From Sediminibacillus dalangtanensis (GTDB lineage: Bacteria; Bacillota; Bacilli; Bacillales; Amphibacillaceae): a stretch of DNA of 64,000 bases. Below are positions 1-64,000 of the stretch, in pieces. The position numbers and the translations under genes are program-made. Within the stretch, counting starts at the first letter, position 1; every line of letters begins with the position of its first letter. The stretch is taken from positions 1,798,001 to 1,862,000 of the forward strand of contig NZ_CP046956.1 of assembly GCF_017792025.1 (NCBI RefSeq), in the 5' to 3' direction. The notes under the pieces were generated by a model. It did no database searches. It had not been told where the DNA came from and saw only the letters and a program-made list of their open reading frames with translations.

Positions 1-1
1 G

Positions 2-1084
2 CAGAAAGTCCGCAAAGAGCTGGGGGCCGATGCCGTAATCCTGCATTCAAAGGCAGTTCATACTGGTGGATTTTTAGGTTTGTTTAAAAAAAGAAATATA
101 GAAGTGGTTGCCGCATTAGATAAAGAGCCGGAAAGAAAAAAACAAGCCGAACAGCAAGTAACAAAGCCGGTAGCCTCCGAAAAAGAAGTAAAATGGAAGG
201 AATCGGATAGGTTCAAAGCAGATCAGGGTATGTTACAGGAATTGAGAGACTTGAAAAGCTTGATAGAATTAAACAGCAACACAGGCAATCTACCGCAATA
301 TCCTGCTGCATACCAGTTGTTTTATAAACACTTACTTTCACAAGATATGGAAGAGGAAACGGCTGAAAGATTGGTATCGAGTATGTATGAACACAATCCT
401 GACGCTGGAAGAGATTCTTTTGTGGAACTTTTGACAGAAGAGTTGGCTGGCAGATTCCGGAAAGATGCATTTGAAGGGATATCCTATGAGAAAAAATTTG
501 TCCATTTTGTAGGGCCTACCGGTGTCGGCAAAACCACTACCATTGCGAAAATCGCAGCAAATAGCGTATTGAAGGATAACAAAAGAGTGGCCTTTATTAC
601 AACAGACACCTATCGAATTGCGGCTATCGACCAGTTGAAAACGTACTCGAAGATATTGGATGTACCGATGGAAATAGCATACAACCTTGATGACTATCGC
701 TCGGCAAGAGAAAAATTCAAAGATTTTGATTTGGTGTTGGTAGACACGGCGGGAAGGAACTTCAGGGATGAAAAATACGTAAAAGAACTAGCTGAAATCA
801 TTGATTTGAACCAGGATATCGATACGTATCTGGTTTTATCCCTCGCTGCTAAAAGCGCTGATTTGATGGAGATTTACCGGCAATTTGAAAAAGTTCCGAT
901 AAAGCAATTGGTTTTCACAAAGAAGGACGAAACAGCGAGCTATGGAGCGATGGCTGGCTTATCAATGGTATCCGGCAAAGGGATTGCCTATCTTACCACC
1001 GGTCAGGATGTTCCGGATGATATAGAATCAGTCGATGTTCAAAAACTTGCGAAGTTGATAGTTGGTGATTTTGCCGATGTATGA
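2..1084 (+). CDS. flhF: flagellar biosynthesis GTPase FlhF (5' end outside window)
   Basis: SRP-type GTPase that helps place flagella at the cell membrane. The reading frame is open from base 2, so the gene begins upstream of the window; 360 residues are visible. The first visible residues (QKVRKELGADAVILHSK) match the N-terminal region of FlhF, so the internal ATG near base 80 is not the start. The NG domain carries a P-loop, GPTGVGKTTT, near fragment residue 171, a DTAGR motif near 247 and TKKDE as the guanine-specificity motif. It overlaps flhG by a few bases, as expected for this motility operon. Family assignment is secure. Confidence 0.96.
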   Translation, partial: QKVRKELGADAVILHSKAVHTGGFLGLFKKRNIEVVAALDKEPERKKQAEQQVTKPVASEKEVKWKESDRFKADQGMLQELRDLKSLIELNSNTGNLPQYPAAYQLFYKHLLSQDMEEETAERLVSSMYEHNPDAGRDSFVELLTEELAGRFRKDAFEGISYEKKFVHFVGPTGVGKTTTIAKIAANSVLKDNKRVAFITTDTYRIAAIDQLKTYSKILDVPMEIAYNLDDYRSAREKFKDFDLVLVDTAGRNFRDEKYVKELAEIIDLNQDIDTYLVLSLAAKSADLMEIYRQFEKVPIKQLVFTKKDETASYGAMAGLSMVSGKGIAYLTTGQDVPDDIESVDVQKLAKLIVGDFADV

Positions 1085-1940
1085 CCAGGCTGCTAATTTA
1101 CGTAGAAAAGTAGAGGCCACGAGGAATCCGAAACAGGCAAAAACGATAGCGGTTGTAAGCGGAAAAGGAGGGGTGGGTAAATCCAATTTCGCTTTGAACT
1201 TCTGTTTGTCCCTTTCGAAGAAACAAAAGAAAGTATTGTTGTTCGATCTGGATATCGGCATGGGAAATATTGATGTGTTATTAGGAAAAACCAGCAAGCT
1301 GTCCATCGTTGATATGTTTGAAGAACAACTGCCGATCCAGGATGTTATCGAGCAAGTATCTGATTCTTTCGCATACATTTCTGCTGGTTCAGGTCTTACG
1401 AATATTTTTGCGATGGACAATGAACAATTTGATTATTTTATCAATCAATACGAACTGCTGACTGGTTTATTTGATTTTATTATTTTCGATATGGGGGCAG
1501 GGATAACGGAAGGCAGTGCCAATTTTTTAATGGCCGTAGATGAAGCGATCGTTGTAACCACTCCAGAGCCCACTTCGCTAACCGATGCCTATGCAATGAT
1601 CAAACACATTACCAGGGAAGACCTGAAATTACCACTGTTTTTACTGATCAACCGGATTCCCAATCAGCGCATCGGCAAACAAACAGCAGCCCGCCTACAA
1701 CGTGTTGCTGGCCAATTTCTGGGAAAAGAACTAGCCATTCTCGGGATGCTGCCTGAAGATAAAGCGGTGGTACAGGCAGTCATCAGTCAGACACCTTTTA
1801 TCGAAAAAAACCCAAAAACTGCTGCTGCCAAGGCTGTCAGAGAGATGACGGATATGTTTCTTGATGGTGATAGACCAGACTCCAGGAGAACGTCTTCTTC
1901 CTTTATCAAAAAGCTCACACATTTCATCAAAGAGAGGTAG
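1077..1940 (+). CDS. flhG: MinD-like ATPase FlhG (YlxH)
   Basis: ParA/MinD-family ATPase that works with FlhF to set flagellar number and position; FlhG stimulates FlhF GTP hydrolysis. The deviant Walker A, SGKGGVGKSN, lies near residue 28, followed by the DLDIGMGN switch-like segment. The N-terminus YDQAANLRRK is the DQAxxLR activator motif of the family. I chose the ATG at 1077, overlapping the flhF stop by 8 bases. In-frame TTG 1062 and GTG 1065 are alternatives, and no strong ribosome site decides between them. cheB follows after 5 bases. Confidence 0.93.
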   Translation: MYDQAANLRRKVEATRNPKQAKTIAVVSGKGGVGKSNFALNFCLSLSKKQKKVLLFDLDIGMGNIDVLLGKTSKLSIVDMFEEQLPIQDVIEQVSDSFAYISAGSGLTNIFAMDNEQFDYFINQYELLTGLFDFIIFDMGAGITEGSANFLMAVDEAIVVTTPEPTSLTDAYAMIKHITREDLKLPLFLLINRIPNQRIGKQTAARLQRVAGQFLGKELAILGMLPEDKAVVQAVISQTPFIEKNPKTAAAKAVREMTDMFLDGDRPDSRRTSSSFIKKLTHFIKER

Positions 1941-1945
1941 TTAAC

Positions 1946-2998
1946 ATGAAACCGATACGGGTACTGGTGGTAGATGATTCAGCATTCATGAGGAAAATGA
2001 TATCGGACATACTGAATTCCGATCCGCGGCTTCAGGTGACCGGGACAGCTCGTAACGGGCAGGATGCATTGGACAAACTGGAAAATATTGCTGTCGATGT
2101 CATTACCTTGGATATCGAAATGCCTGTTTTAGACGGAATTAGCACGTTAAAAAGAATCATGGAGAAACAGTCTTTACCGGTAGTAATGCTTTCCAGTCTC
2201 ACTACCCGTGGAGCAGACAGTACGTTAGAAGCAATGTCGCTTGGTGCAGTGGACTTTATCGCCAAGCCTTCTGGTTCTATTTCGTTGGATATTAACAATG
2301 TCAGGGACGAAATCACCGACAAAGTCTATCATGCCTCTGGGGTTAAGTTAAACGATAGAAAAAACAAAGAATTTGTAAGACGCACTGTTACACCACAGCC
2401 AATACAGATGCCTAAACAGCATCCGCAAAAAAAAATCGTTGCGATCGGAACTTCTACAGGAGGACCAAAAGCGTTACACGAGGTATTGACACGCTTGCCG
2501 GAAAATTTCCCGGCACCGATTGTGATTGTCCAGCATATGCCGCCCAACTTTACCAAGTCGTTGGCTAACAGGCTTGATTCCTTATCCCAACTACATATAA
2601 AAGAAGCGGAAAACGGGGAAGTCTTGCAAAATGGCACGGCGTATATCGCACCAGGCGGTTACCATTTACGAGTAAGGCAAATCGGAAGAACATTGGCAGC
2701 GCATGTAACGGAAGAAGCTCCGCTGAAAGGACATCGGCCTTCTGTTGATATCCTGTTTGAATCTCTGGCAAAACAGACGCTGTTCCAAACGATTACAGTC
2801 GTGATGACAGGCATGGGTGCTGATGGCTCGGCTGGTATCGTCAAAATGAAAAAAGCTGCTGCCGATACGGTAGTGATCGCTGAATCCCAAATCAGCTCAG
2901 TCGTTTATGGAATGCCGCAGGCTGCCGTGAAGACCGGCTGTGTTGACATGGTAGAAGAGCTGGAGAATATCAGCAATGCTTTAATAGACCAATTTTAG
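1946..2998 (+). CDS. cheB: chemotaxis response regulator / protein-glutamate methylesterase CheB
   Basis: Removes methyl groups from chemoreceptor glutamates and deamidates glutamines during adaptation. The N-terminal receiver domain (about 1-120) has VVDDSAFMR and phospho-acceptor Asp56 in TLDIEMPVLDG. The C-terminal methylesterase domain (about 165-350) has the catalytic serine in GTSTGGPKAL, a histidine in VQHMPPNF and an aspartate in GMGADGSAG, the expected Ser-His-Asp triad. Length of 350 residues is normal. It sits between flhG and cheA in the usual order of the Bacillus fla/che operon, with a ribosome site AGAGAGG before the ATG. Confidence 0.96.
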   Translation: MKPIRVLVVDDSAFMRKMISDILNSDPRLQVTGTARNGQDALDKLENIAVDVITLDIEMPVLDGISTLKRIMEKQSLPVVMLSSLTTRGADSTLEAMSLGAVDFIAKPSGSISLDINNVRDEITDKVYHASGVKLNDRKNKEFVRRTVTPQPIQMPKQHPQKKIVAIGTSTGGPKALHEVLTRLPENFPAPIVIVQHMPPNFTKSLANRLDSLSQLHIKEAENGEVLQNGTAYIAPGGYHLRVRQIGRTLAAHVTEEAPLKGHRPSVDILFESLAKQTLFQTITVVMTGMGADGSAGIVKMKKAAADTVVIAESQISSVVYGMPQAAVKTGCVDMVEELENISNALIDQF

Positions 2999-3016
2999 GC
3001 AATGGGGGAATAAACC

Positions 3017-5059
3017 ATGGAAACGAATGAATATTTAGAGGTATTTATTGACGAAAGCAAGGAACATATCCAGTCTTTGAATGATCACTTACTGGAGCTG
3101 GAAAAAAATCCTTCCGATTTGACGATGGTCAACGAGATTTTTCGATCCGCCCATACGTTGAAAGGGATGTCGGCGACAATGGGGTATCAGGACCTGGCAG
3201 ATTTGACCCATAAAATGGAGAATGTCCTGGATGCTGTGCGCAACCAGCAGTTAATGGTGACTACGGCAATTCTTGATGTTGTTTTCGAAGCAGTAGATCA
3301 GCTAGAGGAAATGGTGCTGGATATTGCTTCTGGAGGAGAGGGAAGAAAAGACGTCGTACGTTTGGTTGAACAACTGAATGCGATAGAGAGAGGCGAGGCC
3401 CTCTCGGAAGACGGCAGCAATACGGCTGCACCTATTTCAGAATCCGACCAACAATCTCCATCGAATCTGGCTTCGACCCTTGATGAATTTGAAATGACCG
3501 TATTAAGGGAATCGAATGACCAAGGGTATCAAAACTTGGAATTACATATCACATTACGCGAGGATTGCCTGCTTAAGGCTGCAAGAGTGTTTATGGTATT
3601 CGAAATCCTTGAACAATCTGGCGAAGTCATCAAGTCGGCTCCCACTGTTCAAGATTTAGAAGAAGAAAAATTTGAACAATCCTTCACGGTTTTATTGGTG
3701 ACAAAAGAAAAAGCGGAAGAAATAGAAAAGAAAGTAATGAAGGTTTCCGAAATCGAATCGGTCAAAGTGCAAAAATTTTCAATCGAACAACGTCCTAGCC
3801 AATCAGACACTTCTGCGGATACAACGAAAGCAACAGAGGAAAAGGGTGCGACAGCAATAGCAGAGGCACCTGTAAAGCAGGAAAAAGATACAGCGAAAAA
3901 GGCTCCGGTGAGCAACAAGACAATCAGAGTAAACATCGATCGTTTGGACGCTTTAATGAATTTATTCGAAGAGCTGGTCATTGACCGCGGTCGACTCGAA
4001 CAAATTGCGGATAGTTTAAAACATATCGAACTGCAGGAAACAGTCGAGCGGATGACCAGAATATCAGGAGACTTGCAAAATATTATTTTAAATATGCGCA
4101 TGGTGCCGATTGATCAAGTGTTCAATCGATTTCCGCGTATGGTACGGCAGCTGGCCAAGGATTTAGGAAAACAAATCAATCTGGAAATTGAGGGTGCTGA
4201 AACAGAACTGGACCGTACGGTGATAGATGAAATTGGTGATCCACTTGTCCATTTGATCCGGAATGCTCTTGACCACGGGATTGAATTACCGGATGTAAGA
4301 GAGCAAAAAGGTAAACCCCGAGAAGGTTCCTTAAAGCTAAATGCCTATCACAGTGGCAACCATGTGTTTATTGAAATCAGTGACGATGGAGCCGGCATTA
4401 ATCGTGAAAAAGTGATAAACAAAGCAGTGTCAAATGGCGTAATAACCAATGATCAGGCAGAAAATTTAACAGAAAAGCAAGTATATCAATTGATCATGGA
4501 AAGCGGTTTTTCCACTGCAGACAAAATTTCGGATGTATCCGGTCGAGGAGTAGGACTGGATGTTGTAAAGAATACAATTGAATCTTTAGGAGGCAATATT
4601 ACCATTGATTCAGCGTTTGAAAAGGGATCTGTTTTCTCTATCCAGCTTCCGCTGACATTATCGATCATCTCGGTCATGCTCGTAGAAATAAAAGAGGAAA
4701 AATATGCAGTACCTTTGTCTTCGATTATCGAAACAGCCGTGATTAAGAAATCGAATATTATGTCAGCTCATAATAAAAAGGTGATTGATTTCCGCGGCAA
4801 GGTCGTTCCGCTCATCGATTTGCAGGATGTTTTTGAAGTGCCTGGAGAAAAACTCGATGATGAATACTGCTCCGTTGTAATCATCAGAAAAGGGGAAAAG
4901 ATGGCAGGGCTTATCGTCGATACGTTCATCGGCCAACAGGAGGTTGTATTAAAGTCGCTCGGAAATTATTTGACCGATGTGTTTGCTATCTCCGGCGCAA
5001 CGATTTTGGGAGATGGTCAAGTTGCATTGATTATCGATAGTAACTCGTTGATTGTATAA
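3017..5059 (+). CDS. cheA: chemotaxis histidine kinase CheA
   Basis: Central kinase of the chemotaxis pathway; it autophosphorylates and passes phosphate to CheY and CheB. The P1 domain has the phospho-accepting His46 in SAHTLKGMSATMG. A P2-like segment and acidic linker follow, then a dimerisation region (about 300-365), the HATPase domain with the N box (HLIRNALDHGIE) and G boxes (DDGAGI, GRGVGLDVVK), and a C-terminal CheW-like SH3 domain. 680 residues is close to the B. subtilis protein. The ATG follows GGGGGAATAAACC, 18 bases after cheB. Confidence 0.97.
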   Translation: METNEYLEVFIDESKEHIQSLNDHLLELEKNPSDLTMVNEIFRSAHTLKGMSATMGYQDLADLTHKMENVLDAVRNQQLMVTTAILDVVFEAVDQLEEMVLDIASGGEGRKDVVRLVEQLNAIERGEALSEDGSNTAAPISESDQQSPSNLASTLDEFEMTVLRESNDQGYQNLELHITLREDCLLKAARVFMVFEILEQSGEVIKSAPTVQDLEEEKFEQSFTVLLVTKEKAEEIEKKVMKVSEIESVKVQKFSIEQRPSQSDTSADTTKATEEKGATAIAEAPVKQEKDTAKKAPVSNKTIRVNIDRLDALMNLFEELVIDRGRLEQIADSLKHIELQETVERMTRISGDLQNIILNMRMVPIDQVFNRFPRMVRQLAKDLGKQINLEIEGAETELDRTVIDEIGDPLVHLIRNALDHGIELPDVREQKGKPREGSLKLNAYHSGNHVFIEISDDGAGINREKVINKAVSNGVITNDQAENLTEKQVYQLIMESGFSTADKISDVSGRGVGLDVVKNTIESLGGNITIDSAFEKGSVFSIQLPLTLSIISVMLVEIKEEKYAVPLSSIIETAVIKKSNIMSAHNKKVIDFRGKVVPLIDLQDVFEVPGEKLDDEYCSVVIIRKGEKMAGLIVDTFIGQQEVVLKSLGNYLTDVFAISGATILGDGQVALIIDSNSLIV

Positions 5060-5125
5060 AAGTAAAAGAATTACAACCAATAGTTTCAAGAAAAAATGAG
5101 GAATCAATTAGGGGAGGGCAATGGA

Positions 5126-5596
5126 ATGCCACAAGATAATAAACAGGATATTAAAGCGATAATTTTTCAGCTGAATGATGAGGAATTTGCGATTTCCGTA
5201 CAGCAGGTCAGTGGGATTGAAAGGATGCAACACATCACCAGAGTTCCACAAACAGCATCATTTGTCAAAGGTGTTATCAATTTGCGGGGTGTCGTAACAC
5301 CGATCATCGATTTACGGAAACGCTTTGGGCTTGATGCAGCAGAGTTTACGGACAGTACCCGGATGATCATTGTATATATGGACGAAATGGAAGTAGGTTT
5401 AATCGTAGATGCGGCATACGATGTCATCGATATCCCAGAGGAAGCCGTCGAACCGGCGCCTGAGGTAGTAGGCGCCGTAGATGTGGATTATATCGAAGGG
5501 GTTGCTAAACTGGAAGACAGATTGTTGATTTTATTGAATCTAAATAATGTCTTAACCGATGAAGAAGTCCGGGCGTTGAAAACTGTAGAAGGATAA
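5126..5596 (+). CDS. cheW: chemotaxis coupling protein CheW
   Basis: Scaffold that links CheA to membrane chemoreceptors. The 156-residue protein is a single CheW domain; typical features are FQLNDEEFAISVQQVSGIER near the start and VKGVINLRGVVTPIIDLRKRFG in the middle. The reading frame extends upstream to 5096, but the ATG at 5126 has an excellent ribosome site (GGGGAGGG, 5111-5118) and matches the usual N-terminal length, so I place the start there. It lies in the che operon between cheA and cheC. Confidence 0.95.
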   Translation: MPQDNKQDIKAIIFQLNDEEFAISVQQVSGIERMQHITRVPQTASFVKGVINLRGVVTPIIDLRKRFGLDAAEFTDSTRMIIVYMDEMEVGLIVDAAYDVIDIPEEAVEPAPEVVGAVDVDYIEGVAKLEDRLLILLNLNNVLTDEEVRALKTVEG

Positions 5597-5602
5597 ATTG
5601 CC

Positions 5603-6238
5603 ATGTCATTTATCGAAAAACTTTCAACCTATCAACTTGATGCATTAAAGGAAATCGGTAATATAGGAGCGGGTAATGCTGCCACGGCTTTGTCCAAGCT
5701 GCTTAATCGGAAAATTGACATGCAGACGCCAGCTGTCCGTATTGCCAGTTTCGATGAAACAATGGAATTGGTAGGAGGAGCAGAGAAAGTGATTGTATCT
5801 GTTTTCCTTCGGATTGAGGGAGAAGCGCCCGGCAGCATGTTCTATCTGTTTTCACCCGAGCAAGCAGAACAATTTGTTCATCATATAACAGGTAGTGATG
5901 AATTCTCGTTTACCAAACCGCCATACCCGGAAATGGGATTATCGATTTTACATGAAATAGGGAATATTTTGTCCGGGTCCTATTTGACCGCTCTCTCGGA
6001 TTTCACTCAAATTAATATGCAGCCATCGGTGCCATCCTTGTCGATGGATATGGCCGGAGCCATTATTTCGGAAGGGTTGATGGAGCTTTCCAGGGAAAGT
6101 GATTATGCGATCATAATCGATACAACCATACAGGAACCAGAGAGTGAAACAGAGGATATTGAAGGACATTTCTTTTTGCTTCCTGATCCGGAATCATTTG
6201 AGCGAATTTTCACAGCTTTGGGAGTAAATGATCAATGA
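5603..6238 (+). CDS. cheC: CheY-P phosphatase CheC
   Basis: Dephosphorylates CheY-P and binds CheD, which links it to receptor adaptation. Two copies of the CheC active-site helix can be seen, LKEIGNIGAGNAATALSKL near residue 15 and LHEIGNILSGSYLTALS near 115. Each has the paired Glu and Asn of the CheC/CheX/FliY family. 211 residues matches the family. The gene starts 6 bases after cheW, and its stop overlaps the cheD start in ATGA, which suggests translational coupling of the two partner proteins. Confidence 0.95.
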   Translation: MSFIEKLSTYQLDALKEIGNIGAGNAATALSKLLNRKIDMQTPAVRIASFDETMELVGGAEKVIVSVFLRIEGEAPGSMFYLFSPEQAEQFVHHITGSDEFSFTKPPYPEMGLSILHEIGNILSGSYLTALSDFTQINMQPSVPSLSMDMAGAIISEGLMELSRESDYAIIIDTTIQEPESETEDIEGHFFLLPDPESFERIFTALGVNDQ

Positions 6239-6732
6239 ATGCAACCAATCAAATAGTAAAAGTTGGTATAGCGGATGTAAAACTTGCCAATGCCCCTGAT
6301 ACTTTGCGGACAACCGGGTTGGGTTCTTGTGTAGGAGTGGTTATCTACGATCTTTCTATAAAACTTGCGGGCATGGCCCATGTCATGCTGCCGGATTCAA
6401 CCTTATCGAGGAACGGTGAGTTGAATAAAATGAAATTTGCCGACACAGCAATCGATTTGCTGATTGAGCAACTCTTGGAAAAGGGTGCGCGCCGTTATGC
6501 TTTGAAATCGAAAATTGCGGGTGGTGCGCAAATGTTTACGTTCAGTACTTCCAGCGACATGATGCGGGTAGGTAATCGAAATGTGGAGGCTGTTACCGAG
6601 CGGTTGAAGCATCATCGGGTTCCGATAATTGCCCTGGATATCGGCGGAAATAATGGAAGAACGATAGAATTTTCTCCAGAAAGCGGAATTCTGAAAATCA
6701 GAACTGTCAATATGGGAGAATCAGAGATATAA
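6235..6732 (+). CDS. cheD: chemoreceptor glutamine deamidase CheD
   Basis: Deamidates receptor glutamines and is held by CheC when CheY-P is high. The 165-residue protein has the family motif TTGLGSCVGVVIYD with the catalytic cysteine, a following histidine in MAHVMLP, and the conserved GGAQMF segment. The start overlaps the cheC stop by 4 bases. The next gene, sigD, begins after about 55 bases. Confidence 0.95.
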   Translation: MNATNQIVKVGIADVKLANAPDTLRTTGLGSCVGVVIYDLSIKLAGMAHVMLPDSTLSRNGELNKMKFADTAIDLLIEQLLEKGARRYALKSKIAGGAQMFTFSTSSDMMRVGNRNVEAVTERLKHHRVPIIALDIGGNNGRTIEFSPESGILKIRTVNMGESEI

Positions 6733-6787
6733 GACACATTACTGTAAATCTTTTCAGGAATAGAATGATAACGTGAGGAGGATAACC

Positions 6788-7561
6788 ATGTCCGAACAAA
6801 CATCTCCTCTAGAAGAGCAATTGTGGGACAGATGGATGAAAACGAGAAGCAGTGAAACCGCCGACAAACTAATGAAAAAATATATCTATTTAGTAAACTT
6901 CCATGTCAGCCGGATATCCACCCATTTACCTGGCAGTGTCAGTAAAGACGATTTGAAAAGTCTAGGAATGATGGGATTGTTCGATGCTCTGAAAAAGTTC
7001 GAACCTGAACGCGATTTAAAGTTCGATACTTATGCCTCGTTCAGGATACGGGGGATGATATTGGACGGTTTGCGTAAAGAGGATTGGCTGCCGCGCTCCG
7101 TCAGGGATAAAGCAAAACAAGTCGAACAAGCTGCACAGGCATTGGAACAATCTTATCAGCGGCCGCCTAGTTCAAAGGAAATTGCCGATTATTTAGGAAT
7201 GGCAGTACAGGAAGTGGAAGAGGCAGTCAAGGATTCTTTGTTTTCAAATGTATTATCCATGGAAGACAAGCCAAAGGATGGTGCTGGCGATCATAAAGAA
7301 GGGATTGGCTATACTTTGCCGGACAATCATGCATCTACTCCGGAACAAAGGCTAATTAAACAGGAAGATTACGTTGAATTGGAAGCCGGCATAAGACAAT
7401 TAAATGAAAACGAACAGATGGTGATCAGTTTGTTTTATAAAGAAGAATTAACCCTGACAGAGATCGGCCAGGTTCTTGATCTGACGACTTCGAGAATTTC
7501 ACAGATTCATCGTAAAGCGATTTTCAAATTAAAAAATTCCCTTAATAAACTTAGCCAGTGA
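6788..7561 (+). CDS. sigD: RNA polymerase sigma factor SigD (motility, FliA family)
   Basis: Alternative sigma factor for late flagellar, chemotaxis and autolysin genes. The 257-residue protein has region 2 (DDLKSLGMMGLFDALKKFEP ending in RIRGMILDGLRKEDW), a region 3 helix with RPPSSKEIADYLG, and region 4 (ELTLTEIGQVLDLTTSRISQIHRKA), a clear FliA-type layout. I chose the ATG at 6788, preceded by GAGGAGGAT, rather than the in-frame GTG at 6773. It closes the recognisable fla/che block, as in B. subtilis where swrB and rpsB follow. Confidence 0.96.
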   Translation: MSEQTSPLEEQLWDRWMKTRSSETADKLMKKYIYLVNFHVSRISTHLPGSVSKDDLKSLGMMGLFDALKKFEPERDLKFDTYASFRIRGMILDGLRKEDWLPRSVRDKAKQVEQAAQALEQSYQRPPSSKEIADYLGMAVQEVEEAVKDSLFSNVLSMEDKPKDGAGDHKEGIGYTLPDNHASTPEQRLIKQEDYVELEAGIRQLNENEQMVISLFYKEELTLTEIGQVLDLTTSRISQIHRKAIFKLKNSLNKLSQ

Positions 7562-7769
7562 TTGCCGGTGTTCATCCAAGGAGTTAACCTTCAGCCAGAT
7601 ACGCAGCAGGAGATTTCCTGTTGGAAGAAGAACTATTTGTAAAGGGCTAAGAAATACAAGTCGTTCCCATTTTTGACCGGAACGGATGCCCTTAAAAATA
7701 AGTGTCCTCTGAGTAAGGATGAATTAAGTATTATGTGCTATCTTGGAGGAGCACGAAGGGTGCGGGGAA
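7562..7769. other. intergenic region after sigD, no supported gene
   Basis: 208 bases between sigD and the next gene. All frames are broken by stops; only short stretches such as the open frame from 7673 are present, and that frame overlaps the better-supported gene at 7770. No terminator with a U-run is evident, so read-through from the motility operon into the next genes is likely. Confidence 0.5.
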
Positions 7770-8075
7770 ATGAGCTGGAAATCGGTAGAAATGCAAGTGG
7801 CACTTCCGAGAGTCCAGGATGCGGCAAAGATGCAGGAACAATTACAACAGAGGGGACAGCAAACGCAAGAACTTCTTGCGGCAGCACAACAGAACCTGGA
7901 AGAAGTCAAGCGGAAGCAAGTCAATCATTCCGTACATAAAGCGGATGTACACAATAAAGAGAAGAAGGAAAAGCAATTTAACGCAAAGGATAGTCAGCAA
8001 AAGAAAAAAGCCGACGAGGAAAAAACGGATAACAACCACCCTTACCTCGGGCGGAAAATCGATTTTAGTGGTTAG
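7770..8075 (+). CDS. conserved hypothetical protein of the sigD-swrB interval
   Basis: 101-residue hydrophilic protein of unknown function. The N-terminus MSWKSVEMQVALPRVQDAAK is followed by a Gln/Glu-rich, probably coiled-coil stretch (about 22-50), a Lys-rich charged linker, and a short C-terminal motif ending HPYLGRKIDFSG. From memory, similar small proteins with an N-terminal VEMQVALPR-type motif and a C-terminal HPYxG...D.SG tail lie next to sigD/swrB in several Bacillaceae; I know no characterised member. No signal peptide or membrane segment is visible. The frame opens at 7743, but the ATG at 7770 fits the conserved N-terminus. The gene ends 9 bases before the SwrB-like gene. Confidence 0.72.
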   Translation: MSWKSVEMQVALPRVQDAAKMQEQLQQRGQQTQELLAAAQQNLEEVKRKQVNHSVHKADVHNKEKKEKQFNAKDSQQKKKADEEKTDNNHPYLGRKIDFSG

Positions 8076-8084
8076 GGGATTTGC

Positions 8085-8594
8085 ATGCTTACTTTTTTAC
8101 TATTCATCAGTTTGCTATTACACATATTCACATTCATTGCGATTCGGTTATTGTTCCAAAAATTGCAGCAAAATGGTAATGAAGGACAGGCTAAGATTGA
8201 TTCTCTTCAACAATCGGAGGAAATGCTGAGCGCTTTTTTGCATGAAATAAGAGAAGAAAATGACCGTCTGTTGAAAGAATTGGATGAACCTACGTCCAAA
8301 AACAAACATACTGCTCAAAAAAACAGCAATGAGGGGGTTAGTTCTGCATTTGAGGAAGAACAGGCTCCACCATATAAACAAAGCTACAGAAAACGTTATA
8401 CGTCCGACAAGGCAGAAGATTCGGAGTACGTGCCGCCAATGCCAGAGGTACAACAGGATACGGTAGAAGAATCTGTCACGGCAAAGGTATATTCTTTATA
8501 TGATCAAGGGTATACAGTGGATGAAATCGCCAAAAAGCTTGATAAAGGAAAAACTGAAGTCGAACTGATGGTAAAATTTCATCGAAAAAACTGA
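8085..8594 (+). CDS. swrB: SwrB-like membrane protein (DUF6115, YlxL)
   Basis: SwrB in B. subtilis promotes flagellar type III export activation and swarming. This 169-residue protein has one N-terminal membrane segment (about 1-23), a coiled-coil/charged middle and a C-terminal helix-turn-helix-like stretch (VYSLYDQGYTVDEIAKKLDKGKTEVELMVKFH) typical of the DUF6115 family. Position after sigD and before rpsB is the swrB position. The middle of the protein is variable in this family, so orthology rests on topology, the C-terminal motif and location. AGGGGA precedes the ATG. Confidence 0.8.
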   Translation: MLTFLLFISLLLHIFTFIAIRLLFQKLQQNGNEGQAKIDSLQQSEEMLSAFLHEIREENDRLLKELDEPTSKNKHTAQKNSNEGVSSAFEEEQAPPYKQSYRKRYTSDKAEDSEYVPPMPEVQQDTVEESVTAKVYSLYDQGYTVDEIAKKLDKGKTEVELMVKFHRKN

Positions 8595-8602
8595 TATTAT
8601 GC

Positions 8603-8631
8603 TTGATTGCAGAAAACCCATGTGGTATATT
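8603..8631 (+). promoter_or_regulatory. candidate sigma-A promoter for rpsB-tsf
   Basis: TTGATT (8603-8608) and TATATT (8626-8631) are separated by 17 bases just after the swrB stop. Transcription from here would give a leader of about 110 bases before the rpsB start, containing GGAGG-rich segments. This is a sequence match only. Confidence 0.6.
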
Positions 8632-8751
8632 TACTTTTGGTGTTAATACACACGCTTGTAGATTTGAACAGGAGGTGCTGGCCTGTCGGTTAGTTCCTGC
8701 TCAAAGAGGACACAGGCGGAGGATCAAAAAACCAATTAGGAGGAATTTTTC

Positions 8752-9498
8752 ATGGCAGTTATTTCAATGAAACAACTACTTGAAGCTGGTGTTCATTTCG
8801 GACATCAGACACGCCGTTGGAATCCAAAGATGAAGAAATATATCTTCACAGAGCGTAACGGCATTTACATCATCGACCTGCAAAAAACCGTTAAAAAGGT
8901 TGATGAAGCTTATCAATACGTTAAAGATATTGCTGCAGACGGCGGCTCTGTCCTTTTCGTAGGAACCAAAAAACAAGCACAGGAATCAGTTCGTGACGAA
9001 GCTACTCGTTCTGGCATGTACTATGTCAACCAACGCTGGTTGGGCGGTACACTTACTAACTTCCAGACAATCCGCAAACGGATCAAACGTCTTAAAGATA
9101 TCGAGCGTATGGAAGAAGACGGAACTTTCGAAGTACTACCTAAAAAAGAAGTAGTAGGATTGCTTAAAGAAAAAGAACGTCTCGTCAAGTTCCTTGGCGG
9201 AATCAAAGAGATGAACAAACTTCCGGATGCTTTGTTCATTATCGACCCTCGTAAAGAGCGCATTGCTGTTGCGGAGGCTCATAAATTGAACATTCCTATT
9301 ATCGGAATTGTCGATACAAACTGTGATCCTGATGAAATTGACTATGTTATTCCGGCTAACGATGATGCTATTCGTGCTGTGAAGCTTCTTACTTCTAAAA
9401 TGGCAGATGCTATTCTGGAAGCGAAGCAGGGAGAAGCAGAAGAAGAAGCGGAAGTTGAAACCGAGGAAACTGCAACAGAGGAAGCAGTACAAGAGTAA
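8752..9498 (+). CDS. rpsB: 30S ribosomal protein S2
   Basis: Small-subunit protein S2. The N-terminus [27 protein letters not shown] and the segment [16 protein letters not shown] are signature sequences. 248 residues includes an acidic Glu-rich C-terminal tail (about 225-248) that is common in bacilli. The ATG follows AGGAGGA with ideal spacing. It is followed by a terminator and then tsf, the normal rpsB-tsf pairing. Confidence 0.98.
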
Positions 9499-9513
9499 GA
9501 AAAGGTTTAGTAG

Positions 9514-9548
9514 GGTGATAAGGGGGGGACCTTTTATCACCTTTTTTT
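9514..9548 (+). terminator. hairpin with U-run between rpsB and tsf
   Basis: GGTGATAA pairs with TTATCACC across a G-rich loop, followed by seven T residues. It may be a partial terminator reducing tsf relative to rpsB. Confidence 0.7.
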
Positions 9549-9609
9549 AAGAGTTTGGATAATTACCAGGATAAGGATGTTCCTGGTCTATCATAAGGAG
9601 GAATTTTTA

Positions 9610-10494
9610 ATGGCTGTAACTGCAAAAATGGTAAAAGAACTACGTGAAAAAACAGGCGCAGGAATGATGGACTGCAAAAAAGCTTTGCAAGAAACCGACG
9701 GCGATCTTGACAAAGCGGTTGATTATCTTCGTGAAAAAGGAATTTCCAAAGCTGCCAAAAAAGCTGACCGAATTGCAGCTGAAGGCTCTGCTCATATTGA
9801 AGTGCAAGGCAACCAGGCAGTAATTTTGGAAGTGAATTGTGAAACAGATTTCGTTACCAAGAATGACCAGTTCAAAAATTTGCTGTCAGAGTTGGCAAAG
9901 CATTTATTGGAGCAAAAACCAGCGTCTGTCGAAGCTGCTTTGGAGCAAAAGCTGCACGGTGAAGGTGAATCGGTTCAGGAATATATCAATTCAAACATTG
10001 CCAAGATCGGTGAAAAACTATCATTACGCCGTTTTACTATAGCTGAAAAAACCGATAATGACGCATTCGGTGCGTACTTGCACATGGGCGGAAGTATCGG
10101 TGTGTTAGTCGTTGCTGAGGGAACCACGGATGAAGCTGTTGCGAAAGATGTGGCGATGCATATTGCCGCAGTAAATCCTCGTTATGTTTCCAGAGAAGAA
10201 GTTTCTGCTGAAGAAGTGGAAAAAGAACGCGAAGTATTGAAAACACAAGCGCTTAACGAAGGAAAGCCTGAGCATATTGTTGAAAAAATGGTAGAAGGTC
10301 GTCTTGGGAAGTTTTTCGAGGAAATCTGCCTGCTTGAACAAAGCTTTGTGAAAGACCCAGATCAAAAAGTGAAGAAATATGTGGAAGATAAAGGTGCGTC
10401 TGTCAAAGGATTTATCCGTTATCAAGTCGGTGAAGGTATGGAAAAACGCGAGGATAACTTTGCTGAAGAGGTAATGAGCCAAGTGAAAAAATAA
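9610..10494 (+). CDS. tsf: translation elongation factor Ts
   Basis: Guanine nucleotide exchange factor for EF-Tu. The N-terminal UBA-like domain ([22 protein letters not shown]) and the core motifs [11 protein letters not shown] and [15 protein letters not shown] are diagnostic. 294 residues is the Bacillus length. The frame extends up to 9577, but the ATG at 9610 follows AAGGAGGA and matches the conserved start ([12 protein letters not shown]). Confidence 0.98.
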
Positions 10495-10508
10495 TGTTGG
10501 ATACGATG

Positions 10509-10535
10509 GGGGGACACATAGTGTTCCCTCTTTCC
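10509..10535 (+). terminator. probable terminator after tsf
   Basis: GGGGACAC pairs with GTGTTCCC around a 3-base loop, followed by a short pyrimidine-rich TCTTTCC run. The U-run is weak. Confidence 0.5.
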
Positions 10536-10586
10536 ACATCAGGTTGACAAGAAACCAGTCTGCAACTTGCCCTGGGTGCTTGTTGC

Positions 10587-10615
10587 TTGTTTTCAACAAT
10601 CTTTCATCTTAAAAT
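10587..10615 (+). promoter_or_regulatory. candidate promoter upstream of pyrH
   Basis: TTGTTT (10587-10592) and TAAAAT (10610-10615) with 17-base spacing, 26 bases before pyrH. An upstream TTGACA at 10544 has no matching -10. Moderate sequence match only. Confidence 0.4.
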
Positions 10616-10640
10616 AAATACATATTACTGGAGGTAACCT

Positions 10641-11363
10641 ATGACTACAGCTCGCTACCGTAGAATTGTTTTGAAATTAAGCGGAGAAGCTCTCAGCGGT
10701 GAACAGGGATACGGAATCGAACCAAAAATCATCCAATCGATAGCAGATCAAGTGAAGGAAGTTGCAGAACTTGGCGTAGAAGTAGCCGTTGTTGTCGGAG
10801 GAGGCAACATCTGGAGAGGAAAAGTTGGCAGCGAAATGGGGATGGACCGTGCGAATGCCGATTATATGGGGATGTTGGCAACAGTAATGAATTCTCTTGC
10901 GTTGCAGGACAGTCTGGAAAATTTCGGAATCCCAACGCGCGTTCAAACCTCGATTGAGATGAGGCAAGTGGCTGAACCGTATATTCGGAGAAAGGCTATT
11001 CGCCATCTTGAGAAAAAAAGGGTAGTCATTTTTGCTGCCGGTACGGGAAATCCATATTTCTCGACTGATACGACAGCTGCACTAAGAGCTGCCGAAGTCG
11101 AGGCAGATGTCATTTTGATGGCGAAAAACAATGTAGACGGAGTCTATACGGCCGATCCAAAGATCGACCAAACCGCACGCAAATACGAAGAACTTACCTA
11201 TCTTGAAATCTTGAATGAAGGATTGGGAGTGATGGATTCTACAGCTTCCACTTTGTGTATGGATAATAATATTCCGCTGCTTGTTTTTTCGATCATGGAA
11301 GAAGGAAACATCAAAAAAGCCGTGTTAGGTGAAAAAATCGGGACTATAATAAGGGGGAAATAA
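10641..11363 (+). CDS. pyrH: UMP kinase
   Basis: Phosphorylates UMP to UDP in pyrimidine nucleotide synthesis. The 240-residue protein belongs to the amino-acid kinase family: [13 protein letters not shown] at the N-terminus, [11 protein letters not shown] near 50, [20 protein letters not shown] near 130, and a C-terminal segment ending IGTIIRGK. The ATG follows GGAGGTAACC. frr starts one base after the stop, so the two are cotranscribed. Confidence 0.97.
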
Positions 11364-11364
11364 C

Positions 11365-11922
11365 ATGACTCAAGCAATTATTAAGGACACAAATGACAAA
11401 ATGGCACAAGCGGTTCAGGCATTTTCCAAAAATCTTGCAACAGTTCGGGCGGGAAGGGCGAACCCTTCTTTGTTAGACAGTGTCTATGTCGATTATTACG
11501 GAGCCAGTACACCTCTCAACCAGCTTGCAACTGTTTCGGCTCCTGAAGCCCGCCTGCTGGTCATAACGCCTTTTGATAAATCCGCTACAGCTAATATCGA
11601 AAAAGCAATTTTAAAAGCGGATTTAGGTCTTTCACCTTCCAGTGATGGAAATGTGATTCGCATTAATATCCCTGCTTTGACTGAAGAACGCAGGAAAGAC
11701 CTGGTCAAGGTTGTCGGAAAGTATAGTGAAGAAGGAAAGGTTCAGGTCCGCAATATCCGTCGGGAATCCAACGATCAATTGAAAAAGGCTGAAAAGAATG
11801 GCGATTTAACAGAAGATGATTTAAGAGACTTCCAAGACGATGTGCAAAAGGCTACTGACAAACATATCGCGGATATAGATTCACTTGCAAAGGAAAAAGA
11901 AAAAGAAATTATGGAAGTTTGA
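11365..11922 (+). CDS. frr: ribosome recycling factor
   Basis: Splits post-termination ribosomes with EF-G. The 185-residue protein shows the conserved [19 protein letters not shown]-like [13 protein letters not shown], and the long C-terminal helix [23 protein letters not shown]. It immediately follows pyrH and is closed by a terminator. Confidence 0.98.
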
Positions 11923-11953
11923 CCGCATAACATGTAAAATAATAAGTAGAAAA

Positions 11954-11980
11954 GACCCTCTTTACTTAAGGGGGTTTTTG
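11954..11980 (+). terminator. terminator after frr
   Basis: ACCCTC pairs with GGGGGT across a short loop and is followed by TTTTT; it ends the pyrH-frr unit. Confidence 0.75.
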
Positions 11981-12070
11981 CACGTTAAGGAAAATACAGC
12001 TAATCCCTTATCGTCACTGCCCTGCCTGGTCAGAGCAAAAAGGAATGTAAGCCCATGATGGAGGATTACT

Positions 12071-12841
12071 ATGCCAATCAAACTTCCCTTTATAGGTAAG
12101 ACAAAAAAATATAATCAAAATGAACAAATCACTTTGAACAAAAATACCATGCCAAAACATGTAGCGATCATTATGGATGGAAACGGACGTTGGGCAAAAA
12201 AAAGGGGCATGCCGAGAGTCGCTGGACACAAGGAAGGCATGAGTAATGTGAAAAAAATCGTTTCGGCTGCATCCAGTTATCAATTGGATGCTTTAACCCT
12301 CTACGCTTTTTCGACAGAAAATTGGCGGCGCCCCAAAGCAGAAGTCGATTATTTAATGAAATTGCCGATGGAATTTTTGAATACATATTTACCAGAACTC
12401 GTTCAGAAAAATGTTAAAGTACAAACAATCGGCCGGTTTGACGGTCTGCCCAAACATACAAGGGACGCAGTTCAAAAGGCAAAGGAACAAACAAAGGATA
12501 ATACTGGATTAATCTTGAATATAGCATTAAACTATGGTAGTAGAAATGAAATCATGGAAGCAATGAAATGTTTCCTGGATGATGTCCAGGCAGGAAAAAA
12601 GTCGGTGGAAGACATGAATGAGGAATCTTTTTCCCAGTACTTGCACACAAAGAATCTGCCGGACCCTGACCTGCTGATTCGCACCAGCGGCGAACAAAGG
12701 CTCAGTAATTTTCTGTTGTGGCAGTCTGCTTACACGGAATTTTGGTTTACAGATGTTCTGTGGCCCGATTTTGACGAGCAGCTGTTTGACAAGGCATTGT
12801 GTGACTATCAAAAGAGAAAACGCCGCTATGGTGGGATATAA
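12071..12841 (+). CDS. uppS: undecaprenyl diphosphate synthase (isoprenyl transferase)
   Basis: cis-Prenyltransferase that makes the C55 lipid carrier precursor for peptidoglycan and teichoic acids. The 256-residue protein has the family's first region IIMDGNGRWAKKRGMPRVAGH near residue 34, with the catalytic aspartate, then LTLYAFSTENW, LNIALNYGSR and the C-terminal PDLLIRTSGEQRLSNFLLWQ region that binds the pyrophosphate. GGAGG precedes the ATG. It starts the lipid/envelope block uppS-cdsA-dxr-rasP, as in B. subtilis. Confidence 0.97.
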   Translation: MPIKLPFIGKTKKYNQNEQITLNKNTMPKHVAIIMDGNGRWAKKRGMPRVAGHKEGMSNVKKIVSAASSYQLDALTLYAFSTENWRRPKAEVDYLMKLPMEFLNTYLPELVQKNVKVQTIGRFDGLPKHTRDAVQKAKEQTKDNTGLILNIALNYGSRNEIMEAMKCFLDDVQAGKKSVEDMNEESFSQYLHTKNLPDPDLLIRTSGEQRLSNFLLWQSAYTEFWFTDVLWPDFDEQLFDKALCDYQKRKRRYGGI

Positions 12842-12856
12842 GGTGATGTGAGATAA

Positions 12857-13648
12857 ATGAAGTTAAGAATAATTACTGCTTTGATTGCAATTGTATTATT
12901 TTTTCCCATTGTATTTTATGGAGGATGGGTATTTAAAGCACTCGTTTATTTGATTGCAACCATTGGCCTTCTGGAACTGTTGAAAATGAGGATGACTATT
13001 AACTATTTCATACCTTTTGCGATTACCATTTTGCTGTTATGGGGACTGCTTATCCCTGTTACCGAGCAGGAGCTCATGGATGTTTTGTCCATTACCAAGG
13101 CGGAAATCACGCTGATCGGTGTCCTGCTTCTGTTGTCATATACCGTTTTGGTGAAAAATAAATTCACTTTCGAAGACGCGGGTTTCCTGGTACTATCGGC
13201 TATTTATATCGGTACAGGTTTTTATTACTTTATGAACGCCAGAGATGCTGGTGCAATTTTTATTTTTTATGGCATCATTGTGGTATTGGCTACCGATACG
13301 GGGGCGTATTTTTTTGGACGAGCTTTCGGCAGGAAAAAACTTTGGCCGCAAATTAGTCCGAATAAAACCGTTGAGGGTGCAATCGGGGGTGTTTTGCTTG
13401 CTTGTGTCATCGCCGTCCTTTTCCACTGGCTGTTCCCCCTCCCGCACTCTTTACCGATTATTATTGTGGTCACCATAATAGCGTCGGCAGTAGGGCAGAT
13501 TGGAGACTTGGTCGAATCAGCTTTTAAAAGGCATTATGATGTGAAGGATTCTGGCAAAATCCTCCCAGGTCACGGTGGAATACTCGACCGGTTTGATAGC
13601 TGGCTGTTTATATTCCCGTTGTTGCATTTCATTCATTTTATTTCCTAG
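12857..13648 (+). CDS. cdsA: phosphatidate cytidylyltransferase
   Basis: Makes CDP-diacylglycerol from phosphatidate and CTP, the precursor used by PgsA later in this window. The 263-residue protein has several membrane segments from the N-terminus on. The C-terminal signature runs KDSGKILPGHGGILDRFDS, and the preceding SPNKTVEGAIGG and GDLVESAFKRHYDVKD segments are also characteristic. It starts 15 bases after uppS. Confidence 0.96.
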   Translation: MKLRIITALIAIVLFFPIVFYGGWVFKALVYLIATIGLLELLKMRMTINYFIPFAITILLLWGLLIPVTEQELMDVLSITKAEITLIGVLLLLSYTVLVKNKFTFEDAGFLVLSAIYIGTGFYYFMNARDAGAIFIFYGIIVVLATDTGAYFFGRAFGRKKLWPQISPNKTVEGAIGGVLLACVIAVLFHWLFPLPHSLPIIIVVTIIASAVGQIGDLVESAFKRHYDVKDSGKILPGHGGILDRFDSWLFIFPLLHFIHFIS

Positions 13649-13675
13649 CCCGGAATAGATATAGGAGCGTGTCAC

Positions 13676-14821
13676 ATGAAAAACATAGCACTTTTAGGGG
13701 CAACTGGATCCATTGGGCTCCAAACCCTTGATGTTATCAGAGAACACCCTGAAGCTTTCTCCCTGTTTGCGATGGGATTTGGTGAAAATATTGATAAAGC
13801 TATACCAATTATAAAAGAGTTCAATCCTAAAATTGTAGTAGTCGGAAATGACAAAATCAAACACGAATTGCAAGACTTTTTCCCCAGGCTAGAAGTGGTA
13901 GCAGGAAAAGAAGGGTTGGTAACCATCAGCACGGCGGGTGAAACGGATATCGTTGTCAACGCCGTAATGGGAAGTATAGGTTTGCAGGCTACATTGCAGG
14001 CAATCGAGCACCGTAAACAAGTAGCTTTAGCTAATAAAGAGACTTTGGTCACAGCAGGACATCTTGTCATGGAGAAAGCTAAACAGTATGGTGTGCAGAT
14101 TCTTCCTGTGGACAGTGAACATTCGGCGATTTTTCAATGTTTGAACGGGGAGAACGAGAAGCAATTGAACCAGCTTATCTTAACTGCATCCGGGGGGAGT
14201 TTCCGCGATAGGAACCGAGAAGACTTGATCGGCGTTACAAGGGAAGACGCATTAAAACATCCTAACTGGAATATGGGAGCAAAGATCACTATAGATTCGG
14301 CAACCATGATGAACAAAGGCCTGGAGGTAATTGAAGCTCACTGGTTGTTCGGTGTACCTTATGATCGTATCGATGTTATGATGCATAAAGAAAGTGTCAT
14401 TCATTCAATGGTGGAGTTTGCTGACAATAGTGTCATCGCCCAATTAGGTACTCCGGATATGCGCGTTCCGATACAATATGCTTTGAATTATCCTGACAGA
14501 CTTGAATTATCAGGGACAAAAAGGTTAGACTTAATTGAAATAGGCAAGCTGCATTTTTCTGAAATGGATCTAGAAAGATTCCCCTGTTTGAAAATGGCTT
14601 ATGAAGCCGGTAAAGAGGGAGGAACGATGACCACCGTACTGAATGCAGCAAACGAAGCTGCAGTACAGTTGTTTTTGCAAGACAAGATATCTTTTTTGCA
14701 AATAGAAGCGTTGATCAAAAAAGCACTGGATGCACATCAATCCATTAAACAGCCTGATTTGCAGACTATTTTGGAAGTGGATCGCCAGACAAGATCACAG
14801 GTGTTATCCTATTTAGATTAA
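13676..14821 (+). CDS. dxr: 1-deoxy-D-xylulose 5-phosphate reductoisomerase
   Basis: Second step of the MEP isoprenoid pathway, giving 2-C-methylerythritol 4-phosphate for the UppS substrate chain. The 381-residue protein has an NADPH-binding [13 protein letters not shown] at the N-terminus, [11 protein letters not shown], the metal site in [13 protein letters not shown] and the flexible loop ASGGSFRD. It lies between cdsA and rasP, the standard order. Confidence 0.97.
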
Positions 14822-14836
14822 AGGAAGGTGCATCAG

Positions 14837-16093
14837 TTGAATACTATTATCGCATTCATTCTAATGTTTGGTCTGCTTGTGTTCGTGCATGAGTTTGGAC
14901 ATTTTATTTTTGCCAAGCGAGCAGGAATGCTTGTGAGGGAATTTGCCATAGGCTTCGGGCCCAAAATTTTTTCTAATAAAAAGAATGAAACTCTTTATAC
15001 CATTCGCCTGCTTCCAATCGGTGGTTATGTCCGTGTAGCAGGTGAAGATCCGGAAATCATAGAATTGAAACCGGGCCAGCATATAGGATTGGAGTTTAAT
15101 CCAGATGGAGCAGTAAACAAAATTATCGTTAACAATAAATCTAAGCACCCAGAAGCAAGAGTGATTGAAGTGGAGCATGCGGATCTGGATCATCGACTTA
15201 TCATTGAAGGTTATGAAATCGATGAAGAGGAAAAACTCACCTTTTCGATCGATCCCAAAGCAGGTTTCGTCATGGATGAAGTGGAAACGCAAATCGCGCC
15301 ATATGACAGACAATTTGCTTCAAAGACGAAGCTGCAACGGGCAATGCAACTATTTGCCGGTCCGATGATGAATTTTCTGCTGGCTGCCGTTATCTTTTTC
15401 TTGCTGGGAATGTTAAACGGTGTGCCTGCCGACAGGGCTATTATCGGCAATGTTGTCTCCGACAGCCCTGCTGAGGAAGCAGGCTTTCAGGATGGAGACG
15501 AGGTCATCCGTATCGGGGATACATCCATATCTACTTGGGAAGAGTTCACTGAGATCGTTCGGGCTCATCCGGAAGAAGAATTGTCGATGACGGTTGAAAG
15601 AGACAATGAGCAAGTAGATGTCCAAGTAGTACCGAAGAGCAATGCAGCTCAAGATCAAGAAATTGGACAGATCGGAGTTCAGGCAGCAACAGAAAAATCT
15701 TTGTTAAAGGCAATTCCATACAGTGTCAATCAGACATACGAGTGGATCAAACTAATTCTGGTTAACCTTAGCATGCTTGTAACAGGACAATTTTCCCTTG
15801 ACATGCTATCCGGTCCGGTAGGCATCTACGATGCTACAGACCAGGTAGTCCAAACAGGGATGCTCAATTTACTGATGTGGACCTCAGCGTTAAGCATCAA
15901 CCTGGGTATCATTAATCTTTTGCCTTTGCCTGCTCTCGATGGAGGAAGGTTGTTGTTTGTCGGAATCGAGGCAGTAAGAGGAAAACCGATAGATCCGCAA
16001 AAAGAAGGTGTTGTCCACTTTATCGGTTTTGCGTTGTTAATGTTGCTGATGATTGTGGTAACCTGGAACGATATTCAGCGATTGTTCTTGTAA
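14837..16093 (+). CDS. rasP: RIP zinc metalloprotease RasP (RseP)
   Basis: Site-2 protease that cleaves membrane-embedded anti-sigma factors and signal-peptide remnants. The zinc motif HEFGH is at residues 18-22 in the first membrane segment. A PDZ domain covers about 180-275 and the third zinc ligand lies in LLPLPALDGGRLL near 365; further membrane helices follow. I chose TTG 14837 because AAGGAAGG (14821-14828) sits 8 bases before it; the in-frame GTG at 14828 overlaps that ribosome site. 418 residues is typical. Confidence 0.94.
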   Translation: MNTIIAFILMFGLLVFVHEFGHFIFAKRAGMLVREFAIGFGPKIFSNKKNETLYTIRLLPIGGYVRVAGEDPEIIELKPGQHIGLEFNPDGAVNKIIVNNKSKHPEARVIEVEHADLDHRLIIEGYEIDEEEKLTFSIDPKAGFVMDEVETQIAPYDRQFASKTKLQRAMQLFAGPMMNFLLAAVIFFLLGMLNGVPADRAIIGNVVSDSPAEEAGFQDGDEVIRIGDTSISTWEEFTEIVRAHPEEELSMTVERDNEQVDVQVVPKSNAAQDQEIGQIGVQAATEKSLLKAIPYSVNQTYEWIKLILVNLSMLVTGQFSLDMLSGPVGIYDATDQVVQTGMLNLLMWTSALSINLGIINLLPLPALDGGRLLFVGIEAVRGKPIDPQKEGVVHFIGFALLMLLMIVVTWNDIQRLFL

Positions 16094-16218
16094 TTGCAAT
16101 TTGAATATATGAATAGGTCTGTTTTTTAGGAAGTTCCCTATCCTTTCGGTATGGAAAAAATCATGCGCAACGTTTAGACGTATCCTATATTTTCTTGGAC
16201 GAAAGCACAATTTTTTAA

Positions 16219-16250
16219 AACCAGCCTTTCCGTAAAGGCTGGTTATTACA
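16219..16250 (+). terminator. hairpin after rasP
   Basis: Perfect 11-bp inverted repeat AACCAGCCTTT / AAAGGCTGGTT with a 4-base loop. The U-run after it is weak (ATTACAAATTT), so termination efficiency is uncertain. Confidence 0.5.
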
Positions 16251-16306
16251 AATTTGGTTAGCATGCATAGTGAAGGATGACAGGAGAAAATTGAGGTGAC
16301 ATACAT

Positions 16307-18004
16307 ATGAGACAAAGTAACATGCTGATACCGACACTTAAAGAGGTTCCCGCTGATGCGGAAATCAAGAGCCACCAATTGTTGGTTCGGGGAGGCTTCA
16401 TACGTCAAATAGCATCCGGAGTTTATAGCTTTTTGCCAATGGGGCAGCGAGTGCTTCGAAAGGTAGAAGCAATCATCAGAGAAGAAATGGATAACATTGG
16501 AGCTAATGAAATGGTCATGCCTGCCATGCAGCCCGCCGAGCTTTGGAAAGAAACGGGCAGATGGCATAATTTTGGTCCCGAGTTAATGCGGTTGAACGAT
16601 CGACATGACCGTGAGTTCGCACTGGGTGCTACCCACGAGGAAGTCATAACAAGTGTCATCAGGGACGAGATAAAGAGTTATAAACGACTACCGTTAACTG
16701 TTTACCAAATTCAGACGAAATTCAGAGATGAAAAACGTCCTCGATTCGGCTTGATGAGAGGCAGAGAATTTGTCATGAAGGATGCCTATTCGTTTCATGA
16801 TTCCTTCGACAGCCTTGATCAGGTATATCAGAAGATGTACCAAGCATATGAGAATATATTCCGACGCTGCGGATTGAATTTCCGGGCAGTAATCGCTGAT
16901 TCTGGAGCAATGGGCGGCAAAGACACACATGAATTCATGGTTCTGTCAGAAGTGGGCGAGGATACAATTGCCTATTCAGACAGCTCCGAATATGCCGCCA
17001 ATATAGAAATGGCCCCTGTAACTGCTACGTTAAAAGCGGAACAAGGTGAATTAAAAGAGTTGAAGGAAGTAGCTACTCCTGGTAAAAAAACGATGCAGGA
17101 GGTTGCTGACTTTTTAGAGCACCCGCTTGACAAAGGTCTAAAGGCATTGATGTTCAAAGTAGATGGCAATTTAGTGTTGGTTGTTACCAGAGGCGATCAT
17201 GAAGTAAATGACATTAAGCTAAAGAACCTTTACAAAGCAGAGACAGTCGAACTTGCTACGGAAGAAGAAACAAAAGCGGCACTTGGTGCTGGTTTTGGTT
17301 CACTGGGACCGATCGGCATACCGGACGACATGAATGTTGTCGCCGACCAGGCAGTGAAAAGTGTCGTCAATGTTACCTGTGGAGCAAATAAAGATGGGTA
17401 TCACTTTATCAATGTTAACCCGGGACGCGATTTTAAAGTAGATTCCTATGCCGATCTTCGTTTTATTCAAGAAGGCGATCCTTCCCCCGATGGAAAAGGC
17501 ACCATTCAATTTGCTCGCGGTATTGAAGTCGGACATGTCTTCAAACTAGGAAGCATTTATGCCGAACGGATGGGTGCTACGGTTTTGGATGAACAGGGGA
17601 AAGCAAAAACGATGAACATGGGATGTTATGGCATCGGAGTGTCTCGAACGGTTGCTGCAATTGTTGAACAATATCACGATGAAAGAGGCATCACCTGGCC
17701 GGCACATCTAGCTCCATTCCAAGTACACTTGCTGGCTTTGAATATGAAAAAAGCCGAGCAACAGCAATTGGCTGAAAAAATTTACGATTCCTTGAAGACA
17801 GCAGGTGTTGAAATACTTTTTGATGATCGTGCGGAAAGAGCAGGCGTCAAATTTGCCGACAGTGATTTAATTGGTATTCCACTCCGGATAACAGTAGGAA
17901 AACGAGCTGATGAAGGGTATGTTGAACTGAAACAACGAGCTACAGGAGAACAAACAGAAATTCATGAGTCGGAATTGTTGGGACAATTGAATAACTTGGT
18001 CTGA
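16307..18004 (+). CDS. proS: prolyl-tRNA synthetase (bacterial type)
   Basis: Charges tRNA-Pro. The 565-residue bacterial-type enzyme has class II motif 1/2 ([26 protein letters not shown] near 130), an inserted editing domain (about 225-405), motif 3 ([18 protein letters not shown] near 440) and a C-terminal anticodon-binding domain (about 470-565). No T-box leader is visible upstream. The GGTGACATACAT upstream gives a weak ribosome site; the start fits the conserved [15 protein letters not shown]. Confidence 0.97.
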
Positions 18005-18013
18005 TTGGTAATC

Positions 18014-18052
18014 AAAACCCTTGTCTGTTTTCTAATGACAAGGGTTTTCTAA
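18014..18052 (+). terminator. terminator after proS (CCCTTGTC-type hairpin)
   Basis: AAAACCCTTGTC pairs with GACAAGGGTTTT, followed by CT and A-rich sequence. The T-run is part of the stem end. One of four similar hairpins in the window. Confidence 0.7.
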
Positions 18053-18161
18053 AGTAGTAAAATTGTAAAATAAAAGCTTTTTCAATCCTGTCTTCAGGGC
18101 GAAGAAGCCTGGCCATACTGCTAAATCAAGTAAAATGGTCGTAAATTGGGGAGGAAGAAAA

Positions 18162-21100
18162 ATGGACATATCAGGTAAAGAAAAGCTTGGTTTACTGTTG
18201 AAGCAAATCGATATGCCCGATGAGTTAATCCAACAGCATTTTCAGGATAGTTATCTCGCTAAATTGGAAGTCCATACGAAACACAAGCAATGGCATTTTC
18301 ACATAAATGTACCACGAATTCTGCCACCTTCTGTCTATCAGTTGTTCACTGCAAAACTACAGGATGCTTTTTCTCAGATCGCAGCGATTAAATGGACGAT
18401 TTATGCGGAAAACAAAACATTGTCAGATACCGATGTTTGTACTTATTGGAAGCATTTTGTTCATTCACTTACAGATTTATCCCCGGCTTACCGGGATTTA
18501 GTTCATGAACAAGTGCCTAAGGTGAACGGTAATAAGATTATGTTAACTTCGAGAAATGAAGCAGAAGCCAACGCACTTCGAAAAAGATTAGAGCCCGGCT
18601 TCCAAAGCTACTGTCAAACCATCGGAGCAATGAATTATTTATTGACGGTCGAAGTTGGAGACGAACAAGAGAACATACAAAAATTCAGAGAACAAAAAGC
18701 ATTGGAAGATCAGCAGCTTGTTCAGAAGGCTGTCAAAGACAAACAGGAAAGAGAAAAACAAAAAGCCGAAGGTGCGTTCGAAGGACCGCTAACCATTGGA
18801 TACAGAATTCAGGATGAAATCGTTCCGATGGAAAATATCGTGGAAGAAGAACGGAAAATGACAGTGCAGGGATATGTGTTTAGCTCGGAAGTCAGAGAGC
18901 TTCGTTCTGGCAGGCATCTGTTAATCGCAAAGGTAACGGATTACACGGACTCTTTCCAGTTGAAGATGTTTTCCAAGGGAGATCAAGATGCCGAAAAATT
19001 CGCCAAATTAAAGCAAGGCATGTGGATCAAAGCACGAGGAAGCATTCAAACAGATAATTTCACCAATGAACTGACGATGATGGTACAAGACATCAACGAA
19101 GTGAAGGCGGAAAAAAGAAACGACAAAGCCCCTGAAGGGGAAAAGCGAGTAGAACTGCATGCGCATACTGCCATGAGCCAAATGGATGCCGTTGTTTCAG
19201 CTGGTAAGCTAGTACAGCAAGCTGCTGAGTGGAAGCATTCAGCTGTGGCGATTACTGATCATGCTGTCGTCCAGTCCTATCCAGAAGCCTATGCTGCGGG
19301 ACAAAAACATGGCATAAAAGTTATCTATGGGCTGGAAGCAAATATTGTCGATGATGGAGTACCTATTGCATACAATGAAGCCGATTTAGAGCTGGAGGAC
19401 GCTGTTTATGTCGTATTTGACGTAGAGACAACTGGTTTATCTGCGGTTTATGATACGATTATAGAATTGGCAGCCGTTAAGGTGAAAGGCGGGGAAATCA
19501 TCGATCGTTTCGAAGCCTTTGCCAATCCGCACCACCCCTTATCACAGACGACAATTGATTTAACTGGAATTACCGATGATATGGTAAAAGACGCACCGGA
19601 AGTCGGAGAGGTATTGAAGGATTTTCATGAATGGATGAGCGATGCGGTACTAGTTGCCCATAATGCGAGCTTCGACATGGGATTCTTGAATGAAGGACTA
19701 AAAAAAATCGGTTTTGAAAAAGCTGGAAACCCAGTGATTGATACGTTAGAGCTTGCACGTTTTCTTTATCCGTCCTTGAAAAACCATCGATTGAATACGT
19801 TATGTAAAATGCTTGATATCGAACTGACACAGCACCATCGGGCGATCTATGATGCCGAAGCAACGGGGTATTTGCTCTGGAAACTGATCAAACAAGCATT
19901 CCAAAAAAATATCGTCAACCACAATCAATTCAATCAGCATATGGGAGAGGGCAATGCTTATCAGCGATCAAGACCATTTCACTGCACGTTGCTGGCTATG
20001 AATCCAGAAGGCTTGAAAAATATTTACAAGCTGGTATCTATCTCTCATGTCGACTATTTTTACAGAGTACCACGGATTCCACGTTCTCAACTCCAAAAGC
20101 TGAGAGAAGGCATACTGGTTGGTTCCGGATGTGACAAAGGGGAAGTATTTGAAACGATGATGCAAAAATCCAAGGAAGAGGCAGAAAAAGCTGCTGAATT
20201 CTATGATTTTATCGAGATACAGCCCCCTTCAAATTATTACCATTTAATTGAAAAAGAGTTGGTAGGAAATGAAGCTCAGTTGTATGACATCTTGAAAAAT
20301 TTAGTGGAACTGGCAGATGGGATGGGAAAGAAGGCCGTCGCTACGGGTAACACCCATTATATTGACCCGCATGAAAAATTGTACAGGCAAATTTTGATTT
20401 CTTCACAGAACGGCAATCCGTTAAGCCGTCAGACATTGCCCGATGTTCATTTCCGGACAACAGATGAAATGTTGGATTGTTTTTCCTTCCTGGGTGAAGA
20501 GAAAGCAAAGGAAGTCGTTGTCGAAAATAGTCAATATATCAGTGATTTAATTGAAGAAGTCTCTCCTGTTAAGGAAGATTTGTACACGCCGAACATCGAT
20601 GGTGCGGAAGAAGAAATTAGGGAAATGAGCTACAGCATGGCGAAAAGCATCTATGGTGAGGAGCTGCCAGAAATAGTTACCAAACGGATTGAAAAAGAAC
20701 TGGAAAGTATTATCGGGCATGGTTTTGCGGTCATTTACTTGATCTCACACAAACTGGTGAAAAAATCTCTGGACGATGGTTATCTCGTCGGCTCCAGGGG
20801 GTCTGTAGGATCTTCTTTGATTGCAACCTTGACCGAGATAACGGAGGTCAATCCGCTGCCTCCGCATTATGTCTGTCCGTCATGCAAACATAATGAATTT
20901 TTCAATGATGGATCGGTCGGTAGCGGCTTCGATTTGCCGGACAAGGATTGCCCGGAATGCGGGCAACCGTTGAAGAAAGATGGACAAGATATTCCGTTTG
21001 AAACGTTTCTGGGCTTTAAAGGCGATAAAGTACCCGATATCGATTTGAATTTTTCTGGAGAATACCAGCCACAAGCACATAACTATACGAAAGTTTTGTT

Positions 21101-22454
21101 TGGAGAGGAAAAGGTTTATCGTGCAGGTACGATCGGTACAGTCGCGGAAAAGACTGCCTATGGTTATGTAAAAGGGTATGCAGGCGACAATCAGCTACAA
21201 TACAAAAATGCTGAAATCGACCGTCTGGTTCAGGGCTGCACCGGCGTGAAGCGTACTACCGGGCAGCACCCTGGCGGTATTATTGTCGTACCGGATGATA
21301 AAGAAATTTATGACTTTACGCCTATTCAATACCCGGCTGACGATCGGAACTCGGAATGGAAGACCACACATTTTGATTTCCATTCCATCCACGATAATTT
21401 ATTGAAATTGGATATTCTCGGGCACGATGATCCGACTGTTATCCGGATGCTTCAGGATTTAAGCGGAATTGATCCGAAAACCATACCGACAGACGATCCG
21501 GATGTAATGAAAATTTTCTCCGGACCGGAATCATTGGGAGTCACAGCTGAAGAAATAAATTGCAAGACAGGAACGCTCGGTGTACCGGAATTTGGTACAA
21601 AATTTGTGCGTCAAATGCTGGAGGATACCAATCCAAAAACTTTTGCAGAATTAGTAATTATCTCAGGATTGTCTCATGGTACCGATGTATGGCTTGGGAA
21701 TGCACAGCAATTGATTAACGATGGCATATGTGAACTGCCTGACGTAATCGGGTGTCGCGATGACATCATGGTTTACTTGATGCATAAGGGTTTGGATGCA
21801 TCGCTTGCTTTTAAAATCATGGAGTTTGTCAGGAAAGGAAAAGGGCTTCAAGATGAGTGGATAGAAGAAATGAAAAAACACAATGTACCCGATTGGTATA
21901 TTGAATCATGTAAGAAAATCAAGTATATGTTCCCGAAGGCCCATGCTGCAGCATATGTACTTATGGCCGTGCGTATTGCTTATTTCAAGGTGCATTACCC
22001 AATTTTCTTTTATTCCGCTTACTTTACGGTCAGAGCCGGCGACTTCGAATTAGAAACGATGATTAAAGGAGCAGACGCTATTAGAAAAAGAATCCAGGAA
22101 ATCACAGTGAAAGGAAACGATGCTTCGCCAAAAGAGAAGAGTTTGCTGACCGTTTTGGAAATTGCTTTGGAAATGAATGCGAGAGGTTTCTCTTTCCAAA
22201 AGGTCGACTTGTATAAGTCCAGTGCAACAGATTTTCTGGTTGACGGGAACACATTAATTCCACCATTCAATGCTGTGGACGGCTTAGGTACGAACGCTGC
22301 ATTGAACATTGTCAAAGCCCGTGAAGAAGGGGAGTTTTTGTCGAAGGAAGACTTGCGTGAGCGAAGCAGGATTTCCAAAACCGTTTTAGAGTATCTGGAT
22401 AATCACGGCTGTCTGGAAGGAATGGCAGACGCAAATCAGCTATCTCTGTTTTAG
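18162..22454 (+). CDS. polC: DNA polymerase III PolC, replicative, with 3'-5' exonuclease
   Basis: Main replicative polymerase of Gram-positive low-GC bacteria. The 1430-residue protein has an N-terminal domain, an OB fold (about 230-320), a PHP domain ([13 protein letters not shown] from about 330) interrupted by a DnaQ-like exonuclease ([10 protein letters not shown] near 415, later [10 protein letters not shown]), a four-cysteine zinc region (CPSC...CPECG near 905-935) and the polymerase palm with [12 protein letters not shown] near 957. I chose ATG 18162, preceded by GGGAGGAAG, over the in-frame ATG at 18135. Confidence 0.97.
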
Positions 22455-22536
22455 TCATAAGGCTGTAAAGGCTTTATCTTGCATTAAATTGTTAGATATG
22501 GTATATTTTCTATGGTAAGCATTGATACGTAAGCAG

Positions 22537-22582
22537 AAAGAGTGGGTGAAACCCACTCTTTCTTCATACCTTTTTCTTTTTT
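22537..22582 (+). terminator. terminator after polC
   Basis: AAAGAGTGGGT pairs perfectly with ACCCACTCTTT around a GAA loop, followed by CTTCATACCTTTTTCTTTT. Confidence 0.8.
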
Positions 22583-22737
22583 CTGCAATGGAACTATTTT
22601 TGACTGAACAGGATGCGTGCACAATACTGAGTCGTTTTTATTTTGTGTGAAAGCTGTCAGTATTGTTTATCACACTGCTAGAGGCCTCTGTTTCTCACTT
22701 TTTGTTAACACAGTAATAGGTTGGAAGCTGATGAGTT

Positions 22738-22770
22738 CCCTTGTCAATTATCTAAATGGCAAGGGTTTTG
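22738..22770 (+). repeat. CCCTTGTCA hairpin, copy 2
   Basis: CCCTTGTCA (22738-22746) faces TGGCAAGGG (22757-22765), followed by TTTTG. It resembles the proS and rbfA terminators in core sequence. It could terminate a short transcript or act in the rimP leader. Confidence 0.6.
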
Positions 22771-22883
22771 TAATGATGGGGCCGGAAGCGGGCAAGATTT
22801 CCCGTTCAAAATGAAACAGCAGCTAATTGAGTATACTAACGTTACATGACGGGATAGTATAGGTGGTAAAAGGAGGGTGCCAA

Positions 22884-23357
22884 TTGAGTGCAAAAGTAAC
22901 CGAAACAACAGAAAAACTTGTTCAACCTATATTGCAAGAAATGAATTTGGAACTCGTGGACATTGAATTTGAAAAAGAAGGTAAAAATTGGTTCCTGCGC
23001 GTTTTCGTGGACAAAGAAGGTGGCGTCGACATTGAAGAATGTGGCCAAGTTTCCGAGCAGCTCAGTGAAAAACTGGATGCAGAAGACCCGGTGACTACTC
23101 CATATTTTTTGGAAGTGTCATCGCCTGGTGCCGAAAGGCCGCTGAAGAAACCAAAGGATTTTCAGGCGAATATCAACAACAATATTCACGTGAAGCTGTA
23201 TGAACCGATAAATGGCGAAAAAGAGTATGAAGGTGTACTGAAGGGTTTTGATGATGATACCATCACATTAGAAGTGAAAGTCAAGACACGTAAACAAGAG
23301 ATACAATTACCGTACGATAAAGTTGCAAAGGCGCGCTTGGCGGTATCATTTAACTAA
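22884..23357 (+). CDS. rimP: ribosome maturation factor RimP
   Basis: Needed for maturation of the 30S subunit. The 157-residue protein has the RimP N-terminal domain with [32 protein letters not shown] and [16 protein letters not shown], then a small C-terminal SH3-like domain. I chose TTG 22884: AAAGGAGGGTG (about 22869-22879) is correctly spaced from it, while the upstream in-frame GTG 22863 would put that site inside the gene. It is first gene of the nusA-infB operon. Confidence 0.93.
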
Positions 23358-23371
23358 AGGGGGAAAAAACG

Positions 23372-24490
23372 GTGAGCAGCGAGCTTTTTGATGCAATTGA
23401 TTATTTGGAGAAAGAAAAAGGGATTGATAAAGATATCCTCATGGAAGCCCTCGAGGCTGCTCTTATCTCCGCTTATAAGAAAAACTTTAAATCTGCCACG
23501 AATGTCCGGGTAGATTTGAATGAAGAAACGGGAAGCATGCACGTATATGCCCGTAAAGATATTGTCGAAGAAGTGGAAGATCCATTGCAGCAAGTCTCCA
23601 TTGAAGAAGCAACTCAGAAAGACCCTAACTATGAAATTGGAGATGTAATCGAGGAAGAGGTAACGCCGAAGGACTTCGGAAGAATCGCTGCTCAAGCAGC
23701 GAAACAGGTAGTTACCCAAAGGGTCCGGGAAGCAGAACGAGGAGTTATTTTTAGTGAGTATGCGGACCGGGAAGAAGATGTGATGACCGGTATTATCCAA
23801 CGAAAAGATCCTCGTTTCATATATGTCAATCTAGGCAAGATCGAGGCGAGACTTCCCGAGAGTGAGCAAATGCCTTCGGAACGGTATGAGGTTCACGATC
23901 GGCTTAAAGTGTTGGTCACAAAAGTTGAAAATACGAACAAAGGACCGCAGATATACGTGTCTCGTACCCATCCAGGGTTGTTGAAGCGGTTGTTTGAAAT
24001 GGAAGTACCTGAAATTTATGATGGAACAGTGGAGATTCGTTCTGTAGCCAGAGAAGCCGGAGACCGTTCGAAAATTTCGGTTCATGCAGAAGATCCGGAG
24101 GTGGATCCGGTTGGTTCATGTGTAGGACAACGCGGCCAGCGGGTACAGACAATCGTTAATGAGTTGAAGGGTGAAAAAATTGACATTGTAGAGTGGTCAG
24201 AGGACCCGGTCGTATATGTTTCGAATGCTCTCAGCCCATCCAAGGTAATCGAAGTACTTGTCAATGAAGAAGAAAAGGCTACTACTGTAATTGTTCCTGA
24301 TTATCAATTATCACTCGCTATCGGCAAGCGGGGGCAAAACGCACGGCTTGCCGCAAAATTGACCGGATGGAAAATAGACATAAAGAGCGAGAGTGAAGCC
24401 CGGGAAGAAGGCTTGTTAGAACATTCGCAAGAAGATACGCCCGGCACAGATGAAGCTTATTCAGATATTGACGATAACTTGTTTGAATAA
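23372..24490 (+). CDS. nusA: transcription termination/antitermination factor NusA
   Basis: RNA polymerase-associated factor that modulates pausing, termination and antitermination. The 372-residue protein has the N-terminal polymerase-binding domain (about 1-130), an S1 domain (about 135-200) and two KH domains including [21 protein letters not shown] and [19 protein letters not shown]. There is no long acidic repeat extension, as usual in bacilli. GTG start after AAGGGGGAAA. Confidence 0.97.
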
Positions 24491-24504
24491 GGAGGGGGAA
24501 AAGG

Positions 24505-24783
24505 ATGGCAGCAACCAGAAAAGTTCCTCTTAGAAAATGTGTAGTGACGCAGGAAATGAAACCAAAGAAAGAATTAATTCGCATCGTCCGTAATAAAGAA
24601 GGCGAAGTATTTGTGGACGAAACCGGGAAAAAGAACGGGCGTGGAGCCTACTTGACCAGAAGTATCTATGTCGTAGAAACAGCAAAAAAAAGCGGCGCAT
24701 TGAACCGTCATTTGAATACGGAAGTCGATCCGTCGGTTTATGAACAACTAAAAACAGTTATTGAAGGTAAGAAAATTGAGTAA
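24505..24783 (+). CDS. rnpM: YlxR/RnpM RNA-binding protein
   Basis: 92-residue member of the YlxR (DUF448) family, reported to bind RNA and to modulate RNase P in B. subtilis. Visible family motifs are RKCVVTQEMKPKKELIRIVR and the GRGAYLTRS segment. It follows nusA by 14 bases with an AGGAGGGGG ribosome site. Its end overlaps the next gene by 8 bases. Confidence 0.92.
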   Translation: MAATRKVPLRKCVVTQEMKPKKELIRIVRNKEGEVFVDETGKKNGRGAYLTRSIYVVETAKKSGALNRHLNTEVDPSVYEQLKTVIEGKKIE

Positions 24784-25090
24784 AGATTATCTGAATTTAT
24801 TGGGCCTTGCTTTTAGAGCGGGGAAACTCACTTTGGGAGAAGAGGCCATTATACGCGACATTCAGAAGCGGAAGGCGAAACTTGTTCTTTTAGCAAGTGA
24901 CACGGGGGCGCAGACAAGAAAAAAGATTACCGATAAATGTACGTATTATCAAATCCCTTTCTTTGTAGTAGACGACCGCGAAACCATCTCACAAGCTATT
25001 GGGAAGTCAGGAAGAGTTGCTGTTGCAATTCTCGACTCAGGATTCGCCGCTAAAATGACATCGTTGCTCGATGAATCTATTCGGGGGTGA
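24776..25090 (+). CDS. ylxQ: YlxQ, L7Ae-family ribosomal protein-like
   Basis: 104-residue L7Ae/L30e-fold protein predicted to bind kink-turn RNA. Motifs: [40 protein letters not shown] and an [13 protein letters not shown] segment. I chose TTG 24776 from similarity to the usual N-terminus (short stretch before LLGLAxRAGK); the frame is open further up to 24761. Overlap with rnpM indicates translational coupling. Confidence 0.88.
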
Positions 25091-25094
25091 ACGT

Positions 25095-27224
25095 ATGAGT
25101 AAAACAAGAGTTTACGAATATGCGAAAAAACACAATCTATCCAGTAAAGTGGTCATAGATAAATTAAAAGATTTGAATATTGAAGTATCGAACCATATGT
25201 CGACCATTTCGGAAGACACCATCCAAACGTTGGATAAAGCAATTAACGGAAATAAACAAGCTGACAAGAAGCAAGAACAGACAAAACCAGTAAGCGGAGA
25301 TAGTTCCTCCAATAAAACAAATGCCAATCAAAACAATAAGAAAAGAAATAACCGGAACCAAAATGGTAAGAATCCGAACAACAAAAATAATAAAAATAAC
25401 AAAAATAAGAAAAGAAACAACCAACATTCCGGACAGAATAATCAACAATCGAAAAGCAAAAAACAGGAAACTCCTGAAAAAATCACTTATACCGGTACTT
25501 TAACTGTTAGTGAATTGGCTGATAAGCTGAACAAAGACGCTTCAGAAATCATCAAAAAATTGATGTTTTTAGGCACAATGGCAACAAAAAATCAGGATTT
25601 GGATCAGGATTCTATCGACTTGATTTGTGATGAATATGGAGTGACTGCCGAGCAAGTTGTCGAAGTTGATGAAATAGCATTGGAAAATTTTAAACCAGAA
25701 GAAAAAGAGGAAGACCTGGTGGAACGTCCTGCGGTTGTAACCATCATGGGCCATGTCGACCATGGAAAAACAACGTTACTCGACTCCATTCGGGATACGA
25801 AAGTGACCGAAGGAGAAGCTGGTGGGATCACTCAGCACATCGGCGCTTATCAAGTGGAGGAAAATGGCAAAAAAGTAACGTTTTTGGATACACCTGGTCA
25901 TGCTGCTTTTACCAGTATGCGTTCACGTGGTGCGCAGGTAACAGATATTGCCATACTCGTAGTCGCTGCAGATGACGGGGTCATGCCGCAAACGGTGGAA
26001 GCAATAAATCATGCCAAAGCAGCAGAAGTTCCAATTATCGTTGCTGTCAATAAAATGGATAAAGAGGGAGCCAATCCAGACCGGGTCATGCAGGAACTGA
26101 CGGAACACGAATTGATACCGGAAGACTGGGGCGGCGATACAATTTTCGTTCAACTTTCTGCTATAAAAAGAGAAGGAATCGACGACCTGCTGGAGATGAT
26201 TTTGCTCGTTTCCGAAGTGGAAGAACTAAAAGCAAACCCTAACAGCAATGCCAGTGGAACAGTAATCGAGGCACAGCTTGATAAAGGACGTGGATCTGTG
26301 GCGACACTGTTGGTTCAAAATGGAACCCTGCATGTCGGAGATCCAATTGTTGTCGGCAACACGTTTGGAAGGGTCCGGGCAATGGTCAATGATCTTGGGC
26401 GAAGAGTCAAATCCGCTGAACCTTCGACTCCAGTAGAAATCACCGGTTTGAACGATGTGCCACAAGCAGGAGATCAGTTTGTTGTTTTTGCTGATGAAAA
26501 GAAAGCCCGCCAAGTCGGTGAAGCACGTCAACAAAAACAAATTGAAGAAAAACGCAGTGACAAGGCGAAAGTCAGCCTTGACGATTTGTTTGAACAAATC
26601 AAACAAGGGGAAGTCAAGGATATTAACCTTGTGCTAAAGGCTGATGTCCAAGGCTCTGTTGAAGCATTGGCATCTTCATTGCGAAAAATCGATGTGGAAG
26701 GCGTAAAAGTGAATATTATCCACACAGGTGTAGGGGCAATTGCCGAGTCGGACATCATCCTGGCCTCTGCCTCAAATGCGATTGTGATCGGATTTAACGT
26801 TCGTCCGGATAACAACGCCAAGAAAGCGGCAGAGACAGAGAATGTAGATGTTCGGTTGCATCGAATTATTTATAAGGTGATTGAAGAAATCGAGTCAGCC
26901 ATGAAAGGAATGCTTGATCCGGAATTTGAAGAAAAAGTCATCGGGCAAGCTGAAGTTAGGGAAATCTTCAAAGTTTCCAGAATTGGCACGATTGCTGGAA
27001 GCTATGTTACCGATGGAAAAATAACCAGGGATGCAGGGGTTCGTGTCATCCGTGACGGCATCGTCATTTATGAAGGCGAAATTGATACACTCAAGCGATT
27101 CAAAGATGATGTGAAAGAAGTCGCGCAAAACTATGAGTGTGGTATTACGGTGAAAAACTTCAATGACATAAAAGAAGGCGATGTATTTGAAGCGTATGTC
27201 ATGGAGGAAATCGAACGTGTATGA
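25095..27224 (+). CDS. infB: translation initiation factor IF-2
   Basis: GTPase that delivers initiator tRNA. The 709-residue protein has a short IF2 N-terminal motif ([19 protein letters not shown]), a low-complexity Asn/Lys-rich linker (about 60-125), the IF2_N core, and a G domain with GHVDHGKT near 219, DTPGH and NKMDK. Domains II, III and the C-terminal tRNA-binding domain follow. I chose ATG 25095 over the upstream in-frame ATG 25071; GGGGGTGA is the ribosome site. Confidence 0.97.
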
Positions 27225-27499
27225 TTTTATACGTGGAAGTAAATTGTTTTATTTATGAACCCCAATCGCTAAAACAAAAGCGTTCTGTGGTCAAAAGCCT
27301 AATAACAAGGTTGAAAAATGATTATAATATTGCTGTAAGCGAGATAGATCACCAAGACTTGTGGCAAAGAACAGGTCTTGGTCTGGTGACGGTCTCTCCT
27401 GATAAAGTCCAGGCGGAAAAAGTAGTCAATCAGGCATTGAAGCTTATTGATTCTTTTCCCGAATTGGAGCGGACCACTACCAACTTTGAATGGCTTTAA
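27221..27499 (+). CDS. ylxP: YlxP family protein (DUF503)
   Basis: 92-residue DUF503 protein with the family start [41 protein letters not shown]. Its role is not established; its fixed place between infB and rbfA suggests a link with ribosome assembly or RNA. The start overlaps the infB stop by 4 bases. Confidence 0.93.
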
Positions 27500-27535
27500 A
27501 ATGACTTTCCCTCCACATAATAGAGGTGATAGAAA

Positions 27536-27886
27536 ATGAATGAATTACGCGCAAACCGTGTAGGGGAACAAATGAAAAAAGAACTTGGAGATATAATCGG
27601 CAGAAAAATCAAAGATCCTCGTGTCGGGTTTGTTACAGTGACGGATGTGGAAGTTTCCGGCGATTTGCAACAGGCGAAAGTGTTTATTTCCGTGCTAGGC
27701 GACGAAAAGCAACGGCATGATACACTTGTCGGTCTGGCCAAAGCGAAAGGTTTCATCCGTTCAGAAATCGGTAAAAGAATTCGGTTACGAAAAACACCCG
27801 AACTGTATTTTGAATTTGATGAAGCAATTGAAAAAGGAAACAGAATTGAGCATATACTTCGCCGATTAAATGACTCAGAAGAATAA
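27536..27886 (+). CDS. rbfA: ribosome-binding factor A
   Basis: 30S assembly factor acting near the 16S 5' end. The 116-residue KH-like protein has [41 protein letters not shown] and the C-terminal [38 protein letters not shown] precedes the ATG. It is followed by a terminator, closing the rimP-rbfA operon. Confidence 0.97.
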
Positions 27887-27902
27887 TTTTTTTCTACTGG
27901 AT

Positions 27903-27937
27903 AAAACCCTTGTCATCCAACAAGGGTTTTATCTTTG
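27903..27937 (+). terminator. terminator after rbfA (CCCTTGT-type hairpin)
   Basis: AAAACCCTTGT pairs with ACAAGGGTTTT around a 6-base loop, then ATCTTT. Same core as the hairpins at 18014, 22738 and 42090. Confidence 0.75.
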
Positions 27938-28108
27938 TACATACCACTGTCAAAAGAATTTCGGCGGAGGAAAAAGGCACGGTAACATATCTGGGGTGCC
28001 CATTTTTTTGTGATTGTTAAGCAATTGGAGATGAATGGTTCCCTATGTTTACTGAAGTAGGGTGTTCGATCAATTCTAAGAAATTTTTTAGAGGCGGAGG
28101 AAAGAGAT

Positions 28109-29020
28109 ATGGATGGAATTCTTCCTTTATGGAAGCCAAAGGGATGGACATCGCATGATTGTGTAGCGAAAATCAGAAGACTATATGGCACAAAAAAAGT
28201 TGGACATACAGGAACCCTTGACCCGGAAGTGGAAGGAGTTCTGCCTATTTGCGTCGGCCAGGCGACGAAGCTGGTCCCATACTTGACTGAAACCAACAAG
28301 ACCTATATTGCCGAAGTAACTTTGGGCAGCTCAACAGAAACAGAAGACAGCTTTGGGGAAGTTGTTGAACAAGCTGTGGTCCAAGAAGATTTTTCTGTTG
28401 AACAGGTACAACAAGTTTTGGACAATTTTATCGGATACAGTGTACAAGTACCACCAATGTATTCAGCGGTGAAAGTGAATGGGAAAAGGCTTTATGAGTA
28501 TGCTCGCAAGGGGCTTACGGTGAATCGTCCGGAGCGTACCATTCATATAGAGCGGATACAACTTCTATCTGATATCCGCAAGGAAGGGCAGCGTGTTCGC
28601 TTTTGTTTTCTTGTAGAGTGTGGGAAAGGTACATATGTGCGGACCTTATGCGTCAATATTGGTGATAGACTAGGATACCCAGCGCATATGTCGGGATTGG
28701 TACGGACAAAAACAGGTTCGTTTGATCGAAACAGCACCTATACAATAGAGGAAGTTCAGCAGGCTAAAGAAAAAAATGCACATCTGGATTTACTTCTTCC
28801 TTTATCAGCAGGAATAACTGATTTGGAAAAGGTCGAAGCCGATGCAGATTTGGCGGATAGAGTATTTCACGGTCAGAAACTGAAAATGCCAGAAGGTTTA
28901 ACGGGAACAAAGCAATTCCGGATTCAGCAAGGCGATAAACTCCTTGCTATCTATCAGTCGCATCCTTCGGAACCCGGCATTGCAAAGCCGGCCAAGGTTT
29001 TTCATTATGAGCAGGATTGA
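28109..29020 (+). CDS. truB: tRNA pseudouridine(55) synthase TruB
   Basis: Makes pseudouridine 55 in the T-loop of tRNAs. The 303-residue protein has GILPLWKPKGWTSHD at the N-terminus and the catalytic aspartate in GHTGTLDPEVEGVLPI. RLYEYARKG and the segment CGKGTYVRTLCVNIGDRLG are also typical, with a C-terminal PUA-like part. GGCGGAGGAAAG precedes the ATG. In B. subtilis ribF (ribC) follows; it is absent here. Confidence 0.96.
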   Translation: MDGILPLWKPKGWTSHDCVAKIRRLYGTKKVGHTGTLDPEVEGVLPICVGQATKLVPYLTETNKTYIAEVTLGSSTETEDSFGEVVEQAVVQEDFSVEQVQQVLDNFIGYSVQVPPMYSAVKVNGKRLYEYARKGLTVNRPERTIHIERIQLLSDIRKEGQRVRFCFLVECGKGTYVRTLCVNIGDRLGYPAHMSGLVRTKTGSFDRNSTYTIEEVQQAKEKNAHLDLLLPLSAGITDLEKVEADADLADRVFHGQKLKMPEGLTGTKQFRIQQGDKLLAIYQSHPSEPGIAKPAKVFHYEQD

Positions 29021-29148
29021 ATCGAATTTGCTTGTTAGTCATGCAGTGTATAGCACTGTATACTGGGGAAAGGCGTATTAGGAAACAGATAGAGTAACCC
29101 TTTTATTAAAAAAATGCGCATATATTGAAGGGATTTTGTATAATTACT

Positions 29149-29177
29149 TGCAATTTATCAATAAAAGCGTTAATCTA
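29149..29177 (+). promoter_or_regulatory. candidate sigma-A promoter for rpsO
   Basis: TTGCAA followed after 17 bases by TAATCT, with a second TAAAAT just downstream, about 85 bases before the rpsO start. It would transcribe the structured leader described next. Confidence 0.45.
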
Positions 29178-29184
29178 AAATACG

Positions 29185-29252
29185 GAAACCATCCCTTGGC
29201 AACGCGTAACTCCGACGCTTGCTGGGAGATTGGGGTTTACAATTCATAGGAG
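29185..29252 (+). ncRNA. probable S15 autoregulatory leader
   Basis: The leader can fold into a long interrupted helix: AAACC with GGTTT, TCCC with GGGA, GCAA with TTGC and GCG with CGC, just before the rpsO ribosome site. Bacillus and Geobacillus rpsO leaders are known S15 binding sites for autogenous control. I infer the same role from position and fold; the exact junction is not resolved by eye. Confidence 0.5.
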
Positions 29253-29261
29253 GTGAAAAGG

Positions 29262-29531
29262 ATGGCAATCACACAAGAACGCAAAAATGAAATCATCAAT
29301 GATTTCAAAACACACGATAATGATACTGGTTCTCCAGAAGTTCAAATCGCTGTCCTAACGGAAGAAATTACTAATTTAAATGAGCATTTGCGTGTTCATA
29401 AAAAGGATCACCACTCACGTCGTGGTCTATTGAAAATGGTAGGTAAACGCCGTAACTTGTTGAACTACCTTCGCGCTAAAGACGTAACACGTTATCGCGA
29501 GTTAATAAAAAGACTTGGCCTTCGTCGCTAA
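29262..29531 (+). CDS. rpsO: 30S ribosomal protein S15
   Basis: 89 residues, the standard S15 length, with the conserved [41 protein letters not shown] and C-terminal [16 protein letters not shown] 29262 follows AGGAGGTGAAAAGG. Primary binder of the 16S central domain. A terminator follows at once, so it is probably monocistronic. Confidence 0.98.
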
Positions 29532-29542
29532 GTTTTTTAGGG

Positions 29543-29568
29543 GAAAGCGGGAGAATTCCCGCTTTTTC
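29543..29568 (+). terminator. terminator after rpsO
   Basis: AAAGCGGGA pairs with TCCCGCTTT around a short AT loop, followed by TTTC. Confidence 0.85.
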
Positions 29569-29815
29569 TGTACTTATAAACGATTACATAAAGCAGTTTT
29601 TAAGCAGGTTTTGTGGGCGCAATCGGCAGTCGCCGGATAGCTTTATAAACTGTTATACATGCTTTCAGTCCTGGAGTATGAGGATGGTTAACCCATCGAC
29701 TGCTACAGGTATGCAAACTGTTTAATCGGCAAAGACTGACAGTATAGCTACAACAAAAAAATCAGCGTTTTTGTCGAAATTGAAAGCTTGATTTTTATTG
29801 AGAGGAGTATAGTAG

Positions 29816-31924
29816 ATGGCAGATAAGAAAATATTTTCCACGGAAATCTCCGGACAGCCGTTCACTGTCGAAGTCGGAGAGTTAGCGAAGCAAGCCAATG
29901 GTGCTTGCATGGTCCAGTATGGAGACACTTCTGTTTTAACAGCAGCAACTGCATCAAACGAACCGAAAGACCTGCCGTTCTTTCCGTTGACGGTCAACTA
30001 TGAAGAACGCTTATATGCTGTAGGGAAAATTCCAGGAGGATTCATCAAAAGAGAGGGACGTCCAAGTGAAAAAGCTGTCCTGACTTCCCGTTTGATTGAC
30101 CGTCCCATACGGCCGTTATTCGCTGATGGTTTTCGAAATGAAGTACAAGTAATCAGCACAGTGATGAGCGTAGATCAAAATTGCTCTTCCGTCATCGCCG
30201 CAATGATCGGTTCATCGTTGGCTCTCGGAGTTTCGGATATTCCATTCGGCGGTCCGATTGCAGGTGCAATTGTTGGCCGTGTAGATGGAGATTTCATCAT
30301 CAATCCATCGGTCGAACAGTTGGAAAAAAGTGATATCAATTTGACAGTGGCCGGAACAAAAGATGCCGTAAACATGGTGGAAGCTGGAGCACAAGAAGTG
30401 CCGGAAGAAACCATGCTGGAAGCAATCATGTTCGGACATGAAGAAATAAAACGGCTGGTTGCATTTCAGGAAGAAGTAATTGCCGCAGTTGGCAAGGAAA
30501 AAATGGAAGTAACCCTGTTTGAGTTGGATAAAAGTTTGTCGGCCGAAGTAGAAGCGAAAGCAAAAGAATCCCTTGTACAAGCCATCCAGGTTCAAGAAAA
30601 ACATGCTCGTGAAGAAGCTATTGAGGCAGCCAAAAAAGCGGTTGTGGAAAGTTATGAGGAAGCCGAGGCCGAAGAAGACAAAATCAAGCAGGTCAAAGGT
30701 GTTTTGGATAAACTGGTAAAAGAAGAAGTCCGCCGTTTAATTACAAAAGAAAAGGTACGTCCAGATGGGAGAAAAGTAGACGAAATTCGTCCTTTATCTT
30801 CCCGAATCGGCGTCCTGCCGCGTACACACGGATCGGGTCTGTTTACCCGCGGTCAGACGCAGGCATTAAGCGTGTGTACACTTGGTGCGTTGGGTGATGT
30901 GCAAATTCTTGATGGCTTGGATTTGGAAGAGTCGAAACGATTCATGCATCATTATAACTTCCCGCAATACAGTGTAGGGGAAACCGGTCCAATCAGAGGT
31001 CCGGGGCGTCGTGAAATTGGTCATGGAGCTTTAGGGGAACGCGCATTGGAAGTAGTGGTTCCTTCTGAAAAGGAATTTCCTTATACCATAAGACTCGTAT
31101 CTGAAGTATTGGAGTCGAACGGTTCGACTTCACAGGCTAGTATCTGTGCAAGCACAATGGCAATGATGGATGCTGGTGTTCCTATTAAGGCTCCGGTAGC
31201 TGGAATAGCCATGGGCTTAGTAAAGCAAGATGAGGATTATACCATTCTCACCGACATACAAGGTATGGAAGACTTTCTTGGTGACATGGATTTCAAAGTA
31301 GCAGGCACTTCCAAAGGTGTAACGGCTTTGCAAATGGATATCAAGATTGAAGGTCTTTCCCGGGAGATCCTTGATGAAGCCCTTAGCCAGGCTAAAAAAG
31401 GACGTATGCATATTCTTGATCATATGATGGAAACCATCGGTGAACCGAAACAGGAACTTTCCGAATATGCACCGAAAATACTGACCATGGAGATCAATCC
31501 TGATAAAATACGTGATGTTATTGGTCCGAGCGGTAAACAAATTAACAAAATCATCGAGGATACTGGCGTGAAAATTGATATCGAACAGGATGGAAGAGTA
31601 TTTATTTCTTCTACCGATTCGTCTATGAACCAAAAAGCCAAGAAGATCATTGAAGATCTTGTACGCGAAGTGGAAGTGGGCGAGATATATCTGGGCACTG
31701 TACGCCGTATCGAGAAATTTGGAGCTTTTGTCGAACTATTCAAAGGTAAAGACGGTCTTGTTCATATTTCCGAGCTAGCTGAAGAAAGGGTCGGAAAGGT
31801 TGAAGATGTTGTTTCGATTGGTGACCAGGTAATGGTCAAAGTAAAAGAAATTGATAATCAGGGACGCGTTAATTTATCGCGAAAAGCAGTTTTGAAAGAA
31901 CAAAAGCAGGAAGACGAAAAATAA
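29816..31924 (+). CDS. pnp: polyribonucleotide nucleotidyltransferase (PNPase)
   Basis: Phosphorolytic 3'-5' exoribonuclease of the RNA degradosome. The 702-residue protein has two RNase PH domains (about 10-215 and 310-540), the catalytic-region segment [17 protein letters not shown] near 500, then a KH domain ([16 protein letters not shown] near 565) and an S1 domain ([21 protein letters not shown] near 620). GAGAGGAG precedes the ATG. The 245 bases upstream have short hairpins; I cannot name a regulator there. Confidence 0.98.
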
Positions 31925-31936
31925 ACGCAAAAACAA

Positions 31937-31972
31937 GAAGCTGGACTCCCAGTTTCTTTTTTTCTTTTGTTT
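31937..31972 (+). terminator. terminator after pnp
   Basis: GAAGCTGG pairs with CCAGTTTC around ACTC, followed by a run of seven T residues. Confidence 0.85.
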
Positions 31973-32298
31973 CATTTTTGAAAAAACAAATGATTTTGCT
32001 TAGTATTCTGGATTGATTACGAAGCACCAGTTTCGGCAGCACTTTTCGCTTTTACGGCTTCGGATTTCCATGATGGTATAATCTCTATAGGGATCTTTTG
32101 GCCCCCTTTTGTATTATAAGAGTTAACATGAACGAAACTAGCCCCTTATCGTCACAATGTGGTATATGTGCCAATGCTTACCGTATCGTTCTAAAAAACA
32201 TACAAGATGAAAGGGAGGTATTGGAATCCTCCTTTTTAATTGAATAGGAAATGATAAATTTAACTGTCTGTGGATCATTATTGGCTGAACCAGCTGCG

Positions 32299-32478
32299 TC
32301 CAGCTCCAGCGCCTACCCCCTCGAGGTCTTAAGCCCACCCTCTGTGTGGCAAAAAGCGCCACGCCGAGGCTGTTCTTAAACTTGTCGGAGGCCCAAACGA
32401 TGTGGGTCATGCAGGCGTTGCCACAGGACGTGGCGGCTCTAGCCTGTCCTCCTTTAAACAGGCGCTTGCGCTTTTGTC
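32299..32478. repeat. dispersed palindromic repeat, copy A
   Basis: About 180 bases, more G+C rich than the surroundings. The left end carries CCAGCTCCAGCGCCTAC and the right end AGGCGCTTGCGCTTTT, giving short terminal inverted repeats (AGCGCCT/AGGCGCT). Inside, CCTC-TGT-GTGGC faces GCCAC-GCC-GAGG as a hairpin. The segment 32312-32355 recurs in inverted orientation at 44551-44593 with about four differences over 43 bases. No transposase is encoded, so it is a non-autonomous or structural repeat. Confidence 0.7.
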
Positions 32479-32612
32479 CTTCTGTGGGCAGAAGAGAGCT
32501 TTCAAATAAGTGTTAGGAAATCCCGGCATAAACAAGGAGGCAGTCCTTCTCGTAATCCCTTTTGTTCTACCTTGTCCCCGCTCCTCATAGTTATAGAAGA
32601 GGAGGGATCAAA

Positions 32613-33563
32613 GTGAAACGGTTGATTATCCAAATAGGTGTTTTTCTCTTATTGGCAGGCGCTTTTTTTCCGACGACTGCCAATCCATTTAAATACAACA
32701 ACCTAGAGGTTCTTCCAGAAGCATTGCCAGTTACAAATCCAAAAGAGGATACACTCCGCAACGAAATCGAAGCACAAGCAAAGCATTGGAATGAGAAGCC
32801 TGACAATGCAAAAATAGACAAAGTTTGGAAGAAAATGCCGGGGAGGAACGGATTAAAGGTAAACGTCGAAGAATCGGTGGCTAAGATGAAAAAGGCAGGA
32901 AAGTTTGATAAGTCACTGCTTGTTTTGGAGCAAGTTCCACCCCGGATATCGTTTGAGGATCTTCCAGCTGCCCCGGTCTATCGGGGGCATCCAGAAAAGA
33001 AGATGGTCACCTTGCTGATTAACGTGGCCTGGGGCAGTGAAAATATACCAAGTATCCTCAAAACCTTAAGGGAGAAGAATGTTAAAGCTAATTTTTTCAT
33101 TGAGGGAAAATGGGCTAGCCAGAACGCTGAGTTGGTTAAGATGATTAAGGAAGAAGGGCATACTATTGGTAATCATGCATACAATCATCCAGACATGAGG
33201 CGGTTAGCAGCTGATGAAAATAGGGAACAAATAGAACAGACAAATGAAATTATCAAAGCCATTACAGGCGATACGCCCAAATGGTTTGCTCCACCAAGCG
33301 GGAGTTACAGTGAACAAGTCGTTCAAATAGCAGCTGAGCTTGATATGGAAACGATCCTTTGGTCGGTTGATACAATTGATTGGAAAAACCCAACCGTCCC
33401 TGTCATGGTGAAGCGGGTGGAAGAAAAAGTGCACCCAGGTGCGATGGTTTTGATGCACCCGACTGATGTGGTGAACAGTGGATTGGATGAATTGATTGAA
33501 ATGATCAAACGGAAAGGCTACAAGATTGCAGCAATAGAACGTTTGTTGAGCGAACAGCGATAA
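32613..33563 (+). CDS. ylxY: YlxY, sporulation-type polysaccharide deacetylase family protein
   Basis: 316-residue protein with an N-terminal signal or anchor segment (about 4-22) and a NodB-like domain (about 130-312). The second NodB metal motif is present, HAYNHP at residues 188-193. The first motif, normally TFDDGP, is replaced by LINVAWG near residue 136, so the usual catalytic and metal aspartates are missing and classical deacetylase activity is doubtful. GTG 32613 follows GAGGAGGGATC. Position between pnp and mlpA matches B. subtilis ylxY. Confidence 0.9.
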   Translation: MKRLIIQIGVFLLLAGAFFPTTANPFKYNNLEVLPEALPVTNPKEDTLRNEIEAQAKHWNEKPDNAKIDKVWKKMPGRNGLKVNVEESVAKMKKAGKFDKSLLVLEQVPPRISFEDLPAAPVYRGHPEKKMVTLLINVAWGSENIPSILKTLREKNVKANFFIEGKWASQNAELVKMIKEEGHTIGNHAYNHPDMRRLAADENREQIEQTNEIIKAITGDTPKWFAPPSGSYSEQVVQIAAELDMETILWSVDTIDWKNPTVPVMVKRVEEKVHPGAMVLMHPTDVVNSGLDELIEMIKRKGYKIAAIERLLSEQR

Positions 33564-33596
33564 AATGCAGTGCAGGAAGATATAGGAGGATTCAAT

Positions 33597-34808
33597 TTGC
33601 TTAAAAAATATACATGCAGCAATGGATTACGAGTAGTATTAGAAGGAATACCGGCAGTAAGATCCGTTACCGTAGGAATCTGGATCAAGACAGGGTCACG
33701 CAACGAAACGTCGGAAAACAATGGGATATCCCATTTCTTAGAGCATATGTTTTTCAAAGGGACTACTTCGCGTTCGGCCCGCGACATTGCAGAAGCTTTC
33801 GATGCTATAGGCGGACAGGTAAATGCGTTTACTTCGAAAGAGTACACCTGTTTTTATGCGAAAGTACTCGATACTTATAAAGATTTTGCCTTGGAAATAT
33901 TGGCGGATATGTTCTTCAACTCTACTTTTGAAGAAGAAGAGCTGGAAAGAGAAAAGAAGGTCGTATATGAAGAAATAAAGATGTCCGAGGATACCCCGGA
34001 TGATATTATACACGATATGCTGTCGGAGGTTTCTTTCGGTAACCATCCGTTAGCTTATCCGATTCTCGGTTCCGAGCAAACTCTTTCTTCCTTTAAACGG
34101 GAAGATTTGCAGCGATATAAGGATAGTCATTATACACCCGAAAATGTGGTGATTTCTGTAGCCGGCAATGTTGACGACAGTTATTTTAAACAAGTTGAAA
34201 AATTATTCGGCAACTATCATACAAAAACCGACGGATTCGAATATCAACGGCCATTGTTCAAGGGAGAGCATGTTGAACGAAAAAAAGATACCGAACAAGC
34301 CCATTTATGCCTTGGTTATCAAGGCCTTCCGGTCGATGATCCATCCATCTACAGCTTAATAATCATGAATAATGTGCTTGGCGGCAGTATGAGTTCAAGA
34401 CTGTTTCAAGACGTAAGGGAGCAGAGAGGACTTGCTTATTCCGTTTTTTCCTACCATAGTTCTTTTGTCGATAACGGGTTGCTCACCATTTATGCTGGTA
34501 CAGGAAAAGAACAGTTACCTTTACTGCAGGAAACGATGGAGGCGACCATCGAAAGCTTCAAGGTAAATGGACTTACTGACAAAGAGCTCCACAATAGTAA
34601 AGAGCAGCTGAAAGCTAATTTAATGCTAAGTTTGGAAAGTACAAACAGTCGAATGAGCAGAAATGGAAAAAATGAATTGATTTTAAACAGACATCGGACG
34701 CTTGATGAGATGATTAACGAAATTGATCAGGTAACACATGAGTCGACCAACCGTATCATCCGTTCATTGTTTGAACAAGATCCTTCTAGTGCGCTGATTT
34801 CACCTTGA
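33597..34808 (+). CDS. mlpA: M16 family zinc metallopeptidase (MlpA/YmxG)
   Basis: Processing-peptidase-like zinc protease. The 403-residue protein has the inverted zinc motif HFLEH at residues 46-50 with the downstream glutamate in VYEEIKMSEDTP, and the C-terminal half has LFQDVREQRGLAYSVFSY, the Arg/Tyr substrate-binding region of M16 enzymes. I chose TTG 33597 after TAGGAGGATTCAA, matching the family's start (LLKKYTCSNGLRVV). In B. subtilis the neighbouring order ylxY-mlpA-ymxH is the same. Confidence 0.94.
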   Translation: MLKKYTCSNGLRVVLEGIPAVRSVTVGIWIKTGSRNETSENNGISHFLEHMFFKGTTSRSARDIAEAFDAIGGQVNAFTSKEYTCFYAKVLDTYKDFALEILADMFFNSTFEEEELEREKKVVYEEIKMSEDTPDDIIHDMLSEVSFGNHPLAYPILGSEQTLSSFKREDLQRYKDSHYTPENVVISVAGNVDDSYFKQVEKLFGNYHTKTDGFEYQRPLFKGEHVERKKDTEQAHLCLGYQGLPVDDPSIYSLIIMNNVLGGSMSSRLFQDVREQRGLAYSVFSYHSSFVDNGLLTIYAGTGKEQLPLLQETMEATIESFKVNGLTDKELHNSKEQLKANLMLSLESTNSRMSRNGKNELILNRHRTLDEMINEIDQVTHESTNRIIRSLFEQDPSSALISP

Positions 34809-34897
34809 TTTTTTTATAACTATCTAAAGGTTATCATCATGTTTTCCCTTGTCCTTCATAAAATAAAGGAATAAGGAACGTGGAAGGATGTGGATAT

Positions 34898-35128
34898 ATG
34901 AGATACAAGGATTTAAGCGGCAAGGAAATCGTCGATGTGAGCAGTGGTACGAGACTCGGCATTTTGGGTCATACCGATTTGGAATTTAATGAGGAAACTG
35001 GTCAGATAGAATCCTTCATTCTTCCGAATTATAAATGGTTCGGAATGAAAAAAGAAGGGGAAAATATCAGAATAAATTGGCGTGATATCAAGAAAATCGG
35101 TGAAGATATGATTATCATTGATTCATAA
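34898..35128 (+). CDS. ymxH: YlmC/YmxH family PRC-barrel sporulation protein
   Basis: 76-residue PRC-barrel-like protein of unknown mechanism. It contains RYKDLSGKEIVDVSSGTRLGILG, DLEFNEETGQIESFILP and WFGMKKEGENIRINWRDIKKIGEDMIII, which define the YlmC/YmxH family. I chose ATG 34898, with GGAAGGATGTG upstream, over an in-frame start at 34880. It is followed by a terminator. Confidence 0.92.
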   Translation: MRYKDLSGKEIVDVSSGTRLGILGHTDLEFNEETGQIESFILPNYKWFGMKKEGENIRINWRDIKKIGEDMIIIDS

Positions 35129-35160
35129 AACCTATTGATGAAGGTAATAGGCCTGTTTAC

Positions 35161-35195
35161 AGCTTGCAGATTTCTCTGCAGGCTTTTTTGTTTTT
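35161..35195 (+). terminator. terminator after ymxH
   Basis: GCTTGCAG pairs with CTGCAGGC around ATTTCT, then six T residues. A smaller CCTATT/AATAGG hairpin lies just upstream. Confidence 0.8.
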
Positions 35196-35479
35196 TGCTT
35201 TATTCTGTAATCTTTTTGATCGGTTATTCGTCATCAAAACCATAACGGTTCATGCTTTTAGCCCTGTCAAAGTTTAGGTCTTACCTGGTGATTGAGTTTA
35301 TCCGGAACAGTCCCCTTAACCCTAAATAGAGTATTTGAACTCCTCTCTATCCATAAGATTGAATCCCTATTCCCCATCTGACTTTCTGATCCTGTCGATA
35401 AAGTAGACCCAAATGACTTTAACTGAAAGTAAAACCTTATTTTTTCAGGTCGTAAAATCTTTCGGGATGAGTGTACAGT

Positions 35480-35507
35480 CACTAACCATAGTGGATTTCA
35501 TAGTATA
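35480..35507 (+). promoter_or_regulatory. candidate sigma-K-type promoter for spoVFA
   Basis: CATAGTATA (35499-35507) matches the sigma-K -10 consensus CATANNNTA exactly. A CACT at 35480-35483, 15 bases upstream, is a partial -35 match. In B. subtilis the spoVF genes are expressed in the mother cell under sigma-K, which supports the idea. Confidence 0.45.
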
Positions 35508-35542
35508 AACAGAGACGCATTATCCCTACGCGAGGTGAAGTA

Positions 35543-36439
35543 ATGGATACCAAAATGAATATTGCCATTATCGGCGGTGACGCAAGATATTTGGAATTGA
35601 TCAGGCACTTAACGAAAAACCCCCAAATGGACTTGACAATAATCGGTTATGATCAACTGGATAAGGGGTTCACAGGTGCAAAGCAAGCAGAACTAGAAGA
35701 TATCGAACCGAATAAATTAGATGCTGTGATTATTCCTGTGCCAGGCACAGACCATCAAGGATATGTGGAAACAGTTTTTTCTGACAAACAGATTCAGTTG
35801 AAAAAAGATTGGTTTCATTCCTTGAAAGAAGGTTGTATCGTGTTTTCAGGCATCACTACGACATTTTTAAATGAAGCAGCTGGCGAGGCTGCATTACAGT
35901 TGGTCCCTTTATTCGATCGGGATGATGTGGCGATTTACAATTCAATCCCAACCGTCGAAGGCACCATCATGATGGCCATTCAGAACACTGATTTCACTAT
36001 CCATTCAAGCAATGTAGTCATCTTGGGATTGGGAAGGGTTGGTATGACGCTTGCCAGCAAGTTTGCCGGACTTGGAGCACATGTATCTGTCGGATCTAAG
36101 CATCAGTCAGACCTTGCCAGGATAACGGAAATGGGATTGACCCCTTTCTCTTTGGAGGAATTGACCACACACTCCCCCAACTGTGATTTGCTAATCAATA
36201 CCATACCCGCAAAGGTTGTCACCAAGGAAGTAATTCAAGTCATGAAGTCCCATGCTTTAATTATTGATTTGGCTTCCAAACCAGGCGGAACTGATTTTAA
36301 ATATGCTGAACAGCGAGGAATCAAAGCAATGCCCGCACCGGGGTTACCAGGAATCGTTGCTCCGAAGACTGCAGGTGCCATTCTGGGAAGGGTAGTTTCC
36401 CAAATATTGACGGAACATATTTCGGAAAGGAGTAGGTAA
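35543..36439 (+). CDS. spoVFA: dipicolinate synthase subunit A
   Basis: NAD(P)-dependent subunit of the enzyme that converts a dihydrodipicolinate-pathway intermediate to dipicolinic acid in the mother cell for spore core dehydration. The 298-residue protein starts MDTKMNIAIIGGDARYLELIRHL and has a second Rossmann motif VVILGLGRVGMTLASKFAGLGAHV near residue 155, typical of DpaA. The stop is separated from spoVFB by one base. Together with asd, dapG and dapA it forms the dipicolinate/lysine cluster. Confidence 0.96.
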   Translation: MDTKMNIAIIGGDARYLELIRHLTKNPQMDLTIIGYDQLDKGFTGAKQAELEDIEPNKLDAVIIPVPGTDHQGYVETVFSDKQIQLKKDWFHSLKEGCIVFSGITTTFLNEAAGEAALQLVPLFDRDDVAIYNSIPTVEGTIMMAIQNTDFTIHSSNVVILGLGRVGMTLASKFAGLGAHVSVGSKHQSDLARITEMGLTPFSLEELTTHSPNCDLLINTIPAKVVTKEVIQVMKSHALIIDLASKPGGTDFKYAEQRGIKAMPAPGLPGIVAPKTAGAILGRVVSQILTEHISERSR

Positions 36440-36440
36440 C

Positions 36441-37028
36441 ATGTCTTTAGAAGGAAAAAGAATCGGATTCGGTCTTACAGGCTCCCACTGTACCTATGAT
36501 GCTGTATTTCCTCAAATGGAAAAACTTGTAGAGGCAAAAGCGGAAGTAGTACCAGTAGTTTCTTATACAGTACAGAATACCGATACTCATTTTGGTGAGG
36601 CGAAAGCACATATGCAAAGGATAAAAGAGATTACTGGCAAAGAGTTGATTACAACCATTCCGGAAGCAGAGCCGCTGGGACCGAAATATCCTTTGGATTG
36701 CATGGTTATAGCCCCTTTGACAGGGAATTCGATGAGTAAACTAGCTAATGCATTGACGGATTCTCCGGTTTTGATGGCTGCAAAAGCTACCATCCGTAAT
36801 GGAAATCCTGTCGTCTTAGGTATATCAACCAATGATGCCTTGGGATTAAATGGAGTTAATTTAATGCGGTTGATGGCCACAAAATTGATTTATTTTATTC
36901 CTTATGGACAGGACGATCCGTTCAAGAAACCGAACTCCTTGGTAGCAGAAATGGATCTATTGCAGGATACAGTAGAAAGCGCCCTGCAATATAAACAATT
37001 GCAACCGGTTATCATAGAAAGAAAATAA
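36441..37028 (+). CDS. spoVFB: dipicolinate synthase subunit B (flavoprotein)
   Basis: 195-residue flavoprotein of the Ubi/Pad-like (HFCD) fold that pairs with SpoVFA. Motifs include RIGFGLTGSHCTYDAVFP at the N-terminus, CMVIAPLTGNSMSKLANAL near 90 and GISTNDALGLNGVNLMRLM near 130. GGAGTAGGTAAC precedes the ATG. Confidence 0.96.
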   Translation: MSLEGKRIGFGLTGSHCTYDAVFPQMEKLVEAKAEVVPVVSYTVQNTDTHFGEAKAHMQRIKEITGKELITTIPEAEPLGPKYPLDCMVIAPLTGNSMSKLANALTDSPVLMAAKATIRNGNPVVLGISTNDALGLNGVNLMRLMATKLIYFIPYGQDDPFKKPNSLVAEMDLLQDTVESALQYKQLQPVIIERK

Positions 37029-37146
37029 GCACGCATACCCTTTCTATACCTTCCTTTCTTCTCTTATGTTAGAATAAAGATTATGAGAAAAAAATCTGTA
37101 AACATGTTAACAGACACCGAATTAATCAGGGAGGAGATTTTTTAGC

Positions 37147-38193
37147 ATGCAAAATCAACAAGGGTACCATGTTGCCGTCGTAGGGGCGACGGGAGCAGTA
37201 GGACAAAAAATGCTGGAAACTCTTGAAAAAAAAGCGTTTCCTTTGGCGAGTTTAACATTGTTATCTTCCAGTCGTTCAGCTGGTAAAAAAATAGCTTTTA
37301 AAGGTGAGGAATTAACGGTAAAAGAAGCAACTCCTGAAAGTTTTGAAGGAGTGCAAATCGCTTTGTTTTCAGCAGGGGGATCAGTATCCAAAAGTCTGGC
37401 CCGCGAAGCAGTAAACAGAGGAGCCGTTGTCATTGACAATACAAGTGCTTTTCGCATGGATGAAGAAGTTCCGCTCGTTGTGCCTGAAGTAAACGAAGAG
37501 GATCTTTCCAGTCACAAAGGTATTATCGCCAATCCGAATTGTTCAACAATTCAGATGGTGGCTGCCCTCCAGCCGATAAAGAAATCTCATGGTATTACTC
37601 GAGTAATCGTTTCTACTTATCAAGCAGTTTCGGGCGCTGGTACTTCAGCTGCGGAAGAATTGCGTGAACAATCGAAAGCATTTTTGAATGGTGAGGAACT
37701 AGAAGCGGAAATTATGCCAGTTAAAGGTGATAAAAAGCATTTTCCAATTGCATTTAATGCCCTTCCGCAAATAGACACGTTCGAGGAGAACGGCTATACA
37801 TTCGAAGAAATGAAAATGATAAACGAAACGAAAAAAATCATGCATGCACCGAATCTTCCTGTAGCTGCAACTTGCGTACGTCTTCCATTTTTCACTTCAC
37901 ATGCAGAAAGTGTGTATATTGAAGTAGAAAAAGAGGGGCTGCAGGCAGCTGATATCCATGAAGTATTGCGGAATGCGGATGGCATTACGCTTGAAGATGA
38001 TCCATCAGAACAGGAATATCCTACCCCATTAAGCGCAGCAGGCAAAAGTGATGTTTTTGTCGGTCGAGTGAGAAAAGACCCAGACCATCCGAAAGGCTTC
38101 CACCTTTGGGTCGTATCTGATAATCTACTAAAAGGGGCAGCATGGAATTCTGTGCAAATCGCAGAAAGTCTTATAAAAAATAATTTGCTGTAA
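37147..38193 (+). CDS. asd: aspartate-semialdehyde dehydrogenase
   Basis: Makes aspartate semialdehyde for lysine, threonine, methionine, diaminopimelate and dipicolinate. The 348-residue protein has the NADP-binding VAVVGATGAVGQKMLETL, the catalytic cysteine in IANPNCSTIQMV near 128 and a C-terminal active-site region LPVAATCVRLPFF. GGGAGGAG precedes the ATG. dapG follows after 15 bases. Confidence 0.96.
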   Translation: MQNQQGYHVAVVGATGAVGQKMLETLEKKAFPLASLTLLSSSRSAGKKIAFKGEELTVKEATPESFEGVQIALFSAGGSVSKSLAREAVNRGAVVIDNTSAFRMDEEVPLVVPEVNEEDLSSHKGIIANPNCSTIQMVAALQPIKKSHGITRVIVSTYQAVSGAGTSAAEELREQSKAFLNGEELEAEIMPVKGDKKHFPIAFNALPQIDTFEENGYTFEEMKMINETKKIMHAPNLPVAATCVRLPFFTSHAESVYIEVEKEGLQAADIHEVLRNADGITLEDDPSEQEYPTPLSAAGKSDVFVGRVRKDPDHPKGFHLWVVSDNLLKGAAWNSVQIAESLIKNNLL

Positions 38194-38208
38194 CTTTGAG
38201 GTGTGTGT

Positions 38209-39435
38209 ATGAGTAAAATATTAGTTCAAAAGTTCGGTGGAACATCTGTGCGAGATAAAGATACTCGGGCAAGTGCCGCCGGACATATTAAAGATGCGAT
38301 TGACGAAGGCTATAAAGTAGTAGTGGTGGTTTCAGCCATGGGAAGGTTTCCGGATCCTTATTCGACAGATGCCCTGCTCCAGCTTGTCGGATTCCCGCAT
38401 ACACAAATTTCGAAGCGGGAACAGGATCTGTTGTTATCCTGCGGAGAAACAATTTCTTCTGTTGTTTTTTCCAATGAATTAAAAGAAGCAGGAATCCATT
38501 CCATTTCACTGACTGGAGCACAAGCTGGTTTTATTACAAGCGGGGATTTTACCGAGGCCAAAATTAAAGAAATGAATCCAGAACGTGTGAAAAAAGAATT
38601 GGAAATGTATGATGTGGTAGTGGTAGCGGGTTTCCAAGGTAAAACGGAGGATGGGGAAATCACCACAATCGGAAGAGGAGGAAGCGATACCTCTGCCGCC
38701 GCATTGGGAGCAGGACTTGGTGCCGAGTATATCGATATCTTTACAGACGTAGAAGGGATCATGACGGCAGATCCGCGAGTTGTGGAGACTGCAAGGATAT
38801 TGGATGTAGTTACTTATTCAGAGATTTGCAATCTTGCTTATCAGGGAGCAAAGGTCATCCATCCACGAGCAGTCGAAATTGCGATGCAGGCAAAAGTGCC
38901 AATAAGAGTCCGTTCCACTCATACGAAGGATACCGGAACATTGGTTACTTCCTCCCGTGAATCGGCGAAAGGAAAAGATATTCCCGACAGGCTTGTGACA
39001 GGGATTGCTCATATTTCCGATATCACACAAGTGAGGGTAAATACGAACAAGGAGCCTTACCGCTTACATTCGGAAGTTTTTAAAGCAATGGCTGCAGCTG
39101 GGATTTCTGTCGATTTTATAAATATTTCTCCTACTGGTGTGGTATACACTATACCAGAGCGATTTACAGACCAGGCTGTCGATTTGCTGGAAAGATTGGA
39201 TTACGAACCAATCATTACGAAAGATTGTGCAAAAGTATCTTTAGTAGGCGCTGGAATGACAGGTGTACCTGGCGTGACTGCCAAGATTGTCCAGACATTG
39301 ACAGATGCAGGGGTTCATATCCTTCAGTCAGCAGACAGCCATACGACGATTTGGGTTCTAATCCATCAGGAAGATCTTGTACCAGCGGTAAATGCACTTC
39401 ATAATACTTTTGAGCTGGATATCCAGCAGGATTGA
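38209..39435 (+). CDS. dapG: aspartokinase I (DapG type)
   Basis: Phosphorylates aspartate; the DapG isozyme is the diaminopimelate-regulated form used for cell-wall and spore precursor supply. The 408-residue protein has KILVQKFGGTSVRD at the N-terminus, the TTIGRGGSDTSAAALGAGL loop near 150, and two C-terminal ACT domains (from about 265). I chose ATG 38209 after TTTGAGGTG; GTG 38203 is an upstream alternative. Isozyme assignment rests mainly on the asd-dapG-dapA context. Confidence 0.94.
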   Translation: MSKILVQKFGGTSVRDKDTRASAAGHIKDAIDEGYKVVVVVSAMGRFPDPYSTDALLQLVGFPHTQISKREQDLLLSCGETISSVVFSNELKEAGIHSISLTGAQAGFITSGDFTEAKIKEMNPERVKKELEMYDVVVVAGFQGKTEDGEITTIGRGGSDTSAAALGAGLGAEYIDIFTDVEGIMTADPRVVETARILDVVTYSEICNLAYQGAKVIHPRAVEIAMQAKVPIRVRSTHTKDTGTLVTSSRESAKGKDIPDRLVTGIAHISDITQVRVNTNKEPYRLHSEVFKAMAAAGISVDFINISPTGVVYTIPERFTDQAVDLLERLDYEPIITKDCAKVSLVGAGMTGVPGVTAKIVQTLTDAGVHILQSADSHTTIWVLIHQEDLVPAVNALHNTFELDIQQD

Positions 39436-39537
39436 TCGTACTATCAGACGCAGCACATAAGCAGGTGGTTTACCACCTGCTACTCTTAACTAACGAAACG
39501 ACAAGATGAAGTGAAGATGAAAGGAGTCCGTATTGCC

Positions 39538-40407
39538 ATGAATTTCGGCAGAGTACTAACAGCAATGGTCACTCCGTTTGACAATAAGGGGAACGTAGAC
39601 CTGGAAAAAACAACAGAATTGGTGAATTATTTATTAAAAAACGGTTCCGATGGACTCGTCATTGCAGGAACGACCGGTGAATCACCGACCCTGACGAAGG
39701 AGGAAAAAATAGCCGTTTTTAAGCGTGTTGTAAAAGACGTGGATAAACGAGTGCCTGTCATCGCCGGTACGGGAAGCAACAATACCTATGCCACCATTGA
39801 GTTTACAAAAAAAGCAGAGGCAGCTGGTGTGGATGCCGCATTGCTGGTTGTCCCTTATTACAATAAACCGAATCAGCGAGGGATCTATGAACACTTTGCT
39901 GCAGTCGCCAGGGAAACTGCTTTACCGATAATGCTTTATAACATTCCTGGTCGCTCGGTTGTGAGAATGGAGCCGGAAACAGTAATAGAACTGGCAAAAA
40001 TACCGAACATTGTGTCGATTAAAGATTCGACTGGCGATTTGGATGCAATCTCGACAATAATCGAAAATACTAGTGCTACTTTTACTCTATATAGCGGGGA
40101 TGACAGCTTGACCCTTCCGATAGCAGCTGTCGGGGGAGACGGTATTGTATCTGTTTCTTCCCACATCATTGGAAAAGAGATGCAGGAAATGCTGACAGCC
40201 TTTGAAATGGGAGACACGAGTAAAGCTTCCCAGCTGCACCGACAATTACTTCCAATCATGAAAGGCATGTTCATGGCTCCATCGCCAACACCTGTCAAGA
40301 CTGCTCTTCAAATCAAAGGGATGGATGTCGGAGGAGTTCGTCTGCCGCTTGTTCCGTTGACCGGAGAGGAAAGAAATCAACTAACGCAACTATTATCCGG
40401 TAAATGA
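39538..40407 (+). CDS. dapA: 4-hydroxy-tetrahydrodipicolinate synthase
   Basis: Condenses pyruvate with aspartate semialdehyde, the branch point to diaminopimelate and dipicolinate. The 289-residue TIM-barrel has GTTGESPTLTKEEK near 45, the tyrosine in LYNIPGRSV and the Schiff-base lysine in VSIKDSTGDL near 163. I chose ATG 39538, which gives the family N-terminus MNFGRVLTAMVTPF; AAAGGAGT lies about 11 bases upstream. Confidence 0.96.
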   Translation: MNFGRVLTAMVTPFDNKGNVDLEKTTELVNYLLKNGSDGLVIAGTTGESPTLTKEEKIAVFKRVVKDVDKRVPVIAGTGSNNTYATIEFTKKAEAAGVDAALLVVPYYNKPNQRGIYEHFAAVARETALPIMLYNIPGRSVVRMEPETVIELAKIPNIVSIKDSTGDLDAISTIIENTSATFTLYSGDDSLTLPIAAVGGDGIVSVSSHIIGKEMQEMLTAFEMGDTSKASQLHRQLLPIMKGMFMAPSPTPVKTALQIKGMDVGGVRLPLVPLTGEERNQLTQLLSGK

Positions 40408-40448
40408 TTCGGAAAAGTCTTTACCTGGGTAACATATTCTATTCTTTA

Positions 40449-40476
40449 AAACGTGCTTATCTAAGCGCGTTTTTTA
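40449..40476 (+). terminator. terminator after dapA
   Basis: AACGTGCTT pairs with AAGCGCGTT around a 4-base loop, then a T-run. Closes the asd-dapG-dapA unit. Confidence 0.8.
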
Positions 40477-40521
40477 ATTGGTTATTTTTCGTAAAAGATT
40501 GATTAGCAACATAGTTAATCT

Positions 40522-40810
40522 AAACTGCGCAGTAACTTCCTTTGTAGCCCTTGGGCCATTTTGCTTTCCGCGGGCGGCTAGCTAGTCCTCAAGCTAACAC
40601 TCTGCGGGATCTCACCGAGGCCTTTGCTCCCGCAGGTAGCATACGCAGACTCCTGCGGGAAAAGCGCGAGCTGAAGATCCAGGAAAGCGGTTTTCTTTTC
40701 CATGTTAGCTGAAGCCGTGCCCGCGGAAAGCGAAGTATGCTGCCGAAGCGGTGGTTAACACTATTTTTGAATAGACAATGGCACTTCACATTACAGTTAC
40801 TGCGTAGTTT
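40522..40810. repeat. 289-bp inverted-repeat element (MITE- or REP-like)
   Basis: AAACTGCGCAGTAACT at 40522-40537 faces AGTTACTGCGTAGTTT at 40795-40810, 16 bp with one mismatch. Nested inside are GCTTTCCGCGGGC (40563) facing GCCCGCGGAAAGC (40719), GCTAAC facing GTTAGC and TCCCGCAGG facing CCTGCGGGA, so either strand can fold into a long imperfect hairpin. The interior is G+C rich. No frame encodes a transposase. I see no clear target-site duplication. Confidence 0.7.
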
Positions 40811-41070
40811 CTATCAACAAGACATTGATCTGTGATGCGGCTATCCATTTTCTTTAAACAGTCAGTTTCTAAATCCTGTTAACTGAAAACTTTAAGAAAG
40901 TACGTAACCAGAACCAAACCAAAGGACAATGAAGTTCGTTCATTCAATGTTTGTGTGGAAGCCACATATACAGTATAAAACGACGTCAAACTTCCCTTTA
41001 CCCGTGTGTATGTAAGTAGCTGCACTGATACATACTAGGTACATGTTTTGAAAAGGAGCGTGGATAAATA

Positions 41071-41793
41071 ATGGGAAAAGATACATCTAAACAAGACAAC
41101 CAGGATCAAAATAATCAATCGTCACTGGTGCAAAAGATTCAGCAGCTAGGTCAGTCTACTGTACCGCAAGCGCCGGATTCCAATATTCATGTACTGCCAA
41201 TCATCGGGCAGATTGAAGGACACGTACAGCTGCCTCCGCAAAATAAGACAACGAAATATGAGCATTTAATTCCACAAATTGTGGCGATAGAGCAAAACCC
41301 TAAAATTGAAGGGTTAATCGTTTTACTCAATACTGTAGGAGGAGACGTAGAAGCCGGTCTGGCTTTGTCGGAAATGATTGCTTCTTTGTCTAAGCCTACC
41401 GTTTCTATTGTACTTGGAGGCGGGCACTCAATCGGAGTGCCGATCGCTGTGTCTACTGACTACTCTTTTATCGTTCCGACGGCAACCATGACGATCCACC
41501 CGATCCGATTGACGGGACTGGTAATCGGTGTACCGCAAACCTTCGAATATTTGGATAAAATGCAAGAGCGGGTCATTAATTTTGTCAAACAACATTCGGA
41601 TATTGAAGAAGAAAAATTTAAAGATTTGATGTTTGCTAAAGGAAATCTGACAAGAGACATAGGTACCAATGTTGTCGGGGCTGATGCCGTGAAATATGGA
41701 TTGATTGATGATGTAGGTGGTGTCATGGAAGCCATGAGTAAGTTGAACGATTTGATAGAAAAGGAAAAACAATCGGGAGAGATGCTGCAATGA
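41071..41793 (+). CDS. tepA: ClpP-family serine protease TepA-like (translocation-enhancing protein)
   Basis: Cytosolic ClpP-fold protease; the B. subtilis protein TepA (YmfB) was described as aiding protein export and is in the spore proteolysis literature. The 240-residue protein has the serine nucleophile in GGGHSIGVP (Ser120) and a histidine in [10 protein letters not shown] (His143), both at ClpP-like positions. The N-terminus is a Gln/Asn-rich tail of about 30 residues. The stop overlaps the next gene by 4 bases. Function beyond peptidase fold is inferred. Confidence 0.88.
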
Positions 41794-42002
41794 TTTTATA
41801 TACGCCGCTGACAGAGGATGAAATATTCGGAGTCGATCAGGAGGCGTTTGCCAATCGACAATTTATCAACATAAACGGGAGAACTGTCCACGTAGAAAGG
41901 AACAAAGACGGATCATACAGTATTTTGCAACTGATTTCTACTGATCCACAGGATTACCTTGATGAAACGTATACACCAGGAACGATTATTTCTCGCCATT
42001 AA
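41790..42002 (+). CDS. ylzJ: YlzJ-like protein
   Basis: 70-residue protein of the YlzJ-like family, unknown function. The start [14 protein letters not shown] and the central [30 protein letters not shown] are characteristic. It overlaps the tepA stop in ATGA and precedes the DNA translocase, as in other bacilli. Confidence 0.85.
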
Positions 42003-42089
42003 AAAGCATTCTCTTCATTTCAATGCGCTTACTCTGTGCTATAATAATAGTAGAGACCAGTGGGTAATCTTGCCATATTTCAGGTTATC

Positions 42090-42117
42090 AACCCTTGTCA
42101 TCGTGATGGCAAGGGTT
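42090..42117. repeat. CCCTTGTCA hairpin, copy 4, in the ftsK leader
   Basis: AACCCTTGTCATC and GATGGCAAGGGTT form a hairpin 50 bases before the ftsK start. No U-run follows, so it is not a normal terminator. Confidence 0.6.
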
Positions 42118-42166
42118 GAACTACATAAGAAGACTGGCGTTATTTATGAGTGCAGAGGTGAATCTA

Positions 42167-44482
42167 ATGGCAAAAAAGAAGAAAAACAGAAGAAAGAAAT
42201 CACAACTGAAAAAACAAGTTAAATATGAACTTACTGGAATCTTATTCGTATTTTTGGGAGTGTTAGGAAGCGGAGCGAGTGCGATAAGTGATGGCGCCAT
42301 TCCAGCGGGACTGGAAAATATTTTTCGCTTTTTCTTTGGGATATGGTATTTCGTTGCTTCCTTGTTTTTACTGATAATCGGGATTATGTTAATTATCAAG
42401 AGAAGAGTACCATATTTATTTCATAAACGGATGATTGGGTTCTACATCATTTTTTCAGGTGTTTTGCTCATCACTCATATACAAACTTTTGAATCTATCC
42501 TGCAAGAGTCAATGAATACGTCGATCATCGTTACGACATGGGACAACATCCTTTCTTACATAGGAGGAGATGTCCCCTCTGCCAATCTTGGAGGAGGTAT
42601 GGTCGGTGCTCTATTATTTGCTTTTAGCTACTTTTTATTTTCTGCCGCAGGAGCTAAAATAGTAGCGGTATTCGGAATGGTTATCGGAGCACTGTTTGTT
42701 ACAGAACTTTCAATCGGCGAAATACTGGACAAAGGCTGGCAGCGGGCAGACGGTTTTTTTCGCAGTCAGTTCAAACAAATGAAAAAGATGCAGCAGAACA
42801 ATCGATCAAACCGACAGAAAAAGAAACAGTCCAACCATTCAGAGGAAGGGCTAACAGATTCTTCTATAGATGATGGCAGTGAGTCATCAATAGATGAACC
42901 AGTAATCCAGGATTTCACGGATATCGCTTATTCTGCTGATGTACAGACTGCAGAAGCAGTAAATCATCCAGAGAAACAGGAAGCATCTTCTGAGCAAAAG
43001 AAAGATACCGATGAAGGCGAGATAGCTGAATCCTTGCCGATGACGGAAGCCGAAAACCTCGATTATAAGCTGCCTTCCATGTCGTTATTAGCTGAACCGG
43101 AATACAATACCCAGCAACAGGAAAGATCTCAAATTCAGGCAGTAGTAAGAAAATTGGAAAAAACCTTCCAAAGCTTTGGAGTTAAAGCAAAAGTTACCAA
43201 AGTGCATGTAGGCCCGGCAGTGACAAAATATGAAGTATATCCTGATGTCGGTGTGAAAGTGAGTAAAATTGTCAATCTACACGATGACCTGGCGCTAGCT
43301 TTAGCGGCGAAGGATATCAGGATTGAAGCACCGATTCCTGGAAAATCAGCAGTGGGAATTGAAGTCCCTAATGGTGAAGTGGCCACCGTATCCCTAAGGG
43401 AAGTTTTGGAAACCAAGCAGGCGCAGCAAGGGTCCAAACTCTCTTTTGTGTTAGGAAGAGATATATCTGGGGATGCAGTTATGGCTGAACTGAATAAGAT
43501 GCCGCACTTACTTGTCGCAGGTGCTACCGGAAGCGGTAAGAGTGTTTGCATCAATGGAATTATCACCAGTATATTGATGCGGGCAAAACCGCACGAAGTA
43601 AAAATGATGATGATCGATCCGAAAAAAGTGGAATTGAATGTTTATAATGGCGTTCCTCACCTTTTATCGCCCGTAGTAACAGATCCTAAAAAAGCTTCGC
43701 GGGCTTTAAAAAAAGTGGTTTCTGAGATGGAAAGGCGGTATGAGTTATTTTCTGATACAGGGACCCGGAATATTGAAGGGTACAATGAGTTTATAAAAAA
43801 ACATAATCAAACAGAAGAAGACAACCAGCCGCAGTTACCATATATTGTTGTGCTGGTGGACGAGCTGGCCGATTTGATGATGGTCGCTTCCAACGACGTC
43901 GAAGATGCCATTACGCGACTGGCACAAATGGCCCGGGCCGCCGGCATCCATTTAATCATAGCGACCCAGCGTCCGTCTGTAGATGTTATAACCGGTGTCA
44001 TTAAAGCTAATATACCATCCAGGATTGCCTTTAGTGTTTCTTCTGCTACCGATTCCCGGACCATCTTGGATTCTGGCGGCGCAGAGAAACTGCTTGGAAG
44101 GGGAGATATGTTATTCATTCCAGTCGGATCTTCCAAATCGACGAGAATACAGGGCGCATTTCTTTCCGATGAGGAAGTAGAACGGGTAGTGGATCATTGT
44201 ATTGATCAGCAAAAAGCGCAGTATCAAGAGGAAATGATACCAGATGAAGAAGCGGAAGTGAACGAAGAAGTAGATGATGAATTGTTTGATGATGCCGTGC
44301 AAATGATCTTAGAGATGCAAAGTGCGAGTGTCTCGATGCTCCAACGAAGATTCCGCATCGGTTACACGCGAGCAGCTCGATTGATCGATGCCATGGAAGC
44401 GAGAGGGATCGTCGGACCCTATGAAGGGAGCAAACCAAGAACTGTGTTAATTTCGCAGCAAGAAGAAGAAAAAACTTCATAG
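42167..44482 (+). CDS. spoIIIE: DNA translocase FtsK/SpoIIIE
   Basis: Septum-located ATPase that pumps the chromosome into the forespore. The 771-residue protein has a basic N-terminus, four or more membrane segments (about 20-180), a charged linker (about 200-320), and the motor with Walker A GATGSGKS at 452-459 and a Walker B region with [12 protein letters not shown]. The C-terminal winged-helix gamma domain ([22 protein letters not shown]) recognises chromosomal orientation sequences. I chose ATG 42167 after GAGGTGAATCT. Position next to tepA supports the SpoIIIE orthologue. Confidence 0.96.
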
Positions 44483-44520
44483 GTAAACAGAAAAGCGGAT
44501 GGGCCTTGTTTATCCCCGGC

Positions 44521-44595
44521 AAGCTTAAGACCAGCCTCTAAGTGGTGAATTTTGCCACACAGAGGATGGTCTTAAGCCCTCGAGGGGATAGGCAC
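44521..44595. repeat. dispersed palindromic repeat, copy B
   Basis: GCTTAAGACCA-CCTCT at its left faces AGAGG-TGGTCTTAAGC at its right, a hairpin of about 17 bp plus an inner GTGG/CCAC. The segment from TTTTGCCACACAGAGG to GGGGATAGG is the reverse complement of 32312-32355 with about four changes. This copy is shorter than copy A. It lies just after spoIIIE. Confidence 0.7.
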
Positions 44596-44685
44596 ATTTT
44601 CCCGAAGACCGTAACAAGTCACATTTACTACCTTGTACTTATAACCTTTATAAAAAACACCATATAAGATTTGCCGCAGTTTAAC

Positions 44686-44729
44686 AAAACTCCTTCTTTG
44701 GACAATAAGTTCAAATAGGAGTTTTTTTA
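44686..44729 (+). terminator. terminator in the spoIIIE-gntR interval
   Basis: AAAACTCC and GGAGTTTT enclose a 24-base loop and are followed by further T residues. Confidence 0.65.
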
Positions 44730-45062
44730 AGAGAAAAACCTCGGAAATATTTGCTTGCATTCCCATATGTAAAAAGTATACCAGTGGTTGATTAACATTA
44801 ATTGTAAGAAAATTAGCAGGTTTATTAAAATTGTCATAAAACTAAAAGATTCTGTCGTTTTTTGTCCAAATCCTGTTTATTTACTAGACCAAAAGTGTTA
44901 TATTTATTTCGGACAAAGAATGACTTGTCAGAGGTCAGTTCTCTTACAACCTGTCTGCGTAGATTTTTGAGTTATTAGGCGGATTGACCTGGAAATAATA
45001 CTTTTTACCTAGTAAGTAGATACATATGTTACGAAGATTGAACTTCATCGGAGGGTAATGTC

Positions 45063-45788
45063 ATGTCAATTAAAGCCGATGCTCGTCATTTATACCTTCA
45101 GGTTATCGATCAATTGAAACAGGATATAGAGGTTGGAAGGTATAAAGAGAAAGAGAAATTGCCTTCTGAATTTGAGCTGTCAAAGCGACTTGGCGTTTCA
45201 AGGGCTACATTAAGAGAAGCACTCAGGCTCTTGGAGGAAGAGAATATCGTGACCAGACGTCATGGAGTCGGGACGTTCGTCAACCCTAAACCTGTTTTTT
45301 CTGCTGGTATTGAACATTTGAAAAGTGTTACAGAAATGATTGCTTCCGCCGGGAAAACCCCGGGAACCCAATACTTGTCAACAGAATTGATCGAAGCTTC
45401 TGAGGAAGATAAAAACAGATTCGCCCCATTCGAGATCGATACTTTGGCTAAAATAGAACGGGTCAGAACTGCCGACGGTGAACCCGTCGTTTATTGTATC
45501 GATAACATTTTAGAGCACTTGATTCCAATAGAAAAAATTCATAATCAAGCCTCCATTTTCCAGGTATTAGAAGACTATGGAAGTAAACATGTCAGCTACA
45601 CAGTCACCCACATCGAACCAGTAGGCTATCATGAGCTGGTATCACCTGTTTTGGGCTGTCAGCCTGATCAGCCAATGCTGCTACTGAAACAGATGCATTA
45701 TACAGAAAGTGATGAACCAGTATTGTATTCATGTAATTATTTCAGAGCAGACGTATTTAGCTTTTACGTAATCAGGAAGCGCATGTAA
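45063..45788 (+). CDS. GntR/HutC-family transcriptional regulator (YmfC-like)
   Basis: 241-residue repressor-type regulator. The N-terminal winged helix has the GntR signature [32 protein letters not shown] followed by RRHGVGTFV, and the C-terminal half is a UTRA-type ligand-binding domain. GGAGGGTAATGTC precedes the ATG. It lies just before a nucleoside ABC importer and may control it; B. subtilis has ymfC here. The ligand is unknown. Confidence 0.9.
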
Positions 45789-45881
45789 AGAGAAGATATT
45801 TTAAGGGGGTGATGTGCCGGCGCCGTTTCGCAGGTGAGTTTAGGCAATACAAAATAAAAACTAACATTGATGGGGGTAGGA

Positions 45882-47009
45882 ATGTTGAAAACAAATCGTT
45901 TGCTATTATTGATAGCTTTGCTATTTGCAGCGGGAATTATTCTAAGTGCTTGCGGGTCTTCTAATGATGAAGGCAGCGGGGAAGAAAGCGGAGGAGAAGC
46001 TTCCGATTCCGGTGAAAACCAGGAAGGTGGAGGAGATTCCGATTTTAAAGTAGGTATGGTAACCGATGTCGGCGGTGTAGATGACAAATCGTTCAACCAA
46101 TCTGCATGGGAAGGTCTTAAGGCTTTCGGTGAAGAGAACGGGCTGGAAGAAGGCGAAGGGTTCGATTATGCTCAGTCGGAAAGTGATGCAGATTTTATGC
46201 CGAACTTGAACAGCTTAGTGAAAGCAGATTATGATTTGGTATTCGGTATTGGTTTTAAACTGACAGATGCGTTAAATAAGGTAGCTGGGCAAAACCCGGA
46301 TACACACTTTGCATTGGTTGATGCGGTGGCAGAAGCAGATAACATTGCAAACATCACCTTTAAGGAACACCAAGGTTCTTTCCTTGTCGGGGTGGCGGCA
46401 GCAATGAAAACTGAATCCGATAAAGTAGGTTTTGTCGGCGGTGAAAACAGTGAATTGATCAAAAAGTTTGAATCAGGCTTTCGGGCTGGCGTTGCTTCTG
46501 TAAACCCGGATATCGAAGTCGACGTACAATATGCCGAATCGTTCGGTGCTCCGGATAAAGGGAAAGTAATTGCCTCTAATATGTATAATAGCGGAGTGGA
46601 CGTCATTTATCATTCCTCCGGTGCAACTGGTAATGGAGTATTTGCCCAAGCTAAGGACATTAAGAAGAATGACCCTTCCAAAAACGTATGGGTTATCGGG
46701 GTAGACCGAGATCAATACGAAGAGGGAGCGATCGGTGATGACAATGTCACACTGACATCTATGGTCAAGCGTGTTGATATCGCTGTACAAGAAGTCGCTG
46801 CACAATCAATGAACGGTGAGTTTCCAGGTGGAGAGATCCTGGAATTCGGTTTAGAAGATGAGGGTGTTTCAGTAGCTAAGACGAACGAAGAGGCATTGAC
46901 TGATGAAATGGTAGAGGAAATTGACAATTGGAAACAAAAAATCATTGATGGTGAAGTGGAAGTACCTAGTACAGAAGAAGATTTAGAAGCTTACCTTGAT
47001 TCTTTATAA
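45882..47009 (+). CDS. nupN: BMP-family nucleoside-binding lipoprotein
   Basis: Substrate-binding protein of a purine nucleoside importer (PF02608, BMP family). A lipoprotein signal peptide ends in LSAC with the lipid-accepting Cys24, then a Gly/Ser/Glu-rich linker. The body starts VGMVTDVGGVDDKSFNQSAWEGL, the BMP hallmark. 375 residues. ATG 45882 follows GGGGGTAGGA; ATG 45867 is an in-frame alternative with no better site. It is the first gene of an import operon like B. subtilis nupNOPQ; the symbol is by analogy. Confidence 0.88.
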   Translation: MLKTNRLLLLIALLFAAGIILSACGSSNDEGSGEESGGEASDSGENQEGGGDSDFKVGMVTDVGGVDDKSFNQSAWEGLKAFGEENGLEEGEGFDYAQSESDADFMPNLNSLVKADYDLVFGIGFKLTDALNKVAGQNPDTHFALVDAVAEADNIANITFKEHQGSFLVGVAAAMKTESDKVGFVGGENSELIKKFESGFRAGVASVNPDIEVDVQYAESFGAPDKGKVIASNMYNSGVDVIYHSSGATGNGVFAQAKDIKKNDPSKNVWVIGVDRDQYEEGAIGDDNVTLTSMVKRVDIAVQEVAAQSMNGEFPGGEILEFGLEDEGVSVAKTNEEALTDEMVEEIDNWKQKIIDGEVEVPSTEEDLEAYLDSL

Positions 47010-47030
47010 GAAAACCAGAAATGTGGATAG

Positions 47031-47060
47031 AAAAAGGCTAGAAAAATCTAGCCTTTTTCT
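47031..47060 (+). terminator. intra-operon terminator between nupN and nupO
   Basis: AAAAAGGCTAGA pairs perfectly with TCTAGCCTTTTT around a 4-base loop, followed by CTTCT. Partial termination here would give more binding protein than membrane complex. Confidence 0.8.
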
Positions 47061-47123
47061 TCTGAAAACGGAATGTTATAAAGAAGGTTAAACCTCGACC
47101 GCATGTTAGGGAGTGAAATACAC

Positions 47124-48653
47124 TTGGAGAATTATGTTGTAGAAATGCTGAATATCCGCAAAGAATTTCCGGGTATCGTTGCGAATGATAATATAACCCT
47201 TCAGGTCCGGGAAGGGGAAATACATGCCCTGCTCGGGGAAAATGGAGCGGGAAAATCGACGCTAATGAACGTGTTGTTTGGTTTGTATCAACCTGAAAAG
47301 GGAGAAATTCGGGTTAATGGCAAGGCCGTGAAAATTACGGATCCCAACGTAGCCAACAATTTAGGAATTGGGATGGTTCATCAACACTTTATGCTTGTCG
47401 ATACGTTTACCGTTACCCAAAACATCATACTGGGCAGTGAACCGAAAAAGGGCGGCAAAATAGACCTGAAAAAGGCAGAACAGGAAGTGGCGGAACTTTC
47501 CGACCGCTATGGTTTGAAAGTAGATCCCAGAGCAAAAATCAAAGACATTTCCGTCGGAATGCAGCAGCGTGTTGAAATATTGAAAACTCTATACCGGGGA
47601 GCAGAAGTCTTAATTCTGGATGAACCGACGGCTGTGCTTACTCCTCAAGAAATCAAAGAATTGATCGAAATTATGAGGTCCCTAATTAAGGAAGGGAAAT
47701 CCATTATTTTGATTACACATAAATTAAAGGAAATTATGGAAGTTTGCGACAGGTGTACAGTCGTGCGGAAGGGCCAAGGTATCGGTACAGTCAATGTCAA
47801 AGAAACAAGCCCTGATGAACTTGCTTCGTTGATGGTCGGAAGGGAAATCAGCTTTACGACAGAAAAGACGGAGGCTGCACCAAAAGGCCAAACTCTTTCC
47901 GTGAAAAACCTCCACGTCCAGGACAGCCGGAAAGTAGAAATGGTGAAAGGACTGGATTTGGAAGTTAGAGCGGGTGAAATAGTCGGGATTGCTGGAGTTG
48001 ATGGCAATGGACAATCAGAATTGATCGAAGCAATCACCGGGCTGCGAAAAGTCGAATCAGGTGCTATTCTTCTTAATGGGAAAGCAATTACCAATCTACC
48101 ACCAAGAAAAGTGACCGACTCTGGTGTGTCGCATATTCCACAAGATCGCCATAAATTTGGCTTGGTGTTGGACTTTCCAATCGGTGAAAATATGGTTTTG
48201 CAAACCTATTATAAAAAGCCTTTTGCAAAGAATAGCGTGCTTTCCTATAAAAATATCTATTCCCATGCTAAAAGATTGATAGAAGAATATGATGTCAGAA
48301 CACCAAGTGAATACACCAAAGCGAGGTCCTTGTCAGGTGGGAACCAGCAAAAAGCAATCATCGGCCGTGAAGTGGACCGATCTCCTGATTTGTTGATTGC
48401 TGCACAGCCGACGCGTGGGTTGGACGTTGGTGCAATCGAATTTATCCATAAAAAATTGATTGAGGAACGTGATAAAGGGCGTGCAGTATTGCTGTTATCC
48501 TTTGAACTAGATGAAATCCTCAATGTAAGTGATCGGATTGCTGTGATGTTTGACGGCAAAATAGTGGCAAATGTCACTCCATCCGAAACAAATGAACAGG
48601 AATTGGGATTGCTTATGGCTGGAAGTTCCGTAGAGAAGGAAGGTGGGCGTTGA
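47124..48653 (+). CDS. nupO: nucleoside ABC transporter, double ATPase
   Basis: 509-residue ATP-binding subunit with two ABC domains. The first has Walker A GENGAGKST, an ISVGMQQRVEI signature-like segment and Walker B LILDEPTAVL. The second is degenerate, with GVDGNGQSE in place of Walker A but an intact LSGGNQQKAIIGRE signature. This two-domain form is usual for BMP/ribose-type importers. I chose TTG 47124, 10 bases after a GGGAG site, matching LENYVVEMLNIRKEF as the start; ATG 47103 is an alternative. Confidence 0.92.
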   Translation: MENYVVEMLNIRKEFPGIVANDNITLQVREGEIHALLGENGAGKSTLMNVLFGLYQPEKGEIRVNGKAVKITDPNVANNLGIGMVHQHFMLVDTFTVTQNIILGSEPKKGGKIDLKKAEQEVAELSDRYGLKVDPRAKIKDISVGMQQRVEILKTLYRGAEVLILDEPTAVLTPQEIKELIEIMRSLIKEGKSIILITHKLKEIMEVCDRCTVVRKGQGIGTVNVKETSPDELASLMVGREISFTTEKTEAAPKGQTLSVKNLHVQDSRKVEMVKGLDLEVRAGEIVGIAGVDGNGQSELIEAITGLRKVESGAILLNGKAITNLPPRKVTDSGVSHIPQDRHKFGLVLDFPIGENMVLQTYYKKPFAKNSVLSYKNIYSHAKRLIEEYDVRTPSEYTKARSLSGGNQQKAIIGREVDRSPDLLIAAQPTRGLDVGAIEFIHKKLIEERDKGRAVLLLSFELDEILNVSDRIAVMFDGKIVANVTPSETNEQELGLLMAGSSVEKEGGR

Positions 48654-49699
48654 TGTTTACCAACCGTATGTTCAATATTCTGGTGCCTGTTATTTCAGTA
48701 CTATTGGGCTTGATAGTTGGTGCTATTATCATGGCCGCATTCGGTTACAACCCGCTGAGTGGTTATCAAGCCTTATGGGACGGTTCCTTTGGTGACATTT
48801 ATTACTTCGGAGAGACAGTCCGCCAGGTAACCCCATACATATTTACCGGGTTGGCTGTGGCTTTTGCTTTTCGTAGTGGACTGTTCAATATTGGAGCTGA
48901 AGGTCAAGTCATCGTAGGATGGCTCGCCGCAGTATGGGTTGGTGCCGCTTTCGATGCACCGATGATTATCCATCTGCCTCTGGCGCTTTTGGCAGCTGCT
49001 TTAGCTGGAGCGATTTGGGGATTTATTCCGGGCTTATTGAAAGCCAAACTCGGTGTTCACGAAGTTATTATCACGATTATGATGAACTATATTGCACTGC
49101 ATGTATCGAATGGATTGATACGGTCTGTTTTAAGTGAAAACCAGGATTCTTCCGATCCTATCAAAGAATCTGCTTCGCTTGCATCGAATTGGTTGATGGA
49201 AATGACCAGCTTTTCCCGATTGCATTATGGAATCCTGATCGCCTTGTTTGCAGCAGTTATCATGTGGTTTTTACTAGAAAAGACAAGTGCGGGTTTTGAA
49301 TTGCGATCTGTGGGCTTCAACCAGCATGCTTCCCAATATGCTGGCATGAATGTCGGTAAGAATATCATCCTCGCCATGGTGATTTCTGGAGCGTTTGCGG
49401 GTCTTGGGGGAGCGATGGAGGGACTCGGAACATTTGGTTATATGCCAACACACTCCGCTTTTACCAATCTCGGTTTCGACGGGATCGCGGTTGCGCTTCT
49501 TGGTGGCAATAACGCTTTTGGTGTCGTGCTAGCTGCGTTATTGTTCGGAACACTGAAAATCGGAGCGCTTAATATGCCGACCGCAGCAGATGTTCCTTCT
49601 GAGCTTGTAGAAATCGTGATAGCCCTGATTATCTTTTTTGTGGCCTCAAGCTATATTATTCGCTGGGTGCTGCTTCGTTTTAAGAAGGAGGGAAAATAA
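48650..49699 (+). CDS. nupP: nucleoside ABC transporter permease 1
   Basis: 349-residue integral membrane permease of the BPD_transp_2 type with about eight to ten hydrophobic segments. Motifs include FNIGAEGQVIVGWLAAVW near 80 and the EAA-like SGAFAGLGGAMEGLG near 255. The start overlaps the ATPase stop by 4 bases (ATGA), so the subunits are translationally coupled. Confidence 0.93.
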   Translation: MMFTNRMFNILVPVISVLLGLIVGAIIMAAFGYNPLSGYQALWDGSFGDIYYFGETVRQVTPYIFTGLAVAFAFRSGLFNIGAEGQVIVGWLAAVWVGAAFDAPMIIHLPLALLAAALAGAIWGFIPGLLKAKLGVHEVIITIMMNYIALHVSNGLIRSVLSENQDSSDPIKESASLASNWLMEMTSFSRLHYGILIALFAAVIMWFLLEKTSAGFELRSVGFNQHASQYAGMNVGKNIILAMVISGAFAGLGGAMEGLGTFGYMPTHSAFTNLGFDGIAVALLGGNNAFGVVLAALLFGTLKIGALNMPTAADVPSELVEIVIALIIFFVASSYIIRWVLLRFKKEGK

Positions 49700-50659
49700 G
49701 TGGGTATCCTGGATATTTTGCAATCAATCATTCCTCCAGCAATGTTCTTCTCCGCTCCACTGATTTTTACAGCCCTCGGAGGTGTGTTCAGTGAGCGCTC
49801 CGGTGTCGTCAATATCGGCCTGGAAGGTTTAATGGTAATGGGAGCTTTTGTCGGAGTAGTATTCAACCTTACTTTCGCCGATGTATTCGGTGCTGCTACC
49901 CCATGGATTTCCATTTTGGCTGCAATGGTTGTTTCCGCAGTTTTTTCGCTGATTCATGCAGTTGCATCGGTAACGTTCAGAGCGGATCAGGTTGTGAGTG
50001 GTGTAGCGATCAACTTTCTGGCACTAGGTTTGGGTGTTTTCCTGACCAAACAATGGTATGACAAGGGACAAACAGATATGGTTTCCCAGCCTTTCTATAC
50101 CTTGGATATTCCGGTATTAGGCGATATTCCGGTTCTGGGTCCCCTGTTCTTTCAGAACATGTACCTGACCTCTTACCTTGCCATCATATTAGCGATTATC
50201 GCCTGGTATATTTTGTATAAGACGCCATTTGGTTTGCGATTGCGTTCTGTCGGCGAGCATCCGATGGCTGCTGACACAAACGGGATCAATGTTTATGCAA
50301 TGCGTTACGTGGCTGTCATGATTTCTGGAGCCATGGGCGGACTTGGCGGTTCCGTATTCGCTTTGACGATCGCCTTGAACTTTTCGCAATCAACCATTGT
50401 CGGACAAGGGTTTATGTCACTGGCTGCCGTGATTTTTGGTAAATGGCATCCACTTGGAGCAATGGGGGCAGCATTGTTTTTCGGTTTTGCCCAGAGTTTA
50501 AGTGTGATTAGCTCCAGCATTCCATTGTTAGAAGATGTACCGCAAATTTATTTATTGATTGCCCCGTATGTGTTGACCATTCTGGCCCTCGCAGGATTTA
50601 TCGGCAGGGCGGAAGCTCCGAAAGCAAACGGAGAACCATATATAAAAGGAAGCAGATAA
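49700..50659 (+). CDS. nupQ: nucleoside ABC transporter permease 2
   Basis: 319-residue permease paralogous to its neighbour. It contains VVNIGLEGLMVMGAFVGVVF near 35 and SGAMGGLGGSVFALTIAL near 210, the same EAA-like motif as permease 1. GTG start directly after the previous stop, with AAGGAGGGAAAA as ribosome site inside the upstream gene. It ends the operon before a terminator. Confidence 0.93.
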   Translation: MGILDILQSIIPPAMFFSAPLIFTALGGVFSERSGVVNIGLEGLMVMGAFVGVVFNLTFADVFGAATPWISILAAMVVSAVFSLIHAVASVTFRADQVVSGVAINFLALGLGVFLTKQWYDKGQTDMVSQPFYTLDIPVLGDIPVLGPLFFQNMYLTSYLAIILAIIAWYILYKTPFGLRLRSVGEHPMAADTNGINVYAMRYVAVMISGAMGGLGGSVFALTIALNFSQSTIVGQGFMSLAAVIFGKWHPLGAMGAALFFGFAQSLSVISSSIPLLEDVPQIYLLIAPYVLTILALAGFIGRAEAPKANGEPYIKGSR

Positions 50660-50674
50660 AAATTCACTTTTTAC

Positions 50675-50706
50675 AAACCTGGTATTTGTTACCGGGTTTG
50701 TTTTTC
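50675..50706 (+). terminator. terminator after the nup operon
   Basis: AAACCTGGTA pairs with TACCGGGTTT around TTTGT, followed by GTTTTT. Confidence 0.8.
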
Positions 50707-50802
50707 GTTAAACTAGCTAATACAGGGGAAACCATACATACGAGGATAGTTTTAGGCTAAAGTCGAATGCTATACCTATATTTCGCCAAGGGAGGAAAAT
50801 GA

Positions 50803-52095
50803 ATGGACGTCATTCAAGAAAAACGAGTGGATAAAAAGGGTTACCGTTTACATGTAATTCCTAGTAAAAAATATAAAACAACCAATGTTGTTGTAAAGCT
50901 TAAAGCTGGCCTGGAAAGGGACACGATAACCAAGAGGGCGCTGCTTCCTTACATTCTTCAGCAAGGAACTAACAAGTACCCGAGTGCCCGGGAGCTTCGT
51001 ACAGCGCTTGATGACTTATATGGTGCAGTGCTTGGTGTTGATGGCTCTAAAAAGGGGGAAAACCATGTTATTACTTTACGGTTGGAAACGGCCAATGAGG
51101 CATATTTGGCTACCGATGAACAAATATTAGAACGTGCAGTGGAAATGCTGAGCAGTATTTTGTTCGATCCTAAATCAGACGGAAATAGCTTTGATGCTTC
51201 GATTGTAAGACGAGAAAAGCAAACCTTAAAGCAGAAAATCGACTCGATAATCGATGACAAAATGAGCTATGCAAATATGCGAATGATCGATGAAATGTGC
51301 AAGGATGAAGCATATCGTCTGCATGTACATGGATATGCAGAGGATTTAGAAGACATCAATGAAGAGACCTTGTATCAATATTATCAGAATATGTTGGCGG
51401 AAGACCAAATGGATGTGTATGTTCTGGGAGATGTGTCTGTTGAGAAAGCAGAACGTCTGATTGAATCGGCATTTGCTGATAAACAAAAAGCAAGTTCGCC
51501 AGAGTCGAAAAAGACAATAGTGGAACAATCAGTTGAAGAAGTGAACACAGTCGTGGAAGAACAAAATGTGCAGCAGGCAAAGCTTCATCTCGGTTATCGC
51601 ACCAATATTACGTTTGGTGATCCGCTATATTATGCCTTGCAGGTATTCAATGGATTGTTCGGTGGTTTTCCGAGTTCAAAACTGTTCATGAATGTACGGG
51701 AAAAACACAGTCTTGCTTACTATGCTGCATCCCGTTTTGAAAGCCACAAAGGCTTGCTGCTCGTTTTCAGTGGGATTGCCCCGAAAGATTTTCAGCAGGC
51801 ACGAGATATCATCAATAAACAAATGGTATTAATGAAAGAAGGAGAATTCTCTGAAGAAGAATTAAAAGATACAAAAGACCTGGTTGTCAATCAATTGTTG
51901 GAAACGATGGATCATCCCCAAGGATTGATTGAAATTCTTTACCATCAAGTACTAGCCGAAACGGAAGTTTCACCTGATCAAATGATTGAAAGAGTAAAAC
52001 AAGTGACCAGAGAAGATGTATTACATGTTGGCGAAAAAATTGAACAGGATACCGTGTATTTCTTGACTAGCAAAGGGGGAAGCGGAAATGAATAA
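50803..52095 (+). CDS. ymfF: M16-like peptidase homologue lacking the zinc motif (YmfF)
   Basis: 430-residue member of the M16 fold. Where active M16 proteins have HxxEH it reads LPYILQQGTNKYP, so no catalytic zinc site is visible. The C-terminal half keeps the substrate-binding part, SSKLFMNVREKHSLAYYAASRFES. It starts with ATG 50803 after AAGGGAGGAAAATG. Its end overlaps ymfH by 8 bases, and the pair is likely a heterodimer in which YmfH supplies the zinc; B. subtilis has the same pair. Confidence 0.9.
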   Translation: MDVIQEKRVDKKGYRLHVIPSKKYKTTNVVVKLKAGLERDTITKRALLPYILQQGTNKYPSARELRTALDDLYGAVLGVDGSKKGENHVITLRLETANEAYLATDEQILERAVEMLSSILFDPKSDGNSFDASIVRREKQTLKQKIDSIIDDKMSYANMRMIDEMCKDEAYRLHVHGYAEDLEDINEETLYQYYQNMLAEDQMDVYVLGDVSVEKAERLIESAFADKQKASSPESKKTIVEQSVEEVNTVVEEQNVQQAKLHLGYRTNITFGDPLYYALQVFNGLFGGFPSSKLFMNVREKHSLAYYAASRFESHKGLLLVFSGIAPKDFQQARDIINKQMVLMKEGEFSEEELKDTKDLVVNQLLETMDHPQGLIEILYHQVLAETEVSPDQMIERVKQVTREDVLHVGEKIEQDTVYFLTSKGGSGNE

Positions 52096-53377
52096 AACAA
52101 GCTACGACCAATTAAAAGAAACGCTATATTCAGAGAAGCTTGCCAACGGTTTGCAGGTGTTCCTTCTGCCAAAGCCTGAAATGGCAAAAACATTCGGTAT
52201 TTTTTCCACTGATTATGGTTCCATCGATCAGACATTTGTTCCGCTGGGAGAAAAAGACTTCATAACAGTGCCGGATGGTATAGCCCACTTTCTAGAACAT
52301 AAATTGTTTGAAAAAGAAGATCGAGATGTTTTTCAAGATTTCACCAAACAGGGGGCATCTGCAAATGCCTTTACTTCTTTTACCAAGACAGCTTACTTGT
52401 TTTCCGCTACTAGCAATATTAAAGAAAATGTCACAACGCTGCTTGATTTTGTCCAAGATCCATTTTTTTCTGAACAGTCGGTAGAGAAGGAAAAGGGGAT
52501 CATCGGGCAGGAAATTGAAATGTACAATGACCAGCCGGATTGGCGTTCATTCTTTGGCACGATTCAGAGTCTCTATGAAAACCATCCGGTTCAAGTCGAT
52601 ATTGCCGGAACGGTAAAATCAATCAGTGAGATCACGAAGGATGATTTATACACTTGCTATAATACTTTTTATCATCCTTCAAACATGACTTTTTTCCTTG
52701 CTGGAAACTTTGAGCCGGAAGAAATGATGAAATTGATCAAACAAAATCAGGACGCTAAACAATTTGAACCTGCTTCGGAACTAAAGCGTCAGTTTCCTGA
52801 GGAACCCGAGCATGTAGCAATGAAAAAAAACGTCATCGAGATGCCTGTCTCTGTAGCCAAATGTATGGTTGGGATAAAAGAGCGAACAGATCGAAGTTCC
52901 GACGAAGCTTTCTTAAAGGAAGAATTGCTGACGGAAATGCTGCTTGATTATTACTTTTCCAAAAGCGGTGAATACTATCAGGAATTATATGAAGCGGACT
53001 TGATCGATAACAGCTTCCAATTTGAAACCAACATTGAGCGTTCGTTCGGATTTTCCGTTATCGGGGGGAACACAACAAAACCAGACGAACTAGCTGAAAG
53101 AGTGAAGCAGATGCTCCACGATTTGAAAGAAAATAAACTAACGGAAAAAGAATTCAACACCATGAAAAGAAAAAAAATCGGCCAGTTTCTTCGGGCGATG
53201 AATTCATTGGAGTTTATTTCAAACCAGTTTACCCATTATCATTTGCTAGGCATCGATTTATTCAAAATACTGCCAGTAATTGAAGCCCTGACTGTCAAGG
53301 AAGCAAATAAATTTATGGAAAACTGGGTCGATGAAGACCGCATTTCCGTTTGTCAAATCGTTCCTGAGCAAGGGTGA
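52088..53377 (+). CDS. ymfH: M16-family zinc peptidase (YmfH)
   Basis: 429-residue M16 protein with an intact zinc motif, HFLEH at residues 67-71, and the downstream glutamate in EKEKGIIGQEIEMYNDQP. It overlaps ymfF, consistent with coupled synthesis of two halves of one protease. Substrate unknown; in related systems (AlbE/AlbF, PqqF) such proteins process peptides. Confidence 0.92.
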   Translation: MNKTSYDQLKETLYSEKLANGLQVFLLPKPEMAKTFGIFSTDYGSIDQTFVPLGEKDFITVPDGIAHFLEHKLFEKEDRDVFQDFTKQGASANAFTSFTKTAYLFSATSNIKENVTTLLDFVQDPFFSEQSVEKEKGIIGQEIEMYNDQPDWRSFFGTIQSLYENHPVQVDIAGTVKSISEITKDDLYTCYNTFYHPSNMTFFLAGNFEPEEMMKLIKQNQDAKQFEPASELKRQFPEEPEHVAMKKNVIEMPVSVAKCMVGIKERTDRSSDEAFLKEELLTEMLLDYYFSKSGEYYQELYEADLIDNSFQFETNIERSFGFSVIGGNTTKPDELAERVKQMLHDLKENKLTEKEFNTMKRKKIGQFLRAMNSLEFISNQFTHYHLLGIDLFKILPVIEALTVKEANKFMENWVDEDRISVCQIVPEQG

Positions 53378-53390
53378 AAGGGAAGAAACG

Positions 53391-54113
53391 GTGAATATGA
53401 AAGGTAATTGTCTGATCATTGGGGCAAGTGGAGATATTGGAAAGGCCATCGCTCTGAGGGTGGTGGAAGAAGGCTATCAAGTGCTTTTGCATTACAACGG
53501 TAATAAACAGGCGGTAGATGAACTTGCGTCAACCTTGCCCGACGAGGCGGTACTAGCCGTCCTTCATGGTGACCTGCGCACGAATGAAGGGATCACCATG
53601 TTCTTGCATAAGCTTGATTTACCTGTGGACGCCCTGGTGTTTGCAAGTGGAACTAGTCATATCGGCTTGTTTCAGGATACAGAAGAGGCCATAATGGATG
53701 TGATGCTGACCATGCAAGTAAAGGCATTGTGGATGATCAGCAGACATGTGATACCTTCCATGATTGAAAAACAATCCGGGCATATAGTGGTTGTGTCTTC
53801 GATATGGGGAGATATCGGTGCAAGCTGTGAAGTCGTTTATTCTTCTGTAAAAGGTGCTCAGAACAGTTTTGTGAAATCGCTCGGTAAAGAACTTGCGCCA
53901 AGCGGAATCAATGTTAACGGGATTAGTCCTGGTTTTATCGATACCAGAATGAATGAACATTTTTCTTTCGAAGACAGGCAATCAATAGTATCGGAAATAC
54001 CGGCAAGCAGGGCTGGAAATCCGCAAGATGTCGCCCATGCGGCCGCATTTTTACTGGACTCCCGTTCTAGTTACATTCAAGGAGAAATCATCAATGTTAC
54101 CGGCGCATGGTAA
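53391..54113 (+). CDS. ymfI: SDR-family oxidoreductase YmfI (EF-P modification reductase)
   Basis: Short-chain dehydrogenase of about 240 residues with the nucleotide-binding IIGASGDIGKAIA, an active-site pattern S...YSSVKGA (VVVSSIWGDIGASCEVVYSSVKGAQ has Ser, Tyr and Lys), and the C-terminal ISPGFIDTRMN. B. subtilis YmfI reduces a carbonyl on the EF-P modification to give 5-aminopentanol; I infer the same role from position after ymfF-ymfH. GTG 53391 sits 5 bases after AAAGGGAAG; ATG 53397 is the alternative start. Confidence 0.88.
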   Translation: MNMKGNCLIIGASGDIGKAIALRVVEEGYQVLLHYNGNKQAVDELASTLPDEAVLAVLHGDLRTNEGITMFLHKLDLPVDALVFASGTSHIGLFQDTEEAIMDVMLTMQVKALWMISRHVIPSMIEKQSGHIVVVSSIWGDIGASCEVVYSSVKGAQNSFVKSLGKELAPSGINVNGISPGFIDTRMNEHFSFEDRQSIVSEIPASRAGNPQDVAHAAAFLLDSRSSYIQGEIINVTGAW

Positions 54114-54201
54114 AGGGCTGAAATTCTTCTTCAACTAATGTATAAAGTTCTGCATAAATCAAATGCTAAGCTTGAAAGTTGAGATTGAAGGAGGAAAAAA
54201 G

Positions 54202-54462
54202 ATGTCAGTTCTCGATAATTTTGAATCTTGGAAGGATTTTCTTGGGGACCGTCTTCATCAAGCACAAGGACAGGGAATGGATCAAAACACCATTTCTGAT
54301 CTCGCCTTTGAGATTGGCGGATACTTATCCAAGCAAGTGGATGCTGAAAATGACCAGGAAGCAATATTGCGTGATTTGTGGAACGCAGCTTCTAAAGATG
54401 AACAGCGTGCCATTGCTAATACCATGGTGAAGATGGTCCAAAACGAAGGTACAGGCCAATAA
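54202..54462 (+). CDS. ymfJ: DUF3243 protein (YmfJ)
   Basis: 86-residue soluble protein of the DUF3243 family, function unknown. Conserved stretches are VLDNFESWKDFLGDRLHQA and LAFEIGGYLSKQVDAEN, then LRDLWNAASKDEQRAIANTMVKMV. I chose ATG 54202, preceded by GAAGGAGGAAAA; upstream in-frame starts lack such a site. Terminators follow. Confidence 0.9.
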   Translation: MSVLDNFESWKDFLGDRLHQAQGQGMDQNTISDLAFEIGGYLSKQVDAENDQEAILRDLWNAASKDEQRAIANTMVKMVQNEGTGQ

Positions 54463-54925
54463 CTGATTTTTAAGTAATCAAAAAGCCTGTCGCTACATAG
54501 CGGCAGGCAAAAAGCTTGTAGAAAAACGAGTGTTTTCTACAAGCTTTTTACTTTTTTTTTCTTCCACAAAGACAATTCCCGTTATAAGGATGCAGTACCG
54601 AGAAATCTCAGAGAAGCAGGCTTCCTCTTTTTTGGAATTTTCAAGTAGATGACGTTATGCAAAAATGATTATTGCCTCAGGTTCTTTCCTCTTATTATTT
54701 CTCCTGGTTAAAAGGTTGAATTAAAAAACGATTTGGAGATCACCTAAATGATAAAACTGGTTGGTTTGGTGCTCTTAGGTCGTTTAGGCTGAAAAAATTG
54801 TGGAATTTATAAACAGTAAACCGAATAATGTCCTTTTCTAATTGTGAAAAATCATTTATGATAAGAGTAAATCCATTTATAAACAGAATGAATAGCGTCC
54901 TGTTATAGATGAAGGAGCTTTTTCT
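54463..54925. other. 463-base intergenic region between ymfJ and ymfK
   Basis: After the terminators the remaining 370 bases are AT-rich without a supported gene or a clear promoter, though ymfK must be transcribed from here. Confidence 0.5.
54486..54556 (+). terminator. tandem terminator hairpins after ymfJ
   Basis: First hairpin GCCTGTCGCT / AGCGGCAGGC; second AAAAAGCTTGTAGAAAA / TTTTCTACAAGCTTTTT, a perfect 17-bp stem followed by ACTTTTTTTTT. The second strongly resembles the hairpin after cinA. Confidence 0.8.
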
Positions 54926-55717
54926 ATGGACAAAACCGAATGGTATCTTGAATATGAAATTCAGCATAATCGTCCCGGTTTATTAGGCGATATATCCTCT
55001 TTATTGGGGATGTTATCGATTAATATCATATCGATAAACGGTGTAGAAGATTCTCGAAGAGGGATGCTGCTATTATCAAGACAAGACGAACAGATCACTA
55101 GGTTGAAATCAATTTTGGACACAATGGAAACTATTAATGTGACAAAAATAAGAAAACCTAAGCTCAGAGACAGGTTGGCTGTCAGACACGGCAGGTACAT
55201 ACATAGTGATATTGACGACAAAAAGACATTTCGCTTTGTGCGCAATGAACTGGGTCTTCTTGTCGACTTTCTGGCGGAATTATTTAAAAAAGAGGGGCAT
55301 AAGCTAATAGGCATCAGGGGGATGCCGCGCGTTGGCAAGACAGAGTCGATTGTCGCTTCGAGTGTCTGTGCAAATAAGCGTTGGTTGTTTGTATCAAGCA
55401 CGTTATTAAAACAAACAATTCGCAGCAAATTAATCAAGGATGAATACAACCTGAATAATATCTATATCATCGATGGGATTGTCTCTACCCAGCGTGCAAG
55501 TGAAAAACACTGGGAGTTGGTGCGTGAAATCATGCGTCTGCCAGCTGTGAAGGTAGTGGAGCATCCGGATATATTTGTTCAGCAAACAGAATACAGCTTG
55601 AATGATTTTGATTACATTATTGAGTTAAGAAATGATGAGAACGAGGAAATTAAATACGAACCAATTGAAAAGTCCAAGTTTGATGATAGCGGGGGCTTTT
55701 CCATGTTTGATTTTTAG
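54926..55717 (+). CDS. ymfK: YmfK family protein (DUF3388): ACT-like domain plus P-loop-like motif
   Basis: 263-residue protein of unknown function. The N-terminal 75 residues look like an ACT domain: EYEIQHNRPGLLGDISSLLGMLSINIISINGVE. The C-terminal part has a Walker A-like GMPRVGKTE near residue 132 and hydrophobic strands (NNIYIIDGIV) like a P-loop NTPase, but no Walker B is certain. The length and arrangement match B. subtilis YmfK. GAAGGAG precedes the ATG. Confidence 0.85.
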   Translation: MDKTEWYLEYEIQHNRPGLLGDISSLLGMLSINIISINGVEDSRRGMLLLSRQDEQITRLKSILDTMETINVTKIRKPKLRDRLAVRHGRYIHSDIDDKKTFRFVRNELGLLVDFLAELFKKEGHKLIGIRGMPRVGKTESIVASSVCANKRWLFVSSTLLKQTIRSKLIKDEYNLNNIYIIDGIVSTQRASEKHWELVREIMRLPAVKVVEHPDIFVQQTEYSLNDFDYIIELRNDENEEIKYEPIEKSKFDDSGGFSMFDF

Positions 55718-55732
55718 AATTGGAAGGTGTTT

Positions 55733-56668
55733 TTGACTATGGAAATTGGAGAACGGCTAAAAGAAGCAAGGGAGGCCAAAAATCTCTCGTTAGAAGAAAT
55801 ACAACAGATGACAAAGATTCAGACTCGTTATCTGCAAGCAATTGAAAAAGGAAATTTCAGTGTCATGCCTGGTAACTTCTATGTTCGGGCGTTTATTAAG
55901 GAATATGCCACAGCAGTGGATTTAGATCCGGATGTTTTAATGGAAGAGCACAAAGGCGAGCTTCCGGCTACCAGTGATGAAAGTGCTGTTCAGTACACAA
56001 GGGTGCAGCGTAGCAGAAAAGAAAGCTCTGCGTCCACCAAAAGTCCTGCCGTACTTTCTTTTTTGCCGACCGTTATTGTCGTATTACTGGTGATTGGTAT
56101 CCTTTTCACTGTTTGGTATTTATACCAACAGTCCCAAGGGGATGATCCTAGTCAATCGAATCAGCAGAATGAAGAGCAGGACGAAGTCTATGTTGGCGAT
56201 CCGGATTCTTCTGAAACAGAAGAGAATGACGATAGCGGGAATAATGATGCTGCTGAAGAACAGACAGAAGAGGAAACACAACAAGAGGACTCAACGAATG
56301 AAGAAGAACAAGCAGAGCCGGAACTGAATGTGGTCGATCAGGGCACGCAGGGGAATGATCAGGTGACGAATATCGAACTGGTCAATCCTGGAGAAGATAT
56401 CGTCGTAGAAGTGGCTTCAGAAAGTGACCATTGGCTGGAAATAACTGAAGGTGAAGACAACGACTTGTATAGTGGCATGTTCGGTGAAAGTGAATCTCCA
56501 TTGGAAGAGGATTTATCCGGAGCAGATCAGTTTATGATCCGCTTTGGCAATCCAGAGCCGATTGAAATAACAATCGCAGGCGTTCCGCTGGAAATTCCGG
56601 AAATGTCTAGTAACACGGTACAACGAGTCTTCGTTGAGGTTGTAGACGAAACAGAACAGCAAGAGTAA
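55733..56668 (+). CDS. ymfM: RodZ-like membrane protein (YmfM), HTH plus transmembrane
   Basis: Cytoskeletal/cell-shape protein of the RodZ type. It has an N-terminal Xre-like helix-turn-helix (IGERLKEAREAKNLSLEEIQQMTKIQTRYLQAIEKG), one membrane span (about 105-130), a strongly acidic Gln/Glu linker and a C-terminal DUF4115 beta domain outside the cell. GGAAGG (55722-55727) fits TTG 55733 best; ATG 55739 is the alternative. pgsA follows. Confidence 0.88.
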   Translation: MTMEIGERLKEAREAKNLSLEEIQQMTKIQTRYLQAIEKGNFSVMPGNFYVRAFIKEYATAVDLDPDVLMEEHKGELPATSDESAVQYTRVQRSRKESSASTKSPAVLSFLPTVIVVLLVIGILFTVWYLYQQSQGDDPSQSNQQNEEQDEVYVGDPDSSETEENDDSGNNDAAEEQTEEETQQEDSTNEEEQAEPELNVVDQGTQGNDQVTNIELVNPGEDIVVEVASESDHWLEITEGEDNDLYSGMFGESESPLEEDLSGADQFMIRFGNPEPIEITIAGVPLEIPEMSSNTVQRVFVEVVDETEQQE

Positions 56669-56788
56669 GTTATTGGAATGTCGGGGGCTGTTCCCAGTCG
56701 ATAACTGTCGTCAGTAGACAGTTGTGGTAGGGAATAGTCCTTCTTTTGACTAACAGATTATGTTTACATTGAATTGGAGGATACCATG

Positions 56789-57367
56789 ATGAATATACCT
56801 AACAGAATCACGATGTCACGCATTTTTCTGATCCCTATTTTTATCCTGCTTTTGTCCATCCCGTTTGATTGGGGAAGCTGGGACATCGGTAATCAGGAAT
56901 TGCCTATTTCCCACTTTATGGCAGGTTTGTTGTTCATTTTAGCCTCGACTACTGATTGGGTCGATGGTTTTTATGCCAGGAAGTACAACCTTGTGACCAA
57001 TTTGGGGAAGTTTTTGGATCCGTTGGCGGATAAGTTGCTGGTTGCCTCTGCTTTGATTCTTTTAGTGGAGATGGGAAGCGCACCTGCTTGGGTCGTCATC
57101 ATCATTATAAGCCGTGAATTTGCCGTTACCGGTCTTCGACTTGTAGCTGCAGGAGAAGGGCTTGTTCTTGCTGCAAGCCAAATGGGAAAGCTGAAAACAG
57201 TGTTACAGATTGTAGCTATTTCCGCCCTTTTGCTGCACAATTATCCATTTTCATACCTGAGTTTTCCATTCGGAATCATTTGTCTTTACGCTGCTATGAT
57301 TATAACGATCGTCTCCGGTTACGATTATTTCCGCAAAAATTGGCATGTAATGAGGGATTCTAAATGA
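56789..57367 (+). CDS. pgsA: CDP-diacylglycerol-glycerol-3-phosphate 3-phosphatidyltransferase
   Basis: Makes phosphatidylglycerol phosphate from the CdsA product. The 192-residue membrane protein starts MNIPNRITMSRIFLIPIFIL and has the CDP-alcohol phosphotransferase motif with spaced Asp/Gly residues: STTDWVDGFYARKYNLVTNLGKFLDPLADKL. GGAGGATACC gives the site; ATG 56786 directly before is equally possible. The end overlaps cinA by 4 bases. Confidence 0.95.
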   Translation: MNIPNRITMSRIFLIPIFILLLSIPFDWGSWDIGNQELPISHFMAGLLFILASTTDWVDGFYARKYNLVTNLGKFLDPLADKLLVASALILLVEMGSAPAWVVIIIISREFAVTGLRLVAAGEGLVLAASQMGKLKTVLQIVAISALLLHNYPFSYLSFPFGIICLYAAMIITIVSGYDYFRKNWHVMRDSK

Positions 57368-58623
57368 CAAAGAAACAGGTAAGCGCAGAAATTGTTGCGG
57401 TTGGGACAGAGCTATTACTTGGCCAAATATCCAATACGAACGGTCAGTGGTTATCCAAACGGCTTGCAGATTATGGTGTTAATGTTTACCACCACAGTGT
57501 GGTCGGTGATAATCTAGAGAGAGTCAAACAAGTTTTTACCACTGCTGCAAAACGATCCGATATCGTATTGGTTACCGGAGGTCTTGGTCCGACCGAGGAT
57601 GATATGACACGAGATGCCTTTCAGGAAATCTATGGGGTGGATGTAGTAACGGATGAACCATCTCTTCAAAAAATTATTTCCTATTTTAAAAATAACCACA
57701 GGAAAATGACTCCTAATAATCGTAAACAGGCATTGATATTCAACGGCTCACAAGCGCTGCCGAATCACGTCGGGATGGCTCCCGGAATGGCAATGGAGAC
57801 AGAGGATGTCACCTGGATTTTTATGCCTGGAGTTCCAAGAGAAATGAAACAAATTGCAGAAGAATATGCATTCCCTTATATCAAAGAAAAATATCAGCTT
57901 GATAGAGTAATACAATCACGGATGTTAAGATTTGTCGGTATTGGCGAATCACAGCTTGAGCATCAGTTGCAATCGTTAATTGCCGTTCAAACAAATCCTA
58001 CGATTGCTCCGTTGGCATTAGAGGGAGAAGTAGCAGTTCGGTTGACAGCTAGCGCCTCAACTAGTCAAGCAGCAGAACGATTGATCAGGGAAGCCGAAAA
58101 ACAGATTCTGGAACTGGTTGGCGACTTCTTTTACGGATATGATGAGGAGAACTTGGAAGCCAAAACGGTGGAAATGCTGGCGGAAGGTAAATTGAAAATA
58201 GCTGCAGCAGAGAGTTTGACAGGAGGAATGTTCACTAGCAAACTTGTTTCTGTTCCAGGTGCTTCCCAAATCGTGGCGGGGAGCGTTGTTTGTTATTCTC
58301 CAGAAGTGAAACAATCGGTTGTTAAAGTCCTTCCTGAAACAATTGACAGGTTTGGGACGGTCAGTAAGCAGTGTGCAGAAGAAATGGCGGAAAACATTCT
58401 TTCGTCGTTTCATGCGGATATAGGAATTAGCTTCACAGGAGTTGCTGGCCCTGGGGAATCGGAAGGAAATCCTCCCGGAACTGTGTTTATCGGCATTTCC
58501 CAACAACAAAAAGAGACGAAGGTTTATCAGTTCCAGTTTAACGGAAATCGTGAGACGATTCGTGCCCGCACTGTGAAAAAAGGGCTGGAGTTATTGTATC
58601 GTCTTAATAACAATATGATTTAA
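57364..58623 (+). CDS. cinA: competence/damage-inducible protein CinA
   Basis: 419-residue two-domain protein. The N-terminal MoCF/COG1058 domain has EIVAVGTELLLGQISNTN and LVTGGLGPTEDDMTRDAF. The C-terminal PncC-type nicotinamide-mononucleotide amidase domain has AAAESLTGGMFTSKLVSVPGAS and GVAGPGESEGNPPGTVFIG. The cinA-recA order is classic in Firmicutes and linked to competence. Overlap with pgsA by 4 bases. Confidence 0.96.
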   Translation: MTKKQVSAEIVAVGTELLLGQISNTNGQWLSKRLADYGVNVYHHSVVGDNLERVKQVFTTAAKRSDIVLVTGGLGPTEDDMTRDAFQEIYGVDVVTDEPSLQKIISYFKNNHRKMTPNNRKQALIFNGSQALPNHVGMAPGMAMETEDVTWIFMPGVPREMKQIAEEYAFPYIKEKYQLDRVIQSRMLRFVGIGESQLEHQLQSLIAVQTNPTIAPLALEGEVAVRLTASASTSQAAERLIREAEKQILELVGDFFYGYDEENLEAKTVEMLAEGKLKIAAAESLTGGMFTSKLVSVPGASQIVAGSVVCYSPEVKQSVVKVLPETIDRFGTVSKQCAEEMAENILSSFHADIGISFTGVAGPGESEGNPPGTVFIGISQQQKETKVYQFQFNGNRETIRARTVKKGLELLYRLNNNMI

Positions 58624-58641
58624 AAGGATTGGGCTGACTCA

Positions 58642-58695
58642 GGCTTGCAGGAAAAAAATCACTTTTTTCTGCAAGCCATTTACTTTTTAACTGTT
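58642..58695 (+). terminator. terminator after cinA
   Basis: GGCTTGCAG-AAAAAA pairs with TTTTTT-CTGCAAGCC, then ATTTACTTTTTAA. Ends cinA before the separate recA promoter. Confidence 0.8.
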
Positions 58696-58812
58696 ATAAC
58701 AAAAATAAGCTGAACATCAAAATTTGAAAGTTGTCGTTTCCTCTGAGCATTAAGATGAATGTTTCCCTAATTAATAAGCCATTTTAGCAATAAATTACTA
58801 GTAGAAAAAAAG

Positions 58813-58826
58813 GGAACATTTATTCG
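58813..58826. promoter_or_regulatory. candidate LexA (DinR) box upstream of recA
   Basis: GGAACATTTATTCG resembles the Gram-positive SOS box CGAACATATGTTCG: the GAAC half is intact and the other half is ATTCG rather than GTTCG. It sits just before the -35 of the recA promoter, where a repressor could block polymerase. Confidence 0.5.
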
Positions 58827-58834
58827 CTTTTCAC

Positions 58835-58863
58835 TTGTTAAATCTCATAAAACGAGTTATGAT
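58835..58863 (+). promoter_or_regulatory. sigma-A promoter for recA
   Basis: TTGTTA (58835-58840) and TATGAT (58858-58863) are separated by 17 bases, giving a start about 25 bases before the recA initiation codon. Confidence 0.7.
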
Positions 58864-58894
58864 GGTAATAGCTTAATATTAAGGAGGAAATAAT

Positions 58895-59500
58895 TTGAGT
58901 GATCGAAAACAAGCCTTAGATATGGCGTTGAAACAGATAGAAAAACAATTTGGCAAGGGCTCTATTATGAAATTGGGTGAACGTGCGGAGCAAAAAGTTG
59001 CCACAGTTCCGAGTGGTTCGTTAGCCTTGGATGTAGCGCTTGGGGTGGGCGGCTATCCAAGAGGACGTGTAGTGGAGATTTACGGTCCTGAATCCTCTGG
59101 TAAGACAACCGTTTCCTTGCATGCTATCGCTGAAGCGCAGCGTCAGGGTGGACAAGCTGCATTTATTGATGCTGAACATGCATTAGATCCGGTATATGCC
59201 AGAAAGCTTGGTGTAAATGTCGATGAGTTGCTGCTATCTCAGCCCGATACAGGGGAACAAGCCCTGGAAATAGCCGAGGCGCTTGTCCGAAGTGGAGCTG
59301 TCGACATGGTGGTAATTGATTCGGTTGCAGCTCTCGTACCAAAAGCAGAGATTGAAGGGGAAATGGGAGATGCACACGTTGGTTTACAGGCACGCTTAAT
59401 GTCTCAGGCGCTGCGAAAGCTTTCGGGAGCCATTAACAAATCGAAGACGACAGCTATCTTTATCAATCAAATAAGGGAAAAAGTAGGAGTCATGTTTGGT
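58895..59500 (+). CDS. recA: RecA recombinase, 5' exon (split by group I intron)
   Basis: First 202 residues of RecA, the ATP-dependent strand-exchange protein that also triggers LexA self-cleavage. Walker [10 protein letters not shown] is at 64-72, followed by [10 protein letters not shown] and [27 protein letters not shown] start with AAGGAGGAAA. The frame runs 15 bases into the intron (GENAA) and stops at 59513-59515, leaving a truncated 206-residue product if RNA is not spliced. Exon end is placed at GGT|GAG because joining there to 59871 restores ...[14 protein letters not shown]..., the normal RecA sequence. The spliced protein would have 345 residues. Confidence 0.96.
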
Positions 59501-59870
59501 GAGAATGCTGCTTAAGTAAATGTGCGGGAAGCAGGCGGTTTAAATGCCGTCCATTCCGGACAATAAGCAGCTTGCCGTCTGGAAAAGAAATTTTCCAGAT
59601 TATCAATGCGGAATGAAGCGGGGATACTGAGAAGTAAATCCGAACCGAAGGCTGTAAGTAATAGTACAGTCAGGGGCAACGCATAGAAGGTGAACCTGTC
59701 GCAGGCAGAATATAATCCTTCCACGAGTCCGCATCATCTTAACGAGTGAGTCGAAGATGAAAAGATATGCTGAGCTGGGTCAGAAAAGACTGGCCGTATT
59801 CCTGTAAAGGATATGAGGGAAAGAAACCTCCAGAAACAAGAGATAAAAAGCTCTTGTGATAACAAAACTG
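59501..59870 (+). ncRNA. group I self-splicing intron in recA
   Basis: 370 bases without coding capacity between two halves of recA. Core pairings I can draw: P4 CGGA (59609-59612) with TCCG (59639-59642); P6 GGCTGTA (59650-59656) with TACAGTC (59665-59671); P7 GCATA (59681-59685) with TATGC (59767-59771); P8 TCATCTT (59734-59740) with AAGATGA (59754-59760). A 9-bp hairpin TCTGGAAAA/TTTTCCAGA lies at 59578-59599. The 5' exon ends in T and the intron ends in G, as group I splicing requires. AAGATATGC resembles the conserved S element. P1 and P3 are not assigned with confidence. No endonuclease gene is present. Family known in recA of the B. cereus group. Confidence 0.9.
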
Positions 59871-60302
59871 AATCCGGAAACGACTCCTGGCGGGCGTGCT
59901 TTGAAATTCTATTCATCTGTAAGACTCGAAGTGCGCAGAGCTGAAACGCTGAAACAAGGAAATGACATGGTTGGTAACAAAACAAAAATCAAAGTAGTAA
60001 AAAACAAGGTAGCTCCTCCGTTTAAACAAGCAGAAGTAGACATCATGTACGGAGAGGGTATATCCCGGGAAGGCGAACTATTGGACATTGGTTCCGATCT
60101 CGACATTGTACAAAAAAGCGGTGCCTGGTACTCCTATAACGAGGAACGTCTCGGACAAGGGCGGGAAAATGCCAAGCAGTTCCTGAAAGAGAATGAAGAT
60201 ATCCGTATGGAAATCTACAATACTATTCGCAGCCATTATGAAATGGATACTGCCCCGGAAACTTCCGAAGAAACGGAAAACCAGGAAACAATGGACATGT
60301 AA
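59871..60302 (+). CDS. recA: RecA recombinase, 3' exon
   Basis: Last 143 residues of RecA. It begins [25 protein letters not shown], the direct continuation of exon 1, and includes [30 protein letters not shown] and [19 protein letters not shown] before an acidic tail. Without splicing this frame could only start at a GTG at 59856 inside the intron, which has no ribosome site. Length with exon 1 is normal for a bacillus RecA. A terminator follows. Confidence 0.95.
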
Positions 60303-60307
60303 GTGAT

Positions 60308-60345
60308 GAATCCCCAAGCCGAGACCGGTTGGGGATTCATTTGTA
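60308..60345 (+). terminator. terminator after recA
   Basis: GAATCCCCAA pairs perfectly with TTGGGGATTC around a short GC-rich loop, followed by ATTTGT. The U-run is short. Confidence 0.65.
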
Positions 60346-60568
60346 GGAAGGATCAGTCCCATCTGCATAGTTTGCGCAATTTGCCAAAAGATTATGACAT
60401 AAATTTGACGGTTCCTTGACAATATAAAATTCCAAGATTAAAATTGATATGTATAATTCTTCTTATTATTATACACTTTTTTGCAAACAAACGATTTTTT
60501 TATTGAAAGACACTGTACATGCCGACTAAAAGTGATTGTACAAATTTATAGCAAGAGGAGGTGAACTC

Positions 60569-62134
60569 ATGGAAATAGTTACCTTAATAATCATCTCCAT
60601 TTTGCTTACCCTTATCGTCGGTATTGTTGTTGGTTATCTGATTCGTAAATCTATTGCGGAGGCAAAGATTTCAAGTGCGGAAGAATTGGCAAAGCAAATA
60701 GTAGAAGAGGGTCATCGGAATGCCGATGCAGCCAAAAAAGAGGCGCTTCTTGAAGCGAAAGATGAAAATCATAAGCTTCGTCAGCAGGCGGATCAGGAGC
60801 TCCGAGAGCGTCGAGCGGAGCTGCAAAGACAGGAAACACGCCTGATGCAAAAAGAAGAAAATTTGGACCGAAAAAGTGAAACGCTGGACAAGCGTGAGCT
60901 GATGTTAGAATCAAGGGAACAAACTCTGACAGAAAAACAACAACAAATTGAAGAAATGGAAAGCAAAGTGGAAGCTATGTTAGGTGAACAGCAAGCTGAA
61001 CTTGAGCGCATTTCCGGATACACTACTGACCAAGCCAAGCAAGTGATCTTAGAACGAGTCGAGCAAGAGGTTACACATGAATCGGCAATCATGATTAAAG
61101 AAGCAGAGAACCGTGCGAAGGAAGAAGCTGATAAAAAGGCTAAAAGCATTTTGTCGCTGGCTTTACAACGTTGTGCCGCAGATCATGTGGCAGAAACAAC
61201 TGTATCGGTTGTCAACCTTCCGAATGACGAAATGAAAGGCCGGATTATTGGTCGTGAAGGCCGTAATATCAGAACACTTGAAACCTTAACAGGGATTGAC
61301 CTGATCATTGACGATACACCAGAAGCTGTTATCCTTTCCGGTTTTGATCCAATCCGCAGGGAAACTGCACGGATTGCTTTGGAAAAACTTGTTCAGGATG
61401 GACGGATTCACCCGGCGAGAATTGAGGAAATGGTTGATAAATCAAGAAGAGAAGTGGATGAGTATATTCGGGAAGTCGGTGAACAGACCACTTTTGAAAT
61501 CGGTGTACACGGTTTGCATCCTGACCTTATCAAAATTCTCGGTCGTTTGAAGTATCGGACAAGCTATGGACAGAACGTGTTGAAGCATTCTACGGAAGTG
61601 GCGCATCTGGCCGGTTTACTAGCAGCAGAGCTTGGCGAGGATGAAACCCTTGCTAAAAGAGCCGGCTTACTCCACGATATCGGAAAGGCTATCGACCATG
61701 AGGTAGAAGGCAGTCACGTGGAGATTGGTAAAGAATTGGCTATGAAATACAAGGAAAATGACGTCGTCATTAATTCTATCGCCTCTCACCATGGTGATGA
61801 AGAACCGACGTCCATTATTGCCGTTCTGGTTGCTGCGGCAGATGCTTTATCAGCTGCCAGACCTGGCGCAAGAAGCGAAACACTTGAGAATTACATCAAA
61901 CGGCTGGAGAAACTTGAGGAAATCTCGGAGTCATATGATGGTGTAGAAAAATCGTTCGCCATTCAGGCAGGACGTGAGGTCAGAATAATGGTGAAGCCGG
62001 ACGAAATTGACGATCTGGAAGCACTGAAAATAGCAAGAGAAATAAGGAAAAAAATTGAAGATGAACTGGATTACCCCGGTCACATAAAAGTGACGGTCAT
62101 CCGGGAAACACGTGCAGTGGAATATGCAAAATAA
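60569..62134 (+). CDS. rny: ribonuclease Y
   Basis: Membrane-anchored endoribonuclease that starts bulk mRNA decay in bacilli. The 521-residue protein has an N-terminal membrane segment (about 5-25), a long Glu/Lys/Gln-rich coiled coil (about 30-205), a KH domain ([25 protein letters not shown]) and an HD domain with the metal-binding [10 protein letters not shown] at 367-376. ATG 60569 follows AGAGGAGGTGAAC. It sits between recA and ymdB, as in B. subtilis. An RNase Y gene alone does not replace RNase J. Confidence 0.97.
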
Positions 62135-62162
62135 AGCGGCTTTTGGCCGCTTTATTTTTGTG
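62131..62162 (+). terminator. terminator after rny
   Basis: AAAGCGGC and GCCGCTTT form a hairpin around TTTTG, followed by ATTTTTG. Confidence 0.8.
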
Positions 62163-62293
62163 CTTTTTCATAAAAAACCGAGAATCATATATATTATCTA
62201 CAAGAACCTGCATTTATTGAATGATCTATTTTGACATGGATACACATCTATGTGAAACTGAAACTAACTAACAAGATAGGATGGTTGAAGCTG

Positions 62294-63091
62294 ATGAGGA
62301 TTTTATTTATAGGCGATGTGGTCGGTTCACCAGGAAGAGAAATGGTACGCGACTATCTGCCTCGTTTAAAGCAAAAATACCAGCCGCATGTAAGCATCGT
62401 TAATGGTGAGAATGCAGCTGCAGGAAAAGGTATAACAGAGAAAATCTATAAACAGTTCCTGGAATCGGGAGCACAGGCTGTAACACTGGGGAACCACGCT
62501 TGGGATAAAAAAGAAATATTTGAATTCATCGATGAAGCCGAGTATATGGTCAGGCCTGCTAATTTTCCAGAGGGAACGCCTGGGAGAGAAATTGTTTATG
62601 TACGCAGCAACAAGGCTGAAGTAGCTGTGATAAATCTGCAGGGGAGAACGTTTTTGCCGCCGCTTGATGACCCTTTTCGGAAAGCGGATCAATTGATTGC
62701 TGAAGCAAAAAAAAGAACCAATCTTATATTCGTCGACTTCCATGCGGAAGCTACCAGTGAAAAACAGGCAATGGGCTGGTATCTTGATGGGAAAGTCAGC
62801 GCTGTAGTCGGAACCCACACCCATACGCAAACGGCAGATGAGCGGATATTACCAAAGGGAACTGGATATATTACCGATGCAGGAATGACCGGACCTTATG
62901 ATGGAATTTTGGGTACAGACAAAGAAGCGGTACTGAACCGGTTTCTTACCAATCTTCCGGTACGTTTTGAAGTGACCAAAACGGGAAGAACACAATTAAA
63001 CGGTTTTATTGTCGATCTTGATGAAAGCACCGGTTTTGCCAAGAAAGTAGAACGGATATTAATCAATGATGACCACCCGTTTTTTGGATGA
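62294..63091 (+). CDS. ymdB: YmdB metallophosphoesterase
   Basis: Phosphodiesterase/phosphatase of the YmdB family that affects biofilm and motility gene expression in B. subtilis, next to rny there as here. The 265-residue protein starts MRILFIGDVVGSPGREMVRDY; metal ligands lie in GDVVG, VNGENAAAG, LGNHAWD and VGTHTHTQTAD. I chose ATG 62294, which gives the family length; the frame is open further upstream but that part is not conserved in character. AGGATGG is the likely ribosome site. Confidence 0.94.
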   Translation: MRILFIGDVVGSPGREMVRDYLPRLKQKYQPHVSIVNGENAAAGKGITEKIYKQFLESGAQAVTLGNHAWDKKEIFEFIDEAEYMVRPANFPEGTPGREIVYVRSNKAEVAVINLQGRTFLPPLDDPFRKADQLIAEAKKRTNLIFVDFHAEATSEKQAMGWYLDGKVSAVVGTHTHTQTADERILPKGTGYITDAGMTGPYDGILGTDKEAVLNRFLTNLPVRFEVTKTGRTQLNGFIVDLDESTGFAKKVERILINDDHPFFG

Positions 63092-63198
63092 TTATTTGAA
63101 TTTTTAGAATAATTACCGCATAATAAAAGGGAATATCTATCAACTCCAAGAATATAGTAAAAGTGGAACAACTTTAGTAAACGAAGGAGGTACTAGGA

Positions 63199-63459
63199 AT
63201 GGACATATTAAAAGTTTCAGCTAAATCAAATCCCAATTCAGTAGCAGGTGCACTCGCGAATGTGCTAAGGGAACGCGGCTCAGCAGAAATACAGGCAATC
63301 GGTGCTGGTGCATTAAACCAGGCCGTTAAAGCGGTTGCAATCGCCCGAGGATTTGTCGCCCCCAGTGGAGTTGATCTAATATGTATTCCGGCTTTTACTG
63401 ATATAATGATTGATAATGAGGAACGGACTGCTATTAAACTGATAATAGAGCCTAGATAA
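63199..63459 (+). CDS. spoVS: stage V sporulation protein S
   Basis: 86-residue Alba-like protein that affects sporulation progress from early stages to coat assembly. The sequence MDILKVSAKSNPNSVAGALANVLRERG and the near-invariant AIGAGALNQAVKAVAIARGFVAPSG segment are unmistakable. AAGGAGGTACTAGGA precedes the ATG. Followed by a strong terminator; in B. subtilis it is transcribed by sigma-H, but I do not see a convincing sigma-H promoter here. Confidence 0.97.
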   Translation: MDILKVSAKSNPNSVAGALANVLRERGSAEIQAIGAGALNQAVKAVAIARGFVAPSGVDLICIPAFTDIMIDNEERTAIKLIIEPR

Positions 63460-63467
63460 ATCCCTTT

Positions 63468-63500
63468 ACCTGTTTGCCATAGCAAGCAGGTTTTTCTTTT
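63468..63500 (+). terminator. terminator after spoVS
   Basis: CCTGTTTGC pairs with GCAAGCAGG around CATA, followed by TTTTTCTTTT. Confidence 0.85.
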
Positions 63501-63558
63501 ATAGATTTGTGACGAATATCTGTCGTCTAATTTTAATGGACCCGTAAGGAGGAAGAAA

Positions 63559-64000
63559 ATGATAATCGATGCCCATTGTGATGCTTTATATAAGATGTGG
63601 GAATATCAGCTGCCCTTCGAATCGAGTGAACAACTGCAGGTGAATTATCAAAAATGGATGGAAAGTCCAGTTAAAATTCAGTGCTTTGCTATTTTTGTAC
63701 CTCCCGAAGTATCAGAGGAAGCACAATTTTCAGCAGCATTAGAGATGGTGAATTTATTTTATGAACAAATCATCGAGCCTTACGACCATATAAAACGGAT
63801 TACATCCCGCCGTGATATAGAAACATTAAAGGAGCATGAAAAAGGTGCGATGCTTACACTGGAAGGTTGCCACGTAATTGGGTCTGACATAAACAAATTG
63901 AAAACCCTGCTGCACTTAGGAGTCAAAGCGGTCGGGCTTACGTGGAATCAGGCAAATGCGGTATGTGATGGTATTGAAGAACAGAGAGGAGCCGGTTTAA
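63559..64000 (+). CDS. membrane (renal-type) dipeptidase, M19 family, 3' end outside window
   Basis: Partial gene, 147 codons visible. The start MIIDAHCDALYKMWEYQLP has the HxD metal ligands of peptidase family M19, and GAMLTLEGCHVIGSDINKLKTLLHLGVKAVGLTWNQANAV matches the metal-binding glutamate region and the GLTWN motif of the family. AAGGAGGAAG is an excellent ribosome site. Family M19 enzymes hydrolyse dipeptides, including some cell-wall derived or D-amino-acid ones; the substrate here is unknown. Confidence 0.9.
   Translation, partial: MIIDAHCDALYKMWEYQLPFESSEQLQVNYQKWMESPVKIQCFAIFVPPEVSEEAQFSAALEMVNLFYEQIIEPYDHIKRITSRRDIETLKEHEKGAMLTLEGCHVIGSDINKLKTLLHLGVKAVGLTWNQANAVCDGIEEQRGAGL

Follow-up and report, generated by a model that had tools for sequence, protein, structure and literature searches.

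The recA gene of Sediminibacillus dalangtanensis, at positions 58895-60302 of the 64,000-nucleotide stretch of DNA analysed here (the window), is interrupted by a 370-nucleotide insert (59501-59870), and we consider it highly probable (roughly 95%) that this insert is an IA-type group I intron without an endonuclease gene, which would excise itself from the recA transcript. A preliminary description of this DNA had arrived at the group I reading, and structure, splice sites and relatives support it, with covariation standing in for a match to an Rfam model. The kind is already known: Ko, Choi and Park reportedly described in 2002 a group I intron in recA of Bacillus anthracis and its splicing with labelled GTP, and the likeness to the present case, taken from the description of that intron, lies in the group I class and in the recA host gene of a member of the Bacillales. 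The additions made here are the genus-wide presence of the intron, a clade of introns missed by the Rfam model and the repeated interruption of recA.

A single recA gene in two parts

The proposal that the rejoined halves make a complete RecA is borne out by the 321-position RecA model TIGR02012, of which exon 1 covers positions 1-202 and exon 2 positions 201-320. The insert had also been said to contain stops, and the recA frame that opens with TTG at 58895 is indeed closed at 59513-59515, four codons inside the 370 nucleotides. The S. dalangtanensis genome (4,100,703 bases in one contig, 99.86% complete) has one place encoding exon 1 and one place bearing the intron. A second intact recA, named beforehand as a finding that would speak against the group I reading, was looked for in this one-contig genome and not found, which favours that reading. 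Both exon parts were present in all 80 named recA loci, with no gap at the junction in 79; the nearest RecA among the named records, that of Gracilibacillus dipsosauri, is 96% identical over exon 1 and lacks the insert (its genome, G028, belongs to genus g15, the window genome to genus g1). The exception among the 80 is Mycobacterium shimoidei (L078), with 1092 bases at the same junction, a multiple of three and perhaps an intein.

Table 1. The split recA gene and the features of its insert (window coordinates; all on the + strand)
Feature	Position	Details
recA exon 1	58895..59500	TTG start, 202 codons, 3' end ATG TTT GGT; TIGR02012, tblastn
Insert, read as group I intron	59501..59870	370 nt, without endonuclease gene; alignments and borders matching nrdJ introns
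P1 5' strand	59497..59502	last four exon bases UGGU plus intron GA
P1 extension 5' strand	59507..59513	partner 59565-59571
In-frame stop TAA	59513..59515	after four intron codons
Internal guide sequence UUGCCG (P1 3' strand)	59572..59577	
P2 hairpin	59578..59599	a single double change (G-C to A-U), seen in G001
P3 5' strand	59606..59612	partner 59728-59734
P4	59619-59622/59639-59642	structural alignment
P5	59625-59627/59634-59636	structural alignment
P6	59645-59646/59675-59676	RNAalifold placing preferred over a drawing with the 3' side two bases earlier
P6a	59650-59656/59665-59671	structural alignment
P7 5' strand GCAUA	59681..59685	partner 59766-59770; expected guanosine-binding helix; added by hand
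P7.1	59686-59690/59717-59721	structural alignment
P7.2	59695-59698/59702-59705	inside P7.1; hand-drawn, genus sequences only
P3 3' strand	59728..59734	
P8	59735..59759	structural alignment
P7 3' strand UAUGC	59766..59770	follows J8/7 AAAAGA
P9, P9.1 and P9.2 hairpins	59775..59857	
Last intron base G	59870	G in all 25 aligned introns
recA exon 2	59871..60302	NPETTPGGR... to stop; TIGR02012

Fold and borders of the insert

The core helices P3, P4, P6, P7 and P8 of a group I intron can all be placed in the insert, with P7 crossing P3. Complementary segments for P4, P6, P7 and P8, which the preliminary description had invoked without helix coordinates, do exist and are backed by the structural alignment. 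P7.1 and P7.2, the latter by hand drawing only, lie between P7 and P3, and this is the helix order of IA introns. The layout is phage-like and of IA type, and the insert is very likely a group I intron; IA is assigned without choosing among IA1, IA2 and IA3. P7.1 and P7.2 are named as subgroup traits in PMC3984707. A first guess for P7, CAGUCAG/CUGAGCUG, was dropped in favour of GCAUA/UAUGC, and a first guess for P4, CGG/CCG, in favour of the RNAalifold helices.

The borders can be compared with those of group I introns in nrdJ of Bacillales, which are 70-84% identical over parts to the recA intron and share its fold, although they differ from it in host gene, in their guide, GCCUCACG, and in having no P2. 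The joint between P4 and P5 reads GA/AA in the recA intron and AA/AA in most of the nrdJ relatives. In recA the 5' splice site lies behind U59500, which forms the U.G pair of P1; P1 reads UGGU/GCCG, with an identical 5' strand, in all five genus sequences. Against the group I reading stands that the guide has only four exon partners in recA, two of these pairs being U.G. The nrdJ introns follow an exon ending in UGUGGU and themselves end in UG, and their homologous P1 covaries: in the 45 of 48 loci with the junction pattern, which left the exon base facing the guide free, this base pair is G/C in 38, A/U in 6 and G/U in 1. All 25 aligned introns end in UG, and the recA junction, with GGU before the intron, UG at its end, AAU after it and UUGCCG as guide, obeys the nrdJ rule. 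We consider the recA borders supported because they agree with those in nrdJ, where the protein sequence settles the junctions, and the earlier placing of a U at the end of the upstream exon and a G at the end of the intron holds in the alignments at U59500 and G59870. An early in-frame stop is likewise common to both: it comes after four intron codons in all seven recA introns of the same kind (six TAA, one TGA) and after one to eight codons in 45 of the 45 nrdJ introns read. According to PMC3984707, such stops are viewed as stalling ribosomes while the intron folds.

Pairing and covariation

The insert stretch folds better than its dinucleotide shuffles (z = -5.1; 0/100 as good). Thirty compact introns were prepared (5 from recA, 25 from nrdJ). 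All except L009, L014, L019, L110 and L134 entered an alignment that runs from P3 as far as the 3' exon and has 25 members (5 and 20). On this alignment RNAalifold placed 47 pairs, in P3, P4/P5, P6, P7.1, P8, P9 and P9.2, to which the five pairs of P7 were added by hand, giving 52 scored pairs. Pairing is kept in 98.1% of the 1293 core cells of the 25 relatives, as against 82.2% in shuffles; double-sided changes occur in 28 of the 52 core pairs, and the covariation score is 0.451 against 0.141 in shuffles. No shuffle among 500 reached these values; 24 of the 500 did so for one of the five measures, the number of further pair types. Versions of the core structure slid along the alignment pair in 30-41% of cells. 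When two more recA introns were added, 97.8% of cells were paired, 29 pairs had double changes, and 0/500 shuffles reached any of the five measures. All five pairs of P7.1 covary, and the outer pair of P3 occurs as UA, CG, AU and GC. P7 is complementary in all 25 rows yet invariant, as is most of P3; since P7 never varies, covariation is silent on the catalytic helix itself, and the invariance of both is what would be expected of a core, not a proof of it.

The Rfam model for group I introns

A match to the Rfam Intron_gpI model had been proposed as a check, its absence as grounds against the group I reading, and in this one respect the result goes against that reading: RF00028 gave no match in 59300-60100, at the gathering cut-off or at E ≤ 10, nor at the recA intron place of the five genus genomes, in which it matched elsewhere only, always below the cut-off (best E 0.139). 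We read this miss as a blind spot of the model because homologous stretches in nrdJ and in gyrA of phage AR9 are missed too. Twenty loci (4 recA, 15 nrdJ and L020) gave no match to any homologous intron at E ≤ 0.5, while six other introns in five of these nrdJ loci scored 62-87 bits. At E ≤ 1 there was no match in 11 loci including phage and plasmid relatives (AR9, phiR1-37, ZPAH34, a Pontibacillus plasmid, CBP1, three nrdJ loci, L020, L024 and L025). RF00028 serves to detect group I introns and does not define them. The five nrdJ loci with the further RF00028-matched group I introns are L007, L011, L013, L018 and L021, and in them these introns lie upstream of the recA-type one.

Conservation within the genus and alternative readings

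The preliminary description had spoken of this strain only, a scope that proves too narrow: the intron is present in 5/5 sampled genomes of the genus, always at one and the same boundary between codons of recA, with lengths of 368-374 nucleotides, and the other four copies are 91-96% identical to that of the window. In the ten pairwise species comparisons, identity is 94.4% (2662/2820) for intron bases 89-370, compared with 84.9% for exon 1 overall, 46.8% (467/997) for its four-fold sites, 75.0% for intron bases 1-88 (P1 extension, guide and start of P2) and 66.7% for the spacer upstream of recA; the four species rank alike against the window copy on the intron core and on four-fold sites. With a core so much slower than silent sites, the intron is old and constrained; it is old in the genus, inherited together with recA. 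Four-fold identity is somewhat higher beside the intron: the 60 bases of exon 1 nearest to it give 49/80, against 38-52% in exon 1 bins, and the 60 nearest bases of exon 2 give 80/116, against 51-67% in exon 2 bins, so a short co-conversion tract is possible. In the drawn structure, one P6a cell is unpaired within the genus (A-G, in L004), and a hand-drawn helix, P9.1b, has three non-pairs in every genus row.

An in-frame stop and the lack of an Rfam match are also what one might see if recA were a pseudogene that holds a dead insertion. Such a reading would, however, leave the cell with no other recA that we could find, and it sits badly with exons that are conserved as protein in both halves in all five species even though single species pairs fall to 27-81% identity at the four-fold sites of exon 1, with an intron core conserved more than exon 1 itself, and with pairs of P2, P5 and P9.1 that are kept through double changes within the genus; we regard it as very improbable. 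Because recA of relatives is interrupted by group II introns, albeit at other sites, one might alternatively take the insert for a group II intron or its remnant. The group II models RF00029 and D1-D4 gave no match in 59300-60100 at E ≤ 10, the structure that covaries is that of a group I intron, and the 5' end reads GAGAAU instead of the group II consensus GUGYG, which together leave this reading hardly any probability.

Relatives in nrdJ, phages and plasmids

DNA-similar matches to the group I intron of the window were found in 24 of 159 family genomes, the five genus members included, and in 54 of 397 sampled order genomes, the window genome included. Outside the genus, 48 loci were read (19 from the family search and 29 from the order search), with gene names assigned by eye from translations, and 24 order genomes were taken as table rows only. 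In 45 of the 48 the intron follows NPCG of nrdJ, with the EQPLAP exon also seen in 41 of these; the other three lie in a primase-like gene (L020) and in two phage-like genes (L024 and L025). Several loci outside the genus have an open reading frame between the conserved parts, and some nrdJ introns carry an endonuclease-like frame, unlike the recA intron.

Among phage records 26 of 50,697 matched the recA intron, and among plasmid records 7 of 72,556. In gyrA of Bacillus phage AR9 and in the topoisomerase region of Yersinia phage phiR1-37 the core DNA is 70-75% similar, the host genes being those of phages; in phiR1-37 an annotated endonuclease coding sequence overlaps the edge of the match. 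The AR9 gyrA coding sequence is annotated as three joined pieces, and its span holds two intron-like stretches, one preceded by GGU as judged by eye. Surveys of Bacillus cereus group introns exist in print; in the literature searched we found no survey of recA introns in Bacillales and no text on the nrdJ/recA intron clade. PMC3984707 reports that recA and nrdE of Bacillus species can harbour group I introns. Introns in ribonucleotide reductase genes are common: PMC2795772 describes more than 100 of group I curated in RNRdb, and PMC3653736 reviews the cases from phages. PMC5312081 mentions one AR9 intron, in gene g189 and not in gyrA.

With most of its kin in nrdJ and others in phage genes, the recA intron may derive from an nrdJ- or phage-borne copy. 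The best tree covering recA introns of three families requires two changes, but a single clade is not rejected (p-AU = 0.443). The shared guide UUGCCGUC and P1 extension argue for one origin of the recA introns, while the tree and the P9 insert shared with the nearest nrdJ intron (L106) place the genus copy close to nrdJ.

Interruptions of recA in the family and order

A recA match was obtained in 157/159 family genomes and 397/397 order genomes. In the family, outside the genus, recA is split in G029 (L159), G039 (L158) and G126 (L157), in each case by an Rfam group II intron near codon 97, and G126 has a second group II intron near codon 205 with an open frame of 567 residues inside; G146, with its parts at contig ends, was left out of this count. 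For the order we screened for genomes whose best recA match was weaker than 1e-150, a cut set by eye that misses inserts near the gene ends. The 24 of 397 genomes that passed comprise the window genome, G126 and 22 that were re-examined, of which G357 has no recA worth the name and G354 has the parts on two contigs, and recA is split on one contig in 22/397, near codons 66, 97, 123 or 202-213.

Twenty split-recA stretches were inspected (G516 was left out), and among the loci inspected the splits are group I or group II introns. Introns of the same kind as that of the window, with the same site and guide, are present in two genomes of other families (L161 in G189 and L162 in G441; 297 and 429 nucleotides). 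Nine genomes (L163-L171) have another group I type one codon downstream, unlike the window intron in sequence; at E ≤ 0.1 RF00028 finds seven of them, none of which reaches its gathering score, and L169 and L170 were placed in this type by their similar ends. Group II introns interrupt recA in L172-L174 and L178-L180. At codon 66 (L175-L177) a BLAST match to the window intron was obtained in L177 only (2e-4), which L175 and L176 resemble by eye, and RF00028 gave no match in the three at E ≤ 0.1. L177 belongs to G441, so that recA of this one genome is interrupted twice, at codon 66 and at codon 202, each time by an insert that BLAST matches to the window intron. The recA intron of Geobacillus kaustophilus, described in PMC3522654, is likewise in the housekeeping recA of a member of the Bacillales but is a group II ribozyme.

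A possible course of splicing and its meaning

In the scheme that we propose, the intron would fold around P3-P8 in the recA transcript, free guanosine would be bound at P7, and cleavage would take place after U59500 at the U.G pair of P1; the exons would then be joined GGU to AAU, freeing an intron that ends at G59870. Ribosomes arriving before splicing would meet the stop after four intron codons. The two splicing steps and the need for guanosine are carried over from the intron family. Because the single recA copy is split and its frame is closed early, we infer that RecA would be made only after splicing.

Let us suppose, further, that the group I intron owes its retention to a gate that its splicing places on RecA synthesis and that works, say, by way of translation, magnesium or the supply of guanosine. 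The retention of an intron without endonuclease in 5/5 species, the stop at the same codon in 7/7 recA introns of the kind and the strong conservation of the core would fit such a gate, but a conserved intron would equally result if RecA were destroyed by every loss of splicing and the intron were seldom removed precisely, and early stops are found likewise in all 45 nrdJ relatives read; we consider a gate unlikely. Equally speculative, and in our view improbable, is a wider scenario in which self-splicing RNAs would have landed again and again in recA of Bacillales. In this genus a once-mobile intron, now without an endonuclease, would have been kept as a gate to RecA; translation would have to stop at the conserved early stop before the ribozyme could fold, and repair capacity would thereby be tied to the state of the cell.

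If the self-excision of the group I intron that we favour is true, a whole genus relies on a ribozyme for its central repair gene. Within one bacterial order, recA has been hit repeatedly by different introns. As the Rfam model misses this clade, which takes in group I introns of bacteria and phages, genes carrying such introns can be mistaken for broken ones.

Two minor observations concern the window outside the intron. On its - strand, at 32392-32458, lies a match to the Bacillaceae-1 RNA (RF01690; 58.9 bits). At 58814-58825, 5' of recA, we read by eye GAACATTTATTC, which resembles a damage-response operator of Bacillus.
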